Positions 1-64,000 of a DNA stretch of 64,000 nt are shown piece after piece. Source of the stretch: Halorientalis salina (GTDB lineage: Archaea; Halobacteriota; Halobacteria; Halobacteriales; Haloarculaceae). The number at the start of each line of letters is the position of its first letter. Within the stretch, counting starts at the first letter, position 1. The notes below the pieces were generated by a model that was not told where the DNA came from, did no database searches, and saw only the letters and a program-made list of their open reading frames with translations. The DNA is taken from positions 372,001 through 436,000 of the forward strand of contig NZ_SOSC01000001.1 in assembly GCF_005049285.1 (NCBI RefSeq). The letters are read 5' to 3'. Position numbers and translations under genes: made by a program.

Positions 1-347
1 TACGTTGCAAACGGCTCGGCGAATACGAACAGCAGGATAGCACAACCGACAGACAGGCCAGTCACGACCTGGAGGCCGGACGCCATGACGCCCTTTCGGT
101 CTGCTTCGTCGTCGAACCGCGGCAAATACCGGCCGACGCCCGTGTTCATCCCGAACAACAGAATGGTGGAAACAAACGACAGCGTAGTGATGCCGATGGT
201 GGCCACGCCGTACGAGGTCCGACCGAGTAACTGTGCGATGAGAACTTTCGCCACGAACGAGATTCCGAGTTCGAGAACGAGTCCGGCGAACAACAGGACG
301 CCACTCTTGAACAGTCGCCGAACGATGGAATTCTGTTTCTCAAACAT
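1..347 (-). CDS. Polysaccharide flippase (MATE/Wzx-like), N-terminal part only
   Basis: The frame starts at the ATG at 347 and is still open at the window edge, so only about 115 residues are visible. They begin MFEKQNSIVRRLFKSG, followed by a hydrophobic helix, the segment LLGRTSYGVATIGIT, a second helix, and GVGRYLPRFDDE. This pattern (short basic N-terminus, first helix, G-R-x-x-Y-G, second helix, then R-Y-L-P-x-F) is typical of oligosaccharide flippases of the MOP superfamily, which move lipid-linked sugars across the membrane. The setting beside glycosyltransferases and sulfatase-like genes supports a role in surface glycan or S-layer glycosylation. The substrate cannot be told from this fragment. 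Confidence 0.8.
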   Translation of the reverse strand, partial: MFEKQNSIVRRLFKSGVLLFAGLVLELGISFVAKVLIAQLLGRTSYGVATIGITTLSFVSTILLFGMNTGVGRYLPRFDDEADRKGVMASGLQVVTGLSVGCAILLFVFAEPFAT

Positions 348-405
348 ACCAACGTGGAATCTGGAACGACCGGTCACACGAAGTGTTTTCGCAGCGGTAC
401 TGGAG

Positions 406-1326
406 TCAGTCGGCGTAGCCGAGACTACGGAGTTGCTCCTCGACGTCGGCTGTCATCTGCCGGTCTCCTTCGTCCACCGTCTCCCCCTCGATAACTGCCC
501 AGGGAACTTCACGGAGGGCCGGGTGATGAATGCCGGTCGGATGACCATAGAGTCGCATTGGAAGCAGAGGCATGCGCTCGCCTAAATTGTTTCCGTGATC
601 GGACGTTACGACGGTACGACCCTCGTGGTCAAGAAGGGGTTCGATAGCGTCTAATACGCGTTGGAGATTGTCACCGTAAGCCTCCCAGACCTCGTCGGCG
701 TTTTCGTACCCGAGTCCCACCGCCTCCCAGACATCGGTGGCACCCTGCTTGACCCCCTCAACCGTCACTTCCTCGGTCCCATTGAACTCGGCGTAGCGCA
801 GGTGCGGGGCACCGAGGAACGGGTAGTGGGGCTGGAGGTAGTGGACGATGAGTCGCTTTTCAGGGAACTGTTCGCGGGCATCCAGCGCCGCCTCAGTGAC
901 GTCTTCTGGTGGAACCGTTCCGATTTCTGGGTCGAACGACTCTCGCCAGGGCTCCAGAAAGCAATGGAACGCCGTCTCGACCTGCCGCGAGACGACGGGG
1001 TTGCCGGTGACGTACACGCAGTCAGTCTTCGCTGGACTGCCGAAGTTGGCCTTCACCCACTCGTGTGTCGCGCTCCCGGCACTGTATACTCGCTCGTAAC
1101 TGTCGTAGGTACTCGTGTCTGCGATCTCCTCGAACAGGTCTCCACGGCAGGCGTCCAGCACGAGGAGCGTGTCCCACTCTCGGTCCAGCACGTGAATACC
1201 GTCGTGCTCGTGGAATCGCGACTGGAGCGGGCCGACGATTCGATGTGCTGCTCTGTTTTGCCACCAAGTCGGACGGTCGTAATTCGCCGCGATCTCGTTG
1301 ACGGCGTACTGTAGCTTCTTTAGCAT
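406..1326 (-). CDS. Alkaline-phosphatase-superfamily protein (sulfatase-like), glycan cluster
   Basis: The protein has about 306 residues. An early strand followed by LLVLDACRGDLFEE supplies the first metal-binding acid and probable nucleophile region. A later VVTSDHGNNLGERM matches the D-H-G metal site of the alkaline phosphatase/sulfatase superfamily. I chose the ATG at 1326 (MLKKLQ) because a TATA-like GATTTATC lies about 31 nt upstream, fitting a leaderless transcript; a TTG at 1344 is also possible. Homologues of this type are common in haloarchaeal glycosylation clusters, and a phospho- or sulfo-sugar transfer or hydrolysis role is inferred from context. It shares its 5' intergenic region with the divergent glycosyltransferase gene. 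Confidence 0.75.
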   Translation of the reverse strand: MLKKLQYAVNEIAANYDRPTWWQNRAAHRIVGPLQSRFHEHDGIHVLDREWDTLLVLDACRGDLFEEIADTSTYDSYERVYSAGSATHEWVKANFGSPAKTDCVYVTGNPVVSRQVETAFHCFLEPWRESFDPEIGTVPPEDVTEAALDAREQFPEKRLIVHYLQPHYPFLGAPHLRYAEFNGTEEVTVEGVKQGATDVWEAVGLGYENADEVWEAYGDNLQRVLDAIEPLLDHEGRTVVTSDHGNNLGERMPLLPMRLYGHPTGIHHPALREVPWAVIEGETVDEGDRQMTADVEEQLRSLGYAD

Positions 1327-1356
1327 CGAGGATGTGCGTATCAATCCTGAACTGCG

Positions 1357-1364
1357 GATAAATC
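1357..1364 (-). promoter_or_regulatory. TATA-like box for the sulfatase-like gene at 406-1326
   Basis: The minus strand reads GATTTATC about 31 nt before the ATG at 1326. This is the usual spacing for a leaderless haloarchaeal transcript. Confidence 0.45.
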
Positions 1365-1436
1365 ACTTTCGACTACTCGGCACCGACAGGTTCAAGTCTG
1401 AAACGGCTACCTTTCGATTTATGAGGGAAATGTAAC

Positions 1437-2438
1437 GTGGTTCGGGTCCTCCTCCTCCATACGAACAAATCGTACGCGGAAACCCTAGCCCGAATCGCCT
1501 CGCGAGATCATCCGTCCTACGACGTCGAAGTCGTCTCGCGAGTTCCCGTTTCGCACCGGGTTCGAGCGCTCAGGACCCGTGATTTCGACCTGGTTCAGAC
1601 GGACGAACTCATTGTCAACGGGATGCTCGCCACCGGTGCGTCAGTTCTCTTCGACGTGCCACTCGTCGCCGCGATTCGCGGCTGGGCCGATTACACGAAC
1701 GCCCACGGTCAGTACGGCTGGTTCAAAGACGCCAGTATTCGTGCGCGCACGCGACTTGCCCTCCGCCAGGCGTCCGAGACGATTTTCATCAGCGACACTG
1801 CACGCAAGACGTTCCGGGCACAGTATCCGGTCGACCGGTACTCTGTCGTCGGCAGACCTGTTGACGTCGACCGCTACGGGACCGGGCAAGCAACCGAACG
1901 GGGAACGTTCGACCTTCTCACTGTCACGAATCTCCGATACGAGGAGAAATACGAGGGCGTACTCACGGTATTACGTGCCCTCCGCCCACTGTTTGCGGAA
2001 CGTCCGGACCTGCGATATCGGGTGGCTGGCGGTGGCCAGTATCTGGACGAACTGCACGCGTTTCTCGAGGACTATGAGTTTGCGGACCGCGTCAAGGCCC
2101 TCGGTTTCGTCGACGCCGTCGAAGACGAGTTCGCGAGCGCGGACGGATTCGTATACGTGAGTTTCCTCGACGCCTATCCGACCGTGGTGCTGGAAGCGCA
2201 GGCTGCAGGACTACCCGTAGTCGGTGGTGACGCAGTCGGCGTCCCCGACGTGGTTGGAGACGCTGGCGACATCTGTCCTCCAACGCCTAACGGCGTTCGC
2301 GATGCGCTCGACCGACTCGTCACCGACGACGACCACCGGGAGTCGCTCGCGGCCCAGAGCCGGGAAAAAATGGTCACCTACAATCAAAAGTGCGTCGCCG
2401 GGCACGTTGACGTCTGGGACCGCGTGCGACAGCGGTAG
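1437..2438 (+). CDS. GT4-family glycosyltransferase
   Basis: The protein has 333 residues. It starts at a GTG (MVRVLLLHTNKSYAETLARI) preceded by a GAGGG ribosome-binding-like run. The C-terminal half carries the GT-B/GT4 signature: FDLLTVTNLRYEEKYEG at the domain junction, YRVAGGGQY, VKALGFVDAVEDEFASAD, then a DAYPTVVLEAQAAGLPVV segment containing the E-x7-E-like donor site (E-A-Q-A-A-G-L-P-V-V). It probably transfers an activated sugar during assembly of a lipid-linked surface glycan on the cytoplasmic face. The neighbours are sulfatase-like genes on the opposite strand. GC is lower than in the housekeeping genes to the right, which is common for exchangeable glycan clusters. Confidence 0.9.
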   Translation: MVRVLLLHTNKSYAETLARIASRDHPSYDVEVVSRVPVSHRVRALRTRDFDLVQTDELIVNGMLATGASVLFDVPLVAAIRGWADYTNAHGQYGWFKDASIRARTRLALRQASETIFISDTARKTFRAQYPVDRYSVVGRPVDVDRYGTGQATERGTFDLLTVTNLRYEEKYEGVLTVLRALRPLFAERPDLRYRVAGGGQYLDELHAFLEDYEFADRVKALGFVDAVEDEFASADGFVYVSFLDAYPTVVLEAQAAGLPVVGGDAVGVPDVVGDAGDICPPTPNGVRDALDRLVTDDDHRESLAAQSREKMVTYNQKCVAGHVDVWDRVRQR

Positions 2439-2455
2439 CGCGGCAAACGGGGTCG

Positions 2456-3796
2456 TTACTCCTGATAGCCGAGGTCCCGGAGTCGCTGTGCCACTTGCTC
2501 GTCCATTTCGGCTGTGACCGCTTCGGTACCGACGCGCTGGGCGTGGTCATTGATTTGTTCCGCGAAGTCAGCGCGAACGTCGGGATAGTCTCCGGCGACA
2601 TTTCGTGTTTCGTCCGGGTCGTCTGTGAGGTCGAACAGGCGTTCCTCGCCGTCTTCCATGCGGACGTACTTCCAGTCTGTCGTCCGGAGACCGAACCGGC
2701 GGTCATCTTCGTCGTAGTCGGCCCACTCTGCGATGACGCGGTTGCGGTCGTGGTCACTGCCTGGTGCGAGACTCGTCCCCTGGAAGGCAGCTGGCGTCGG
2801 CGCGTCAGCGTAATCGACGAGGGTGGGTGCGAGGTCAAGTAGTCCGACCATGCCGTCGACCTTACCTCCCGTCTCTCCATCGTCGACGACGAGCGGAACG
2901 TGTAGTACTTCGTCGTAGAACGTTGCTGCGTGGCTGAACTGCCCGTGGTCGAGGAACTCCTCGCCGTGGTCGGCCGTAAATGCCACGACCGGTTCGCTGT
3001 CCCAGGTGTCGCGGACGCCGGTCAGCAACCGGTCGACTTCGGCATCCATGAACGCAATTTCCGCATCGTACAGGTCTACGATGGCCTCGAACTCCTCATC
3101 GGTGACGCCTTCGGGATCTTCGAGCATCTTCCGCCGCAGTCGGATAGCGCGCTCGTCGTCAACCGAGTCGTCTCGGAACTGCCGCTGGTACTGGGCGGGC
3201 GGCGTGTACGGGTGATGGACATCCATGTAGTGAACCCAGAGGAAACGCGGCCCGTCGCCCATCTCTTCGGCCCACTCCAGGGCCATGTCGGTCATCTCAT
3301 CGGCGGAGACGTACGCCGAGCCGAGTTCGACGCCGGCACGGCGCTCAGTGGCGTTGAACGCCGTCTGGAGGAACTGGTAAATCTGGCTGTCGTTGTCGAC
3401 GTGGGTCTTGATGGCTTGTCGAGCACGCGCGAGAAGTGAAGGGTCGGATTTCGAATCGTAGAACCGGTCGAACCCGCGGTCATAGCCGAAGTCAGCCGAC
3501 AGATAGAGGTTCGAGTGAAGGCCAGCAGTCTCGTACCCTGCTTCGGAGAGCGACTCCGCGAGCGTCGTCCGGTCAGCTGAGAGTTGATGGAATCCGCCGT
3601 GACCCAGCGCGTAGGACGAGGTGAGAATCGAGGGAAAGGACGGCCGCGTCGAGCAGCCGTGAGAGAACGCGTTTGTGAACCGTCGACTTTCTGCCGCCAA
3701 GTCGTCAATGGTCGGTGTCGTCTCTCGGTGGTACCCGTAACACCCCACGTGGTCAGCACGGAGAGAATCGACGGTAACGAGGACGATATCGGTCAT
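2456..3796 (-). CDS. Sulfatase-family hydrolase/transferase
   Basis: The protein has 446 residues, starts MTDIVLVTVDSLRADHVG, and ends in the C-terminal R-x-L-x-x-L-G-Y motif usual for haloarchaeal sulfatase-like proteins. The metal site is clear: VTVDSLRADH near residue 10 and FTADHGEEFLDHGQFSHA near residue 275. The nucleophile region reads FSHGCSTRPSFPSIL, which is not the canonical C/S-x-P-x-R formylglycine motif. A Ser or Thr nucleophile, as in phosphonate or phosphodiester hydrolases of the superfamily, is therefore possible. A TATA-like box about 30 nt upstream supports a leaderless start at 3796. The role is probably glycan modification, given the adjacent glycosyltransferases. Confidence 0.85.
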   Translation of the reverse strand: MTDIVLVTVDSLRADHVGCYGYHRETTPTIDDLAAESRRFTNAFSHGCSTRPSFPSILTSSYALGHGGFHQLSADRTTLAESLSEAGYETAGLHSNLYLSADFGYDRGFDRFYDSKSDPSLLARARQAIKTHVDNDSQIYQFLQTAFNATERRAGVELGSAYVSADEMTDMALEWAEEMGDGPRFLWVHYMDVHHPYTPPAQYQRQFRDDSVDDERAIRLRRKMLEDPEGVTDEEFEAIVDLYDAEIAFMDAEVDRLLTGVRDTWDSEPVVAFTADHGEEFLDHGQFSHAATFYDEVLHVPLVVDDGETGGKVDGMVGLLDLAPTLVDYADAPTPAAFQGTSLAPGSDHDRNRVIAEWADYDEDDRRFGLRTTDWKYVRMEDGEERLFDLTDDPDETRNVAGDYPDVRADFAEQINDHAQRVGTEAVTAEMDEQVAQRLRDLGYQE

Positions 3797-3822
3797 ACAT
3801 CCGATGCTTGTGCCGGAGAAGG

Positions 3823-3832
3823 AATATTTTTC
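3823..3832 (-). promoter_or_regulatory. TATA-like box for the sulfatase gene
   Basis: The minus strand reads GAAAAATATT, centred about 31 nt before the ATG at 3796. This A/T run in a GC-rich region is consistent with a leaderless archaeal promoter. Confidence 0.5.
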
Positions 3833-3862
3833 TATGCACCAATCGCTGAAGCATGGACTTTG

Positions 3863-4849
3863 TCATGCCGTAATGCTTTCCAGAGCCAGGACATAGTCTC
3901 TCGTTATCTCTCTCCAGTCGAACCCGGCGACATACGTCTGTAACGCCTGCCCCTTCCCAGATCGGTCCGCCCGCTCGATCGCGCCGGCTACGGATTCGGG
4001 ATCGGTCGTACAGTACTCGACGAGGCCCCCGAACCGTGATTCGGCCCTGCCGGCGAGTTGGACGACCGGCAGCCCCGCCGCCCCGTACTCCAGGACTTTC
4101 AGCGTGTGCGGGTCGTCGACCAGCGAGAGGCCCACATCCGCTAACTGCAAGAGCCCCGGAACCTCCTCGTGTGGCACTGTTCCCAGGAACCGAATCTCCA
4201 CCGAACGTTCGGCAGCGGCTTCCACCTGCGGTTCAAGCGACCCGGCTCCCGCCACCACGAGCGTCCAGTCGTCGAGGCACGCCACGCCCTCGAGCATGGC
4301 CTCGACCGAGTACATCGGTTCCAGTCCCCCGACGTACACCGCCAGGTTCGATGGGACGGTCCCCAGTCGCTCGCGGGCGGCGTCCACGACCGACTCGTCG
4401 GGGGTGGCGAATCGGTCGTAGTCGACGCCGAGGTCGGTCTCGGTGGAGGACGACGCCCGCGCCTGTATCCGTGCGGCTTCCTCGGGATAGACGTAGAAGA
4501 CGTGATCGGCGAGCCTGAACGCGAGGTTTTCGAGGCGTTCGACCAGTGCGACGACTGGCGCTGATTCGGTCTCCCGGAGCTGGCTGATCGGATCGACGTG
4601 GTCTACGACGAGTGGAATCCCGTGGGCCTTCGAGACGCAGAGTGCGGTGATCGCCCCCAGTCGAGTCGTACCGACGACCACGTCGAACCGGCCCCGCTCA
4701 CGAAGGGATTTCGCCACGGTCATCGCCGTCGTCCCGCGGACCTCGACGGTCAAACCCTCGTTTTCGAGATGGGTCGCGATTCGGTCCCGCCCGACACTGA
4801 TGTCGTCGGGCTTGTCCGGCGTCAGCCACAGGACGGAGCGACCGGTCAC
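3863..4849 (-). CDS. GT4-family glycosyltransferase
   Basis: The protein has 328 residues and starts at the GTG at 4849 (VTGRSVLWLTPDKPDDISVGRD). The frame stays open far upstream, but that stretch lies over the coding region of the preceding GT2 gene and looks like a shadow. The GTG overlaps the upstream stop as GTGA, so the two genes are translationally coupled. The protein has a GT-B fold layout: FDVVVGTTRLGAI and PLVVDHVDPIS in the N-terminal domain, LAVYVGGLEPMYSVEAM at the junction, and VEIRFLGTVPHEEVPGLL then KVLEYGAAGLPVVQL in the donor domain. The E-Y-G-A-A-G-L-P-V-V segment replaces the commoner E-A-x-A-x-G-x-P. It probably adds a sugar to a membrane-linked glycan. The donor is unknown. 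Confidence 0.88.
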   Translation of the reverse strand: MTGRSVLWLTPDKPDDISVGRDRIATHLENEGLTVEVRGTTAMTVAKSLRERGRFDVVVGTTRLGAITALCVSKAHGIPLVVDHVDPISQLRETESAPVVALVERLENLAFRLADHVFYVYPEEAARIQARASSSTETDLGVDYDRFATPDESVVDAARERLGTVPSNLAVYVGGLEPMYSVEAMLEGVACLDDWTLVVAGAGSLEPQVEAAAERSVEIRFLGTVPHEEVPGLLQLADVGLSLVDDPHTLKVLEYGAAGLPVVQLAGRAESRFGGLVEYCTTDPESVAGAIERADRSGKGQALQTYVAGFDWREITRDYVLALESITA

Positions 4850-5787
4850 GAACCGGCCCCCCGGAGGGAGTTGTACTTCGTCGCCCCGTAGAGATAGCCG
4901 AACCCGACGACCGCGGTGAAGACGAACAGCATGACCAGTTGCGTGAGCCGCTCGACGCTCGGTCCCCGAACCAGGTTGCGGAGGCGTTCGGGGGCGAACT
5001 CGAACAGGAGATCGCCGAGGAAGGCCGACTCTTCCCCGGTCGAGTCGGGAACGAGGTACTCCATCCCGCGCTTCGAGTAGCCCTGCCAGAACGCCCGATC
5101 CAGCAGCCACCACGGGTCCGTTCGGTACTCGTAGACTTTGTGTGCGACGCGGGCCTCCGGGTTGTAGTACACCCCATTCCCGTACTCGTCGGCGAGGCGC
5201 GCACAGAGCTCCGTTTCGCCGCCCTGGAGGTTTTTGTCGCCCTGTCGGCCGCCGATGTCCGTATCGAACCCGTCCAGTTCGAGGAACACGTCCCGTCGGA
5301 AGGAGATGTTCGAGCCGAACGTGTTGCGGACTTCGCCCGCCCCGTCGGCGAACCCCCGGTGCGTGACGCCGACGAGCCAGTAGAACTCCTCGGGCAGGAA
5401 CCCGGGACGGCCGGCGACCCAGGCTGGCGTCATCTTCCCGCCCGCCGCCAGGGCGTCCTCGCGTTCGTACGTCTCGACGAGTTCCGCGATCCACTCCGAG
5501 TCCGCGATGGCGTCGTCGTCGATGAACGCCACCACGTCGCCAGTTGCGACCCTCGCGCCGTTGTTCCGGCTCTCCAGCAGGCCCACGTTCTCGTCGTTAC
5601 AGTGTGTCACCACGTCACCGCGGTCGCCGTAGTCCTCGCGGAACCGGTCGGCGACGGCCTCGTTCCCGTCGCTGACGAGGACGAGTTCGGTGTCCTCGTA
5701 CGTCTGGTCGAGGACGCTCTCGGCCGCTTCGGTGAAAGCGTCGTAGCGGTCGAGCGTGTGCGTACAGAGGACGACCGAGACGCGCAT
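4846..5787 (-). CDS. GT2-family glycosyltransferase with C-terminal membrane segment
   Basis: The protein has 313 residues from the ATG at 5787 (MRVSVVLCTHTLDRYDAF). It shows the GT-A fold of family 2: VVLCTH, ESVLDQTYEDTELVLVSDG, SRNNGARVATGDVVAFIDDDA (the D-D-D metal and nucleotide site near residue 90), NISFRRDVFLELDGFD and KNLQGGETELCARL (the acceptor-side acids). A hydrophobic helix near residue 290, LFVFTAVVGFGYLYGA, would anchor it to the membrane, as in the haloarchaeal AglE/AglI-type transferases. It is the first gene of a two-gene unit with the GT4 gene that follows through a GTGA overlap. The exact sugar cannot be inferred. Confidence 0.88.
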   Translation of the reverse strand: MRVSVVLCTHTLDRYDAFTEAAESVLDQTYEDTELVLVSDGNEAVADRFREDYGDRGDVVTHCNDENVGLLESRNNGARVATGDVVAFIDDDAIADSEWIAELVETYEREDALAAGGKMTPAWVAGRPGFLPEEFYWLVGVTHRGFADGAGEVRNTFGSNISFRRDVFLELDGFDTDIGGRQGDKNLQGGETELCARLADEYGNGVYYNPEARVAHKVYEYRTDPWWLLDRAFWQGYSKRGMEYLVPDSTGEESAFLGDLLFEFAPERLRNLVRGPSVERLTQLVMLFVFTAVVGFGYLYGATKYNSLRGAGS

Positions 5788-5940
5788 GGTGCGGCGTGCG
5801 CGGTCGGGTCCCAAAACCGTTTTCCTTCGACAGCCGGATCTCCGACGGTGCGCGCCCCACCAGAGTGGACTCCGCCAACGTATCGATCGACCAGTACGCT
5901 CCCCACACGTTTTCACGAACTGAGACCAGAGATATGTTGC

Positions 5941-5947
5941 TTTTTAT
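5941..5947 (+). promoter_or_regulatory. TATA-like box for uspA-like gene
   Basis: TTTTTAT lies 26-32 nt before the ATG at 5973. This matches a leaderless haloarchaeal promoter. Confidence 0.55.
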
Positions 5948-5972
5948 CCCCCTTACGAGTAATGGCGTGTAG

Positions 5973-6401
5973 ATGTACGAATCGATTCTCTTCGCCACGG
6001 ACCGGAGCGATCACGCCGACAGAGTCGGGGAACACGCCATCGATATCGCGCGAACGCGGGATGCGACGCTGCACGTCCTCTCTGTGGTCGACGACCGCGC
6101 CTTCCTGGTCTTGGACGACGACCGCGTCGAGGAAGTCCGAAACGAACTGGAAGAAGACGCGCTTCACGCGGTCGATCAGGCCGTCACGAACGCCCAGGAG
6201 GAGGGCATCAACGCGACCGCGGCCGTCGACGTGGGCCACCCGGCCGAGTGTATCGTCGACTACGTCGAGGAGTCCGACATCGACCTCGTCGTGATGGGCA
6301 CCAGCGGCGACAACTACGAGCGAAACGTCGTCGGCAGCGTCTCCCAGCGCGTCGTCGAGACGTCGCCCGTCCCCGTACTGACCGTCGGTCTCGACGCCTG
6401 A
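5973..6401 (+). CDS. Universal stress protein, UspA family
   Basis: The protein has 142 residues, normal length for a single-domain Usp. It starts MYESILFATDRSDHADRVGEHA and ends with the nucleotide-binding signature: VVMGTSGDNYERNVVGSVSQ, a G-x2-G-x9-G-S/T-like ATP-binding loop, then VVETSPVPVLTV. It is a cytoplasmic protein expected to bind ATP and help in stress or growth arrest; no specific target can be read from the sequence. It is monocistronic, with its own TATA-like box, and converges on gyrA with only a few bases between them. Confidence 0.93.
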   Translation: MYESILFATDRSDHADRVGEHAIDIARTRDATLHVLSVVDDRAFLVLDDDRVEEVRNELEEDALHAVDQAVTNAQEEGINATAAVDVGHPAECIVDYVEESDIDLVVMGTSGDNYERNVVGSVSQRVVETSPVPVLTVGLDA

Positions 6402-6404
6402 ACC

Positions 6405-10964
<4,560 letters not shown>

Positions 10965-13355
10965 ATGACCTCGTTTCAATCGACGCTCGCCGAGGGAGAG
11001 GGGATCGCCGAGGAGTTGGCCGAGTCCCAGCGGTCGATCTCTATCGCCGAGTTCTTCGAGAAGAACCGTCAGATGCTCGGGTTCGATTCGGGTGCCCGGG
11101 GGCTCGTGACTGCCGTCAAGGAAGGCGTCGACAACGCCCTAGACGCGAGCGAAGAAGCCGGTATTCTCCCCGATATCTACGTCGAAATCCAGGAAGCCGG
11201 CGACTACTATCGACTCATCATCGAGGACAACGGGCCGGGGATCACCAAAGAACAGATCCCCAAGATCTTCGGGAAACTGCTCTATGGCTCGCGCTTTCAC
11301 AAACGCGAGCAGAACCGCGGGCAACAGGGGATCGGGATCTCTGCAGCCGTTCTCTACTCACAGCTCACCAGCGGCAAACCCGCCAAAATCACCAGCCGCA
11401 CGCAGCGCGGAACCGACGCGAAGTACTTCGAGCTGACCATCGATACCGACAGCAACGAACCCGAGATCGAAGGCGAGGACACGACCTCCTGGGACCGCCC
11501 GCACGGGACGCGCATCGAACTGGAGATGGAGGGGAACATGCGCGCCCGCCAGCAGCTCCACGACTACATCAAACACACGGCGGTCGTCAACCCCCACGCC
11601 CGCATCGAACTCCGAGAGCCCAGCGAGCACATGAAATACGAGCGGGTGACCGACCAACTCCCCGCCGAAACCGAGGAGATCCGCCCGCACCCCCACGGCG
11701 TCGAACTCGGGACCCTCCAGAAGATGCTCGACGCCACGGATTCGTACTCGGTCTCGGGCTTCGTCCAGGAGGAGTTCACCCGCGTCGGCGGGAAGACCGC
11801 CGATTCGATCATCGACAACTTCCGCGATCGGCACTTCGGGCGCGAGATGGCCTGGAACGCGCCGCGGGAGCACGAAGACGGAGACGTTGCGGCGGCCGTC
11901 GAGGACGCTGTCGCCAACAAGGGCTCGGAAGCCACGAGCGAGTTCGCCGGAGCCGTCGCCGACGCCGTCGACGAGCGGGAACTCGTCGCCCACCACCAGC
12001 TCGTCGAGGTGGTCGCGAGTTTCGCGGAGACGGTCGGCGAGAAACACGACACGACCTTCGGGGACACGGTGCAGGAAAACGCCGTCGAGGCCGCCTGGAC
12101 CGAGATCACCCTGGAACGCACCGCGGACGTGTACAGTCTCGTCGACGGGGCCACGACGGACCGGAAGGACGACGCGCACGTCCAGGGACTGGCCGAGCGG
12201 GTCGCCGCGAAGTTCGAGAACCGGGACGACGACCCGCGCGACCGGATGACCCGCACGGAACTCGAGGAGTACGTCGACAAGTCCGCCGACGACACCGAGG
12301 AGTACGACGACGCGACCTTCGGCGAGAAGGCCCGCGGGAAGGTCGTCGACGCGCTCTGGGACCGGATGCGGACGGTACCCGACGAGGTGCCCAAGATTTC
12401 GGCCATCGCCGAGGACCGCGACATGGCGAGCGAACTCCACGACGCGATGCGCGCGACCGACATCATCGCGCCGCCGACGGGATGTCTCTCGCCGATCACC
12501 GACGACCTGGTCCTGGAGGGACTCAAAAAGGAGTTCGACGCGGACTTCTACTCGTCGACGACCCGTGACGCCTCCGTCCACGGCGGCGACCCGTTCATCG
12601 TCGAGGCCGGTATCGCCTACGGCGGCGACATGGAGGAAGGCGGCAAATCGGAGGTGATGCGCTTTGCCAACCGCGTCCCGCTGGTCTACCAGCGCGGTGC
12701 CTGTGCCATCACCGACGTGGTCAAGGACATCAACTGGCGCAACTACAAACTCGATCAGCCCGGGGGACGGGGCATCCCGAACGGCCCGGCGGTCATCATG
12801 GTCCACGTCGCCTCGACGAACGTCCCCTTCACCAGCGAGTCCAAGGACGCGGTGGCGAACGTGCCCGAGATCGAAGACGAGATCGAACGCGCCATCCGCG
12901 ATTCGGCTCGGGACCTCAAATCCTACCTCAAGAAGCGCCGGTCGATGGAGAAACGCCGGCGCAAACAGGACAAACTCGCGACGATCCTCCCGGCGATGGC
13001 GGACAAACTGGAGGGCGTGACCGGCAAAGGAGAGTTGAACATCGACGACACGCTCGCTCGGATCATGAACAACGTCCTGGTCGAACGCGAGTACGGCGAG
13101 GACTCCGTCCAGTTGACCGTCGAGAACAACGACAGCACGAACGCCCAACTGGAGGTGACCGACATTGTGACCGAGGACCCCGGAGAGGTCGACGGTGCCA
13201 ACGTCGTCGAGATGGACGGCGAGTGGTTCGTGAAGTGGTCGCCGACGGTGAAGGCGGGTGAGGAAGCGACCATCGAGTACGCGGTCAACGGCGAGGCGAC
13301 CTTCGACATCCAGGTCGAGGGCATCGAGGACGAGAAACTGACGGTGGACGCATAA
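10965..13355 (+). CDS. top6B: DNA topoisomerase VI subunit B
   Basis: The protein has 796 residues, close to other haloarchaeal Top6B proteins. The GHKL ATPase begins with [18 protein letters not shown] (N-box) and continues with [39 protein letters not shown] and the switch-lysine region [14 protein letters not shown] helix-two-turn-helix region and the transducer follow, and the C-terminal 100 residues form an Ig-like domain ([16 protein letters not shown]). An acidic insertion near residues 300-490 contains repeats of an FGEKxxxxVVDALW-like unit. The subunit binds ATP and clamps DNA for the type IIB enzyme that decatenates chromosomes. It is followed after two bases by top6A in the same operon. 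Confidence 0.97.
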
Positions 13356-13357
13356 CA

Positions 13358-14458
13358 ATGAGCACGGATTCCACAGCAGACGACGGCGACGCCCGCGAGC
13401 GGCTCATCGACCTCGCGGCACAGTTCTACGACCAGTTCGAGCACGGGGACGTCCCGACGATGTCGATCCCCACCCGGACCAAGAGCAACATCGTCTTCGA
13501 CGACGAGAAGGGGGTCTGGGTGTACGGCGACCGGAACAGCACCCGCTCGGCCAAGACCGTCAGCGGTGCCCAGAAACTGCTGAAGGCCATCTACACGATC
13601 GACTTCCTGGCCCAGCAACTCGAAGAGAACCGCTCGTCGACCCTGCGTGAACTCTACTACCTGAGCGAGTCCTTCGAACAGCAGGAAGCGCAGTTCAACA
13701 GCCAGGACGAGTCGAACCAGCTCATCGAGGACCTAGAGATCGTCTCGGACGTGCGCCGCGAGGAGTTCCACATGCGGCCGGAGGAATCCGGCGCAACAGT
13801 GATGGGGCCGCTGAAGATCCGCGAGCAGACGCGTCGCGGCGAACGCGAGATCCACTGCCAGGAAGACGTCGGCGAGGGCGGATACCAGATCCCCAACGAC
13901 CCCGACACGATCGAGTTCCTGGAGAACGACGCGGATTTCGTCCTCTGTGTCGAGACCGGTGGGATGCGCGACCGACTGGTCGAGAACGGGTTCGACGAAG
14001 AGTACAACGCCATCATCGTCCACCTCAAGGGGCAGCCCGCACGCGCGACCCGGCGGCTGACCAAGCGACTCCACGACGAACTCGGGCTGCCGGTGACGGT
14101 CTTCACTGACGGCGACCCGTGGTCGTACCGCATCTACGGCTCCGTGGCCTACGGCTCGATCAAGTCCGCCCACCTCTCGGAGTACCTGGCGACGCCGGAG
14201 GCCCAGTACATCGGCATCCAGCCCGAGGACATCGTCGAGTACGACCTCCCGACGGACCCACTCGGCGATTCCGACATCAACGCCCTGGAGTCGGAACTGG
14301 AGGACCCGCGCTTCCAGACCGACTACTGGAACGAACAGATCGAACTGCAACTCGACATCGGAAAGAAGGCCGAACAGCAGTCGCTCGCCTCCCGCGGCCT
14401 GGACTTCGTGACCGATACCTACCTGCCGGATCGGCTCGACGCGATGGGCATCATCTGA
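13358..14458 (+). CDS. top6A: DNA topoisomerase VI subunit A
   Basis: The protein has 366 residues, a Spo11 homologue. The 5Y-CAP domain holds the catalytic tyrosine in [13 protein letters not shown] (Tyr100/Tyr101 pair), and the TOPRIM domain holds the metal acids in [14 protein letters not shown] and [14 protein letters not shown]. It cleaves both DNA strands, leaving short 5' overhangs, in complex with Top6B. The ATG lies two nucleotides after the top6B stop, so the two are surely cotranscribed. C-terminal [10 protein letters not shown] is the usual end. This completes the gyrBA/top6BA topology block conserved in haloarchaea. Confidence 0.97.
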
Positions 14459-14536
14459 TCGGGAACTCCTTCTCGGCCCGTGAGGTGTCGGTACAGGGTG
14501 GATTGGACCTTTACTCTCGTGGGTTCAAACTGCGGT

Positions 14537-14716
14537 ATGGCACACGCGCCAGAACAGCCGCGGACCTACGTCTGTACCGACTGTCAGGTCGTCCACGCCG
14601 GCACCGTCACCAGTCACGACGCCGGGAACTACACGTACGAGGAACCGACGACGTGCGGTGCCTGCGAGGGATCGGAGTTCGTCAAAATCGGGGACTGGCC
14701 CCATCACGACAGGTGA
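14537..14716 (+). CDS. Small zinc-ribbon protein, haloarchaeal
   Basis: The protein has 59 residues beginning MAHAPEQPRTYVCTDCQVVHAG. Two CxxC pairs (CTDC near residue 14 and CGAC near residue 43) predict one zinc ribbon. Conserved small proteins of this type occur in many haloarchaea with no assigned role. An upstream in-frame start exists, but the region before 14537 contains a TATA-like TTTACT run (14509-14514) and has no coding look. It could bind nucleic acid or protein; nothing in the context decides this. Confidence 0.7.
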   Translation: MAHAPEQPRTYVCTDCQVVHAGTVTSHDAGNYTYEEPTTCGACEGSEFVKIGDWPHHDR

Positions 14717-14729
14717 GGCGAGGGCGGGA

Positions 14730-15431
14730 TTACGGGTCTTCCAGAGTGACGGACACGCCCCGACGCTCCACGTCGTCGGCGAACGCCCCGGCGTCGGCTT
14801 CGATTTCCTCGAAGGTGTCGTAATGAACCGGAACGACTAGATCGGGTTCGAGGTCACCGACGAGTTCGGCGGCCTCGTGCCGGTCCATCGTGAACGTCCC
14901 GCCGATGGGCGGGAGGAACAGCGACACGTCGAGTTCGGCGTGGCCATCGAGCACGTCGGTGTCACCGGGCCAGCAGACCTCGACGCCGTCGACGTTCAAG
15001 AGGAAGCCACAGCCCCGGCCTTCGGGATGGTACGGCTCGCCGGAGTCGTCGACGTGTGGCCCGTCCGGGCGGTTGTAGGCCGGGAGCGTCCGGAGGATGA
15101 CGCCCGCCGCGACGGTGTCGGTCTCGTCGTCGACTCGGTGGACCTCGCCCGGGAGGTCCCGAACCTGGGTCACGTCCCGGTCGGTTTCGCTGTGATGGAC
15201 GGCCTCGTGGACGACGACCGTCGTTTCGTCCGTGCTGATTCGCTCGATCGCGTCGGGATCGTAGTGGTGCGTGTGCGAGACACAGACCAGGTCGGCGTCG
15301 CTGCCCTCGTAGTCGTCGAGGAGTCCGTACCGGCCGGGGTCGAAAAAGACGACAGTGCCGTCGGCGGACTCGATTCTGACGCTCGCGAGACCGAACCAGT
15401 CGACGGTCAACCCCTCGTGTTCGACGGTCAT
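14730..15431 (-). CDS. MBL-fold metal-dependent hydrolase (UPF0173-like)
   Basis: The protein has 233 residues from the ATG at 15431 (MTVEHEGLTVDWFGLASVRIES). The metallo-beta-lactamase signature is present but shortened: CVSHTHHYDPDAIERI in place of H-x-H-x-D-H, then VCWPGDTDVLDGHAELDVSLFLPPIGG and VPVHYDTFEEI. This set is typical of the RNA-independent UPF0173-type L-ascorbate-6-phosphate-lactonase-like group, whose true substrates are mostly unknown. It is likely a cytoplasmic Zn or Mn hydrolase. It stands alone between convergent and codirectional neighbours, with the low-GC kinase/aminotransferase gene just upstream on the same strand. Confidence 0.85.
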   Translation of the reverse strand: MTVEHEGLTVDWFGLASVRIESADGTVVFFDPGRYGLLDDYEGSDADLVCVSHTHHYDPDAIERISTDETTVVVHEAVHHSETDRDVTQVRDLPGEVHRVDDETDTVAAGVILRTLPAYNRPDGPHVDDSGEPYHPEGRGCGFLLNVDGVEVCWPGDTDVLDGHAELDVSLFLPPIGGTFTMDRHEAAELVGDLEPDLVVPVHYDTFEEIEADAGAFADDVERRGVSVTLEDP

Positions 15432-15481
15432 TGTCGAGCGTTCGTCGAGACCGGCCAAAATCACTGTCGGTCCGTCTCGAT

Positions 15482-17818
15482 TCAGTCCCCCGCGCTCTGT
15501 TCTGCGAGGACCTCGTGTAGCGCTTCCAGGAGGAGGTCCGCGTGCTCTTTTTCGAACACCAGCGGGGGGCGGATCTTCAGCACGTTATCGTGTTCGCCGG
15601 TCGAGCCGATGAGAACTCGCCGCTGACGTAATCCGTTGACTACTGCCTTCGTCTGATGCGGTGCCGGCTCCCAGGTCTCCTGGTCTGTGACGAGTTCGAC
15701 ACCAACCATCAGTCCTCGTTGCCGAACCTCACCGACGAGTTCGCATTCGGCAGCGAGTTCTTTCAGGCCAGTATGCAAGTACTCGCCGACCGTAGCGACG
15801 TGGGGCAATAGATCGTTCTCCTGGATCTGATCCAACACCGCCAATGCAGCCGCGCATGAGACGGGATTCCCACCGAACGTGCTGAAAAACCCCGTCTGAT
15901 CGAACAGGGTTGACGCGATGTCCGACCGCGTCACGACGGCCGCGACAGGGTGTCCATTGCCCATCGGCTTGCCGAGTGTGACGATATCGGGAACGACGTC
16001 CGCACTCTGGAATCCCCACAGGTCCGAGCCACATCGGCCGTGCCCTGACTGTATCTCGTCCGCGATAACGAGCCCGCCGGCCTCGCGGACACGGTCGATC
16101 ATCCCGCCTAACCGGTCTTCATCAGGCGGGTAGATGCCGTCGCTGGTGAACAGCGAGTCGAACATGAACGCCGCTGTCCCCGACCCCTGTCTCTCGAGTG
16201 TTTCGACCGATTCGGTCATGCTTTCGACTGGATCGGTATCCGCCTGGCTGCGATGCGAACGTTCGTCGACGGGCGGTGTAACTGTCTCGACGTGCTCTGG
16301 ACAGTAATCCTCGGGCCATATTGTCGGAGATTGTTCCGTTATCGTATCGGTAATCCCGTGATACGCGTTCTCCGAAACGATCGCGCCGTTGCTTCCGGTC
16401 GCAGTTTTGGCCAATCGCCAGGCGGTGTCGGTTGCCTCGCTTCCGGAGTTGACGAAGAGGACTCTGTTCAGTTCGTCCGGCATCGTCGCCAGGATGCGTT
16501 CGGCCAGCGTGACCGGGGCTTCCTGCAGATACCGGGTGTGGGTCGCCAGTTTGTGCGCCTGCCCGCCGATGGCGTCTGCGACGGCGGGGTTTGCGTGACC
16601 GACAACCTGTACGTTATTGTACGCATCGAGGTAGCGCCGGCCATCGGGATCGAACAGCCACACTCCCTCTCCACCGGCGACGTGAACGGGGTCCTCGTAG
16701 AAGAGCGGTGATTCCCCGAGCACGGCGCGCCGTCGGGAGCGCAATTCCGACCGTTCCATCTGCTGGTACGGGACGTTACTCGAGAGCGCCGCGGTTCGCA
16801 GCCGGCGGCCCACATTGTTCAGCCCTGCGTCCTCCAGCGATCGCAACAGCGCCCAGCCGTCGTCAACACCGGCGGCGCTGTGGTCGTCGATCTTGTCGGG
16901 ATGTTCGTCGATCCGCCAGGCGACCGTAACGCCCCACGCGAGATGCCGCGCCGCAACGAGATCCACCAGCAGTTTCGCTTCTTCCGCTTCGAGTGGTGTC
17001 ACGCTGACGTACCCTCGAATCACTGCCTGAGCCGCCTCGATCGGGTCATCACGACGGTACATGACGCTCGCGATAGCCATTACGAGGTCGCTCACGAGAG
17101 CCGTATGAGTCAGGTCGCCGAAGTCGACGATCCCACTGACCTGATTGGACTCGTCCAGCAGTACGTTGTCGAGCGTGAGGTCGTTGTGGATCACCTGCGC
17201 ACGGAGCGAGTCGAAAACCGGTGCAACTCGATTATCGAACCGATCGAGGATACGTTCGGCGAGCTCGCGTCGCTCCGGGTCGGTAACGCTGTCCAGGAGT
17301 GATCGAAGTTCAGCGGTGTGCTGCAGGTCCCACAGGATGTCGTAGTCCGCGTTCGGATGGAAGAAACTGCGGAGTGCTTTGCCGAGTCTCGCCACGACCG
17401 CTCCGTAGTCGTATAGGGCCTCGTCGTCGAGATCGCTGCCCGAAACCGGTCGTCCCGAAACGTGGGTAAACATCCGCACGTGGTATGCCTCGCCGACATC
17501 GATAGTCGTCCAGAACGAGCCATCGACCGTTGGAATGGGCTCCATCACTGGAAGGTCGGGATCGGTCCGATTCACGTGGTGCAGGGCCTCAGTTTGTAGA
17601 TCGAGTGACTCAACGTCATCGGCTGGACTGGAGATCTTCAGGACGTACGCCTCGCCGTCGTCGACGTCGATTCGAAAGTTCTGGTCGCGCTCGCCCCCGA
17701 TTTCCGTTGCCGTCCCCTCTTTCCCGAATTCGTGTTCGGCAATCCGTGCAGCTTGCTGTTCGTCTAACGTCGGGGGCTGTACAGTAAACGGTTCTAACAA
17801 CGTGGGTGTCTCTGTCAT
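15482..17818 (-). CDS. Fused small-molecule kinase and class III PLP enzyme (amino-alcohol phosphate phospho-lyase type)
   Basis: The protein has 778 residues with two domains. Residues 1-340 are an aminoglycoside-phosphotransferase-type kinase: VIHNDLTLDNVLLD with H211-x-D213, then GIVDFGDLTHTALVSDL. Residues 360-778 are a class III aminotransferase fold: LFVNSGSEATDTAWRLA, VIADEIQSGHGRCG and the PLP lysine in IVTLGKPMGNGHPV (Lys617). In known relatives this pairing phosphorylates an amino alcohol such as ethanolamine or aminopropanol and eliminates phosphate and ammonia to give an aldehyde. Many bacterial homologues carry an M23 peptidase domain between the two; it is absent here. GC is lower than in the flanks, and the gene has its own strong TATA-like box. 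The true substrate is inferred, not shown. Confidence 0.85.
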   Translation of the reverse strand: MTETPTLLEPFTVQPPTLDEQQAARIAEHEFGKEGTATEIGGERDQNFRIDVDDGEAYVLKISSPADDVESLDLQTEALHHVNRTDPDLPVMEPIPTVDGSFWTTIDVGEAYHVRMFTHVSGRPVSGSDLDDEALYDYGAVVARLGKALRSFFHPNADYDILWDLQHTAELRSLLDSVTDPERRELAERILDRFDNRVAPVFDSLRAQVIHNDLTLDNVLLDESNQVSGIVDFGDLTHTALVSDLVMAIASVMYRRDDPIEAAQAVIRGYVSVTPLEAEEAKLLVDLVAARHLAWGVTVAWRIDEHPDKIDDHSAAGVDDGWALLRSLEDAGLNNVGRRLRTAALSSNVPYQQMERSELRSRRRAVLGESPLFYEDPVHVAGGEGVWLFDPDGRRYLDAYNNVQVVGHANPAVADAIGGQAHKLATHTRYLQEAPVTLAERILATMPDELNRVLFVNSGSEATDTAWRLAKTATGSNGAIVSENAYHGITDTITEQSPTIWPEDYCPEHVETVTPPVDERSHRSQADTDPVESMTESVETLERQGSGTAAFMFDSLFTSDGIYPPDEDRLGGMIDRVREAGGLVIADEIQSGHGRCGSDLWGFQSADVVPDIVTLGKPMGNGHPVAAVVTRSDIASTLFDQTGFFSTFGGNPVSCAAALAVLDQIQENDLLPHVATVGEYLHTGLKELAAECELVGEVRQRGLMVGVELVTDQETWEPAPHQTKAVVNGLRQRRVLIGSTGEHDNVLKIRPPLVFEKEHADLLLEALHEVLAEQSAGD

Positions 17819-17840
17819 CGGTCGTTCACAATTTCGTTTT

Positions 17841-17850
17841 AAATATAATT
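17841..17850 (-). promoter_or_regulatory. TATA-like box for the kinase/aminotransferase gene
   Basis: The minus strand reads AATTATATTT 23-32 nt before the ATG at 17818. It lies in the 72-nt gap after the glutamine-synthetase homologue. This gene can therefore be transcribed on its own. Confidence 0.55.
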
Positions 17851-17890
17851 TTATTGAGTCTTTCCCGTCCGCGTCCAGCTTGGGACGGGA

Positions 17891-19198
17891 CTAAACCGTC
17901 TTCACGTACTGGTCACGTTCCCAGTCGGTGACGTGATCCCGAACCGCTCGCAGCTCGCACCGCTTCGATGCTGTGAACATCTGCACGAAATCCTCGCCAA
18001 GCAAGTCGACGAGTGCGTCGTCCGTCTCGAGCGCGCGCAAGGCGAGTTCGGGCGAGTGGGGGAGTTCGGGGCGGTCGCCGGTCGGATCACCGTCGGACGG
18101 TGACGGCGGCTCCAGTTCGCGTCGGAGCCCGTCGAGACCCGCGGCGATTATCCCGGCGATGACGAGGTACGGGTTGGCGTCGGCGCTCGGAATCCGCGTC
18201 TCCATACGGACGTCTCCTGACGGGATGCGGACTGCAGTCATCCGGTTGTCGTACCCCCAGGAAGCGGTGTAAGGGACGAACGAGCTTGGCTCGAACCGCT
18301 TGAACCCGTTGACGCTTGGCGTCCCGAGTGCGGTCAACGCGTCGGCGTGTTCCATCAAGCCGCCGACGAAATGCCGCCCGTTGGCGGAGAGTGTACTATC
18401 AGTGCCGTCCTCGAAGACGTTCTCATCGTCGTCGAATGCACTCACGTGGAGGTGATAGCCACTGCCCGATCGATCGGCGAACGGCTTGGCCATGAACGTC
18501 GGCCACTGATCGAAGCTCCGGCCGACCTGTTTGACGAGCCGCTTGAAATCGAGGGTCGTGTCCGCCTGTTCGAGCGGGCGGCCGTAGTCGAACAGCACTT
18601 CGAGTTGCCCGGGGCCGTGCTCGTGGTGGAGCGCGGTGAGGTCGATTCCGTAGTCGCCAGCCCACTCGACGAGCCGGTCGTAGAAAGGGGCGACCTCTTC
18701 GGTCGCCCACGAGACACACTCGTGGTCACCGCCGGTCGCGGGGACGTACTCGTTCTCGGGGCCTTCCTCCAGAAGGTAGAACTCGAGTTCGCTCCCGACG
18801 TAGAAGTCGAACTCGAAGTCGTTGGTCGCCAGTACCGACTCCAGGACCGCCCGCGGTGAGCACGATAGCCGCTCGCCCTCGTGGAAAAACCGGCACAGGA
18901 CTCGGACAGCGTTCTTCCGCCAGGGCAGTCGCGTTGTCGTCTCCGGGATCGGGTGGACGACTCCATCGCCGTGTCCGGTCTCTGCACCGAGTCCGGACCC
19001 CTCCGGAACGTGATTGTTCGGGGTCTGGGCCAACATCACGAGGTTCATCGCAAACCCGTCGTCCCACTTCTCGAGGAACGTGTCTGCGGTTAGCTGTTTC
19101 GACCGGGAAATCCCGTTGACGTCTGCAAATTCGATGAAGACGTGTTCGATCGCTGGATCCTCGATGGTCTCGATCATCTGATCGGCCGCGCTACTCAC
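17891..19198 (-). CDS. Glutamine synthetase homologue (gamma-glutamyl-amine ligase type)
   Basis: The protein has 435 residues. It starts at a GTG (MSSAADQMIETIEDPAIEHV) with a strong GGGAGGGAG Shine-Dalgarno-like sequence in front. The N-terminal beta-grasp reads VFIEFADVNGISRSKQL, and the catalytic domain has VGSELEFYLLEEG, GPGQLEVLFDYGRPLEQAD, HLHVSAFDDDENVF, SVNGFKRFEPSSFVPY and ETRIPSADANPYLVIAGI. Divergence from true GlnA, plus its partner gene, suggests it is one of the GlnA-like ligases that join glutamate to an amine (polyamine, ethanolamine or isopropylamine type). ATP- and glutamate-binding residues appear intact. It lies upstream of, and in the same direction as, the kinase/phospho-lyase fusion. 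A second biosynthetic glutamine synthetase should exist elsewhere in the genome. Confidence 0.85.
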   Translation of the reverse strand: MSSAADQMIETIEDPAIEHVFIEFADVNGISRSKQLTADTFLEKWDDGFAMNLVMLAQTPNNHVPEGSGLGAETGHGDGVVHPIPETTTRLPWRKNAVRVLCRFFHEGERLSCSPRAVLESVLATNDFEFDFYVGSELEFYLLEEGPENEYVPATGGDHECVSWATEEVAPFYDRLVEWAGDYGIDLTALHHEHGPGQLEVLFDYGRPLEQADTTLDFKRLVKQVGRSFDQWPTFMAKPFADRSGSGYHLHVSAFDDDENVFEDGTDSTLSANGRHFVGGLMEHADALTALGTPSVNGFKRFEPSSFVPYTASWGYDNRMTAVRIPSGDVRMETRIPSADANPYLVIAGIIAAGLDGLRRELEPPSPSDGDPTGDRPELPHSPELALRALETDDALVDLLGEDFVQMFTASKRCELRAVRDHVTDWERDQYVKTV

Positions 19199-19597
19199 TG
19201 GACTCCCTCCCAGAAACGCAGAAGCACACTCATCGTCGGAAGAGTTATTCAGATAATAATAGTACTATTTCTACCGACAATATTGTCTTAAATGCTACTC
19301 TGTAGTCGGAGTTTAGATGAAATACAATATAATTCAGTTTTCTCACATACAATGGTAAAAGCCGCCTCTGGCTTGCGCGTATCAGTGCGACTGCAGAATC
19401 GATAGTCGAAACGACTCTCGAACAGTACCGGAAGACCGTTCGGCATTCGAGTGATACAGTACTGACAGGCTGGCCTCGCTTCGCTCGGCGTATGCTCCTG
19501 CTCTTCACAGTTGCTCAGTGGGGACACACAGTGAGCGATCTACGATGGTGATTACTCGTCTGAAATCCGCGTCAACGAATTCCCGTCCCGAACCGAG
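19199..19597. other. Unexplained A/T-rich intergenic region
   Basis: About 400 bases with no convincing gene separate the glutamine-synthetase homologue from DNA ligase. The left part (19240-19345) is very A/T-rich for this genome and holds several possible TATA elements for the glnA-like gene. A minus-strand open frame of 79 codons (19288-19527, GTG start, with four to five cysteines such as CQYC) has no recognisable relative. The region could be a decayed mobile element or a regulatory leader. Confidence 0.4.
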
Positions 19598-21247
19598 CTA
19601 CTGCTCGTCGGCCAGCCGCTCGACGCGCTCCCGGGTGTCGGCGTCCGAGGGGTCCTTGTCGTCGCGCACGCCGAGGAACCGCGGGAACCGCAGCGCCCAC
19701 CCCGACTCGTAGGTCGGCGATTCCTGGATCTCCTCGTAGCCGACCTCGAAGACGGCCGCCGGTTCGATGTCGACCGTCTGCCCGGACTCGGTCAGGACGT
19801 GGGGTTCCAGCAACTCGGTGAGGTCGGCGAGTTCCTCGTCGGTGATCCCCGTCGCGACCTTCCCGATGGTCTCGTAGCCGTCGTCGGTCCGGACCGACAG
19901 CAGGAAGGTCCCGAGGAACTCCGCGCGCCTGCCCTCGCCCCATTCGGCCCCAGTCACGACCAGGTCGAGCGTCTCCACGTCGGGCTTCCGTTTGAGCCAG
20001 TTTTGTCCGCGGCGTCCGGGCGAGTACGTCGATTGGGGGTTCTTGAGCATGATCCCCTCGTGGCCCGCCGCTAGCGCGTCGGCCTCGATGTCGGCGATTT
20101 CGACGGGGTCGTCGGTGAGCCAGAGGTCGGCGACGCCGTCGTCGAGCACCGCGTCCAATCGGTCGTAACGCTCGACGAGCGGGGCGTCCAACAGGTCCTC
20201 GCCGTCGGCGTGGAGGCAGTCGAACGCTTCCAGTTCGACCGCGACCTCCTCGCGGGCCTTCGCCACGTCGTGTTTGCGGCGGAACCGGCGGAGGATCTCC
20301 TGGAATGGAAGCGGGTCGCCGCTCTCGTCGACGGCCACGACCTCGCCGTCGAGGATCGCAGGGACGTCCAGGTTCGCCTCGACGTACTCGACGATCTCGG
20401 GAAGCGGGTCGGTCACGTCCTCCATGTTCCGGGAGTACAGCGACACCGTCTCGCCGTCGTAGTGGACCTGAATCCGTGCGCCGTCGAACTTCCAGGAGAC
20501 CGCCGTCTCGTCCCACGCCTCGACGGCGTCGCCGACGGTGCCGGCCTGGGCCAGCATCGCCTGCACCGGTCGCCCGATCTCCAGGTCCAGGGCGTCCAAT
20601 CCCGACTGCCCCTCCTCGCGGGCCACGTCGGCGACGAGGCCGTAGTCGTTCGAGACCTGCAGGGCGCGCTCGACTGACTCGACCGGGACCGCGAAGGCCT
20701 CGGCGATCGCGTCCCTGACGGTACCTTCCCCGACGCCGATGCGCATCTCAGAGAGGACTAGTCGGGAGAGATACCGGGCTTCCTCGGGGCTCGCGCGGTT
20801 GAACAGGCCGAAGAGGACGTCGAGTTTCGTGTCCTGGCTCCCGCTCCCATCGACGGCCGCCAGCGTCCGCAACTGTTCGTCGACCTCGCCGACGGTCAGG
20901 TCGTCAGGGCCGTTCCCGGTGAACGCTCCCAGGCCCTGCTGGCCACCGAACTCGTAGCTCGCTGCGACGGCGCCGATCTCGCCGACCTCGGCCAGTCGGT
21001 CCTCGACGTCGGCTGCCGAGACGTTCTGCCCGGCGGCGCGTGCGATGGCCTCGTAACACAGTCTCGGGCCGATGTCGAGTGTCGTCGAGTCGTGGGCCGG
21101 GAACACCCGACCCTGGACGAACCGGGTGACGGTCGACAGGTCGTCGCCGGCACCGTCGAACAGGTCCCTGACGAGGGCGACGGTCTCCAGATCCGCGGGC
21201 TCGGCCTCGATGTCTGCTGCGCGGTCGGCGAACGCGGAGAACTCCAT
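19598..21247 (-). CDS. lig: ATP-dependent DNA ligase
   Basis: The protein has 549 residues, normal for an archaeal replicative ligase. The N-terminal DNA-binding domain (1-215) contains VFPAHDSTTLDIGPRLCYEA and LSRLVLSEMRIGVGEGTVRDAI. The adenylation domain has the nucleotidyl-lysine motif WKFDGARIQVH (Lys253), motif III LYSRNMEDVTDPLPE, motif IV ILDGEVVAVD and motif V EGIMLKNPQSTYSPGRRGQNWLKRK. An OB-fold follows (LVVTGAEWGEGRR). It seals Okazaki fragments and repair nicks. It is monocistronic, flanked on the left by the unexplained A/T-rich gap. Confidence 0.96.
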   Translation of the reverse strand: MEFSAFADRAADIEAEPADLETVALVRDLFDGAGDDLSTVTRFVQGRVFPAHDSTTLDIGPRLCYEAIARAAGQNVSAADVEDRLAEVGEIGAVAASYEFGGQQGLGAFTGNGPDDLTVGEVDEQLRTLAAVDGSGSQDTKLDVLFGLFNRASPEEARYLSRLVLSEMRIGVGEGTVRDAIAEAFAVPVESVERALQVSNDYGLVADVAREEGQSGLDALDLEIGRPVQAMLAQAGTVGDAVEAWDETAVSWKFDGARIQVHYDGETVSLYSRNMEDVTDPLPEIVEYVEANLDVPAILDGEVVAVDESGDPLPFQEILRRFRRKHDVAKAREEVAVELEAFDCLHADGEDLLDAPLVERYDRLDAVLDDGVADLWLTDDPVEIADIEADALAAGHEGIMLKNPQSTYSPGRRGQNWLKRKPDVETLDLVVTGAEWGEGRRAEFLGTFLLSVRTDDGYETIGKVATGITDEELADLTELLEPHVLTESGQTVDIEPAAVFEVGYEEIQESPTYESGWALRFPRFLGVRDDKDPSDADTRERVERLADEQ

Positions 21248-21313
21248 CGGTCTCTCGTAGTCAGGTCCCCGAGTTAAATCGCCCGGAGCGAAGCTATCAC
21301 AGGAATCGCAGAA

Positions 21314-21493
21314 TCAGTCTGAGTTGGGGGCGGTGTCCTCGTATGCGTCGGCGAGTCGCGTCACGATCCGGTGGATGGGCAGCGTGACCCCGAACTGGCG
21401 GGCGACCAGTGCGACCGGAAGCAGCGTGATCCCGAGCAGCAGGGTCAGTTGGTACGTCGCGAACAGCGCGCTTCTGAACAGGCGGTTTTCCAT
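21314..21493 (-). CDS. Small conserved haloarchaeal membrane protein
   Basis: The protein has 59 residues from the ATG at 21493 (MENRLFRSALFATYQLTLLLG). It has one strong transmembrane helix (residues 10-32), a short amphipathic part (LPIHRIVTRLADAYEDT) and an acidic tail. A TATA-like ATATAAC about 30 nt upstream supports a leaderless start. Proteins that look like this are widespread in haloarchaea, but I know no function. Longer in-frame starts extend into non-coding A/T-rich DNA and were not used. Confidence 0.65.
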   Translation of the reverse strand: MENRLFRSALFATYQLTLLLGITLLPVALVARQFGVTLPIHRIVTRLADAYEDTAPNSD

Positions 21494-21818
21494 TGTCCTC
21501 GCTGGTGATGGGGTGATTGGGTTATATATTCTTTTCCCTAATTTATAATCCATAACGTTCTTCGATTGTATTTCATCGGACCGCCGTCCTGTGGTTCCAT
21601 TCGAGTCGTATTTCGGGCAACTCCCCTTGCGATGGGTGCGCCGAGAACGGTAATGGGGAGATAATCGACGGGAGATGCAGCCATAAGTTATAGGGATGAT
21701 TGTAATCCCATGCGCCTCGAATTTAGTAGGTAGAACTGTTCTCCGTGGCATATCACGTTCAATCGGCGGGCAGAGTCAAATCACAAAGCACGAGAGGGAG
21801 GACGACAGAGGGATGGGT
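21494..21818. other. Intergenic region between divergent genes
   Basis: About 325 bases. The first 60 are A/T-rich and contain the minus-strand TATA-like box (around 21522-21532) for the small membrane protein. The last 20 contain a GGGAGG run and GAGGG serving the UPF0212 gene. The middle shows no reading frame, hairpin or repeat that I can support. Confidence 0.5.
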
Positions 21819-22181
21819 ATGAACTATCTGGTAGCGATGGAAGCCGCGTGGTTGGTCCGTGACGTCGAAGACATCGACGACGCCATTGGCGTCGCCGTCA
21901 GCGAAGCCGGTAAGCGCCTCAACGACCAGGACATGGACTACATCGAGGTCGAGGTCGGCGCGACCGGCTGTCCCGCCTGTGGGGAACCGTTCGATTCCGC
22001 ATTCATCGCCGCCGACACGGCGCTGGTCGGTCTCGTCCTGGAGATGAAGGTGTTCAACGCCGAGAACACCGAACACGCACAGCGCATCGCGAAAAGTGAG
22101 ATCGGCGGCGCCCTCCGCGACGTGCCGCTGAAAGTCATCGAGACCATCGAGTTCGAGGAAGAAGAGGAAGCCGAGGTCTGA
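21819..22181 (+). CDS. UPF0212 (DUF555) family protein
   Basis: The protein has 120 residues from the ATG at 21819 ([24 protein letters not shown]). I prefer this start to the ATG six bases earlier because GAGGG lies 5-6 nt before it and family members begin this way. A central [21 protein letters not shown] includes one CxxC pair, and the C-terminus is a run of glutamates. The family is confined to archaea and has no established function. The protein is probably cytoplasmic. It is followed by an HTH-CBS gene that has its own promoter. Confidence 0.9.
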
Positions 22182-22203
22182 ACGGCGACCGCGACTGAGG
22201 AAG

Positions 22204-22213
22204 CTTTTTGTAT
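22204..22213 (+). promoter_or_regulatory. TATA-like box for the HTH-CBS gene
   Basis: CTTTTTGTAT lies 22-31 nt before the ATG at 22235, right for a leaderless transcript. Confidence 0.5.
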
Positions 22214-22234
22214 TACCGTTAGTTATCCGACGGT

Positions 22235-22780
22235 ATGGAGCTACCGACGCCAGCGGACCTTCGGGAACGGCGCAACGAGCTCGATCTCACCCAGAGCGAG
22301 CTCGCCGAACGGGCCGACGTCTCACAGCCACTCATCGCCCGCATCGAGGGGGGAGACGTCGACCCCCGCCTTTCGACGCTCCGGCGGATCGTCAACGCCC
22401 TGGAGGAAGCCGAGGGCGGGATCCTCCGCGCCGAGGACCTGATGCACAGCCCGGTGTACGGCATCGAACCCGACGACAGCATCAAGTTCGCCATCGAGAC
22501 GATGAACCAGGAGGGGTACTCGCAACTCCCGGTCATCCGCGACGACTACCCGGTGGGCATCGTCAGTCTCGGCGACGTTCGCCACGTCGACGCCGAGGAT
22601 CCCGGCGACCTCCCCATTACGGACGTGATGCGCGAGAGCATCACGACCGTCACGCGGGAGACGACCCTCGACGAGGTCGACACGCATCTCGACCACCACG
22701 ACGCGGTCATCGTCATCGAGAACGGGGAGATGGTCGGCATCATCACCGACGCCGACATCGCCGCCCACCTGTCAGAATAA
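22235..22780 (+). CDS. HTH (XRE-type) regulator with two CBS domains
   Basis: The protein has 181 residues. Residues 1-62 are a Cro/CI-type helix-turn-helix: RRNELDLTQSELAERADVSQPLIARIEGGDVDPRLSTLRRIVNAL in outline. Residues 70-181 form a CBS pair, with LMHSPVYGIEPDDSIKF and LPVIRDDYPVGIVS in the first half, and VMRESITTVTRE and VIVIENGEMVGIITDADI in the second. CBS pairs bind adenine nucleotides or S-adenosylmethionine, so it likely senses a nucleotide and controls transcription. It converges on purM with 12 nt between them. A link with purine synthesis is attractive but only positional. Confidence 0.92.
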   Translation: MELPTPADLRERRNELDLTQSELAERADVSQPLIARIEGGDVDPRLSTLRRIVNALEEAEGGILRAEDLMHSPVYGIEPDDSIKFAIETMNQEGYSQLPVIRDDYPVGIVSLGDVRHVDAEDPGDLPITDVMRESITTVTRETTLDEVDTHLDHHDAVIVIENGEMVGIITDADIAAHLSE

Positions 22781-22792
22781 CGTCGGACTGCG

Positions 22793-23824
22793 TTAGACCA
22801 GTTCCAGCCCGCGAATCGCGACGCACTCCTCGTCGTCCTGCACCTCGCCGATGATTCTCCCATCTTCGGTCGCATCCACCACCGCTTCGGCGTCTTCTGG
22901 CGGCAGCGCAGCGACGAACCCAGTGCCCATGTTGAACGTCCGGTGCATCTCCTCGTCGCTGACCGACCCTTCCTCCTGAACGAACTCGAAGACCGGCTGG
23001 GCCTCGAAGGGGTCCGTGATCTCGTATCGGAACTCGCCCATCCGGGCCAGGTTGGTCCACCCGCCGCCGGTGACGTGGGCGGCCGCGTGGGTCTCGTTGG
23101 CCAGAAGCGGGTCGAGCAGGTCCGTGTAGATTCGGGTCGGCTTCAGCAGTTCCTCGGCGATTGTCCGGTCCGTGTCGCCCGGGAACGGATCGGTGTACTC
23201 GTGGTTCCGAGTGACTGCCTCGCGTGCGAGGGTCAGTCCGTTCGAGTGAATGCCCGTCGAGGGGAATCCAACCAGCGCGTCGCCGGGCTGGGCCTCCCCC
23301 GGGAACACGTCGTCCTTGGCCGCGAGACCGGCGCAGGTGCCCGCGATGTCCAGCCCCTTGATGACGTCGGGCATCACCGCGGTCTCGCCGCCGACCAGCG
23401 CCACGTCGGCCCGGTCGGCACCCGTCGAGAGCCCCTCGCCGATCTGCTCGCTGGTCTCGTCGTCGGGTTCCTCGACCGCCAGGTAGTCGACGAACGCAAC
23501 CGGCGTGACCCCCGCCGCGACGAGGTCGTTGACGTTCATCGCGATGCAGTCGATGCCGATGGTCGAGTAGTCGTCGACGGCCTCCGCGACCAGCAGTTTC
23601 GTCCCGACGCCGTCGGCCGCCAGCGCAAGGTAGCGGTCCCCGATGTCGAGCAGGCCGGCGAAGTCGCCCTCGAACTCCTCGGTCGCACCGAGCAGTGCGG
23701 CCGTCGCCGCCTCGCTGGCGTCGATGTCGACCCCCGCCTCGGCGTACGTCAGCCCCTCTTCCGAGTCCGCGTCGTTGCTATCGCCGTCCCGAGGCGTCTC
23801 TGACGCCTCGCTGTCCTCGGTCAT
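22793..23824 (-). CDS. purM: Phosphoribosylformylglycinamidine cyclo-ligase (PurM, AIR synthase)
   Basis: The protein has 343 residues from the ATG at 23824. It catalyses ATP-dependent closure of FGAM to aminoimidazole ribonucleotide in purine synthesis. Family features: LTYAEAGVDIDAS at the start of the fold, DRYLALAADGVGTKLLVA, IGIDCIAMNVNDLVAAGVTPVAFVDYLA (metal and ATP binding), ALVGGETAVMPDV, GDALVGFPSTGIHSNGLTLAR and HVTGGGWTNLARM. The N-terminal 30 residues are a disordered acidic extension typical of haloarchaea. It is monocistronic and convergent with the HTH-CBS gene. Confidence 0.96.
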   Translation of the reverse strand: MTEDSEASETPRDGDSNDADSEEGLTYAEAGVDIDASEAATAALLGATEEFEGDFAGLLDIGDRYLALAADGVGTKLLVAEAVDDYSTIGIDCIAMNVNDLVAAGVTPVAFVDYLAVEEPDDETSEQIGEGLSTGADRADVALVGGETAVMPDVIKGLDIAGTCAGLAAKDDVFPGEAQPGDALVGFPSTGIHSNGLTLAREAVTRNHEYTDPFPGDTDRTIAEELLKPTRIYTDLLDPLLANETHAAAHVTGGGWTNLARMGEFRYEITDPFEAQPVFEFVQEEGSVSDEEMHRTFNMGTGFVAALPPEDAEAVVDATEDGRIIGEVQDDEECVAIRGLELV

Positions 23825-23887
23825 GTCCGAGTGGCCGCGCGGCGAGCGCAAAAGCCCGTCGGTCCCCGCTCTCGGTCGGCCGACGGA

Positions 23888-24718
23888 TCACGGACGGCCG
23901 TATCCGAGCCGCTTGTAGAGCCGCCATTCCCCGGCCTCCGTTCGGAGTTCCAGTATCTGCGACTGTCCGTCGCCGGAGCCGTCGACGTAGGTCCCTCGCA
24001 CTTCGATTGTACTGCTCCCGACACTGGTTGACCTGATGTCCACGAAGTCCACGTCGTCGCGCCGGGTACGCTCCAGTCGGTCGTCGGACAGCGGGGGGAG
24101 TTGCGCGTCGCTGTGTCGAAGTCGCTCCGCGGCCTGCCGGTCCCCGTCGTCGAGGGCCTCGTGATATCGGTCGATGACGTCGCGGGCGTCGGCCGGGAGT
24201 TGCGGACCGGGGTCCGGTGTGGATGTCGGTGTTTCCCAGAAGTCGCCGCGAACGTTCAGCGGCACGTTCTCGTAGAGTTTCCAGTTCAGGTCCGATCGAT
24301 TGTTGACCCGGAGGCGAATGGTGTTGCCCATTTCGACGGGGCTCTCCAAGTCGGGATGGGAGAGGCTGACGACCGTGGACACCTCCGCCCGCTCGACGAG
24401 TTTCGTGCCGACGCTCGTCCGGGGGACCGTCACCTCGCTGGCCGCGAAAGGCGCGACGGTCCGCTCGGTGATTCCGATGTCCGAATCCGCGTGTATCATC
24501 TCGTTCGCGCCTGCCACATCACCCTCACTGAGCGTCGCGTAGAAGGCCCTGACCGTCCGCTCCGGTTCAGTGCCGTCGCTGACGACCGTCTCTACCGTCG
24601 TCCCCTGGCCCTGGTCCCGATAGCTGTCGATCGCCTCCGAACAACCAGCCACGCCGACGACGCCGAGTGTGCCCACCGCGTGGAGGTATCGTCGCCGCGT
24701 CGAACTCGACTCGCTCAT
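23888..24718 (-). CDS. Tat-exported lipoprotein of unknown function
   Basis: The protein has 276 residues. It starts MSESSSTRRRYLHAVGTLG with a twin-arginine motif and has a lipobox VAGC with the lipidated Cys at residue 26, typical for haloarchaeal Tat lipoproteins. The mature part seems to hold two similar modules: RAFYATLSEGDVAGANEMIH near residue 58 and IDRYHEALDDGDRQAAERL near residue 188. Each resembles the first helices of an NTF2-like or DUF4878-like domain. It is anchored on the outer face of the membrane. No partner is evident; the upstream genes are the M50/TraB pair in the same direction. Confidence 0.75.
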   Translation of the reverse strand: MSESSSTRRRYLHAVGTLGVVGVAGCSEAIDSYRDQGQGTTVETVVSDGTEPERTVRAFYATLSEGDVAGANEMIHADSDIGITERTVAPFAASEVTVPRTSVGTKLVERAEVSTVVSLSHPDLESPVEMGNTIRLRVNNRSDLNWKLYENVPLNVRGDFWETPTSTPDPGPQLPADARDVIDRYHEALDDGDRQAAERLRHSDAQLPPLSDDRLERTRRDDVDFVDIRSTSVGSSTIEVRGTYVDGSGDGQSQILELRTEAGEWRLYKRLGYGRP

Positions 24719-24769
24719 ATTCGGCCACAGAGACCTGTCGCTGTTAAAACATCCTGTTCTATCTCGTCC

Positions 24770-25375
24770 TCAGAACAACCCGACGGTCGTGATCGACCAG
24801 ATCGCCAGCGCCACCGAGGGGACGAACACGAAGACGAACACGGCCTTGTCCCAGTTCCAGACGGTCTTGCCGTCCAGCGGCCCGAACGGGATCATGTTGA
24901 ACCCCGCCAGGAACAGGTTGATGACCAGCCCAAAGGTACCGACCTGGCCGAGAAAGCCGCCGTACAGGAACGCGAGCGGCAGGAACAGGGCTGCGAGACC
25001 GAGGTTCGTCACCGGGCCGGCGAGCGCGATCAGGCCGTTCTCCCGCTCGGTCGACCGTCCACGGTGGTAGACGGCACCGGGCGCGGCGAAGATGAACCCG
25101 ACCATCGCCGAGACGATGGCGATGAACAGCATGCCGTAGTCCGCCCGGAACTCGGCGACCTTCCCGAACTTGATGGCCGCGACCTTGTGGGCCATCTCGT
25201 GGAGGAGGAAACCGACGCCGACCGTGAGGAAACTCAACGCGAGCATCCGGGTCAACAGCGGGATGTCCGAGCGCAGTAGCGCCGGCCGCTGGAAGAAGAT
25301 CGTGAAGGCGACGCTCAGGGCGACCCACGCGGCCGCGAAGTCGAACAGTTCGCGCGTCGAAAACCGGACGTTCAC
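24770..25375 (-). CDS. M50-family intramembrane metalloprotease (site-2 protease type)
   Basis: The protein has 201 residues and starts at a GTG (MNVRFSTRELFDFAAAW) overlapping the traB stop as GTGA. It contains the zinc motif HEMAH at residues 59-63 within LLHEMAHKVAAIKFG, and the second metal site FNMIPFGPLDG near residue 165, in a bundle of about six membrane helices. No PDZ or CBS domain is attached. Such proteases cut transmembrane segments of regulators or leftover signal peptides. The coupling to a TraB-type membrane protein suggests a shared role in membrane protein surveillance or signalling; that is inference. Confidence 0.93.
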   Translation of the reverse strand: MNVRFSTRELFDFAAAWVALSVAFTIFFQRPALLRSDIPLLTRMLALSFLTVGVGFLLHEMAHKVAAIKFGKVAEFRADYGMLFIAIVSAMVGFIFAAPGAVYHRGRSTERENGLIALAGPVTNLGLAALFLPLAFLYGGFLGQVGTFGLVINLFLAGFNMIPFGPLDGKTVWNWDKAVFVFVFVPSVALAIWSITTVGLF

Positions 25376-26904
25376 GCTATCAGGCCCCAGATGATGTCGA
25401 TGCTGTTCCGGGCACCCTGCAGCATGAGGCGGGTGATCTCGTCGACGCCCCCGATCTGCGTGAAGAAGTAGGGGAGCAGGACGAACCCGAACAGCATGCT
25501 CGCGATGAAACTCCCGACGTTCGTCATCGCGACGATGAGAATGAGTCGGAACAGCGGCACGTCCTTCATCCGGGCGAAGATGTCACGGATGGGTGCCTGC
25601 TCGTCGTCCAGGATCTCGTTCAGCGTGTTGATGTCGCTGATGTTGACCGAGAGGTAGCGCAGTTCGACGTAGCCGGCGAACCAGCCCGGCGCGAGAAGCG
25701 GGTTCACGCTCGTGAACCAGGCGACGGCCCCACCGACGGTCGCGCTCTGCCAGTGTGCCCCGGCGAGTTTCGCCAGCGCGAACGCGATGATCCCGTTGAT
25801 GAGGAACCACGCGCCGAACAGCTGGATCAAAAAGCCCGTCGAGGCACCCTCGACGCCGGTCGCGACCGCCAGCGCCAGCAGCGCGAAGAAGGCCAGAAAG
25901 CCCAGGGTGAACAGGTAGCCGAAGAGCTTGAAGAAGGAGAACCGACTCCCGGACTCGACGCCGACGAGCGACTCGAAATCCGGGAGCGTCTCGGGATGGT
26001 CCAGATACTCCTGGATGCCGGCGCGGTGCCCGGCCCCGACGACGGCGACCACCTCGTAGCCGGCGCTCCTGAGCTGGACGAGGTTGTGTGCGATGTAGGC
26101 GTCGCGCTCGTCGATCAGCGCCTCGGCCCCGCCGGGGGAGAACTGCCGGAACTCCTCCATCATCGCGGTGACCACGTCGGCGTCGGTCAGCTCAGACATG
26201 TCGATGTCCTCGGGGTCGGCTCCCTCCGTGGTCGTGGTGAACAGGACGGCAAAGAGCAGTCCGAATGCCCCGCCGATGGTGAGGACGATGGCGAGTCCGT
26301 CGAGGATCGCCAGCGGAATCCCGCCCACGAGGCCGAGGCCGCCCAGCAAGAGCGGGCCGGCCAGCAGTTCGGCGGGCAGCGCGACGAACAGACCGATCGC
26401 CAGCCCGATACTGACGCCGGCGGTCACGGGGTTGGCCGCGCCCGTGAGCAAGCCGCCGATGAGCTTCAACTTCTCCAGTCCCGACAGCCGCGCCCAGAAC
26501 CGCTGGATCGTCGTCTGGATGTTCCGGTCGACGAGTGCGATGCCGAGTCCCAGTTCTTCGGCCGTCTCGACGGCCGCCATCATGTCCGCGCCGGGTTCGA
26601 TATCGAACCGATCACCAAGCCGTGCCTGGACGTATGACAGCATCCAGTACGCCAGGAACTGGAAGACGGTGTTGCCCTCCAGCAGGTCGCCCGGGTCCAT
26701 GTCGTCGGGCGTCTCGCCTTTCATCTGGCGGTAGCGGCCCTCGTCGAGTTCGACGGCGACGACGTCGGGCCGGCGCTCATCGATCGTCTGTTCGACCTCC
26801 TCGACACTGTCCTGGGAGACGTGTGCGGTGCCCAGAACCGTGACACTCCCTTCCCCCGAAGGGTCCCCCGGTGCGTTCGGCGTGGGCGCCGACCGTTCAC
26901 TCAT
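25372..26904 (-). CDS. TraB-family membrane protein
   Basis: The protein has 510 residues from the ATG at 26904 (MSERSAPTPNAPGDPSGEG). The N-terminal soluble domain has the TraB/TIKI-like hallmarks VTVLGTAHVSQDSVEEVEQ, PDVVAVELDEGRYRQMK, ADMMAAVETAEELGLGIALVDRNIQTTIQRFW and VVAVVGAGHRAGIQEYL, with the conserved His and Glu residues of the proposed metallopeptidase site. About eight hydrophobic segments fall in two blocks (residues 170-245 and 345-505). Related TraB proteins inhibit pheromone in enterococci, and TIKI cleaves Wnt; archaeal roles are unclear. It is the first gene of a two-gene unit with the M50 protease. Confidence 0.9.
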   Translation of the reverse strand: MSERSAPTPNAPGDPSGEGSVTVLGTAHVSQDSVEEVEQTIDERRPDVVAVELDEGRYRQMKGETPDDMDPGDLLEGNTVFQFLAYWMLSYVQARLGDRFDIEPGADMMAAVETAEELGLGIALVDRNIQTTIQRFWARLSGLEKLKLIGGLLTGAANPVTAGVSIGLAIGLFVALPAELLAGPLLLGGLGLVGGIPLAILDGLAIVLTIGGAFGLLFAVLFTTTTEGADPEDIDMSELTDADVVTAMMEEFRQFSPGGAEALIDERDAYIAHNLVQLRSAGYEVVAVVGAGHRAGIQEYLDHPETLPDFESLVGVESGSRFSFFKLFGYLFTLGFLAFFALLALAVATGVEGASTGFLIQLFGAWFLINGIIAFALAKLAGAHWQSATVGGAVAWFTSVNPLLAPGWFAGYVELRYLSVNISDINTLNEILDDEQAPIRDIFARMKDVPLFRLILIVAMTNVGSFIASMLFGFVLLPYFFTQIGGVDEITRLMLQGARNSIDIIWGLIA

Positions 26905-27032
26905 TGACGGACCATAGACAACCCCCCGTTTTGAGATTGTCGGCATGACACCACGGAGACCCAACTACGTACCAGCTACTGTGCCCGTTCGAAGTCGGTA
27001 CTCGTTTTCGAGTCCCCGGGAAATCGACTGGT

Positions 27033-27479
27033 ATGCCCACGCTGATGGACACCTACATCGAGAACCGGGAGATGGTCCACCCGAACCACGCGAACAATCT
27101 GGAGACGACCCACGGCGGCACCGTTCTGAAGTGGATGGACGAGGTGGGCGCGATGTCCGCGATGCGGTTCGCGGGCAGCGACTGCGTGACCGCCCGCATG
27201 GATCAGGTGAACTTCCGCCGCCCCATCCCGGTCGGGGACAACGCGCTGTTGAAGAGCTACGTGTACGAAACCGGCGAGACCAGCGTCTCGGTTCGCGTCC
27301 GCGCGTTCCGGGAGAACCCGCACACGGCCGACGCCGAACTGACCACGGATTCTCATCTGGTCTTCGTCGCCATCGACGACGACAACGAACCGACGGCCGT
27401 CCCGGAACTCGTCGTCGACTCCGAGCGCGGCCGCGAACTCCGGGAGACGGCCCTGGACAGTTCCGACCGGGATCGCTGA
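27033..27479 (+). CDS. Acyl-CoA thioesterase, hotdog fold
   Basis: The protein has 148 residues from the ATG at 27033. It has the hexameric type II thioesterase pattern: ENREMVHPNHANNLETTHGGTVL with the conserved H-x-N and G-G, KWMDEVGAMSAMRFAG on the hotdog helix with the catalytic Asp, then VTARMDQVNFRRPIPVGDNALLKSYV. It hydrolyses acyl-CoA to free acid and CoA, keeping the CoA pool available. It is divergent from traB. Its stop codon runs directly into a palindromic element (27479-27560) that could act as a transcription terminator. Confidence 0.92.
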   Translation: MPTLMDTYIENREMVHPNHANNLETTHGGTVLKWMDEVGAMSAMRFAGSDCVTARMDQVNFRRPIPVGDNALLKSYVYETGETSVSVRVRAFRENPHTADAELTTDSHLVFVAIDDDNEPTAVPELVVDSERGRELRETALDSSDRDR

Positions 27480-27560
27480 TACGGTTTGCTGTAGCTGTGT
27501 ACCGCTACGACCGCCCGCAGTCGGGCGGTCGATGCGGAACTGTTCTACAGCATTCCGTAT
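27479..27560. repeat. Nested palindromic element (82 nt), terminator- or MITE-like
   Basis: The outer arms ATACGGTTTGCTGTAG (27479-27494) and CTACAGCATTCCGTAT (27545-27560) pair at 14 of 16 positions. The inner arms CGACCGCCCG (27508-27517) and CGGGCGGTCG (27522-27531) pair perfectly around a 4-nt loop. CCGC (27502-27505) and GCGG (27534-27537) pair between them. The element starts inside the thioesterase stop codon and ends about 50 nt before the next start. It could be a terminator, a processing site or a small non-autonomous repeat. I saw no second copy in the window. Confidence 0.6.
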
Positions 27561-27580
27561 GAGGTCGCGACTCGAATCAA

Positions 27581-27590
27581 TCCTTATCCC
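27581..27590 (+). promoter_or_regulatory. TATA-like box for the hypothetical gene at 27613
   Basis: TCCTTATCCC lies 23-32 nt before the ATG at 27613. This gene therefore likely has its own leaderless promoter downstream of the palindromic element. Confidence 0.45.
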
Positions 27591-27612
27591 CCGTCCAGAC
27601 CAACCCCTCCAC

Positions 27613-28068
27613 ATGGGACTCGACGTGCCGACGCCGGACCCGCCCGAACTGGAACAGACGGACCCGAACGAGTACGACGACGCCGAGGTGGTCGGTGACA
27701 CCGACTACAAACGCGACGAGATCGAGCGGTTCCTGCGAGACGGGGCCTGGGAACAGGCCTTTACCCAGTGGGCCGAGGACACCGGACTGGACGAGTCCGA
27801 CTTCGCGGTCGTGATCGATCTCGGTCTGCTGGAGCGGTTCGATTTCTTCTGGGACTCCTATGCGGAACGGGTCGGCTACCACGCGCCGGGAATCCCGGAG
27901 GACTGGAAGGAACGGAACTATCACGACGACATCGAGTCGTGGGGGACCGTCTCGAGCATCAACGCCTCGCTGACGGAACTGGGACAACTCGTCTGTGAAC
28001 TCCTCAAAGACGAGTACATCGACTGGGAGACCGACTACGAACCGCCGGACGACCTCCCCGACTTCTGA
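27613..28068 (+). CDS. Conserved haloarchaeal protein of unknown function
   Basis: The protein has 151 residues, very acidic, from the ATG at 27613 (MGLDVPTPDPPELEQTDPNEYDD). It has no signal peptide or membrane helix. The middle part (FLRDGAWEQAFTQWAEDTGLDESDF) looks helical. The second half holds aromatic-rich stretches (FDFFWDSYAERVGYHAPGI and IDWETDYEPPDDLPDF). I do not recognise a functional family. The start is supported by a TATA-like box at leaderless distance. It converges with the methyltransferase gene, two nucleotides apart. Confidence 0.75.
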   Translation: MGLDVPTPDPPELEQTDPNEYDDAEVVGDTDYKRDEIERFLRDGAWEQAFTQWAEDTGLDESDFAVVIDLGLLERFDFFWDSYAERVGYHAPGIPEDWKERNYHDDIESWGTVSSINASLTELGQLVCELLKDEYIDWETDYEPPDDLPDF

Positions 28069-28070
28069 GC

Positions 28071-28625
28071 CTATCGCTGGGCTTCGAGCACGAACGTCTC
28101 TCGCCTGTCCTGGGCGCTTACGACCTCGAATCCGACGGCTTCGAGGTGTTCCGTCGCGGTCTGGGCGTTGTATCGCTCGTCGACTGGCGGTCCCTCGATC
28201 CCCTCGCCGGCCGCCGTCCAGTCGGCGATGGCGAGGCGACCGCCGGGAGCGATGACGCGGGCGAGTTCCGCCGACGCCTCGGGGCTCGCGAACTCGTGGT
28301 ACGTCATCGTCGAGACGGCCCCGTCGAGGGCGTCGTCGTCGAACGGGAGATCCTGAACCTCGGCCGTGACGAAATCGACGTTCTCGGGGGCTCCTTTCTC
28401 GCGATATGCGTCGTGCATCGCGGCCTGAACGTCGACCGCGTACAGGGTCTCGACGTACGGCGCGATGGCGTCGGTGTAGAACCCGGTGCCGCTCCCGAGG
28501 TCTGCGATCGTGTCGTCCAGTTGCGGGTCGAGCAGCGCAAGCAACTCGTCGACCGAGAGGAACTCGTATCGCGAGGGATCTTCGAGGGCGTCGGCTCGGG
28601 AAACGTCGAAGGTGTGAAAACCCAT
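28071..28625 (-). CDS. Class I SAM-dependent methyltransferase
   Basis: The protein has 184 residues from the ATG at 28625 (MGFHTFDVSRADALEDPSRYEF); a start nine codons upstream is possible. The Rossmann-like methyltransferase signature is present: motif I DTIADLGSGTGFYTDAI, the acidic loop YAVDVQAAMHDAY, motif II-III VDFVTAEVQDLPFDDDALDGA, and motif IV-V APGGRLAIADWTAAGEG. The substrate is unknown; the short size and layout resemble UbiE/ArsM-type small-molecule methyltransferases. No partner gene is obvious. Confidence 0.9.
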   Translation of the reverse strand: MGFHTFDVSRADALEDPSRYEFLSVDELLALLDPQLDDTIADLGSGTGFYTDAIAPYVETLYAVDVQAAMHDAYREKGAPENVDFVTAEVQDLPFDDDALDGAVSTMTYHEFASPEASAELARVIAPGGRLAIADWTAAGEGIEGPPVDERYNAQTATEHLEAVGFEVVSAQDRRETFVLEAQR

Positions 28626-28778
28626 GTCCGTCGATTCGGGGGGCACAGTCATAAGGATACAGATTGTGGCAGGTCGGCGTTCGGACGCCCCGGTCGTCTG
28701 GACGTGAAGTCCCGGTTTCGCACGCCCCGTCGAGTGCCAGTCGAGAGCTTCATTACGGGTGACGGTCCATGTTCAGCT

Positions 28779-28964
28779 ATGGCAACTGTCATCCCACCGA
28801 AAGAGCGCGTCTGTGAACGGTGTGGCCGACACGACGTCTGGGACGATGCGGCCGACGCCTGGCTCATCGTCACCGAGGACGACGACAAGCAGGTCGGCAA
28901 CCCCCACTGTCTCCACGAGTGGGACATCAACGGGAACTACAATCCTTTCGAGGACAGGGACTAG
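28779..28964 (+). CDS. HEWD-family small zinc-binding-like protein
   Basis: The protein has 61 residues from the ATG at 28779 (MATVIPPKERVCERCGRHDVWDD). It holds one CxxC pair (CERC) with a possible second metal pair in the NPHCLHEWDINGNYNPFED region, which gives the family its HEWD name. It is conserved in haloarchaea, cytoplasmic and of unknown function. Longer in-frame starts lie over the methyltransferase gene on the other strand and are not believable. Confidence 0.8.
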   Translation: MATVIPPKERVCERCGRHDVWDDAADAWLIVTEDDDKQVGNPHCLHEWDINGNYNPFEDRD

Positions 28965-29302
28965 CCCGAGTCTAACCCGGAGATAACTACGGAGACACTG
29001 GCGCACCCCGATTTCTGTCGGAAACTCTATATTTTTCCGAACCACCAACGCGTTTTGTCATCCGAGAATGCGTGGTGTCTAGTATCACGACAACTCGATG
29101 CACGCTCTGCAGACGATTCGTGGATCGCGGACACGACGCCGGTTGCCAGTGTGGCTGTGTCTGGACCCGAACTGCGCACGGAATCACGAAGAGGTCTGTC
29201 CAACCGACGCCAGGGAGCGATGGATCGGCCCGTCGAGATCTGAGTCCCAGTTGGGGCGGGCAATCACAATCCGTTTGGACGCGCGGGCCCCAACGGACGG
29301 GT
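28965..29302. other. Intergenic region with strong TATA-like box upstream of cutA
   Basis: About 340 bases. CTATATTTTTCC (around 29026-29038) is one of the clearest TATA-like runs in the window. From the GTG at 29072 the frame is open and joins cutA without a stop, encoding a cysteine-bearing stretch (CTLCRRF, then CQCGC). This may be an N-terminal extension or a small zinc-finger frame, but base use after the cysteines looks non-coding. No RNA gene is recognisable. Confidence 0.4.
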
Positions 29303-29614
29303 ATGCCGACAGCTTACGTGACTGCACCGCCCGAGGCCGCCACGGACATCGCCCGAACGCTGGTCGAGGAACGACTCGCGGCCTGCGTCAATCGCGTCCC
29401 CTGCCAGTCCGTCTATCGCTGGGACGGGGAAATACAGGACGACGAGGAGGTGGTGCTGTTCGTGAAAACGACCGAGGAGGCCTACGAGCCACTCGAAGCG
29501 CGCGTCGTCGAACTCCACCCCTACGACGTTCCCTGCATCGAACGACTCGACGAGACCGAGACGCTCGACGCGTTCGCCGACTGGCGCGCCGACGCAGTCG
29601 ACCCAGCCGAGTGA
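29303..29614 (+). CDS. cutA: CutA1 divalent-cation-tolerance protein
   Basis: The protein has 103 residues from the ATG at 29303 (MPTAYVTAPPEAATDIARTLVEE), full length for CutA1. Signature segments: RLAACVNRVPCQSVYRWDGEIQDDEEVVLFVKTT and VVELHPYDVPCIERLD. It forms a trimeric, PII-like ferredoxin fold and binds Cu or other divalent metals; the physiological role is still debated. The frame is open for 77 codons upstream, so a longer form cannot be excluded. It is convergent with the gamma-carbonic anhydrase gene, 15 nt apart. Confidence 0.93.
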   Translation: MPTAYVTAPPEAATDIARTLVEERLAACVNRVPCQSVYRWDGEIQDDEEVVLFVKTTEEAYEPLEARVVELHPYDVPCIERLDETETLDAFADWRADAVDPAE

Positions 29615-29629
29615 TCGTCGAGCGCGCTT

Positions 29630-30160
29630 TCAGTCCTCGTCGGTTTCGGGGACGTGACTGTCGGCCAGGACCTCGTCGGTTGCGGCGTGTTCGTTCGCCA
29701 GTTCGACGTATCTGTCGCCGGCGTAGATCCACGGCGAGTTCTCGACTTCCTTGACCTGTTCGGCCGGGGTCCCGGCGACGAGGACCGACTCCGGAACCTC
29801 CGTTCCTTCGGTGACGAGGCTGTTGGCTCCGACGAGACTCTCGGCACCGATCTCGGCGTGGTCGAGGACGATCGCGCCCATCCCGACCATCGCTCGCTCA
29901 CCGACGGTGGCCGCGTGGACGATGGCGTTGTGCCCGACAGTGGCCTTCGGCCCGAGTTCGACCCCCTCGTGGAGCGTCGCGTTGTCCTGGACGTTGGCCC
30001 CCTCACGGAGGACGATCTCCCCGTGATCGCCCCGGAGCACTGCCCCTGGCCAGACGCTCGCGTCGGCCTCGATAGTGACGTCACCGATGACGGTTGCCTC
30101 GGGATCGACGTACGCGGACTCGGCGATTTCGGGTTCGGTCCCGTCGAATGACCGTATCAT
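29630..30160 (-). CDS. Gamma-class carbonic anhydrase-like hexapeptide protein
   Basis: The protein has 176 residues from the ATG at 30160 (MIRSFDGTEPEIAESAYVDPEATV). Repeated I-G-x-x-x-x hexapeptide turns predict a left-handed beta-helix trimer. The three zinc ligands are visible as the His in NATLHEGVELG and the two in VGHNAIVHAATVGERAMVGMGAIV. The Arg/Asp/Gln set around WPGAVLRGDHGEIVLREGANVQDNA fits the gamma-CA/PaaY/YrdA group. It probably hydrates CO2 or is an acyltransferase-like relative. A TATA-like ATATAAAA run (around 30185-30191) lies upstream. Confidence 0.9.
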   Translation of the reverse strand: MIRSFDGTEPEIAESAYVDPEATVIGDVTIEADASVWPGAVLRGDHGEIVLREGANVQDNATLHEGVELGPKATVGHNAIVHAATVGERAMVGMGAIVLDHAEIGAESLVGANSLVTEGTEVPESVLVAGTPAEQVKEVENSPWIYAGDRYVELANEHAATDEVLADSHVPETDED

Positions 30161-30230
30161 TCGTGAGTGCTTCCCACGGTTCACATATAAAAACTGCCGG
30201 TCGCGGTCCGCCGAGCCGGTTCGGGACCGG

Positions 30231-31511
30231 TCAATCGTCGTCGGTCGTGAGATGAACGCTCGTCGACTCCGGTTGGGCCCAGAGCGTAAAGGAGAGACAG
30301 CCCGCGAGAACGATCAGCAGTCCCCAGAGCGTCATCGTTCCGGTGGTCAGAACCTCACGCACGGCGTCCGCCAGAACGGTTTCGATGAGCAGCGGCAACG
30401 GGGCCATCCCCAACACGGTTTCGACCTGCATCGGCTGAACGGGAAAGAGCATGACGAGCGTCCCGACGTGGAGCAACGTCCGCGTCGGCTCGTGGTCCAG
30501 CAGGAACAACAGCGGCACGAGCGGGAAGTACAGGAAGATCACGTGATGAATGTTCGACGCCGGGGAGAGCAACAGTACGCCGCCGAGCGTGCCGAGATAC
30601 GCGAGCAACCGTGATTCGACGGTCTCCATCCGCTGCCACAGGACCACGAGAACGGGGGCGACGAGCGTCAGCGCGATCGCCGGATAGAAGCGTGGATCGA
30701 CGTTCGGCACGACCACGGAGAGTGGCCGGCTCAACGTCAGCGCCGAGAAGTTCGGACTCAGCGTCGTCCCCAGGTCCTCGATCCGGCTTCGGTCCGTCAG
30801 TATGAACCACGCGTAGTTCAGGTTCCTGTCGAGTCCGAAGGCGAGCACGCTGAGGGCCACGGCTGCCGAGCCCGTCGCGACGGCCGATTTGACGGCCAGC
30901 CAGGAGCGCTTCCGGACGAGCCAGACGCCGAACAACGCGGGGAAGAGTTTCACGATCGCCGGGATCGCGAACAGGACGCCGGCCAGGAACCCCCGTCCCC
31001 GCTCCTCGACCAGGAAGGCGAGACTCAGAACGAACAGCAAGAGCGGATCGACCTGTCCCTGTCCCAGGACGATCACCGGGTACGTGCTTGCGAGACAGAA
31101 CAGGTAGATCAGTAGCTTGTCGAGGTGCTGGACCGGCCCGCTGTGTCGTTCGATGACCGAGACGATGATCCACCCCGTTCCCAGACAGAACCCGGCCATG
31201 ATCAGTAACTGCACGACGAACGCCGACACCACGTCCGGGAAGACGGCGTAGGGAAGGAACATGCCCACGATGACCGGCGGATAGACGAACTCGCCGTTTC
31301 CGACCGGTGGACTGACACCGACGAAGGGCTCACCCGAGAGAAACAGGTCCACGGCGTGGAGGTACGCACGGAAATCCCAGGCCAGCGGCAACTCCGGTGC
31401 CCAGAGCGCGAAGTACGTCGGAATGAGACCGCCACCCAGTAATCCGGCTGTCAGGACTATCCGCGTCGCCAATCGTCCCGGGGACGGCGGTCGTGACTCG
31501 GAGACAACCAT
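30231..31511 (-). CDS. DUF2029 (GT87) integral membrane glycosyltransferase
   Basis: The protein has 426 residues from the ATG at 31511 (MVVSESRPPSPGRLATRIV), with 10-12 hydrophobic segments. The GT-C layout shows an early acidic motif: WDFRAYLHAVDLFLSGE near residue 55, followed by NGEFVYPPVIVGMFLPYAVFP. This is the usual D-F-x-x-Y ... Y-P-P pattern of polyprenyl-phosphate-dependent mannosyl/arabinosyl-type transferases (GT87). It probably adds a sugar from a dolichol-phosphate donor on the outer face of the membrane. A paralogue lies at 40595-41842. It sits near the DUF368-aglB operon, consistent with glycosylation. Confidence 0.85.
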   Translation of the reverse strand: MVVSESRPPSPGRLATRIVLTAGLLGGGLIPTYFALWAPELPLAWDFRAYLHAVDLFLSGEPFVGVSPPVGNGEFVYPPVIVGMFLPYAVFPDVVSAFVVQLLIMAGFCLGTGWIIVSVIERHSGPVQHLDKLLIYLFCLASTYPVIVLGQGQVDPLLLFVLSLAFLVEERGRGFLAGVLFAIPAIVKLFPALFGVWLVRKRSWLAVKSAVATGSAAVALSVLAFGLDRNLNYAWFILTDRSRIEDLGTTLSPNFSALTLSRPLSVVVPNVDPRFYPAIALTLVAPVLVVLWQRMETVESRLLAYLGTLGGVLLLSPASNIHHVIFLYFPLVPLLFLLDHEPTRTLLHVGTLVMLFPVQPMQVETVLGMAPLPLLIETVLADAVREVLTTGTMTLWGLLIVLAGCLSFTLWAQPESTSVHLTTDDD

Positions 31512-31732
31512 ACTAAACCGGAGGCGGGAACGAGATCGGTGGAGGGGCTTGACTCGGTTCCATCGCGGGTAGTCGACCCTCTCATTTCCGAACACATAAA
31601 TCTTCACGATCCGAGACATGTTCGGCCCGGAAGATCGGACCGCAGCTCACAAACCGGCAGACAGCAGCCGAACGTCGCCCCCACACTCACCCGCCCCACC
31701 TTCCCCCGGCACCGATTTCATCGACGAAAGTA

Positions 31733-31755
31733 CTGATAAACCGGTTAATTATCAG
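31733..31755. promoter_or_regulatory. Imperfect inverted repeat upstream of the small membrane gene
   Basis: CTGATAA ... TTATCAG arms flank a central AACCGGTT palindrome, 20-40 bp before the TATA-like box at 31776. This is the position expected of an activator or repressor site. Confidence 0.35.
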
Positions 31756-31775
31756 ATAGTGTAATCTCGGGGAGG

Positions 31776-31784
31776 GATTTATTC
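31776..31784 (+). promoter_or_regulatory. TATA-like box for the gene at 31807
   Basis: GATTTATTC lies 23-31 nt before the ATG at 31807, consistent with a leaderless transcript. Confidence 0.5.
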
Positions 31785-31806
31785 GTATCGACGGCCAAAA
31801 TAAGAT

Positions 31807-32049
31807 ATGGCCGCTACTGGTCGAGACATCGCCGTGTTCGTCTCGGGGCTCGTTCTGGCCGGATTCGCTCCGATCTACCTGTTGCCGGGGTTAGAACTCG
31901 GTCCGATGCTTGCGGTCGCCAGCCGCTCAGCCGGCGGATTGCCCCTCGAACACGTCGGCGTCGTCGCGTTCATCGCACTGCTGGGGGCCGCGTGGATCGA
32001 CACGGCGGGTTCCAGCCAGCCGACCGTCGACGCCGAGCAGTGGGATTAG
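31807..32049 (+). CDS. Small membrane protein, unknown
   Basis: The protein has 80 residues with two predicted membrane helices (FVSGLVLAGFAPIYLLPGL and VGVVAFIALLGAAWI) and an acidic tail. Its promoter is clear, with a TATA-like box and an inverted repeat upstream. The 3' end overlaps the convergent DUF368 gene by four bases. No family is recognised. It may be a haloarchaeal orphan linked to the cell envelope. Confidence 0.65.
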   Translation: MAATGRDIAVFVSGLVLAGFAPIYLLPGLELGPMLAVASRSAGGLPLEHVGVVAFIALLGAAWIDTAGSSQPTVDAEQWD

Positions 32050-32990
32050 TAGTCCAGGTCGTCCGTGTACCGATCGAGGACGAGGACGCCTCCGACGCCA
32101 ATTCCGCCTGCAACCAGAGTCCCGAGTACGACCAGCGGCGTCCAGGCGTTCGTGCTCTCGATGGTCTCTACTGCCGGCAGTCGTAACGCGCCGACCATCA
32201 GGCTCACGAGGAAGACCAGCGTCGCGCCCCGATACGTCGAGAGCGCCCACCTGATCACGTGAGCGATCGTGACGACACCGATTATCGCCCCGCCGCCGAA
32301 CGCCAGAATGGTCGTCCCCGGTTCGACCAGCGATTCGAACCCGCCCCCATTCAGGAGTCCCAGAACGTCGTCCGTAAACGAGGTGAGCGTCGCCGTCAGG
32401 TAGTCGTACTGCCCGAGCAACAGGAGGAAGAAGGCCCCCGAAATCCCCGGCAGTATCATCGCCGTGATGGCGATCATCCCGGAGACGAACACGAACGCGG
32501 GCGAGTTCGGCAGCCCGCTCCCCTGCGTGATCCCGGATACCCAGAACGCGACGCCGAACCCGACGATGGCGACGGCGATCCGTGACGGCGTCGTGACTTC
32601 GATTTCCCCGTACAGCACGATCGCCGAGGCGGCGATGAGTCCGAAGAAGAAGGCGAACGTCGGTCCGCGAGCGGTCGACAGCGCGAACTGTACCGCTCGC
32701 GAGACGACGATCAGCGCCGAAACGACACCGAACCCGAGCGCCATGAGGAAGCCGAGATCCATCTCGACCAGATCGTTCCACAGCGCCCGCCGACCCGCAC
32801 CGGTGTGGAGACGCGGGACGTGTTCGAGTACCCGCGGATCGAGCGACGTGATGGCCGTGATGAGACGCTCGTAGATGCCGGTTATCAGGGCGATCGTTCC
32901 GCCCGAGACGCCCGGAACGGAATCGGCGGCACCCATACACAGGCCTTTCAGGTAGACCGCGAGCCAGTCACGGAGGGCTGAATCGACCAC
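32046..32990 (-). CDS. DUF368 membrane protein (polyprenyl-phosphate carrier, PopT type)
   Basis: The protein has 314 residues with a GTG start at 32990 and 8-9 hydrophobic segments. The DUF368 hallmark is at the N-terminus: LKGLCMGAADSVPGVSGGTIALITGIYERLI. An inverted copy follows in the second half, SGMIAITAMILPGISGAFFLLLLGQYDYL. Bacterial DUF368 proteins were shown to return undecaprenyl phosphate across the membrane for reuse. In an archaeon the equivalent substrate would be dolichyl phosphate. It follows aglB after seven bases on the same strand, so recycling of the lipid carrier freed by AglB is a natural reading. The substrate is inferred. Confidence 0.88.
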   Translation of the reverse strand: MVDSALRDWLAVYLKGLCMGAADSVPGVSGGTIALITGIYERLITAITSLDPRVLEHVPRLHTGAGRRALWNDLVEMDLGFLMALGFGVVSALIVVSRAVQFALSTARGPTFAFFFGLIAASAIVLYGEIEVTTPSRIAVAIVGFGVAFWVSGITQGSGLPNSPAFVFVSGMIAITAMILPGISGAFFLLLLGQYDYLTATLTSFTDDVLGLLNGGGFESLVEPGTTILAFGGGAIIGVVTIAHVIRWALSTYRGATLVFLVSLMVGALRLPAVETIESTNAWTPLVVLGTLVAGGIGVGGVLVLDRYTDDLDY

Positions 32991-32997
32991 GACTCAC

Positions 32998-35900
32998 TCA
33001 GGGCTGGATCAGCGTGCGTTCGGGGAGACCGACGCTCGACGGGGACTCCGTTGTCGTCGTCTCGCTGGTCGACCCGTCGTCGGTGGTATTGCCGTCGGAC
33101 GTACTGGTGTCGGTACTCCCGTCGTCGGTCGTCCCGTCCGTGGTGTTCTCCTCGGTGGTGTTGCCGTCCGTGGCGGTCTCGTCACCACCCTGTTCGAGGC
33201 TCCGCAGGTCCGCGATCTTCTGCCGGTCGAGCGAGACCGTGGTCGCCGCGTCGTCCTCGCCGATGACCTGTGCCTCGGTGACCGTCGCGTCGGCGTTGTA
33301 CTCGAACACCGACTCGTTCGTCACTTCGGCGTCCGTGTACAGCCGGTAGTCGCCGGTGGCCCGGGCGCTGACGTTCGTGTAGCCCTCGTCGGTGCCCCAG
33401 TTCTCGTAGCCGGTCGTCGAGTACGGCACCGTCATGCTGAACTGCCCGTCGGCCCCGGTCTCGGCCCGTTGCGTGTAGGTGAACGTCGCGTTCCGTGTCG
33501 GCGAGCGCACCTCGACTTCCGCCGTGACCGTCTCGTTGGTCGGCCCGGTGCCCTCGATGGTGCCACCGGGGACCCGCTCGAAGATCTTCACCCACGGCGG
33601 CGTGCCGCCCCGGTCGGGGAACAGCAGCGTCTCGAGGTCCTGTGAGAGCTGGGCCCGCTGCCGGTCGGAGATGTTCTGCACGTCCGTGTTCCCGATCAGC
33701 CCGTTCCGGTCGGCGAACAGTGCAGCCGTGTACGCGCGGCCGTCTGTCGCGTTCCGCTCAGCGTTGCGAACGAGCCGATAGTTTTCGAGCGCCTCGACGT
33801 ACTCCGGCGGGTTCGGTCCGACACCGCCGACCTGTGCGGTGTTGGTCTCGTTGACCCGCTGGCGGACTTGTGAGAGCGCGCCCTCAGTGGCGTCCTCTCG
33901 GGCCTGTTGCTGGACCTGATCGAACGTCCCGTTGGTCGAGTTCCGATCGACCCGCTGATACCACAGCGGCTGGGGCAGTCGCGGAATCGAGTAGCGCGAC
34001 TCGTTCCGCGGGATCGTGTACGCCGTCCCCCGCTGGGTCTGGATCGTCGAGTAGTTCATCATGATCGGGTTCGGTTCCTGGGCGCTTCCGTGGAAGTGCC
34101 AGAGCCGATTGACCATGCTGTCGTAGTATCGCTGGTTCTTGATCTGGTAGGCCGTCCTGACGGACGTCCCCTGCTGGGTCAGGACGCTGTTGAAGAAGTC
34201 CCGCTGGGAGACCTCGTTGTCGTCGTAGAACACGATGGGAGCGAAGAACTTCCCGCCGTAGCGACTGCGGGAGTTCGCCATCTTCCAGTCGACCATGACG
34301 TACCGGGTCTTGGCGTCGTCCTCGTCCATCCGGTTCAGTACGTCGTTCGCGTGTGTCTCGTTGGGCGCGAGCAGGTAGTTCGCTGCCTCAGTCGCCCCCT
34401 GCTGGAACGGGTTGGCGTTCGGAATCCGCTGACCGCGTTCGGTGATCCAGTGGCCGTAGTCCCACCAGGACATGACACCGTAGGCCCCTTCCGGATAGTC
34501 GAAGTCGTCCTGGCGCGGATACGTCCCGTTGAACGCCATCTCGTTGTCCGCACCGCCGTACGTCCCTTCGGCTGGCGTATTCTTCTGCATCCAGGACAGG
34601 CTGTCGTCCCAGCCGATGACGCCGGGGCTCGGCTGGTTCGCCTGGCCCTGTTGCCAGGCCGTCGACGCGCCCTGGCCGGAACTGACCGCCAGCGGCGCGA
34701 TGATGAGGAGCAGGACCGTCACTACGGTCAGCACCTGGAACGTCTCGATTCCCTGTGTGTCCTCGCTCGTGCTGATGTACTGGGAGATGAGCTTGATCAG
34801 GTAGGCGTTCAAGACCGCGATGGGAAGCACGAGGTAGTACTCGAATCGAGACTGGGTCAGCGTCGCGAGCAGGAGCATGATCGCCCAGACCGCCACGAAC
34901 AGCGACTCGGCCTCGGCGTCGTCGTACCGGATCTGCGCGTAGACGATGATGAGGACGCTGACGAACGCGCTCACGAACGTCAGCCCGAAGCTCCCGAACA
35001 GCGTCGTGATCGGGGCCGAAAGCGGCTGTGCCTCGCCGACGGTGCCCGCCTGCGCGCTCGTTCCGAGCCCGACGACCCGCTGGACGTTTTTCGCGAAGAA
35101 CCCGTAGAGGTCCGGTGCCAGCAGGTTGAACAGCAGCGTGATCGCAGCTATGATGCCGAACACGACGAACGGGTACGCGCGGTTGTCGATGTCCCGGCTC
35201 TCGAACTGCCTCGCGAGCCAGGCCATGAACGCACAGCCGAAGGCCACAGCGAAGGCCAGGAGCGGCTGCAACAGCGAGAAGTTGGTCGCGGTGATCTCGA
35301 AGGTGTTGAACGGGACGAAAGCGAGCAGGCCCGCGACGGAGAGTGAAACGACACCGACGAAGGCGATGTGGTCCGGGCTCCGGCCGCGGAGGAAGTCCGC
35401 GATGAGCTGCAGCAGGAAGAACAGCCCCAGGATCCCCAGCAGGAGGACCCCCGGCGGCCAGACCCACAGATAGACCCCGATGCCGACGCCGGCGAGGATC
35501 GACCAGCCGACAGGACGGCGAAGTGCACCCCACTCGCGGTTCACGACGAGTTCCCAGACCGGTCGTTCCTTCTGTGCGATCGAGAGCGCCACCATGACAC
35601 CGACGACCGCGATCATCTGGAAGAGGATCTCGCCGACGTGGTGGTCGGAGAAGCCGGCCATGCTCCGCTGGAGGAACCCACCCGTCGAGAGCGCGAGGAC
35701 GAGGACCGAGACGAGACCGCCGAAGCGACCACCCATCCGCTTGCCGGCCAGGTACACCGGAATCGCGACCAGCGTGCCGAAGATCGCTGGGGCGAGCAGG
35801 ACCGCCATCGCGATGGTCTCCTGACTCGGGTCCCCCAACCCGACGATCAGTGCCCCCGTTGCGATCAGCTGATCGAAGAAGGTCCCGAACTGGCTGTTGC

Positions 35901-36171
35901 TCGTCCCGTAGGAGAAGTACGTCCACGGGTCGAACGGCATCGTCGCCGGCCAGTTGTTCACCGTATAGGTCGTCTGTCGCAGGTGGTACCAGGCGTCGTT
36001 ACCCGACAGTAACACGGTCCCGTCCCTGACGAAGTTGGACCACCCGCGCACCCGAACCCACAACATGAACGCGAGCAAAACCACCAGCGTCGGAATGTGA
36101 TACCACCGTTTAACGTCTCTCAAGGCGTTCCCGATATCGAAATCGTCGATGCTCCCCCGGCGTTGACTCAT
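32998..36171 (-). CDS. aglB: Oligosaccharyltransferase AglB (STT3)
   Basis: The protein has 1057 residues. It transfers a lipid-linked oligosaccharide to Asn of N-x-S/T sequons on the outside of the cell. The N-terminal half has about 13 membrane helices and the first acidic motif in LLSGNDAWYHLRQT. The catalytic WWDYG lies at residues 569-573 within MSWWDYGHWITERGQRI. The soluble C-terminal half ends with an Ig-like region (EVRSPTRNATFTYTQRAETG) and a low-complexity Thr/Asp/Gly tail (roughly residues 993-1040) that itself contains several N-T-T sequons. A TATA-like GCTTATCC lies about 26 nt upstream. It is followed by the DUF368 gene in an operon. Confidence 0.97.
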   Translation of the reverse strand: MSQRRGSIDDFDIGNALRDVKRWYHIPTLVVLLAFMLWVRVRGWSNFVRDGTVLLSGNDAWYHLRQTTYTVNNWPATMPFDPWTYFSYGTSNSQFGTFFDQLIATGALIVGLGDPSQETIAMAVLLAPAIFGTLVAIPVYLAGKRMGGRFGGLVSVLVLALSTGGFLQRSMAGFSDHHVGEILFQMIAVVGVMVALSIAQKERPVWELVVNREWGALRRPVGWSILAGVGIGVYLWVWPPGVLLLGILGLFFLLQLIADFLRGRSPDHIAFVGVVSLSVAGLLAFVPFNTFEITATNFSLLQPLLAFAVAFGCAFMAWLARQFESRDIDNRAYPFVVFGIIAAITLLFNLLAPDLYGFFAKNVQRVVGLGTSAQAGTVGEAQPLSAPITTLFGSFGLTFVSAFVSVLIIVYAQIRYDDAEAESLFVAVWAIMLLLATLTQSRFEYYLVLPIAVLNAYLIKLISQYISTSEDTQGIETFQVLTVVTVLLLIIAPLAVSSGQGASTAWQQGQANQPSPGVIGWDDSLSWMQKNTPAEGTYGGADNEMAFNGTYPRQDDFDYPEGAYGVMSWWDYGHWITERGQRIPNANPFQQGATEAANYLLAPNETHANDVLNRMDEDDAKTRYVMVDWKMANSRSRYGGKFFAPIVFYDDNEVSQRDFFNSVLTQQGTSVRTAYQIKNQRYYDSMVNRLWHFHGSAQEPNPIMMNYSTIQTQRGTAYTIPRNESRYSIPRLPQPLWYQRVDRNSTNGTFDQVQQQAREDATEGALSQVRQRVNETNTAQVGGVGPNPPEYVEALENYRLVRNAERNATDGRAYTAALFADRNGLIGNTDVQNISDRQRAQLSQDLETLLFPDRGGTPPWVKIFERVPGGTIEGTGPTNETVTAEVEVRSPTRNATFTYTQRAETGADGQFSMTVPYSTTGYENWGTDEGYTNVSARATGDYRLYTDAEVTNESVFEYNADATVTEAQVIGEDDAATTVSLDRQKIADLRSLEQGGDETATDGNTTEENTTDGTTDDGSTDTSTSDGNTTDDGSTSETTTTESPSSVGLPERTLIQP

Positions 36172-36196
36172 TGCCCGGGGTAAAAACGAACGCCCG

Positions 36197-36204
36197 GATA
36201 AGCT
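36197..36204 (-). promoter_or_regulatory. TATA-like box for aglB
   Basis: The minus strand reads GCTTATCC 26-33 nt before the aglB ATG at 36171. This fits leaderless transcription. Confidence 0.45.
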
Positions 36205-36347
36205 TTGTCAATTCAAATGCACGGCAGGGTCGATCGGCGCCCCGACTCGGGTGATGAGTCTCCCGCAAGGCTCACGGTGCTTCGAACGCCATCGGTAAGC
36301 ACACCGACCGCAGACCACCGCGAAAACAAGTTGTTCGTGAAGAAACG

Positions 36348-36818
36348 ATGTCCGGAGATAGAGGCCCTATCGACTCGCTCGTCGCCGACCGACGAGGTGT
36401 CACCATCAACAACACCGCAGCAGTTGCGACGCTGCTGGTGTTTACGGTCCTCATCGGTGGTGGACTCGGAGCCGCGGTACTGTTCGCCGAGGAAGATGAC
36501 ACCGGTCCCCCAGGTGGGAACTTCACGTACGAGTACTTCGACGACAACGATGCGCTTCTCGTCACGTTCGACGAGGGTGACGAGTTCGAGGCTGGTGAGG
36601 TCCTGCTGACAAACGGTGATTCCAACGCGACGTGGGCGACCGTTGCGGGGAGCAACAACACCACCGCCCTCAAACCGGGAGATAGCATCCAGCTCAGCCG
36701 CGGGAGCGCGTTCGGCGACACGATCGGGTCCTCGGACCGCGTCCGGATCTACTGGACCGGCGGCAACGAGACGATCAAACTCGACGAGTGGAACTCCAGC
36801 GATTCGAGCGGGTTCTAA
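36348..36818 (+). CDS. Type IV pilin-like protein (class III signal peptide)
   Basis: The protein has 156 residues. The charged leader MSGDRGPIDSLVADRRG is followed by a hydrophobic H-domain, VTINNTAAVATLLVFTVLIG, so prepilin peptidase would cut after Gly17. The rest is a beta-rich pilin head: YEYFDDNDALLVTFDEGDEFEAGEV and LKPGDSIQLSRG. This is the pattern of haloarchaeal pilins, although the H-domain differs from the common SPVIGVILMVAITV type. Seven N-x-S/T sequons are visible, which makes it a good acceptor for the adjacent divergent AglB. It is probably secreted and assembled into an adhesion pilus or pilus-like complex. Confidence 0.75.
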   Translation: MSGDRGPIDSLVADRRGVTINNTAAVATLLVFTVLIGGGLGAAVLFAEEDDTGPPGGNFTYEYFDDNDALLVTFDEGDEFEAGEVLLTNGDSNATWATVAGSNNTTALKPGDSIQLSRGSAFGDTIGSSDRVRIYWTGGNETIKLDEWNSSDSSGF

Positions 36819-36830
36819 CGGTTCCGTGGC

Positions 36831-38618
36831 TCAATCGTCGGCCGGGGCTGAGTCGGCGAGTTCCGTCGGGTCGATCGGCCCGTACCGGACGATTTCGTCG
36901 AAGTACTCGTGGGGCAGTGATTCCCCGTTCGTGATTCCTCGCGCATCCGGTTGGCCGAAGCGGGTTTCGGCGAACCACTCCGCGACCAGCACGCGGCGGG
37001 CGTCGTCGTTCTCGTCGATCTCGGTCTGTGCGCGTTCGAGCAACAGGGCCGCGGTAACCACGTCGAAGATGTAATCTGCCAGTTCCTTGGCCTCGTGCTG
37101 GGCGTACTCCTGGCTCTCGCCGGCGAGTGCGACCATTGCCTCCTGTAGGTCGGCGAACTCGTCTTCGACGGTGTCGGCGAGGTCTGCCAGCCGGGGGTGA
37201 TCCACCGACTCGATGCGTTCGCGAACGAACGGGAACAGTGCCTCGTGGGCGGCCTCCTTGTTCAGCACGCGCAGTACGTCCAGCGAGAGGATGTTCGAGG
37301 TCCCCTCCCAGATGGGAAGCACCTGTGCGTCCCTGAGGAGTTGTTCGGTAGTGTAGCCGTTGACGTAGCCGTTCCCGCCCTGAATTTCGCAGGCGTAGGA
37401 GGCCGTATCGACGGCCATCCGCGCGGTCTTGTACTTCGCGATGGGGACGAGCAACCGCATCAGCTTGAACGCCGTCTCGTCGTCGGGGTCGTCCATGTAG
37501 TCTGCGTAGTGGGACGCCGACTCGAAGGCGAAGGCCAGGGCCGCGGCGTAGTCGACCTGCATGTCGACGAGGTCGCGACGCATCAGCGGGTACTCGTCGA
37601 TGGTCGACCCGAAGGCTTCGCGGTTTGCCGCCTGCACCTTCGATTCGAGCAGCGCACGACCCATGCACCCGACGGAGCCGGTGGCGTTGGTCAGCCGCTC
37701 GAAGTTCATCATCTCGGCCATCAGCTTGAACCCCGCCTCGGGTTCCCCGACGAGATAACCTTCCGCAACCTGGAGTTCGACCTCGCCCGTGGGCACCGCG
37801 ATGGTCCCGAGTTTGTCCTTCAGTCGTCGGTAGAGCTGGTCGTTTAGCTCGCCGTTTCGCTTCGTATGGGGCACCAGGAACAGCGACAGCCCCTCGGTCC
37901 CCTCGGGAGCCTCGGGCCGGCGAGCCAGCGCGAGCGTCCCCTCGGCGTCGATGTTCGAACAGAACCACTTCTCGCCGTGGAGTTCGTAGACCCCGTCCTC
38001 GTCAGTCGGTTCTGCGGTCGTCTCGTTGGCTCCTACGTCGCTGCCGCCCTGTTTCTCGGTGAGGAACATCGCCCCCTCGATGTGGTCCTCGTAGTCGCGA
38101 CTGGTGAGGCGCTGGAAATAGTCGTCCAGCAGATCGGCGTTCGGGTGGTCGTCGTCGACGTACTTCTCCAAGACGATGGCCGCCCCGGTGGTCATCGAGA
38201 TGGGGCAGACGAACCCGCCGTCGACGAAGGAGAGGATCGTTTGCTGGGTGAGAACGTGCTGGAACCCCAGCGGTTCGTCCCGTCCCGGCGGCGCGTGGAA
38301 GATGTCGTGTGTCACCCCTCGTTCGTAGACGAGTTCGTCGTTCTCGTGCTGGAGCGGGTGGTACTCGACGTGGTTCTGCACCTCGCCTTCCTTGTCGTAG
38401 GTCCGCAGCTCGTGTCCCTCGCGGTCGATGATCTCGGAGTTGTCCGCGATCGTATTACCCGTGACCGCACCGAGTTCCGAGAGTTCCCCTTCTGCCCACT
38501 CGAACTCCGCGTCCGGATAGGCGCGTTCGGCTTCGGAACGGAGCGTGTCGTCCAGTTCCCAGTAGTTGCAGTGTCTCCCCGCTTCGAGGGAGGCGTAGTC
38601 TATGGGTCGGCCTGACAT
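36831..38618 (-). CDS. Acyl-CoA dehydrogenase, AidB-like subfamily
   Basis: The protein has 595 residues from the ATG at 38618 (MSGRPIDYASLEAGRHCNYWEL). The larger size and the motifs FLTEKQGGSDVGANETTAEP, YELHGEKWFCSNIDAEGTLALARR, RLTNATGSVGCMGRALLES and YACEIQGGNGYVNGYTTEQLLRDAQVLPIWEGTSNI identify the AidB/DNA-alkylation-response branch of FAD acyl-CoA dehydrogenases. Here it faces an enoyl-CoA hydratase and a beta-keto acid cleavage gene, so it more likely works in acyl-CoA oxidation. The promoter has a TATA-like GTTTATGT about 24 nt upstream and the octamer TGTTAGTT nearby. Confidence 0.9.
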   Translation of the reverse strand: MSGRPIDYASLEAGRHCNYWELDDTLRSEAERAYPDAEFEWAEGELSELGAVTGNTIADNSEIIDREGHELRTYDKEGEVQNHVEYHPLQHENDELVYERGVTHDIFHAPPGRDEPLGFQHVLTQQTILSFVDGGFVCPISMTTGAAIVLEKYVDDDHPNADLLDDYFQRLTSRDYEDHIEGAMFLTEKQGGSDVGANETTAEPTDEDGVYELHGEKWFCSNIDAEGTLALARRPEAPEGTEGLSLFLVPHTKRNGELNDQLYRRLKDKLGTIAVPTGEVELQVAEGYLVGEPEAGFKLMAEMMNFERLTNATGSVGCMGRALLESKVQAANREAFGSTIDEYPLMRRDLVDMQVDYAAALAFAFESASHYADYMDDPDDETAFKLMRLLVPIAKYKTARMAVDTASYACEIQGGNGYVNGYTTEQLLRDAQVLPIWEGTSNILSLDVLRVLNKEAAHEALFPFVRERIESVDHPRLADLADTVEDEFADLQEAMVALAGESQEYAQHEAKELADYIFDVVTAALLLERAQTEIDENDDARRVLVAEWFAETRFGQPDARGITNGESLPHEYFDEIVRYGPIDPTELADSAPADD

Positions 38619-38641
38619 AGCACGAAATATGACACCATCAC

Positions 38642-38649
38642 ACATAAAC
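38642..38649 (-). promoter_or_regulatory. TATA-like box for the AidB-like dehydrogenase
   Basis: The minus strand reads GTTTATGT 24-31 nt before the ATG at 38618. The plus-strand octamer TGTTAGTT (38665-38672) lies just upstream of it. Confidence 0.45.
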
Positions 38650-38815
38650 ATACGTCAAACCTGTTGTTAGTTCACCCGTTGCGAAGCCGGGTACGCCGAA
38701 AAGAACGGGGCCATTCGGTGAGAGTTCCCCGGTCGGTCGGCACACGACAACACCCAGTCCGTTTACCCCTGTCCGAAATACTCATCCGGAGGGGTGTCGC
38801 ATGTGATATAACCAC

Positions 38816-39622
38816 ATGGTTGATGCGAGTGATCTGGGCAACGACGACCTGGACGTACGGGTCAGCGAGGACGGCCTCGTCGTGCGTGCCACTATCGAGC
38901 GGCCCGAGGAACGCAACTCCCTGAACGACGACGTGATCCTCGGCCTGGCCGACGCGCTAACCTTCGCCGACGAGGGCGACCCCCGGGTGTTCGTCATCCG
39001 CGGGGCCGAGGAGACGTTCTGTTCGGGCGGCGACCTCAAGTCGATGGCCGGCGTCTTCGGCGAGGACTCGACGGCCTACCGCGAGCAGTTCTCCGCGCTC
39101 GCGGGCCTGATCGAGGCGATGACCGAGGCCAGCGTCCTCACCGTCGCGGCCGTCGAAGGGTACTGCCTGGCCGGTGGCCTGGGACTGGCCGCGGCCTGCG
39201 AGTTCGTCGTCGCCCACGAGGACGCGACGTTCGGGACGCCCGAGGTCGACATCGGCCTGTTCCCGGCCCAGGCGATGGCTCCCATCATGCGGGCCGTCGA
39301 CGAGAAAGCCGGCCTGAAACTCCTGTTCACCGGCGAGCACATCGACGCGACCGAGGCCGACGAGATGGGGCTGGTGACGGAACTCGCATCCGCCGAGGAG
39401 TTCGAGGCGACCCTCGACGGACTGATCGACCAACTCGCGAACAACAGTCCGGTCCTCATCTCGATGGGGAAGGAGGCGTACTACACCCAGCGGGACATGG
39501 CCTTCGGCGAGGCGCTCTCCTATCTGAAGGAGATGATCACGCTCATCGCGATGAGCGACGACACCGAAGAGGGCATCAATTCGTTCCTCGTGGACGAGGA
39601 ACCAGACTGGAAGCAGCGGTAG
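38816..39622 (+). CDS. Enoyl-CoA hydratase/isomerase family protein
   Basis: The protein has 268 residues. Crotonase-fold landmarks are RPEERNSLNDDVILGLADAL, VFVIRGAEETFCSGGDLKSM (first oxyanion-hole segment), GYCLAGGLGLAAACEFVVAHEDATFGTPEVDIGLFP (second oxyanion segment and catalytic region), and FTGEHIDATEADEMGLVTEL. It hydrates or isomerises an unsaturated acyl-CoA. It lies divergent from the AidB-like dehydrogenase and 24 nt upstream of the BKACE gene, forming a likely operon for degrading a carboxylic acid. The exact chain is unknown. Confidence 0.92.
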   Translation: MVDASDLGNDDLDVRVSEDGLVVRATIERPEERNSLNDDVILGLADALTFADEGDPRVFVIRGAEETFCSGGDLKSMAGVFGEDSTAYREQFSALAGLIEAMTEASVLTVAAVEGYCLAGGLGLAAACEFVVAHEDATFGTPEVDIGLFPAQAMAPIMRAVDEKAGLKLLFTGEHIDATEADEMGLVTELASAEEFEATLDGLIDQLANNSPVLISMGKEAYYTQRDMAFGEALSYLKEMITLIAMSDDTEEGINSFLVDEEPDWKQR

Positions 39623-39646
39623 CCGACGACGGAGGAGACACCACAC

Positions 39647-40531
39647 ATGACATACGCAAACCAGGAATCCATCAAGGGGAACGACCCGGACAAAGCGATC
39701 ATCTCGGCGGCACTCACGGGCGCGCTGACGACACGCGACCAGTGCAAAGCGATTCCGTACACGCCCGAGGAGATAGCCGAGGACGCCGCGGCCGCGCGGG
39801 AGGCGGGCGCGGCCGTCGCGCACATCCACGCCCGGACGGAGAACGGCTCACCGACCTTCTCGACGGAGACCTACCAGGAGATCTACGACGAGGTGCGCGA
39901 CCGCACGGACATCCTGATCAACTTCTCGACGGGGGCGCTCCACGAACCGGTCGAGACACGGGCGGAGTACGTCCGGGAGGTCGAACCCGACATCGCGGCG
40001 CTGAACATGGGCTCGATGAACTACGCGAAGTACTCCGAGGACCGCGAGGACTTCGTCTTCGATATGGTGTTCGAGAACCCGTTCGACGAGATTCGGGAAC
40101 TCCTGACGACGATGCAGGAAAACGGCGTCAAACCGGAACTGGAGTGTTTCGACACGGGCCACATCGGCAACACCCGACCGATCCTCCAGAAGGGTGAACT
40201 GGAGACGCCGCTGCATTTCTCGCTCATCATGGGCGTCCTCGGCGGGATTCCGGCGACCGTCGAGAACCTCGCCCACCAGGTGCGACAGGTCCCCGACGAC
40301 GCCAACTGGCAGGTCATCGGCATCAGCGAGGACCAGTGGCCCCTGGTCGGGGCCGCCCTGGCGATGGGCGGGAACGTCCGCGTCGGCCTCGAAGACAACT
40401 TCTACGTCGAGGAGGGCCGGATGGCCGCGGACAACGCCGAACTCGTCGAGAAGGCCGCCCGGATGACCCGCGACATCGGTCGGGAGCCTGCGACGCCCGA
40501 CGAGGCACGCGAGATCATGGGCATCGAGTAG
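39647..40531 (+). CDS. Beta-keto acid cleavage enzyme (BKACE, DUF849)
   Basis: The protein has 294 residues, preceded by a GGAGGAG ribosome-binding site. Family marks are KAIISAALTGALTTRDQCKAIPYTPEEIAEDAAAAREAGAAVAHIHAR in outline (zinc-ligand H-I-H), LINFSTGALHEPVETRAEY, and VKPELECFDTGHIGNTRPIL, then IGISEDQWPLVGAALAMGGNVRVGLEDN with the second zinc site and CoA-binding loop. BKACE enzymes condense a beta-keto acid with acetyl-CoA, giving acetoacetate and a new acyl-CoA; the founder is 3-keto-5-aminohexanoate cleavage enzyme of lysine fermentation. It is cotranscribed with the enoyl-CoA hydratase. The substrate subclass cannot be set by eye. Confidence 0.93.
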   Translation: MTYANQESIKGNDPDKAIISAALTGALTTRDQCKAIPYTPEEIAEDAAAAREAGAAVAHIHARTENGSPTFSTETYQEIYDEVRDRTDILINFSTGALHEPVETRAEYVREVEPDIAALNMGSMNYAKYSEDREDFVFDMVFENPFDEIRELLTTMQENGVKPELECFDTGHIGNTRPILQKGELETPLHFSLIMGVLGGIPATVENLAHQVRQVPDDANWQVIGISEDQWPLVGAALAMGGNVRVGLEDNFYVEEGRMAADNAELVEKAARMTRDIGREPATPDEAREIMGIE

Positions 40532-40594
40532 CAGCGGCCGACGCTCGGATGGGAAGTCGGTAGGCTGAAACGAGGGGTCGACCAACCGGCGGGC

Positions 40595-41842
40595 ATGCTC
40601 CGGCCACTCGGGCGTTCGGACCGGCTCGGCGCTCGCCTCGTGCTGGGCAGTGGCCTCCTCTTCGGGCTGGTCTACGCCGCCTACATCCTCCTGACCAGTC
40701 CCCACGAACTGGGCATCGACTTCGAGGTGTACTACGTGGCCGCCAGGGCGAGCCTCGCCGGCGAGAACTTCCTCGCGGTCGCACCTGCTCGCAGCCCCGA
40801 TTTCACCTACCTCTACCCGCCGCTCACGATACCGTTCTTCTACCCCTTCGCCCTGCTTGGCTCCTGGCAGGTCGGGTTCGCGATCCACACGCTGCTGACT
40901 ATTGGTTTCGGTGTCGCGACCGCCGTGTTGCTCGTCCGCTACGTCGAGTCCCGCGGCGTCGACCTACCCTGGACCGACCGGGTGCTGATCGCCGGGTTCG
41001 TGGTCGCGTCGAGCCACTCGATCCCTTCGCTCGTGTTCGGGCAGGTGAACCACCACCTGGCGTTCGCCATGACGCTCGGCTTCCTCGCGCTCGAACGGGG
41101 CCGTGACGGGCTGTCCGGCGCTGCCTTCGCGGCGGCGGCGTTCGTCAAGGTGTTCCCGGCGGCCGTCGGCGTCTGGTTGCTCCGCCAGCGCGCCTGGCGC
41201 GCGGTCGGGACTGCGATCGGGACCGGACTGGGACTCATGGCGCTTTCCGTCCTGGCGTACGGCCCTGACCTGAACGTCTTCTACGTCACCGAGGCGTTGC
41301 TCCCGCGGCTGGAACACGAGCAGTTCCTCGGCGGGCTCGACCCGTCCGCGACGTACCTCACGCTCCGCCGGCCGCTGTCGGTGCTGTTCCCGCAGGGACC
41401 GTCACTGCTGTGGGTCGCCGGGGCGCTCTGCCTGCTCGCCCCGCCGGTCGCGTACCTCTACCGCGACACTGACGCGGCGATAGACCGACTCGTCGCCATC
41501 CAGGGGACGCTCGTGGCAATCCTCCTGTTTTTCCCGTCCTTTCCCATCTACGCCGTGATCCTCTACTTTCCACTGATCCCGCTGCTCTACCTGCTCGAAT
41601 CAGGGCGGGCACGCTCGCTGTTCGTCGGCGGGGCGCTGCTCGCGAATCTCTCGATACGACTGGACGACCTCCGGGCGGTCCTCGAACTGTTGCCAGTCGG
41701 TTCGGGAGTGACTGACGGCGTTCTCGCTGTCGCCGCTCCGGTGTTCACGGTCGGCACGCCGCCGCTCTACGGTTTCCTGTTGGTGCTGGCGGCGTGTGTC
41801 CTGGTCCGGCGACGACGCGACGCGGCCACGCGCGGTGGGTGA
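40595..41842 (+). CDS. DUF2029 (GT87) integral membrane glycosyltransferase, second copy
   Basis: The protein has 415 residues with 10-12 membrane helices. The N-terminal loop holds ELGIDFEVYYVAARASLAGE followed by SPDFTYLYPPLTIPFFYPF, the same D-F-x-x-Y ... Y-P-P pattern as in its paralogue at 30231-31511. It likely uses a polyprenyl-phosphate sugar donor outside the membrane. It starts 63 nt after the BKACE gene but has no functional link with it, so cotranscription is uncertain. Confidence 0.85.
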   Translation: MLRPLGRSDRLGARLVLGSGLLFGLVYAAYILLTSPHELGIDFEVYYVAARASLAGENFLAVAPARSPDFTYLYPPLTIPFFYPFALLGSWQVGFAIHTLLTIGFGVATAVLLVRYVESRGVDLPWTDRVLIAGFVVASSHSIPSLVFGQVNHHLAFAMTLGFLALERGRDGLSGAAFAAAAFVKVFPAAVGVWLLRQRAWRAVGTAIGTGLGLMALSVLAYGPDLNVFYVTEALLPRLEHEQFLGGLDPSATYLTLRRPLSVLFPQGPSLLWVAGALCLLAPPVAYLYRDTDAAIDRLVAIQGTLVAILLFFPSFPIYAVILYFPLIPLLYLLESGRARSLFVGGALLANLSIRLDDLRAVLELLPVGSGVTDGVLAVAAPVFTVGTPPLYGFLLVLAACVLVRRRRDAATRGG

Positions 41843-41913
41843 CGACTGATCCGGTGGCACTCCCGTCTCTCGAACAGAACACATAGGAAGGCTGTCCGCC
41901 AAGACACGGACTG

Positions 41914-42039
41914 ATGGCCGGACACGATGAGTCCCACGGCGATGCCGAGCACAGGAGCCTTCATCTGTACCTCGTCGTGGGCATGATCCTCCTGTTCGTG
42001 CTGTTTATACTGGGCGGACAACTGCTGGCAGTACTGTAG
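41914..42039 (+). CDS. Very small membrane protein (41 aa)
   Basis: The ATG at 41914 opens MAGHDESHGDAEHRSLHLYL, followed by one transmembrane helix and the stop at 42037. The His-rich N-terminus and single helix resemble small haloarchaeal membrane proteins found near respiratory or copper genes. It stands just 3' of the converging copper ATPase. Coding is supported by codon pattern and clean helix prediction only. Confidence 0.55.
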   Translation: MAGHDESHGDAEHRSLHLYLVVGMILLFVLFILGGQLLAVL

Positions 42040-42106
42040 TCCGACCGAAAAGCGGTTAGAGCGGCGACGTGTCGACCGTGGAATGGAGCAATCGACGGTC
42101 GCGGAG

Positions 42107-44443
42107 CTACCGGAGCGAGCGAGCCGAGTTCGTGACGACGAGCAGGCTCGAGGTCGTCATCGCGAGCGCGGCGAACAGTGGGTTGAGCAAGCCGGTCAGA
42201 GCCAGCGGGATGGCGACGGCGTTGTAGAGGAACGCCCACCCGAGGTTCTGCCGGATGCGACCGTGCGTGCCCTCCGAGATCTCGAACAGTGTGAGCACGC
42301 CCTGCAGGTCGTCTTCGAGGAGGATCGCGTCCGCGGCGTCGGTCGCAAGGTCGGTGCCGCTGCCGAGCGCGATCCCGAGGTCCGCCGCCGCCAGCGCGGG
42401 GGCGTCGTTGCTCCCGTCGCCCACCATCGCCACGGTCCCGCGGCCACGCAAGCGCTCGACGGTCTCTGCCTTCGCTTCCGGCGGGACTCCCGCAAAGACG
42501 TCGTCAATCCCCCGGTGGTTCCGGAACGGCTCTACGGCCTGACCCTTGTCGCCGGTCAGCACGACTACTTCTCGCGTGGCCGATAGCGACTCGACGACCG
42601 ACTTCCACTCCGGCCGCGGCGACTCGCCCAGTACCAGGATCGCCCGCGCCTGCCCGTCCCAGCCGACCGCGACCGGCCGGTTGCCGTCCTGTCGTGCCTG
42701 CTCGGCCCGCCGTTCGAGCGACTCTGGGACCGACAGCCCTTCGGCGTCGAGGAGTTCCGTGGTCCCGACGACCACGCGCTCGCCGTCGACGGTCCCACTG
42801 ACGCCGGTCGCGTGGTTCTCGAACTCGGTGGCGGTCGGCGGATCGTCGGCCGCGTCGACGACGGCTTCGGCGACCGGGTGACTCGACAGCGACTCGACCG
42901 CTGCGGCCCGGCGGAGCGCTTCATCAGGAGTCTCGCCAGCGACGTCGACGACCTGTAACTCGCCGGTCGTGAGCGTCCCCGTCTTGTCGAAGACGACCAC
43001 GTCGACCTCGGGGACTTCCTCGAAGACCGCTTCGGTGGCGACGACGATGCCGGCCGCCGAAGCCTCGCGCACGCCCGCGGCGATGGCGAGCGGCGTCGCG
43101 AGCCCCAGCGCGCAGGGACAGGAGACGATGAGCACAGTAAGGGCGATCAGGAGCGCGGCGACGCCGGCTCCCCCGGTCGCGAGCGTCCAGGCGGCGGCTA
43201 GCACCGCGAGGACGACGACGGTCGGGACGAACACCGTCGCGAGCCTGTCGGCCAGCCGCTGGATGCCGGGACGGGCGCTCTGGATGGACCAGAGCAGTTC
43301 CACGAGCCGGTCGAGCGTGCTCGTGGCGTCTGCGCTCACCTCGACCACGAGCGGCGCGTCGGTGACGACCGAGCCCCCGACGACCTCGTCGCCCGCGGTC
43401 TTGCGTTCGGGCATCGGTTCGCCGGTCAGCAGCGACTCGTCGACCGCCGCCGAGCCGTCGACGACGGCCCCATCGGTGGGAACCCGCTCGCCGGGCTTGA
43501 CGAGCACGCGGTCCCCGCCAGTCAGGTCGGCCACGTCGGCGGGTTCGGTGTCGCCGTCCCGATACCGGCGGGCCTCCTCGACCCGCGATTCGGTCAACTC
43601 CGAGAGCAGGCCGGCCGCGCGTCGTTTCACCCGCCGCTCGTAGTAGTTGCCGAGCGTCACCACGAGGACGATGGCGACGCTCACGTCGAAGTAGAGATGG
43701 GTCCGGCCCAGCAGTATCGCGACGGTGCTGTAGGCGTAGGAACTGACCGCCGCAAGCGCGACCAGCAGGTCCATGTTCGGATGGCCCGCCCGGAGGCTGA
43801 CGACGGCCCCGCGGAGGATCGGCCACCCGGTGTAGACCAGGACGACCGTGCTGAACAGCCAGACGTTCCCGAACAGGTAGAGGCCGGCGATGCCGCCGAG
43901 GTCGATGAACGGCGGATCGTACCCGAAGTAGGTCGGGTAGAGGAAGACGACGTACCACAGCATCACCATCATGCCGAAGAAGCCGCCGATGACGAGCGAC
44001 CAGACGGACTCGTCGGCCTCCGTGTCGTCGCCCGCACTGCGTTCGTGAGCCTGGTACCCGTAGCCCGAGACGGTCTCACCGAGTTCGCGTTCGTCCACCG
44101 CCTCGGGGTCGTACGCCAGTCGCATCGTGTCGGTCGCGTAGCTGGCGGTCGCGTCGTAGACGCCCTCGCGGTCGACCGCCCGCGATTCGAGGAACGCCTC
44201 GCAGGTCGCACAGTGCATCCCGTCGACGGCGAGATACGCCTCGTCGGCGTCCTCGGGAACGTCGGCCGTGGCCTCGCCGTCGAGACGCGATTCGACGGTC
44301 TGCTCGTCCGGGGCGTCGGCATCCGCCCCGTCGAGTGCCTTCGAGACTTCCAGACAGCCGCGACAGCAGAAGTCGCCGTCTACGGACTCGCCAGTGACCG
44401 GCGGGTCGGGCGTCGGCCGATCACAGAGGGTACACTCGGTCAT
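42107..44443 (-). CDS. Copper-translocating P1B-type ATPase, CcoI/FixI-like
   Basis: The protein has 778 residues. An N-terminal cysteine cluster (CTLCDRP, then FCCRGCLEV, as in CcoI/FixI) is followed by a heavy-metal domain with VDGMHCATCEAFLE. Eight membrane helices carry the ion motif CPC at 442-444 (VSCPCALGLATP). Other marks are the actuator TGEPMPE, the phosphorylated Asp486 in VVFDKTGTLTTGE, the nucleotide-domain SSHPVAEAV, and VGDGSNDAPALAAADLGIA. It pumps Cu+ outward, and CcoI-type pumps supply copper for heme-copper oxidase assembly. The gene directly abuts the SafE-type gene upstream, and the ba3 oxidase operon lies divergent beyond it. Confidence 0.93.
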   Translation of the reverse strand: MTECTLCDRPTPDPPVTGESVDGDFCCRGCLEVSKALDGADADAPDEQTVESRLDGEATADVPEDADEAYLAVDGMHCATCEAFLESRAVDREGVYDATASYATDTMRLAYDPEAVDERELGETVSGYGYQAHERSAGDDTEADESVWSLVIGGFFGMMVMLWYVVFLYPTYFGYDPPFIDLGGIAGLYLFGNVWLFSTVVLVYTGWPILRGAVVSLRAGHPNMDLLVALAAVSSYAYSTVAILLGRTHLYFDVSVAIVLVVTLGNYYERRVKRRAAGLLSELTESRVEEARRYRDGDTEPADVADLTGGDRVLVKPGERVPTDGAVVDGSAAVDESLLTGEPMPERKTAGDEVVGGSVVTDAPLVVEVSADATSTLDRLVELLWSIQSARPGIQRLADRLATVFVPTVVVLAVLAAAWTLATGGAGVAALLIALTVLIVSCPCALGLATPLAIAAGVREASAAGIVVATEAVFEEVPEVDVVVFDKTGTLTTGELQVVDVAGETPDEALRRAAAVESLSSHPVAEAVVDAADDPPTATEFENHATGVSGTVDGERVVVGTTELLDAEGLSVPESLERRAEQARQDGNRPVAVGWDGQARAILVLGESPRPEWKSVVESLSATREVVVLTGDKGQAVEPFRNHRGIDDVFAGVPPEAKAETVERLRGRGTVAMVGDGSNDAPALAAADLGIALGSGTDLATDAADAILLEDDLQGVLTLFEISEGTHGRIRQNLGWAFLYNAVAIPLALTGLLNPLFAALAMTTSSLLVVTNSARSLR

Positions 44444-45268
44444 CTATCCCACCAGCGGCTGATAGAACGGGACCGGGACGTGCGGGACGTGAATGCCCAA
44501 GAGCATCAGTCCGTGCGAGAGCGGGATGTACCCGAGCACGAGGAACGCCGCCCCGAGCAGTCGGTGGAGGCTCCGGCGATGCGCGTCCCCGATCGACCCC
44601 AACAGGGTCCCGTAGGCGAACAGCGTCGGAAAGGTCCCGAGTCCGAGGATACCGAGGCTGAGGGCGGCCCGGATCGGATCACCAAGCGCGAACGCGTACA
44701 CGTACGCGGGATACAAGATCGGACAGGGGAGCAGTCCGTGGATCGCGCCGAGTCCGACGATGCGTGGCGACCCGACCAGCGAGTCGACGCGTGCCGTCAG
44801 GACACCGGATATCCGCTGAAACGCGGTCCCGACGAACTCGGGGGTGAAGCGGTCGAGCGTCCCCGTCCCGCCAAGGAGGTACTGGAGGCCGGCGGCGATG
44901 ATGACGATCCCGACGGTGAGGCCGGCGACGATCCGAACCGCGCGTTCGACTGGGGGAATGCCGCCGACCGAGGCGAACAGGGCACCGCCCAGTACCGCGG
45001 CGAGTGCGCCGATAGCCGCGTAGCTCAGCGTCCGACCGAGGTTGAACAGCGCGTGTTGCCGGACGGCGAACGGCGTGAGGGTGTCGCCCCGTCGCCGCTC
45101 GGTCCCTGCGTCGATGCGGTCGGCGTACAGCGTCACCAGCGGGCCACACATCCCGAGGCAGTGCGCCCCGGCAAGCAGGCCGATGACCGCAAAGGCCAGC
45201 AGGTCGGCGTTCGCCCCGACCAGCTCGACGCCGGCCAGCTGGAGCGTGAGTCCTGGACGCACGGGCAT
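44444..45268 (-). CDS. SafE/TauE-like (DsbD-related) membrane protein, copper or oxidase assembly
   Basis: The protein has about 274 residues from the ATG at 45268, with a GTG one codon earlier. It has 6-7 membrane helices. The N-terminal GLLAGAHCLGMCGPLVTLYAD is the hallmark of the cytochrome-biogenesis/urease-accessory UreH-like group found beside ccoI genes. A C-terminal half motif GLLPCPILYPAYVYAF repeats the P-C-P pattern. The stop codon lies immediately before the ATPase ATG, so the two are cotranscribed. A role in copper delivery to the oxidase is inferred from this neighbourhood. Confidence 0.85.
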   Translation of the reverse strand: MPVRPGLTLQLAGVELVGANADLLAFAVIGLLAGAHCLGMCGPLVTLYADRIDAGTERRRGDTLTPFAVRQHALFNLGRTLSYAAIGALAAVLGGALFASVGGIPPVERAVRIVAGLTVGIVIIAAGLQYLLGGTGTLDRFTPEFVGTAFQRISGVLTARVDSLVGSPRIVGLGAIHGLLPCPILYPAYVYAFALGDPIRAALSLGILGLGTFPTLFAYGTLLGSIGDAHRRSLHRLLGAAFLVLGYIPLSHGLMLLGIHVPHVPVPFYQPLVG

Positions 45269-45303
45269 CACCGACCAATCAGTCGGGCGGTCACCACTGA
45301 CGC

Positions 45304-45519
45304 TCAGACCTCCGATCCGTGCGCGTCGTGTTCGGCGTGGTCGCCGTGGGGCGAGAACAGCAGGAACAGGCTCGTCCCGATGAGGACGACGTTGACCGAG
45401 GTGACGGCAGCTGCCAGATACTCGGGTTTGAGCAGTCCGAACGTCAGTACAGGAACGAGCGCCAGGAGCGCGATCGCGACGGCGATCCGGGCCGGAACCC
45501 GGGTGAGCAGGCTAGGCAT
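45304..45519 (-). CDS. Small cytochrome ba3 oxidase-associated membrane subunit
   Basis: The protein has 71 residues from the ATG at 45519 (MPSLLTRVPARIAVAIALLA), chosen because a TTTTATTT box lies 23-30 nt upstream (leaderless). It has two membrane helices and a His-rich C-terminus, SPHGDHAEHDAHGSEV, able to bind metal. Proteins of this size and pattern occur beside haloarchaeal ba3 oxidases. It is divergent from the oxidase operon across about 100 bp and is likely the first gene of the SafE-ATPase unit. Confidence 0.7.
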   Translation of the reverse strand: MPSLLTRVPARIAVAIALLALVPVLTFGLLKPEYLAAAVTSVNVVLIGTSLFLLFSPHGDHAEHDAHGSEV

Positions 45520-45620
45520 ATCCGAAAGAGACAGGCCGGTCAAATAAAACGATACGTCCCATTCCCAGAAGGTGAAAACAGTCCCTCAAAAGTTATATGA
45601 ACATCTTCGTAAGAGCGCAT
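45520..45620. promoter_or_regulatory. Bidirectional promoter for oxidase and copper-assembly units
   Basis: The minus-strand TTTTATTT (45542-45549) serves the small subunit at 45519. The plus-strand TTATATGA (45593-45600) serves the oxidase operon starting at 45621. Both spacings fit leaderless transcripts, so one short region can control both units. Confidence 0.6.
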
Positions 45621-45854
45621 ATGGTAGAGGCAGAAGCTGGTTCAGAAACACCCGCGGACGTACAGGCGCCGGACGCGTACGCTGACGGGACGCTTGTCCG
45701 CGATCCCGAGGTCGAAAATCCGCTCGGGCAGGAGGATTTCGACCCGAAGGGAACGCTAGCACTGTTACTCGTCTATTTCATCATCCTCACGTTGATGTGG
45801 ACGTTCATGTACTACGTCGAGTTCCTCGGAAACGGGCCGACGGTCATCGGGTGA
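45621..45854 (+). CDS. cbaD: Cytochrome ba3 oxidase small subunit (CbaD-like)
   Basis: The protein has 77 residues from the ATG at 45621 (MVEAEAGSETPADVQAPDAY). I chose this over an ATG eight codons earlier because the TATA-like TTATATGA would overlap the earlier start. It has a soluble acidic N-terminus and one membrane helix (TLALLLVYFIILTLMWTFMYYVEFLG). It stands as the first gene before subunits II and I, the place of cbaD in Natronomonas pharaonis. It probably corresponds to the single-helix subunit IIa of ba3 oxidases. Confidence 0.75.
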   Translation: MVEAEAGSETPADVQAPDAYADGTLVRDPEVENPLGQEDFDPKGTLALLLVYFIILTLMWTFMYYVEFLGNGPTVIG

Positions 45855-45858
45855 TCCT

Positions 45859-46425
45859 ATGCACGTACACAACTACGAAAAACTCTGGCTGCTCGCGTCA
45901 TTGGCGTTGATCGTCGGATTCATCTCGACCATCGTCTACGGTGCCGTCGGCGCTGGCGTCGTGATGGTCAACGACGAGGGCGGCCAGGTCAACGCGAGCG
46001 GGCTGAGCGAGCATCCGGAGTTCAACGACCCCGGAGTCCGGAAGGTCGGTCCGAACGAATACGAGGCATACGTCGTTGCCCAGCAGTTCGCGTTCAGTCC
46101 GGATCCCATCGAAGTGCCCGCCAACAGTACGGTAACGTTCTACGTGACGTCACGAGACGTGGTTCACGGGTTCGAGGTCGCAGGGACCAACGCGAACGCG
46201 ATGGTCGTCCCGGGCGAGGTTTCGAAGATGACCGTCGAGTTCAACGAGACTGACGAGTACGGTGTCGTCTGCAACGAGTATTGCGGCCAGGCGCACCACG
46301 ATATGGCGGGCGAAGTCATCGTCAAGGAGCCGGGGAACTTCACGCTGGACGACGCGGGCGAGTCGACGACAGCGCAGGCAACGAACGGCACAGACGAGAC
46401 CGCGAACGGGACGGGTGAATCATGA
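45859..46425 (+). CDS. cbaB: Cytochrome ba3 oxidase subunit II (CuA subunit)
   Basis: The protein has 188 residues. One N-terminal membrane anchor (WLLASLALIVGFISTIVYGAV) is followed by the cupredoxin domain outside the membrane: YEAYVVAQQFAFSPDPIEVPANSTVTF, DVVHGFEVAGTN (first CuA His) and VVCNEYCGQAHHDMAGEV (Cys, Glu, Cys, His, Met of the dinuclear CuA site). It takes electrons from halocyanin or a cytochrome and passes them to subunit I. The short single-helix form is characteristic of B-type (ba3) oxidases. Its stop overlaps cbaA by four bases. Confidence 0.94.
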   Translation: MHVHNYEKLWLLASLALIVGFISTIVYGAVGAGVVMVNDEGGQVNASGLSEHPEFNDPGVRKVGPNEYEAYVVAQQFAFSPDPIEVPANSTVTFYVTSRDVVHGFEVAGTNANAMVVPGEVSKMTVEFNETDEYGVVCNEYCGQAHHDMAGEVIVKEPGNFTLDDAGESTTAQATNGTDETANGTGES

Positions 46426-48191
46426 GTACGCCAACTGAATCCATATTGAACATCGGACGGACAGACGATGAGACCGCGTTACCAGCCGAATCGTTCATCG
46501 TGAAGTACCCGACAGTGGCCCGCGTCGTGCGGGTCTGTTTCGCCTACGCCTTCGTCGCACTGGCCGTCGGTGGCCTCTTCGGCGTGATCCAGGCGCTTCA
46601 CCGGACGAACGTCATCCGGGTCATCGACTCGGCCGATTACTACACGCTGTTGACGGCCCACGGTGTCTTCCTCGCCATCGTGTTCACCATCTTCTTCCTC
46701 GCGGGCGTGTTCGCGTGGGCGAACACGCGGAGCCTCGAACGGCCCCCGCTCAATCCACGGTTCACGTGGCTCTGGGTCGGCACGATGTCGGCCGGGACGC
46801 TGCTTTCCGGCGGGAGCATTCTCGCAGGGCTGGTGGCCGAGATCGACGTCAGCGCGGACGTGCTCTTTACGTTCTACGCGCCGCTCCAGGCCCATCCCCT
46901 CTTTTACATCGGGCTGGCGCTGTTCGTGGTCGGCACGTGGCTCGCCGGCATCGACTGGTTCCGCCAGTACCTCGACTGGCGGGCCGACAACCCCGACGAG
47001 CGCATCCCGCTCCAGTCGTTCATGGTGTTGACGACGATGCTGATGTGGTACCTCTCGACGCTGGGGGTCGCCATCGAGGTGGTCGTCTTCCTCATCCCGT
47101 GGTCGCTCGGACTGATGCCGGCCCCGACGCCGCTGTTGACCCGGACGCTGTTCTGGTTCTTCGGCCACCCGGTCGTCTACTTCTGGCTGATGCCGGCGTA
47201 CCTGATGTGGTACACCGTCCTGCCGAAACTCTCGGGCGGCCGGCTGTTCAGCGACCCGCTCGCTCGCGTCGTGTTCGTCCTCTTCCTCCTGCTTTCGACG
47301 CCGGTCGGGATCCACCACCAGTACCTGGACCCCGGGATCGCGGAGGGGTTCAAGTTCATCGCGATGACGAACACGATGTTCCTGCTGCTCCCGTCGCTGC
47401 TGACAGCGTTCACCGTCGTCGCGAGCGTCGAACACGGCGCACGTCAGAACGGCGGCGAGGGATACTTCGGCTGGTTGACAGCGCTTCCGTGGCGTGATCC
47501 GGCATTCACCGGAATGATGCTCGCCGGCCTGATGTTCGCCGCCGGCGGGTTCTCCGGGATGGTCAACGCAGGGATGAACATCAACTACCTGGTCCACAAC
47601 ACCATCTGGGTGCCGGGCCACTTCCACCTCACCGTCGGGACGGCCGTCGCGCTGACGTTCATGGCAGCGGCTTACTGGCTCGTCCCGCGAGTCACCGGTC
47701 GGGCCCTCTACAGCCGACCGATCGGCCTGTTCCAGGTCGTGCTCTGGTTCATCGGCATGACGTTCATGTCCGCCGCGATGCACCGGGGCGGCCTCGCAGG
47801 CATCCCGCGCCGAACGGCCGAACCGGAGTACTCGAAGTTCACGTTCGAGGCCGTCGTCGGTACCATCAGTAGCCTGCGGCTCCAGATCGCCTTCGGCGGC
47901 GTGTTGCTGTTCGTCTCGCTCGTGATCTTCCTCGCGAACATCGCACTCACCGCCGCGAACAACGAGCCTGCCACGGGCCTCAAGACTGACCTGCCGCCGG
48001 CGCTGTCCGGCCCCGAGCAGTCACCGCAGGTGCTCGACGAACTGAAGCTGTGGGCGATCATCGCCATCGTCCTGGTGATCCTGGCCTACAGCCTGCCGCT
48101 GTGGAGTATCATAAACGGTGCCGGCTTCTATCAGGACGGCATCACCGCCTCACCGCAGGTGGTCCAGCCGGTTCTGGAGGTGCTGATATGA
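46422..48191 (+). CDS. cbaA: Cytochrome ba3 oxidase subunit I (B-type heme-copper oxidase)
   Basis: The protein has 589 residues and about 13 membrane helices. LLTAHGVFLAIVFTIFF holds a heme ligand His. LFWFFGHPVVYFWLMPAYLMWY holds CuB His and cross-linked Tyr without the Glu of A-type enzymes, a B-type mark. STPVGIHHQYLDPGI holds the CuB His pair, and VHNTIWVPGHFHLTVGTAVALTFM holds the heme ligands. It reduces O2 to water with a single proton channel; B-type enzymes have high oxygen affinity. It belongs to the operon cbaD-cbaB-cbaA-small subunit with overlapping stops and starts. Confidence 0.96.
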   Translation: MSTPTESILNIGRTDDETALPAESFIVKYPTVARVVRVCFAYAFVALAVGGLFGVIQALHRTNVIRVIDSADYYTLLTAHGVFLAIVFTIFFLAGVFAWANTRSLERPPLNPRFTWLWVGTMSAGTLLSGGSILAGLVAEIDVSADVLFTFYAPLQAHPLFYIGLALFVVGTWLAGIDWFRQYLDWRADNPDERIPLQSFMVLTTMLMWYLSTLGVAIEVVVFLIPWSLGLMPAPTPLLTRTLFWFFGHPVVYFWLMPAYLMWYTVLPKLSGGRLFSDPLARVVFVLFLLLSTPVGIHHQYLDPGIAEGFKFIAMTNTMFLLLPSLLTAFTVVASVEHGARQNGGEGYFGWLTALPWRDPAFTGMMLAGLMFAAGGFSGMVNAGMNINYLVHNTIWVPGHFHLTVGTAVALTFMAAAYWLVPRVTGRALYSRPIGLFQVVLWFIGMTFMSAAMHRGGLAGIPRRTAEPEYSKFTFEAVVGTISSLRLQIAFGGVLLFVSLVIFLANIALTAANNEPATGLKTDLPPALSGPEQSPQVLDELKLWAIIAIVLVILAYSLPLWSIINGAGFYQDGITASPQVVQPVLEVLI

Positions 48192-48391
48192 GCCGTCTGT
48201 CGCCAGCTGCTCTGTTGCTGATCGGGGCCGCGCTCGTCCCGATTGCCATCGAGTTCCCGGTCATCCTGACGTTCGTGGGCATCCGGAACTTCTCGTTCGG
48301 GCTCTCGTTTGCCCTGTTCGGCCTCGTGTTCCTCGCCATCCTCGTGTGGTCCGAAGTCGCTGATGTGATCGGCTCCTCGGCGGGGTCCTGA
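48188..48391 (+). CDS. Small membrane subunit of the ba3 operon
   Basis: The protein has 67 residues. The ATG at 48188 overlaps the cbaA stop as ATGA, which shows translational coupling. It has two membrane helices (ALLLIGAALVPIAIEFPVILTF and FGLSFALFGLVFLAILVWSEVA). It occupies the 3' end of the operon, like the extra small subunits of the Natronomonas four-subunit ba3 complex. The function is unknown. Confidence 0.75.
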   Translation: MSRLSPAALLLIGAALVPIAIEFPVILTFVGIRNFSFGLSFALFGLVFLAILVWSEVADVIGSSAGS

Positions 48392-48678
48392 GGCCCGCGA
48401 CACACCACCGTTTTCGCAGTTCGTTTCTGTACTGACCGACGGTTTCGGAGCCACGGGCAACTCGAACGGGCCGCTATCTTGTTTCAGCTCCGGGCACCGT
48501 TCTCGTATTCACGGGCGTCAAACCGACATCCTCCGATACGTTCGGTCGTCCGAAAACTGGCGATCATCGAGTGTCCGAGACTCGGTGGTTCGCGAACGAC
48601 GTGTTCAAAAGGAGGGTGCTCGTGAGACTATCGGCACTGGCCTGTTCGACGTCCGTCCCGAAAATCGACGTCCTGTTC

Positions 48679-48915
48679 TCAGGTGCGACGGCGATACTCG
48701 CGCTCGAAGAGACCGCGAACGCCCGAACTGGCGTACAGAATGGTGACGGCGAGACCGACGAACACCGCGCCACCGAACACGACGCCGTACGAGCCACTGA
48801 GCCCGGCCGGGCCGACGGTCGCGTACGCGGCCAGTCCCAGCAACGCGAGTGCCACCACCGCGACGACTGCTCCGAGTACCACCACGATCTGTTCCGCTTT
48901 CGTCCGATAGGTCAT
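48679..48915 (-). CDS. Small conserved membrane protein
   Basis: The protein has 78 residues from the ATG at 48915 (MTYRTKAEQIVVVLGAVVAV); a GTG two codons upstream is also possible. It has two membrane helices with a glycine-rich loop, and the C-terminal basic end FEREYRRRT would stay in the cytoplasm. It lies alone between the ba3 operon and the carboxylase gene. No family is recognised. Confidence 0.65.
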   Translation of the reverse strand: MTYRTKAEQIVVVLGAVVAVVALALLGLAAYATVGPAGLSGSYGVVFGGAVFVGLAVTILYASSGVRGLFEREYRRRT

Positions 48916-48986
48916 GTTCACCCTGTGGTTGTAGGTCCCCCATCAAAACTGAGGGCGGGTATTCCCACGACGTGAAAACGCGCGGC

Positions 48987-50687
48987 TCAGAACAGTATCG
49001 TCCCGTGATGGCGGTCGCGCCGGGTGCGGCGCTTGTTCTCGAAGGCGGTCATGCGAGCGACGAGTTGCTGTCGGAGGTCGCCGGCGGGCAGGAGTTCGTC
49101 GACCTGCATGTTCGAGGCCTGCTTCCGGATGTCGATGTACTTCTGGAACTCCTCCTTGGCGCTGTCGATGAACGCCTCGCGCGTCTCGCCCTCCATGTCC
49201 TCCAGTTGGCCGCCGAACAGGGCGTGGACGGCGGCGTCCGGACCCATCACACTGATTTCCGCGCTCGGGAGCGCGAGCGTCGCGTCCGGGCCGAAAGAGG
49301 GCCCACACATCGCGTAGATGCCCGCGCCGTAGGCTTTGCGGGTGATGACGCAGAACTTCGGGACCTGCGCGTTCGAGGTGGCGTAGATGAACTTCCGACC
49401 GCGCTGGAGGATGCCCTCCTTCTCGACTTTCGAGCCGACCATGAAGCCCGGCGTGTCACAGAGGTAGACCAGCGGGATCTCGTAGGCGTCGCAGATCCAG
49501 ACGAACTCTGCGGCTTTCTCCGCGGAGTCGGGGAAGATCGCCCCGGAAACGTGGTCGGGCTGGTTGGCGACGACTCCCACTGGTTTGCCGTTCAGGCGGG
49601 CGAAGCCGGTGACGATCTCGCGGGCGAAGTCGGGTTTGATCTCGAAGAAGGACTCCCGGTCGAAGACTCGATCGATGACCTCGTGGACGTCGTACGCCTC
49701 GTTGGGTTCGTCCGGGATGACCTGATCGAGGCCCTTCGGGTTCTTGACCGGCGGTTTCGGCTCGCGCGTCGGGTTCGACGCGTCGTATTTCTGGGGGAGA
49801 AAGGAGAGCAGATGTTTGACGGCTTCGACGGCCGACTCCTCGTCGGGGACCACCAGGTCGGCGCTCCCGCTGTGTCTGGCGTGGACATCGGGACCGCCCA
49901 GCCCCTCCATGTCGATGGCCTCGCCGGTCATCGCCTCGACGATGCGGGGCGAAGCGATGGCCATGCCCGAGATGTCGTCGACCATGATGAGGAAGTCACA
50001 GAAGACCGGCGTGTACGCCGAGCCGGCGATGTCCGGGCCGTAGAGGACGCCGATCTGGGGCACCTGGCCTGAGTGGATGCACTGGTTGTAGAACATCTTC
50101 CCGCCGCGGTAGCGGTCCATGTGCGTGTCGCCCTCGTCGCGCTCCTCGGCGTTCAGACGCGCCCCCGTCGAGTCGATGAGCCTGACGATGGGTGCGCCCG
50201 CTTCGACGGCGCGCTCGGCCAGCCGGATCTCCTTTTCGACGCCCATCTGGCCCAGCGAGCCGGCCTTGACGGTGTAGTCGTTGGCCGTGAAAAACACCTG
50301 GCGGTCGTCGATGTTGCCGACGCCCGTGAGCAGGCCGTCGCCGGGGAGCTCGTCGTCGTCGGCGTACCGGGCGAAGGTTCCGTCCTCGTAGGCGATGTCG
50401 TCGAACAGCATCTCCAGGCGGTCCCTGACGAACAGTTTCCCGAGGTCCTCGATCTTCTCGTGGCCCCGCTCGGGACCGCCTTCGAGGATCGACTGGACGT
50501 CCTCCCGAATGCGCTCCTCTCGGTCCGTGACGACCGCGCCGCCTTCCGCCCAGTCGCCGTCGTCGGCGGAGACCCGTTCGCCGCCGTCGTCGACGATGTC
50601 GACCGGTTGGCCGAGGTGTTCGGCGACGGCCGTCGCGATGACGCGAGCGGTCTCCTCGTCGGCCTCGTCGTTCACGCGGATTTCCAC
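48987..50687 (-). CDS. Acyl-CoA carboxylase carboxyltransferase subunit (propionyl/methylmalonyl type) with N-terminal extension
   Basis: The protein has 566 residues and a GTG start with a perfect GGAGGTGA Shine-Dalgarno about 7 nt ahead. The carboxyltransferase core begins near residue 75 (GHEKIEDLGKLFVRDRLEMLFDD). It carries RLIDSTGARLNAEERDEG, MVDDISGMAIASPRIVEAMTGE, FVWICDAYEIPLVYLCDTPGFMVG and VITRKAYGAGIYAMCGPSFGPD. The 65-70 residues before the core (EADEETARVIATAVAEHLGQPV) resemble the small stand-alone haloarchaeal acc-operon/PccX protein and may be a fused copy. It moves carboxylate from biotin to acyl-CoA. The biotin carboxylase subunit is not in the window. Confidence 0.9.
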   Translation of the reverse strand: MEIRVNDEADEETARVIATAVAEHLGQPVDIVDDGGERVSADDGDWAEGGAVVTDREERIREDVQSILEGGPERGHEKIEDLGKLFVRDRLEMLFDDIAYEDGTFARYADDDELPGDGLLTGVGNIDDRQVFFTANDYTVKAGSLGQMGVEKEIRLAERAVEAGAPIVRLIDSTGARLNAEERDEGDTHMDRYRGGKMFYNQCIHSGQVPQIGVLYGPDIAGSAYTPVFCDFLIMVDDISGMAIASPRIVEAMTGEAIDMEGLGGPDVHARHSGSADLVVPDEESAVEAVKHLLSFLPQKYDASNPTREPKPPVKNPKGLDQVIPDEPNEAYDVHEVIDRVFDRESFFEIKPDFAREIVTGFARLNGKPVGVVANQPDHVSGAIFPDSAEKAAEFVWICDAYEIPLVYLCDTPGFMVGSKVEKEGILQRGRKFIYATSNAQVPKFCVITRKAYGAGIYAMCGPSFGPDATLALPSAEISVMGPDAAVHALFGGQLEDMEGETREAFIDSAKEEFQKYIDIRKQASNMQVDELLPAGDLRQQLVARMTAFENKRRTRRDRHHGTILF

Positions 50688-50914
50688 GCGCGGTCACCTC
50701 CGAACGGGTCGACAACTGCAACCGCGAAACTCGACAACAGTTTAAAATTGCCTCGAATATCCATGGTAGACACATTCACCCGTGGGTGATAAAACAACTG
50801 GGGTGCGGGGTATCGAGGGGTCGGGTGGAAGCGGATCGTCCGGCCGGTCGCGAGTGTCAGCGAGGTCGCAGTCGGGGCAGTGTTTTTTCCCGCTCATCGT
50901 GGAAGGAAGGACAA

Positions 50915-51334
50915 ATGAACCGGCCAGCCAGTGCGATTCTCGGGGGAGCGGTCGGAACGACGGTGATGTCGGTCATGCTCGCGATCATGGAGGTAGAGGC
51001 CAGGGGCGTGATGGGGTTGTTCGACGCCATCGCGCGGTTCGCGCGCGTCCCGGGGAACCAGTTCCTCGGGTTCGTCGTCTACGCCGTCGTCGGCGTGGTC
51101 GTCTGGCCGCTCCTCTTTCTCGGTCTCGAACGGTACGTCGGTCCCGAACGGGACTCGGCAGTCACGGGAATGGGGATGGGGCTGCTCCTCTGGTTCGGGT
51201 TCGCGGTCATCGGCCGGGGAGAGGTCGGCGGTGTCCTCCTCATGGTCTATCTCGTGTTCACTTTGCTCGCACATCTGGCCTACGGGTTCACACTCGGGGC
51301 CGTGTACGACCGGCTCTCGGAAGAGCCGACGTGA
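50915..51334 (+). CDS. Conserved membrane protein (DUF6789-like) beside cox genes
   Basis: The protein has 139 residues from the ATG at 50915 (MNRPASAILGGAVGTTVMSV), with GGAAGGA just before it. It has four membrane helices, with EVEARGVMGLFDAIARFARVPGN between the first two. It resembles a family often found next to haloarchaeal cytochrome oxidase genes. It starts 80 nt before the oxidase I-II gene on the same strand. The role is unknown; oxidase assembly is a positional guess. Confidence 0.75.
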   Translation: MNRPASAILGGAVGTTVMSVMLAIMEVEARGVMGLFDAIARFARVPGNQFLGFVVYAVVGVVVWPLLFLGLERYVGPERDSAVTGMGMGLLLWFGFAVIGRGEVGGVLLMVYLVFTLLAHLAYGFTLGAVYDRLSEEPT

Positions 51335-51414
51335 CGGGAAAGCCCGACTTACCCGTTCCGTTCCAGTATACCGGCCTCATACCAAAGTACTGAGCGTCCC
51401 GGGAGACACCAACG

Positions 51415-54054
51415 ATGACCGCTGGGTTGCTCGTCGGGGTGGCAGCGGTGGGTGGCGTCGGCGTCGTTTTCACGGCCGATCGTACCGACGAATCCGGCCC
51501 GACGAGCAGCGCCGCGAGCGAGGATTCGGCCCCGGACAGGGAGAAACCGAGCGGCCTCGTCCGGTGGTTCACGACGGTCGACCACAAGGACATCGGGCTG
51601 CTGTATCTGGCGTTCGGCACGTTCGCCGGTCTGTGGGGCGGCATGGACGCGATGATGATGCGGGCCGAACTCTGGACGACCGAGCCGTCGGTCTGGGGGC
51701 TCGACACCTACAACGCCCTGTTTACCACCCACGGGATCATGATGCTGTTTTTCTTCGCGGCCCCGGTGTTCGCGGGCATCGCCAACTACGTCCTCCCCTT
51801 GCTCATCGGGGCCGACGACATGGCGTACCCGCGGATCAACGCCATCGCGTTCTGGTTGCTCCCGCCCGCGCTCTTTCTGGTCCGGGCCGGCCTCATCACC
51901 GAGGTCGCGGGGAAGACGTTCCTGTTTACGGTCGGGCAACTCCCCCTGGGCGGGACGCCGTTCGTCGGCGTGCTGGATTTCGTCCAGAAACTACTCGCGT
52001 TAGAGCCGCCAACGACAGGCTGGACGCTGTACGCGCCGCTGTCGATTCAGCAACCGAACGAGCAGATCGACCTGCTCTTGCTGGGGCTGCATCTCAGTGG
52101 CATCTCGACCACGATGGGAGCGATCAACTTCATCGCGACCATCTTCACGGAGCGCGCCGAGGGAGTGTCCTGGGCCAACCTGGACCTGTTCTCCTGGAAC
52201 ATGCTAACCCAGTCGGGTATCATCCTGTTCGCGTTCCCGGTGCTCGGGAGCACGCTCATCATGTTGCTGCTTGACCGCAACTTCGGGACGACCTTCTTCG
52301 TCGCCGACGGCGGCGGCCCGATCCTCTACCAGCACCTCTTCTGGTTTTTCGGCCACCCCGAGGTGTACATCCTCGCGCTGCCGGCCCTGGGGCTGGTGAG
52401 TCTCATCCTCCCGAAGTTCGCGGGACGGCGACTCTTCGGCTACCGGTTCGTCGTCTACTCGACGCTGGCCATCGGCGTCCTCTCCTTCGGCGTCTGGGCC
52501 CACCACATGTTCGCGACCGGGATCGACCCCCGCATCCGCATGAGTTTCATGGTCGTCTCCATCGCCATCGCCGTCCCCTCGGCGATCAAGACGTTCAACT
52601 GGCTGACGACGATGTGGAACGGCCGGATTCGACTCCGGGCACCCATGGTCTTCTGTATCACCGGCATCGCACTGTTCGTCGTCGGCGGCGTCACGGGCGT
52701 GTTCCTCGCCTCCGTCCCCTACGACATCGTCGTCCACGGCACCTACTACGTCGTCGCGCACTTCCATTTCATCATCGTGGGGATCATCCCGTTCGGGATG
52801 TTCGCGGCCAGTTACTACTGGTTCCCGCTGATCACGGGCCGGATGTACAGCCGGCCCCTGGCGCTGATACACGCCGTCCTGACGACCGTCGGCGTCTTCG
52901 TGACCTTTCTCCCGCTGTTCGTCGTCGGAGCCGAAGGGCTCCCGCGCCGGTCCGCGCTCTACCCCGAGCGGTTCCTCCCCCTCCAACAGGCGGCCACGGT
53001 CGGGGCCGTGCTGATCGGGCTCAGCGCCGTAGTCTGGCTGTTCAACATGTTGCAGTCCTACCGTGTCGGCACGCCGGTCGAGGACGGCGACCCCTGGGAC
53101 CTGGGCGCGACCGGCCAGTACACCAGGGAGTGGACAGACCTCCGAGACCGACTGGACGGCGATAAGGGACGGGGCGGAGACGCAGGCGATGGATCCGACG
53201 AGGGCGAAGTCTCACCCGGTACGAGCGACACACCGGGACACGAGGAGCGACCGTCAGAGCCGACGGTTCCGACGGCGGTCAGCGAGCGCGGCGGGATGAA
53301 ACTCGTCGGCGTCGTCTTCCTCGGCATCGTCGCCCTGGCGGCCGTCGGACAGGTCGGCCTGCCGCTCTCGCGGTTCGACTCGACGACCGAGACGCTGATC
53401 CGGACGCTCAACCGACAGCTACTGCTCGTCGCCGTCCCGCTCATCGTCTTCGTCGAGGCGGTCCTGGTGTACATCGTCTGGCGGTTCCGGAGGAAGGAAA
53501 CCCCCGTTCCGACCCCGGAGAACCGGAACCTCGAAATCGCGTGGACGATCGCGACGGCGTTCGTGCTCGTGTTCGTCGGCGTGATCTCCTATCAGGTGTT
53601 GGCCCACCCAGACGTGGCCTCGACGCCGGACACCGCCGAACCGGTGGGCGAGAACGTCACCGAGATCGAGGTCGTCTCCCATCAGTGGTACTACAGTGCC
53701 GGGTACGCCGACGCGAACGTCTCCGACGAACGGGCCGACGTGATCTACGTTCCGACCGACAGACCGGTCCGGTTCAGCGTGACCACGACGGACGTGATCC
53801 ACTCCTTCTACGTCCCGGACCTGGGTGTGAAACAGGACGCCATCCCCGGCCAGGAGAACCTGGTTCGGACGACCGTCACCGAACCGGGGAACTACACGCT
53901 CTACTGCGGCGAGTACTGCGGCGAGGGGCACGCGCGGATGAAAACGACAGTGCGCGCGCTACCGCCGGAGGAGTACCGCCAGCGCGTCGACCGGCTTCGC
54001 GGTCGGGCCGAGCGGAACCAGTCCGGCCTGCGGGTCGGACTCCCCGAGTCGTAA
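51415..54054 (+). CDS. Cytochrome c oxidase subunit I-subunit II fusion (A-type)
   Basis: The protein has 879 residues in one uninterrupted frame. Residues 45-560 are A-type subunit I: TTHGIMMLFFFAAPVFAG (heme His), LFWFFGHPEVYILALPALG (CuB His, Glu, Tyr), VWAHHMFATGIDPR (CuB His pair), VVHGTYYVVAHFHFIIVG (heme ligands). Residues 575-620 are a Gly/Asp/Ser-rich linker. Residues 625-879 are subunit II, with membrane helices and a cupredoxin domain: EVVSHQWYYSAGYADANV, DVIHSFYVPDLGVKQDAIPG and LYCGEYCGEGHARMKTTV (full CuA set). It is a terminal oxidase that pumps protons. I-III fusions are known; I-II in this order is unusual. Subunit III lies convergent just downstream. Confidence 0.93.
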   Translation: MTAGLLVGVAAVGGVGVVFTADRTDESGPTSSAASEDSAPDREKPSGLVRWFTTVDHKDIGLLYLAFGTFAGLWGGMDAMMMRAELWTTEPSVWGLDTYNALFTTHGIMMLFFFAAPVFAGIANYVLPLLIGADDMAYPRINAIAFWLLPPALFLVRAGLITEVAGKTFLFTVGQLPLGGTPFVGVLDFVQKLLALEPPTTGWTLYAPLSIQQPNEQIDLLLLGLHLSGISTTMGAINFIATIFTERAEGVSWANLDLFSWNMLTQSGIILFAFPVLGSTLIMLLLDRNFGTTFFVADGGGPILYQHLFWFFGHPEVYILALPALGLVSLILPKFAGRRLFGYRFVVYSTLAIGVLSFGVWAHHMFATGIDPRIRMSFMVVSIAIAVPSAIKTFNWLTTMWNGRIRLRAPMVFCITGIALFVVGGVTGVFLASVPYDIVVHGTYYVVAHFHFIIVGIIPFGMFAASYYWFPLITGRMYSRPLALIHAVLTTVGVFVTFLPLFVVGAEGLPRRSALYPERFLPLQQAATVGAVLIGLSAVVWLFNMLQSYRVGTPVEDGDPWDLGATGQYTREWTDLRDRLDGDKGRGGDAGDGSDEGEVSPGTSDTPGHEERPSEPTVPTAVSERGGMKLVGVVFLGIVALAAVGQVGLPLSRFDSTTETLIRTLNRQLLLVAVPLIVFVEAVLVYIVWRFRRKETPVPTPENRNLEIAWTIATAFVLVFVGVISYQVLAHPDVASTPDTAEPVGENVTEIEVVSHQWYYSAGYADANVSDERADVIYVPTDRPVRFSVTTTDVIHSFYVPDLGVKQDAIPGQENLVRTTVTEPGNYTLYCGEYCGEGHARMKTTVRALPPEEYRQRVDRLRGRAERNQSGLRVGLPES

Positions 54055-54072
54055 CCGGCGAGGTCGAGTTCG

Positions 54073-54921
54073 TCAGTCGACCGCCGCGCCGACGTACAGG
54101 GAGACGACCAGGAACACCCACACCACGTCGACGAAGTGCCAGTACATTGCAGCGACCGTCACGGAGGCGTCCCGCTCCGGAGAATACTGACCGGCAACGG
54201 ATCGGAGCAGGACGATGCCGATGATCACCAGCCCGAGCGCGACGTGCATCCCGTGGAGCCCGGTCAGCCCGTAGAACGCGCTGAAGTAGATACCGCTCCC
54301 CAGCGTGAAGCCCTCCCTGACGACGAACTCGTAGTACTCGACGAGTTGGCCACCCAGGAACACCGTTCCAAGCAACTGGGTTACCGCGAGCCAGCGGACG
54401 TACCGCTTGCGGTCACCGCCGCGCAGACGGAGGTGTGCGAGGTGCATCGTGACGCTGCTCGTCACCAGGATGACGGTGTTGAAGAGGACGAGCGAGGTGA
54501 GCAGGTGCGGGAGTTCGCCCGGCGGCCACGTCCCGTATCGTACCCAGAAGTAGTAGGCGAACCCAGCGCCGAACGTCCCCAGATCGGTCGCGAGGAAGAG
54601 CACCATTCCCCAGCGATACTTTGCGTCGTCGCCGGTCGCACGCGACCAGTAGTGATGGACGAAGGCGTGGTAGGTCCAGCCGTAGAGGCCGATCAGAAAG
54701 AGCCCGGTCCCGAGGACGAACACGAACGGGCCGAAGATAGGTGCAAAAAGCGGTTCCTGGCCGAACGCGAGGACGAACAGCCCGGCCCCGGCGTACATCC
54801 CGACTGCGCCGACGGTGGTGACGATGGGCCACCAACTGGCCTCGCCGAATCCCTTGGGCCAGTCCTCGACGGCCGGGAGGTGATGGCTGGACTCGTCGGT
54901 CTCGGACTCTGGCGAACCCAT
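54073..54921 (-). CDS. Cytochrome c oxidase subunit III
   Basis: The protein has 282 residues and seven membrane helices. Subunit III marks: YAYYFWVRYGTWPPGELPHLL-like segment in outline, LVLFNTVILVTSSVTMHLAHLRLRGG, LVEYYEFVVREGFTLGSGIYFSAFYGLTGLHGMHVALGLVII in outline, then MYWHFVDVVWVFLVVSLY at the C-terminus, the most conserved part of the family. It stabilises subunit I and guides oxygen and protons. It converges with the I-II fusion gene with a gap of 18 nt, so the three oxidase parts come from two transcripts. Confidence 0.94.
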   Translation of the reverse strand: MGSPESETDESSHHLPAVEDWPKGFGEASWWPIVTTVGAVGMYAGAGLFVLAFGQEPLFAPIFGPFVFVLGTGLFLIGLYGWTYHAFVHHYWSRATGDDAKYRWGMVLFLATDLGTFGAGFAYYFWVRYGTWPPGELPHLLTSLVLFNTVILVTSSVTMHLAHLRLRGGDRKRYVRWLAVTQLLGTVFLGGQLVEYYEFVVREGFTLGSGIYFSAFYGLTGLHGMHVALGLVIIGIVLLRSVAGQYSPERDASVTVAAMYWHFVDVVWVFLVVSLYVGAAVD

Positions 54922-55107
54922 GTGCCACCGTTGGCCGGCCAGTCGCTAAACGCCACTGTCCCACTGTCCGTTGTCAGGACGGGACGCTGTCACGAGTTTG
55001 GAGGTCTGTCGAAGAGAAACCGATCCGGATCTGTGCGACGGTATGAAGTGAAATCGACCCTCAGATCGCAGCAACTCATTTGCCGACACGGGATAACAAC
55101 ACGGGTG

Positions 55108-56160
55108 ATGATTTTCTCAGTTGATCAGGATACCGAGACGCTCGATCGCCTTCCCGAACAGCAACTCGCACAGTTGAACGTTCTCGAGCGGGCCGATCTG
55201 GAGGAGTGGGTGATCAGAGAACCGCGGATACTCGGCGAGGACCTTCTGGTCATCTCATCGGAATACTCGAATTTCGCTGATTTACGTGACCGGCTCGATG
55301 TTCTGGCGATCGACACCGAAGGGAAACTAGTTGTCGTTGAATTGAAACGCGACAGGGCGGACCGAACGACGGATTTACAGGCCATCAAGTACGCAAGTTA
55401 CTGCGCGACGCTCACAGCGGAAGACGTACAAAAGGACTATCGAGCGTTCTGGAACGGACGTGAGGGAACTGATCGATCCCCCGAGGACGTAGGTCGGGAA
55501 TTCGTCGATTTCCTGCAGCAGACTGTGATCGAAGACGCTCCGTATCTGGACGATGGGTGGGCGAATTTCGAACTCGATGATACCCCGCGTATCTTACTCG
55601 CTGCAGGGAGTTTCGGGCCGGAAATAACGTCTCCGGTCATGTGGCTCATCGAGGAATTCGACATGGACATAACCTGTACCCGAATCGAGGCGTATTCTCA
55701 CCGAGACCGACTCATTTTGAACAGTCAGCAGGTGATTCCGATCCCGGAAGCCGAAGAGTACCTCACTAAACGACGTGAAAAACAGGAGAAACAAAAGCAA
55801 ACGTCGGTTACTTTTACGCTACCTGCACTTCTAGAACGACAGGTTCTGGCGGAAGGCGATGTTGTTGTGTTCGATGAAAGTGAGGTCCCGGACGGAACCG
55901 ACCGCGAATGGGATCCGAACGACGACTTCTGGCGCGCCCGGGTTACCGGTATGACCGGTCAGCAGAACAACGTCGAATGGTTGCACGACGGCAATATGTA
56001 CTCCTTTACGGGCTTGACAAAGGAAATTCTACGCCAACTGGTAGATCGCGATACGGATAAACCACTCAATGGGTTCGCGTATTGGACCCACCCCGAATTC
56101 GGGTGGGAAACACTCCTCCAACTTCGCGAAAAAGAGGTACGGGAAAACCGAGGAACGTGA
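55108..56160 (+). CDS. NucS/DUF91-like PD-(D/E)xK nuclease with C-terminal RAMA-like domain
   Basis: The protein has 350 residues from the ATG at 55108 (MIFSVDQDTETLDRLPEQQL). Residues 30-100 match the endonuclease NucS catalytic fold: LEEWVIREPRILGEDLLVIS, then DVLAIDTEGKLVVVELKRD (acid, E78-x-K80) and a Q91-x3-Y95 helix. A charged helical linker (213-233, KRREKQEKQKQ) leads to a domain at about 238-342 (LPALLERQVLAEGDVVVFD, FWRARVTGM, MYSFTGLTKEILRQL, NGFAYWTHPEFGWETLLQL) that resembles RAMA domains linked to restriction-modification. GC is clearly below its neighbours and it stands alone. A defence or repair nuclease is a reasonable inference; no methylase is adjacent. Confidence 0.75.
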   Translation: MIFSVDQDTETLDRLPEQQLAQLNVLERADLEEWVIREPRILGEDLLVISSEYSNFADLRDRLDVLAIDTEGKLVVVELKRDRADRTTDLQAIKYASYCATLTAEDVQKDYRAFWNGREGTDRSPEDVGREFVDFLQQTVIEDAPYLDDGWANFELDDTPRILLAAGSFGPEITSPVMWLIEEFDMDITCTRIEAYSHRDRLILNSQQVIPIPEAEEYLTKRREKQEKQKQTSVTFTLPALLERQVLAEGDVVVFDESEVPDGTDREWDPNDDFWRARVTGMTGQQNNVEWLHDGNMYSFTGLTKEILRQLVDRDTDKPLNGFAYWTHPEFGWETLLQLREKEVRENRGT

Positions 56161-56423
56161 GAGATAACTGAACGTCGAACGGTGAGGCCTCGGTACCGTT
56201 ACGAGAACTGCCCGAAACTGGGTAGGCATTGAACGTTCTATCGGCAAGCTGACCCCATTTCACGTATTTCACTCGATCCGGTGGTTCTGGAGAACTCCCT
56301 TTCAGCCCGACGAATATCGGTTTTCCTTCGTATCTGTTAGTTAATCTACGTAGTCTAATACACACCCGACACGTTGTCCGGAGTGTAACGGACGTTTATG
56401 GTAGTCGGGTCTGTGTAGATGGT

Positions 56424-57590
56424 ATGGAATACGAGGAGACACAGGAACACTCGCTGATCCGGGAATCGTGCCGGAACATCGCGTCGGACTACGACGTGCA
56501 CTACTGGCGAGAGCACGTCGAGGAAAAGAAGTTCCCCCAGGAGTACTGGGACGACCTCGCACGCGACGGCTGGCTCGGCGTGACGATTCCCGAAGAGTAC
56601 GGCGGCGCGGACATGGGCATGCTGGAGATGTCCATCATCATCGAGGAACTCTCCCGGGGCGGCGGCCAGGGTGGCATCGTGTTCGTCCTGACCCCCGTCT
56701 TCGGCGGCATCGGTATCCAGCGCCACGGTAACGAGGAACAGAAGGAGAAGTACCTCCCGGCCATCGCCAACGGGGAGATGCGCTTTTGCATGGGGCTGAC
56801 CGAGGCCCACGCCGGCGTCAACACCCTCCAGATCGAGACCACGGGCGAACGCGACGGCGACGAGTTCGTCCTCTCGGGCCAGAAAATGTTCATCAGCGGC
56901 GTCGAGAACGCCGACACCATGCTGCTGGTGGCCCGGACCTCCGAGTTCGACCCGGACAACCCGACCAGCGGCGTCACGCTGTTCCTCGTCGACGACCCCG
57001 CAGGCCGGGACGGCATCGACCTCTCGAAAGTCGACGTGGCGGCGCCGTGGTTCGAGAAACAGTACCAGGTCGACATCGACGGGCTACGCGTCCACGAGGA
57101 CCAGATCCTGGGCCACGAGGACGGCGGCCTGCTCATGCTGTGGGACACCCTGAACACCGAACGGATCGCCGGCGCGGCCTCGTCGGTCGGCGGCGGCCTG
57201 CGGGCCATCGACCTGGCCGTCGACTACGCCAACGACCGCGAGGTCTTTGGCGGACCGATCGGCGCACACCAGGGCATTCAGCACCCGCTAGCCGAGTCGT
57301 ATGCGAAACTGCTGTCCTCGCGCGAAATGATGTACAAGGCGGCCTGGCAGTGGGACAACGGTGAAGACGAGGGCATGGCGGCCAACGCGGCCAACCTGCT
57401 GACGAGCCAGTTCGCGACCGAAGCCGCGAGTCGAGCCATTCAGGCCCACGGCGGGAACGGGTTCACCCACGAGTACGAGGTCTACGACATCTGGCAGAAC
57501 GCCCGCGTGACCGAAACGGTCCCGGTCCCCAACGAGATGGTGAAAAACTACATCGCCGAACACGAACTCGGGCTGCCGAAATCGTACTGA
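56424..57590 (+). CDS. Acyl-CoA dehydrogenase
   Basis: The protein has 388 residues, typical length. The order of motifs is LARDGWLGVTIPEEYGGADMGMLE, MRFCMGLTEAHAGVNTLQIETT (flavin-binding), FVLSGQKMFISGVENADTMLLVART, TERIAGAASSVGGGLRAIDLAVDYANDREVFGGPIGAHQGIQHPLAE in outline, and AIQAHGGNGFTHEYEVYDIWQNARV. It oxidises acyl-CoA to trans-2-enoyl-CoA with FAD, passing electrons to electron-transfer flavoprotein. A CGTTTATGG box lies about 30 nt upstream and the octamer TGTTAGTT lies at 56335. Confidence 0.95.
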   Translation: MEYEETQEHSLIRESCRNIASDYDVHYWREHVEEKKFPQEYWDDLARDGWLGVTIPEEYGGADMGMLEMSIIIEELSRGGGQGGIVFVLTPVFGGIGIQRHGNEEQKEKYLPAIANGEMRFCMGLTEAHAGVNTLQIETTGERDGDEFVLSGQKMFISGVENADTMLLVARTSEFDPDNPTSGVTLFLVDDPAGRDGIDLSKVDVAAPWFEKQYQVDIDGLRVHEDQILGHEDGGLLMLWDTLNTERIAGAASSVGGGLRAIDLAVDYANDREVFGGPIGAHQGIQHPLAESYAKLLSSREMMYKAAWQWDNGEDEGMAANAANLLTSQFATEAASRAIQAHGGNGFTHEYEVYDIWQNARVTETVPVPNEMVKNYIAEHELGLPKSY

Positions 57591-57694
57591 TCACCGAGTC
57601 GTTGGGCCCGACCCGACGCCCCGACCTCTTGTTTCCATCCTAGATTGAAAAAACAATTTACAGTTACCATCGTTCACACAATTGAAATTCTGTT

Positions 57695-57708
57695 TTCCAA
57701 CGTTGGAA
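57695..57708. promoter_or_regulatory. Perfect 14-bp palindrome in the gap before the MTH865-type gene
   Basis: TTCCAACGTTGGAA is a perfect dyad about 115 bp upstream of the TATA-like box of the next gene. It is a candidate regulator site, but no partner is known. Confidence 0.35.
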
Positions 57709-57824
57709 TCAGAGTGTTGGCCGTGAGAGCGGTCGAACTCGGAAATATCGAACGATTCGCGGCCTGTGAGTACGGTGGGCGAGAATAAACTACAAACAAT
57801 GTGTTCAGTTGGCAAACTCGAATG

Positions 57825-57834
57825 TTTTTTAATA
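57825..57834 (+). promoter_or_regulatory. TATA-like box for the MTH865-family gene
   Basis: TTTTTTAATA lies 27-36 nt before the ATG at 57861, giving a leaderless transcript. Confidence 0.55.
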
Positions 57835-57860
57835 CCAGTGGACAATGGATGTCATGTACT

Positions 57861-58112
57861 ATGGCAGACAAGGATGACCTCCGAGAGCAGATGATCGAAG
57901 CGTTCGAAGGTGCAGACTACCCGATTTCCTCGCCGATGGACCTCGTTCCGGCACTCCCGAACGGCCCGTCCACGAAGTTCGAGTCCGGCGACTTCTCCAT
58001 GACGGCCATGGAGCTCAACACGAAGCTCAGCGGCGGGGAGTTCCCCTACGACTCCGCAGCGGATTTCGTCGACGACATCCTCGAGGAGCTCGAGGACCAG
58101 GGCGAGTTCTGA
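57861..58112 (+). CDS. MTH865-family small protein
   Basis: The protein has 83 residues from the ATG at 57861 (MADKDDLREQMIEAFEGADY). It matches the MTH865 family throughout: AFEGADYPISSPMDLVPALPNGP, then MTAMELNTKLSGGEFPYDSAADFVDDILEEL in outline. The fold is a small EF-hand-like helical bundle solved for the Methanothermobacter protein; no function is established. The protein is cytoplasmic. It converges with the acyl-CoA ligase gene. Confidence 0.92.
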   Translation: MADKDDLREQMIEAFEGADYPISSPMDLVPALPNGPSTKFESGDFSMTAMELNTKLSGGEFPYDSAADFVDDILEELEDQGEF

Positions 58113-58165
58113 GGTCTGCACACCAATCGGTTCGCCTTCCAGTTCTCTTGACCGCTACCGGGTAG

Positions 58166-59812
58166 CTACAGCTCCTCGTCCGTCGACTGGATCGGGTCGT
58201 CGAGGCGCTCGTCGACCTCTTCTTCGAGTTTGTAGCGCTGGACTTTCTTGGTGGCGCTGCGCGGCAGTTCGTCGACAAAGAAGACGCGGCGGGGGTGGGC
58301 GTAACTCGCGACGTGATCGAGCGAGAACTCCCGGAGGTCCCGCTCGGTCAGATCGCTGTCCCCTTCCAACACGACGAAGGCGACCGGGGCTTCGCCCTTG
58401 ACCTCGTGTGGTGCGCCGACGACGGCGGCTTCGGCCACGTCCGGGTGTTCGTAGAGGGCGTCCTCGACCTCCGCGGGGTAGATGTTCTCCCCGCCGGCGA
58501 TGATCATGTCGTCAGCGCGGTCGACCATCCAGAAGTAGCCGTCCTCGTCGACGCGGGCGATGTCCTCCGTGTAGAAGAAGCCCTCGTCGTCGAACACCGA
58601 CTCGGTCTTCTGGGGGAGTTTGAAGTAGCCCTCGAAGACGTTGGGGCCGCGGATCGCGATCTCGCCGGTGACGGCGTCCTCGTCCTCGAAGTCGATGTCG
58701 TCGTCGACGCTCGGGTGGAGCTGGTCGGTCGAGATCCTGGTCTCCCGCGTGTCGGGATCGACGAGTTTGATGTCCATGTCGCCCAGCACCGGCCCGATAC
58801 AGCCGGCTTCCTTCCGGACGCCACGCAGGGGTTCGAGCGTCCCCGCGGGGCTCGTCTCTGTCATCCCCCAGCCTTCGCCCATCGGCACGTCCCACGCGTC
58901 CTCGATGGTTCGGCGAACCTCGTCGGCCAGCGGCGCGGCGGCACAGGTGACTTCGTCCAGCGACGAGAGGTCGTACTCGTCTGGACTTTCGCGGTACTCG
59001 CGCCACATCATCGTGTACATCGCGGGGACGCCGGCGAACTGCGTGATGTCGTGCGCTTCGATGGCGTCCAACATCGGGACTGCCTCGGGCTGTGGCTGGA
59101 GAACCATCGTCCCGCCGTTGTAGATGTACGAACCCATGATGGCGTTCAGCGCGTAGATGTGGAACAGCGGGAGGACGAGCAGCATGTTGTCCTCCGGGTC
59201 GATAGCCAGCCCGCCGTTGTCGTAGGCCTCGATGGTCGACAGCAGGTTCTCGTGGGTCAACAGGACGCCCTTCGGATTGCCGGTCGTCCCCGAGGTGTAG
59301 GGCTGGCAGGCCACGTCGTCGTAGGCCCGTTCGACGCGCTCGAACTCACCGCTCGCGTCGTCGATCGCGTGGGAGTAGTTGACGATCCCGTCGCCGCTGA
59401 CGCCCCCCAGCAGGAGCGTCCCGACCTCGGCGGCCGCCGCGAGGTTCTGGGCTTCGTCCGCGAGCAGCGGCGACGCGATGACGTGGTCGGCCTCGGCGTT
59501 CTGAACCACGTAGACGAGTGTCTCCGGGTCCATCCGCAGGTTCAGCGGAACCGGGACGGCACCGGCACGCATTGCACCGAAGTAGGATTCGGGGAACTGC
59601 GACGTGTTCGGGACGAACAGGCCGACGCGATCACCGGGTTCGACGCCCTCATCGACGAGCACGTTCGCGACTTTGTTCGCCCGCGTGTCGACCTCGCCGT
59701 AGGTCCGCGTCTGACCGAAGGACACGAACGCTGGCTGGTCTTCGTACCGGTGGGCGGCCATCGCGAGGAGGTCGCCCATGTGTCGGAGGGGTTCGCCTTG
59801 ATATACTTCCAT
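58166..59812 (-). CDS. AMP-forming acyl-CoA ligase (long-chain fatty-acid-CoA ligase type)
   Basis: The protein has 548 residues from the ATG at 59812 (MEVYQGEPLRHMGDLLAMAA). ANL-superfamily motifs in order: CQPYTSGTTGNPKGVLLTHENL (P-loop), MGEGWGMTETSPAGTLEPL, GEIAIRGPNVFEGYFKLPQKT, FFYTEDIARVDEDGYFWMVDRADDMIIAGGENIYPAEVED in outline, and SATKKVQRYKLEEEV with the C-terminal catalytic Lys. It activates a carboxylic acid with ATP and CoA, feeding beta-oxidation. A TATA-like ACTTAATACC lies about 29 nt upstream. A GTTAG-CAA-CTAAC dyad sits right at the transcription start region, a repressor-like position. Confidence 0.95.
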   Translation of the reverse strand: MEVYQGEPLRHMGDLLAMAAHRYEDQPAFVSFGQTRTYGEVDTRANKVANVLVDEGVEPGDRVGLFVPNTSQFPESYFGAMRAGAVPVPLNLRMDPETLVYVVQNAEADHVIASPLLADEAQNLAAAAEVGTLLLGGVSGDGIVNYSHAIDDASGEFERVERAYDDVACQPYTSGTTGNPKGVLLTHENLLSTIEAYDNGGLAIDPEDNMLLVLPLFHIYALNAIMGSYIYNGGTMVLQPQPEAVPMLDAIEAHDITQFAGVPAMYTMMWREYRESPDEYDLSSLDEVTCAAAPLADEVRRTIEDAWDVPMGEGWGMTETSPAGTLEPLRGVRKEAGCIGPVLGDMDIKLVDPDTRETRISTDQLHPSVDDDIDFEDEDAVTGEIAIRGPNVFEGYFKLPQKTESVFDDEGFFYTEDIARVDEDGYFWMVDRADDMIIAGGENIYPAEVEDALYEHPDVAEAAVVGAPHEVKGEAPVAFVVLEGDSDLTERDLREFSLDHVASYAHPRRVFFVDELPRSATKKVQRYKLEEEVDERLDDPIQSTDEEL

Positions 59813-59825
59813 GTTAGCAACTAAC
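59813..59825. promoter_or_regulatory. Operator-like dyad at the acyl-CoA ligase start
   Basis: GTTAG CAA CTAAC lies immediately upstream of the ligase ATG and downstream of its TATA-like box. A bound protein would block initiation. The minus strand reads the octamer TGTTAGTT found at two other acyl-CoA gene promoters. Confidence 0.4.
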
Positions 59826-59840
59826 AGGCACACCGGGCAG

Positions 59841-59850
59841 GGTATTAAGT
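59841..59850 (-). promoter_or_regulatory. TATA-like box for the acyl-CoA ligase
   Basis: The minus strand reads ACTTAATACC 29-38 nt before the ATG at 59812. Confidence 0.5.
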
Positions 59851-60018
59851 CTGGCTCCGAGATTGACATCTTTCAGCCCCGTTCTTTCCCGAGTGCGGGA
59901 CCTTCCGAGCCGGTGACCGTTCCCGAAACGACGGTTCCGTCGACCGGTGGTGACTACAACAACCGTTTTAGCTTTGCTCAATATTACAACAATTCCCGGA
60001 GAACGCTCGACTGGACAC

Positions 60019-60504
60019 ATGAAGATCGCGGAACACCGAGCCCGTCCGAGGGTACGAACAGTTGCAGATGCGGTGGCCGGGCGACTCGTCGGCCGGCCGG
60101 CGAGCGCTGTCGCGGTGATCGCCCTCGCCGTCGTGGCTGCCGTCGTCACGGCGAGACGCGTCGCCGCGACGGACACGTACCTGCAGATACAGTACGCGCT
60201 ACCGACCTATGACGGCAGCATCGGGCCGATAGCCGTCACCGCTGGTGCCGTTCTCGTCGGACTGGCGGCACTGAGTGCGTACGTCGGAGCCGGGTTGGCC
60301 CCGACCGCGTTCCTGGCCGGCGGCCCCGTGTTCGGCTGGGCCGTCAACCATTTCTCCTCGTCGATAACCCCACAGTACGCAGCGACCTTCCCGCTCGAAA
60401 TGGCGGTTCTGTACGGTGGTTGCATTGGCCTCGTCGGCTACCTGCTCGGGAGGGGAGTCCGGACGCTGGTGCCGCCGTCGGCGCTCTCGCCGTTGAAGAG
60501 CTGA
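60019..60504 (+). CDS. Integral membrane protein, unknown
   Basis: The protein has 161 residues from the ATG at 60019 (MKIAEHRARPRVRTVADAVA). It has four likely membrane helices: AVAVIALAVVAAVVTA, PIAVTAGAVLVGLAALSAYVGAG, PTAFLAGGPVFGWAVNHF, and MAVLYGGCIGLVGYLLGRGV. I recognise no functional motif. It converges with the YdjM-type gene and is divergent from the acyl-CoA ligase. Confidence 0.7.
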   Translation: MKIAEHRARPRVRTVADAVAGRLVGRPASAVAVIALAVVAAVVTARRVAATDTYLQIQYALPTYDGSIGPIAVTAGAVLVGLAALSAYVGAGLAPTAFLAGGPVFGWAVNHFSSSITPQYAATFPLEMAVLYGGCIGLVGYLLGRGVRTLVPPSALSPLKS

Positions 60505-60514
60505 GTTTCCGACC

Positions 60515-61000
60515 TCAGAGGACTTCCGTCGCCAGTATCAGCCCGGCGGTGACGAACACGCCCAGGCCGAACAGGGAGAAGTTGGCGATGGTGTTGTCCG
60601 CACGCGTAACTCGAAGGGTGAACCGTCGGTTCCAGAGCGGCCAGAACGGTGCGATGCCCATGGGGGTGAGCACGTCACCGAGCAAATGGGCGAGAATAGC
60701 GAGGGTCCCGATAGCGAACCCGAACACGGCGAGTTCGCTGGACATCCCGACGGCTTGCCCGCCGAACACCCACCCGACGGCACCGGCTGCCAGGCCCACG
60801 AGCAGCGCGAACCCGACGGTGTGGGTCGAGCCGCGGTGGGAGACGAACGGGATGCTGTGGTCGGTATCGGGAAGGGTCGCCAGCGAGAGCATACAGAGTT
60901 CGCCGAGGACGGCGAGGTCGGATCGACCCAGCAAAACCAGGGCGAACCCGAGCGGGGCGTACACCAGCAGTGACACGCCGAGGTGGCCAGCGCGGTACAC
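60515..61000 (-). CDS. YdjM/DUF457-type membrane-bound metal-dependent hydrolase
   Basis: The protein has 161 residues and a GTG start at 61000 (MYRAGHLGVSLLVYAPLGF). It has four membrane helices. Conserved metal-type residues appear as H6 in AGHLG, LATLPDTDHSIPFVSHRGSTHTVGF (D-x-D-H ... H-R-G-x-T-H) and LAHLLGDVLTPMGIAPFWP (H-x-x-x-D). These fit the LexA-regulated inner-membrane hydrolase family, whose substrate is unknown. It is divergent from the Lrp-TRASH regulator. Confidence 0.9.
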   Translation of the reverse strand: MYRAGHLGVSLLVYAPLGFALVLLGRSDLAVLGELCMLSLATLPDTDHSIPFVSHRGSTHTVGFALLVGLAAGAVGWVFGGQAVGMSSELAVFGFAIGTLAILAHLLGDVLTPMGIAPFWPLWNRRFTLRVTRADNTIANFSLFGLGVFVTAGLILATEVL

Positions 61001-61119
61001 AAGCGGGGGTTACACCCCGAACCCGATGAACGTTCTGCGATGCAGTCGGAGGCGAGTGAGTGGATACCGTGATAGCCACAAGCGCTTTGCCGGGCCACCG
61101 CCTTCGGTGACATAGAGTA

Positions 61120-61716
61120 ATGCGGGGACTCGACGACACCGATCGAGAGATCCTGTCGCTGTTACTCGACGACGGGCGGCGACCCTACAGCGACATCGCG
61201 GAACGCGTCGATCTCTCGCCGCCGGCGGTCTCGGACCGTATCGACCGACTGGAGGAACTGGGTCTCCTACGGGGGTTCACTGTGGACATCGACCGGTCGA
61301 TGCTCCGGGAAGGCGTCCCCGTCCTCGTCGACGTACAGGTCGAACCGGGGAACGCGGAGGCCGTCAGGTCAGCACTGTCGGCAGGGGAGATCACCGAACA
61401 CGTGTTCGCGACCGCCGACGAGCGCGTGGTCGCCACGGCAACGGTGCCCGAAGCCGACGTTCAATCGCTGCTCGAATCGACGGTCGACGTGGAAGCCGTC
61501 GTCAGCTACGAGGTCGACCTGTTGACCGACAGGTCCTGGACGCCCTCGATCGGCGACGCGGAACTCGCAGCGTCCTGTGCCGAGTGTGGGAACACCGTGA
61601 CGACCGAGGGTGAAACGGCTCGCCTCGACGGAACCCGCTACCAGTTCTGCTGTTCGTCCTGTAAATCGCGGTTCGTCGACCAGTTCGAAGAGTTACGCGA
61701 GGGTGCCGATTCCTGA
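61120..61716 (+). CDS. Lrp/AsnC-family transcription regulator with TRASH metal-binding domain
   Basis: The protein has 198 residues. The N-terminal winged helix reads LDDTDREILSLLLDDGRRPYSDIAERVDLSPPAVSDRIDRLEELG in outline. A RAM-like middle domain follows, then a TRASH domain at about 148-190: AASCAECGNTVTTEGETARLDG and YQFCCSSCKSRFVDQFEEL. TRASH domains bind metals (copper in archaeal CopR-type regulators), so it likely senses a heavy metal. It precedes the DUF211 and VIT1/CCC1-like genes on the same strand, suggesting control of metal handling. The P-ATPase beyond is convergent. Confidence 0.92.
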   Translation: MRGLDDTDREILSLLLDDGRRPYSDIAERVDLSPPAVSDRIDRLEELGLLRGFTVDIDRSMLREGVPVLVDVQVEPGNAEAVRSALSAGEITEHVFATADERVVATATVPEADVQSLLESTVDVEAVVSYEVDLLTDRSWTPSIGDAELAASCAECGNTVTTEGETARLDGTRYQFCCSSCKSRFVDQFEELREGADS

Positions 61717-61783
61717 CGCCGGCAGATATACCGCCGCGTTCTGAACCCCTGGAACTTTCTTCGGAGCGGTGAAACTCTCCCGT

Positions 61784-62071
61784 ATGGCTCAGATCCGTCG
61801 GCTCGTCCTCGACGTGTTGAAACCGCACGAACCAGCCGTCCCCGCGCTCGCGGACGGGGTAGCCGACTGTCCGGGGGTCGAGGGCGTGAACGTCTCGCTC
61901 GTCGAAAGTGATCGGGAAGTCGAAAACGTGAAACTCACCCTCGAAGGCGAGGATATCGACTACGACGCTGTCAGGTCGACCGTCGACGAGTTCGGGGCGA
62001 GCGTCCACTCCATCGACGAGTTCGCCTGTGGGGAGACGCTGATCGAAGCCGGCGAAACGCCCCAGGACTGA
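61784..62071 (+). CDS. DUF211 family protein
   Basis: The protein has 95 residues from the ATG at 61784 (MAQIRRLVLDVLKPHEPAVP). It matches the DUF211 family with a ferredoxin-like fold: GVEGVNVSLVESDREVENVKLTLEGEDIDYDAVRSTVDEFGASVHSIDE in outline. Crystal structures in this archaeal family show oligomers, with metal binding in some, but the function is not established. The next gene starts one base after its stop, so cotranscription with the VIT-like gene is near certain. Confidence 0.92.
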   Translation: MAQIRRLVLDVLKPHEPAVPALADGVADCPGVEGVNVSLVESDREVENVKLTLEGEDIDYDAVRSTVDEFGASVHSIDEFACGETLIEAGETPQD

Positions 62072-62072
62072 G

Positions 62073-62645
62073 ATGGCGGGACCGTCGATTCGCGAGCGGG
62101 TCGGGTCGCTGTTCGACGCCATCTCCCGCCGCTACTTCGTCTCCAACGGGTTCGACGGGACGCTGACCAGCACCGGCGTCGCCGTCGGCTCGTATCTCTC
62201 CGGCGTCTCGGAGGGTGCCACCGTCGTTACCGTCGGGATCGGCGCGGCGGTCGGGCTGAGCACGTCGGGCGTCTGGAGCGTCTGGGAGATCGAGCGCGCC
62301 GAGAAACGCATCGAACGCCGGGACGTCGAGGCCGCGATGTTGACCGACCTCGGCGACACCCGAGTTCAGGAACAGAACCGGCGAGACCGGGTCAAACACG
62401 CAACGATGAGTGGCATCGGGCCGCTGATCGGTATCCTGTTTCCCATCAGCGCGTACCTGTTCGCACCCGCAGTCATCACGATGTTCGAGGCCACCGCCCT
62501 GGCGGTCCTCATCGGCGTCCTGTTGTTGTTCCTGTTCGGTGCCTACATGGGTGATATATCCGGCCAGTCGTGGGTCGTGGCGGGCCTGCGGATGGGGTTG
62601 GCCGGCGTCGTCGTCACCGTCATCAACGTCTTGCTGCCCGGCTAG
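62073..62645 (+). CDS. VIT1/CCC1-like membrane transporter
   Basis: The protein has 190 residues. The first part, YFVSNGFDGTLTSTGVAVGSYLSG, matches the start of VIT1/CCC1 iron/manganese transporters (F-D-G-x-x-x-x-x-G). WEIERAEKRIERRDVEAAML would be the cytoplasmic metal-binding helical loop. Three or four more membrane helices follow. It is shorter than full CCC1 proteins and may be a divergent relative. With DUF211 and the Lrp-TRASH regulator it forms a candidate metal-homeostasis unit. Its last 23 bases overlap the convergent P-ATPase gene. Confidence 0.75.
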   Translation: MAGPSIRERVGSLFDAISRRYFVSNGFDGTLTSTGVAVGSYLSGVSEGATVVTVGIGAAVGLSTSGVWSVWEIERAEKRIERRDVEAAMLTDLGDTRVQEQNRRDRVKHATMSGIGPLIGILFPISAYLFAPAVITMFEATALAVLIGVLLLFLFGAYMGDISGQSWVVAGLRMGLAGVVVTVINVLLPG

Positions 62646-64000
62646 CGGGAAGCGCCGCGTCCAGCGCCACCACGAGCAGGGAGTTCAGCGCGACGAAGAC
62701 GACGAACGCGCCGGCGAGCCAACCCCAGGCTTCCAGCGCGAGGGGGACGACGTCGAAGAGGTCCGCCAGCGGCGTGTAGAGGACGAGCAGTTGCAGTCCC
62801 AGCGTGAGCGCGACGGCACCGACGAGCCAGGGGTTCGAGCGCAGCGACTTCCCGTACCGGCGGCGGATGAGTTGGATGCGAGCCAGTTCGATGACCACGA
62901 GGAACGTAAACAGCGTCGTCTGTGCGCGCACCAGCGAGCCCGTCGCGGCGAGCCGGGCGAAGAAGAGTCCGAGCCCGACGACGGTCATCACGACGCCGAT
63001 GGCCAGGATGGACGCGAGCACGCGCCGGTCGATGATCGGCTCTCCCCGGCCCCGCGGCGGCCGGTCCATCACGTTCGGCGCCGTCGGGTCCGCCCCGAGC
63101 GCCAGCGCGGGCAACCCGTCGGTGACGAGGTTCACCCAGAGCAACATGACCGGCGTCAACACCAGACCGACGGCCTCGCTCCCCTCGAACAGGTCCGGGA
63201 ACAGCAGGCTCCCGAGCAGGACGCCGAAAAAGACCACCAGTACCTCGCCGGCGTTGGCCGACAGGAGGTAGTTGACGAACGTGCGCACGTTGTCGAAGAT
63301 GCCGCGACCGGTCTCGACGGCGTCCCGGATGGTGACGAAGTTGTCGTCCTGGAGGATCATGTCCGAGGCCTGTTTCGCCACGTCGGTCCCGCGCTGGCCC
63401 ATCGCGATGCCCACGTCAGCCCCCTGGAGCGCGGGCGCGTCGTTGACCCCGTCACCGGTCATCGCGACGTCGTGGCCGTTCTCCTGCAGGGTCTGGAGGA
63501 CGGTGACCTTGTGTTCGGGCTCGGCCCTGGCGAACACCTCCACGTCCTCGACGGCCTCGGCCCGTTCGTGCTCGGACAGGGCGGCGAACTCCCCGCCGGT
63601 CATCGCGCCGTCCGGATCGAAGCCGATCTGCTCGCCGATGGCGCGAGCGGTGGCGAGGTTGTCGCCGGTCGCCATGACCACGTCGATGCCGGCGCGTCGA
63701 CAGTCCGCGACCGCGTCCTCGACCTCGCGTCGCGGTGGGTCGATCATCCCCTGGAGGCCCAGGAACACCATGCCCGACTCGATCTCGGCGTCGGGGGCCT
63801 CGGCGTCCGGCACGGTCTTGCGCGCGAACCCGAGCACTCGCAGTGCGTCCGCGGCGAACGACTCCGTCCGTTCGAGAATCGCCGCCCGTCGCTCGTCGGT
63901 CAGGGCGACCGGCTCCCCGTCCACGACGATGCGTTCGCAGTGTTCGAGTACCTGCTCGGGCGCACCTTTCATGTACGCGACCGGATCGTCCTCGTCGACG
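62623..64000 (-). CDS. P2A-type (Ca2+/cation) ATPase, C-terminal part
   Basis: About 459 residues are visible; the start lies beyond the window, so the phosphorylation site is not seen. The fragment has VAYMKGAPEQVLEHC (nucleotide domain), MATGDNLATARAIGEQIG, and VAMTGDGVNDAPALQGADVGIAMG (hinge). Membrane helix 5 reads FVNYLLSANAGEVLVVFFG and helix 6 reads MLLWVNLVTDGLPALALGAD. These carry the Glu, Asn and Asp that bind calcium in SERCA/PMR1 pumps. It likely exports Ca2+ or Mn2+. It is convergent with, and overlaps, the VIT1-like gene. Confidence 0.93.
   Translation of the reverse strand, partial: VDEDDPVAYMKGAPEQVLEHCERIVVDGEPVALTDERRAAILERTESFAADALRVLGFARKTVPDAEAPDAEIESGMVFLGLQGMIDPPRREVEDAVADCRRAGIDVVMATGDNLATARAIGEQIGFDPDGAMTGGEFAALSEHERAEAVEDVEVFARAEPEHKVTVLQTLQENGHDVAMTGDGVNDAPALQGADVGIAMGQRGTDVAKQASDMILQDDNFVTIRDAVETGRGIFDNVRTFVNYLLSANAGEVLVVFFGVLLGSLLFPDLFEGSEAVGLVLTPVMLLWVNLVTDGLPALALGADPTAPNVMDRPPRGRGEPIIDRRVLASILAIGVVMTVVGLGLFFARLAATGSLVRAQTTLFTFLVVIELARIQLIRRRYGKSLRSNPWLVGAVALTLGLQLLVLYTPLADLFDVVPLALEAWGWLAGAFVVFVALNSLLVVALDAALPASRAARR

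Follow-up and report, generated by a model that had tools for sequence, protein, structure and literature searches.

Subunits I and II of an A-type cytochrome oxidase in a single reading frame of Halorientalis salina and Halosimplex

The fused gene and its surroundings

The window analysed here, a stretch of 64,000 nucleotides from the genome of Halorientalis salina, contains a single open frame of 879 codons (51415-54054, + strand, ATG to TAA) in which COX1, COX2_TM and COX2 domains follow one another. The predicted mass of the encoded chain (879 aa) is 96.07 kDa. The subunit I part (residues 1-575, 51415-53139) carries the Pfam COX1 match (residues 59-533, E 3.7e-142) and resembles solved subunit I chains with a TM score of about 0.9 by target length (Foldseek). 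The linker that follows (residues 576-626, 53140-53292) is acidic, about 50 residues long and enriched in Gly, Asp, Glu, Ser and Pro; it leads to an added helix, here called TM13 (residues 625-648, 53287-53358, hydropathy 2.33), and on to subunit II proper (residues 649-879, 53359-54051). The latter comprises two membrane helices (657-691 and 701-730) followed by the outside CuA domain, with Pfam matches to COX2_TM at residues 661-728 and to COX2 at 776-847. These domain searches agree with a preliminary description of the locus, which had read the frame as a complete A-type subunit I, a linker and a complete subunit II; its account of the linker as Gly-, Asp- and Ser-rich also holds, with Glu and Pro to be added.

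Over residues 659-856 the protein scores above the curated cut-off of the NCBIfam model CoxB (TIGR02866; 180.9 bits against 147.7). The subunit I part does not reach that of the equivalog model CtaD_CoxA (TIGR02891; 617.7 bits, cut-off 670.75), which indicates that it belongs to the same superfamily but has diverged from the model's reference group. Ahead of the canonical 12 helices of subunit I, hydropathy and AlphaFold both place an additional N-terminal hydrophobic helix at residues 2-18, in a region (residues 1-36) that lies below pLDDT 50 in the model.

The residues expected of an active oxidase are conserved. Invariant in an alignment of the six fused proteins described below are H106, H314, H363, H364, H449 and H451, which from Paracoccus and bovine motifs we take to be the heme and CuB histidines, and Y318, presumably the cross-linked tyrosine of the HPEVY motif. 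The same holds for D135, N142, N124 and E316, taken on motif grounds to correspond to the D-channel residues D124, N131, N113 and E278 of Paracoccus, and for K392, presumably K354 of the K-channel. As had been claimed from the window, all CuA ligands are present in the subunit II part (H796, C831, E833, C835, H839 and M842; 53800-53940); the six are invariant across the fused proteins, and in an alignment of 44 subunit II sequences the two His, both Cys and the Met are invariant and the Glu nearly so. The region of the electron-entry tryptophan reads QWYY in the window versus QF(N/D/S)Y in Halosimplex. Judging from these residues, the enzyme chemistry should be that of an ordinary A1-type oxidase.

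Immediately upstream lies a gene for a DUF6789 membrane protein (50915-51334, + strand; Pfam PF20587, E 2.9e-38), an arrangement found with all six fused genes. Downstream and convergent with the fused gene is a separate subunit III gene (54073-54921, - strand; Pfam COX3, E 6.9e-28), in accordance with its earlier placement on the opposite strand. The fused gene is unique in this genome, which also encodes three other A-type subunit I proteins, one further subunit II and an oxidase of ba3 type. The ba3-type oxidase is in the window (subunit II 45859-46425, subunit I 46422-48191) and adjoins genes for a DsbD/CcdA-like protein (44444-45271) and a heavy-metal P-type ATPase (42107-44443), so that the region 42107-48191 is likely a cluster for copper delivery and oxidase. 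In the genome's other A-type subunit II (L008; G000 contig C11, 323037-323993), the outside domain contains, ahead of the CuA site, an insert of some 60 residues made up of Thr/Ser/Asp/Val-rich repeats.

DUF6789 itself appears to serve this A-type oxidase as an as yet uncharacterised assembly factor or accessory subunit. In the window and in many relatives it is encoded by a separate gene beside that of subunit I. In a sister clade including Haloarcula, Halorientalis, Natrialbaceae and others, subunit I carries it as a C-terminal fusion (L009, L010, L011, L129-L140, L031, L028-L030). One such fused subunit I is labelled at NCBI only as "DUF6789 family protein" (WP_276239728.1), and a search of the literature on DUF6789 found nothing relevant.

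Relatives and origin of the fusion

The same fusion, as one intact frame each, was found in five Halosimplex genomes in a search of 146 genomes of the same family, with 63-66% identity over the whole chain. One of the carriers (G088) is Halosimplex aquaticum, in which a 12-kb stretch of contig C2 is identical to plasmid NZ_CP118159.1. Whether homologues are fused or split, a check put forward in the preliminary description, can thus be answered: they are fused in six genomes of two genera, and split elsewhere among the haloarchaea examined. No I-II fusion was detected above the thresholds used in the 125, 170 and 28 genomes of three further haloarchaeal families, no frame with both subunits among the 80 loci, most of them bacterial, of a contig search, and no place covering 80% of the fused query in plasmid records. 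Long subunit II frames in four genomes (G069, G213, G287 and G256) had been candidates for further fusions; the same frame lacks subunit I in each, and these are chance extensions in G+C-rich DNA. In an order-wide search with subunit II, the fused proteins rank far above all else.

A sequencing or assembly indel that conceals a stop and a start between two ordinary adjacent genes would give the same appearance. The unfused adjacent order does occur (in G126 and at L187, see below), and in G126 an assembly defect even mimics a fusion: about 37 codons from within subunit I are missing in the contig, the gene in fact ends in a stop, and this genome was accordingly rejected as a seventh case. Such an error at the present locus is nevertheless as good as ruled out, because the five relatives hold the same order as independent intact frames, with linkers that differ and contain no stops. 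Linker length varies from one fused gene to another, within Halosimplex every indel is in frame, and the DNA of the linker has the codon-position G+C pattern of coding DNA. The earlier reading of a true I-to-II fusion with no hidden indel is therefore upheld.

Trees were built for each subunit from haloarchaeal sequences with an alpha-/betaproteobacterial outgroup. Both parts of the fused protein fall among haloarchaeal sequences with starred support, apart from the outgroup, which speaks against a mitochondrial descent, and the six fused sequences form one clade for subunit I (SH-aLRT 99) as well as for subunit II (support 100/97). A single fusion event is therefore the simplest account of all six genes. 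The distribution over one Halorientalis and five Halosimplex genomes could reflect old inheritance with loss, or transfer between the genera. Nearest to the fused clade in the subunit II tree, with moderate support (86/75), is the sequence of G126. Here the genes for DUF6789, subunit I and subunit II lie in this order on one strand and are unfused, those of subunits I and II sharing a 4-base GTGA stop/start overlap. This tandem order is likely the expected precursor of the fusion: starting from an operon of this kind, loss of the subunit I stop together with gain of a linker would yield the fused gene. Other arrangements occur as well. In the Halorientalis relatives G001, G003 and G006 and in Haloarcula, subunit I is fused to DUF6789 and subunit II is divergent, and other lineages have operons in the order subunit II, DUF6789, subunit I. 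A second unfused tandem (L187, in G282) has overlapping frames for subunits I, II and III on one strand, without DUF6789.

Topology of the junction and fate of the chain

Established structures show that subunit I ends on the cytoplasmic side of the membrane and that subunit II begins outside. A direct fusion of the two would thus be topologically wrong, and one extra membrane crossing is needed. The preliminary description overlooked this problem, and with it the cytoplasmic side of the linker and the retained signal peptide as enabler of the fusion. Split haloarchaeal subunit II proteins begin with a signal peptide that ends in a motif such as PAAAQ; all 54 distinct split sequences examined have a signal peptidase-like site (small-x-Ala) 7-14 residues before the LNxxLL anchor of the first helix. 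In the six fused proteins this arrangement of a canonical site and polar c-region is absent: the nearest small-x-Ala motif lies 20-28 residues from the anchor, within a hydrophobic stretch (for example, ALA in the window and VVA in Halosimplex), and the segment ends in LPLxxFDSxTExLIRTLNR. TM13 is thus likely to be the former signal peptide of subunit II, devoid of its canonical cleavage region.

Structure prediction and selection point the same way. In the AlphaFold model, residues 625-648 form a helix that is preceded by a disordered linker (pLDDT <50 at 595-628) and followed by the two helices of subunit II. Since lone subunit II rows were partly misplaced on subunit I in the alignment behind this first model, a second was made for the C-terminal 340 residues with a clean alignment, and gave the same helix with better confidence (block means in the TM13 region of 67-82, compared with 43-55). 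Within Halosimplex, omega is 0.06-0.20 for TM13, values that rest on about 30 codons, and 0.32-1.20 for the linker, which is under relaxed selection, 0.12-0.43 for subunit II and 0.08-0.18 for subunit I. In split subunit II of Haloarcula, omega is 0.47 in the signal peptide versus 0.09 in the mature part. The contrast points to a disposable signal that may have become a constrained helix. With TM13 as a membrane helix the linker would lie in the cytoplasm.

Taken together, it seems fairly probable that the gene encodes a functional haloarchaeal A1-type CuA oxygen reductase with subunits I and II translated as one chain, with the operon history, the TM13 topology and the uncut chain described here. 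The more specific proposal, that the core of a terminal oxidase from the oxygen site to CuA entry would be one polypeptide by virtue of a cleaved signal peptide turned permanent helix, is one towards which the evidence leans. Subunit I would end in the cytoplasm and the acidic linker would remain on that side; the old signal peptide, its canonical cleavage region lost, would be kept as TM13 and bring the chain outside, so that the two helices and the CuA domain of subunit II take up their normal position. Electrons would enter at CuA from an outside donor, by analogy halocyanin, which probably has this role in haloarchaea (PMC8305020), and move on as usual through heme a to heme a3/CuB. By the fusion, subunits I and II would be coupled 1:1 in their synthesis and assembly.

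The product could instead be a polyprotein, translated as one chain and cut by signal peptidase or another protease at or after TM13 to give ordinary subunits I and II. The descent of the junction helix from a signal peptide, the small-x-Ala motifs still within it and the poor conservation of the linker would fit such processing, as would the two products that the mitochondrial cox1/2 frame of Acanthamoeba yields (PMC5626475). We consider this unlikely, given that none of the six fused proteins has the canonical c-region seen in each of the 54 split relatives and that the helix, unlike the signal peptide of split Haloarcula proteins, is under strong purifying selection. It is very improbable, too, that a separate subunit II is produced in addition from a start site or promoter within the gene, close to the junction: residue 628 is an in-frame ATG in the window only, Halosimplex has no start codon there and its GTG codons are inside the helix, past its basic end, so that no internal start codon at the junction is common to the six fused genes; nor was a TATA-like sequence seen by eye in the linker of the window. 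A decaying, non-functional extra copy would be conceivable in a genome so well supplied with other oxidases, yet it is scarcely credible with all ligands conserved, the frame intact and the related Halosimplex genes under purifying selection, as the subunit I values above attest. The fused chain most likely stays uncut. Nevertheless, the small-x-Ala motifs remaining in the hydrophobic stretch would still allow cleavage, which makes a fixed 1:1 stoichiometry in the mature enzyme a proposal only.

Comparison with known oxidases and significance

The closest known systems are the split haloarchaeal A-type oxidases with DUF6789, which share the subunit I (60-69% identity), the DUF6789 partner and the catalytic residues, but have a separate gene for subunit II, the signal peptide of which looks cleavable. 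One sister clade of these joins DUF6789, and not subunit II, to the C-terminal end of subunit I. The canonical aa3 oxidases (Paracoccus 1ar1, Rhodobacter 1m56, bovine 1occ) have the same folds (TM about 0.9 for subunit I, Z 13-18 for subunit II) in separate chains without a linker. No clear counterpart of TM13 was found in solved subunit II chains, the alignment covering mostly model residue 104 onward. Fusions of subunits I and III are common, as in SoxM of Sulfolobus, the caa3 oxidase of Thermus and HVO_1645 (coxAC2) of Haloferax; these are also subunit fusions in A-type oxidases, but the C-terminal partner is subunit III, not II. To our knowledge, I-II fusions were previously known only from mitochondria, and we know of no description of a converted signal peptide for the mitochondrial frames. 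Two loci of other Halorientalis species (L020 and L026) encode an oxidase in which subunits I and III are fused and subunit II overlaps by a few bases.

The view from which we started, that known fusions usually join I to III, is borne out by a survey of archaeal gene fusions, in which only I-III is named for complex IV (PMC11237513), but it has to be amended by a precedent for the I-to-II order. Continuous cox1/2 frames occur in the mitochondria of Acanthamoeba, Dictyostelium, Polysphondylium, Paracercomonas and some Pleosporales (fungi); subunit II likewise comes after subunit I within a single frame (PMC5626475), but the origin of these frames is unrelated. No report of an I-II fusion in a prokaryote was found in the literature.

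A fusion hitherto known to us only from mitochondria has thus also arisen in an archaeon. Topology limits the fusion of membrane subunits, and in this case the sequence itself reveals a likely escape from this limit: a signal peptide that has lost its cut site may have become a constrained helix, and an unfused tandem relative represents the likely prior step. The fused protein would also offer a natural single-chain catalytic core for studying the assembly of CuA and subunit I.
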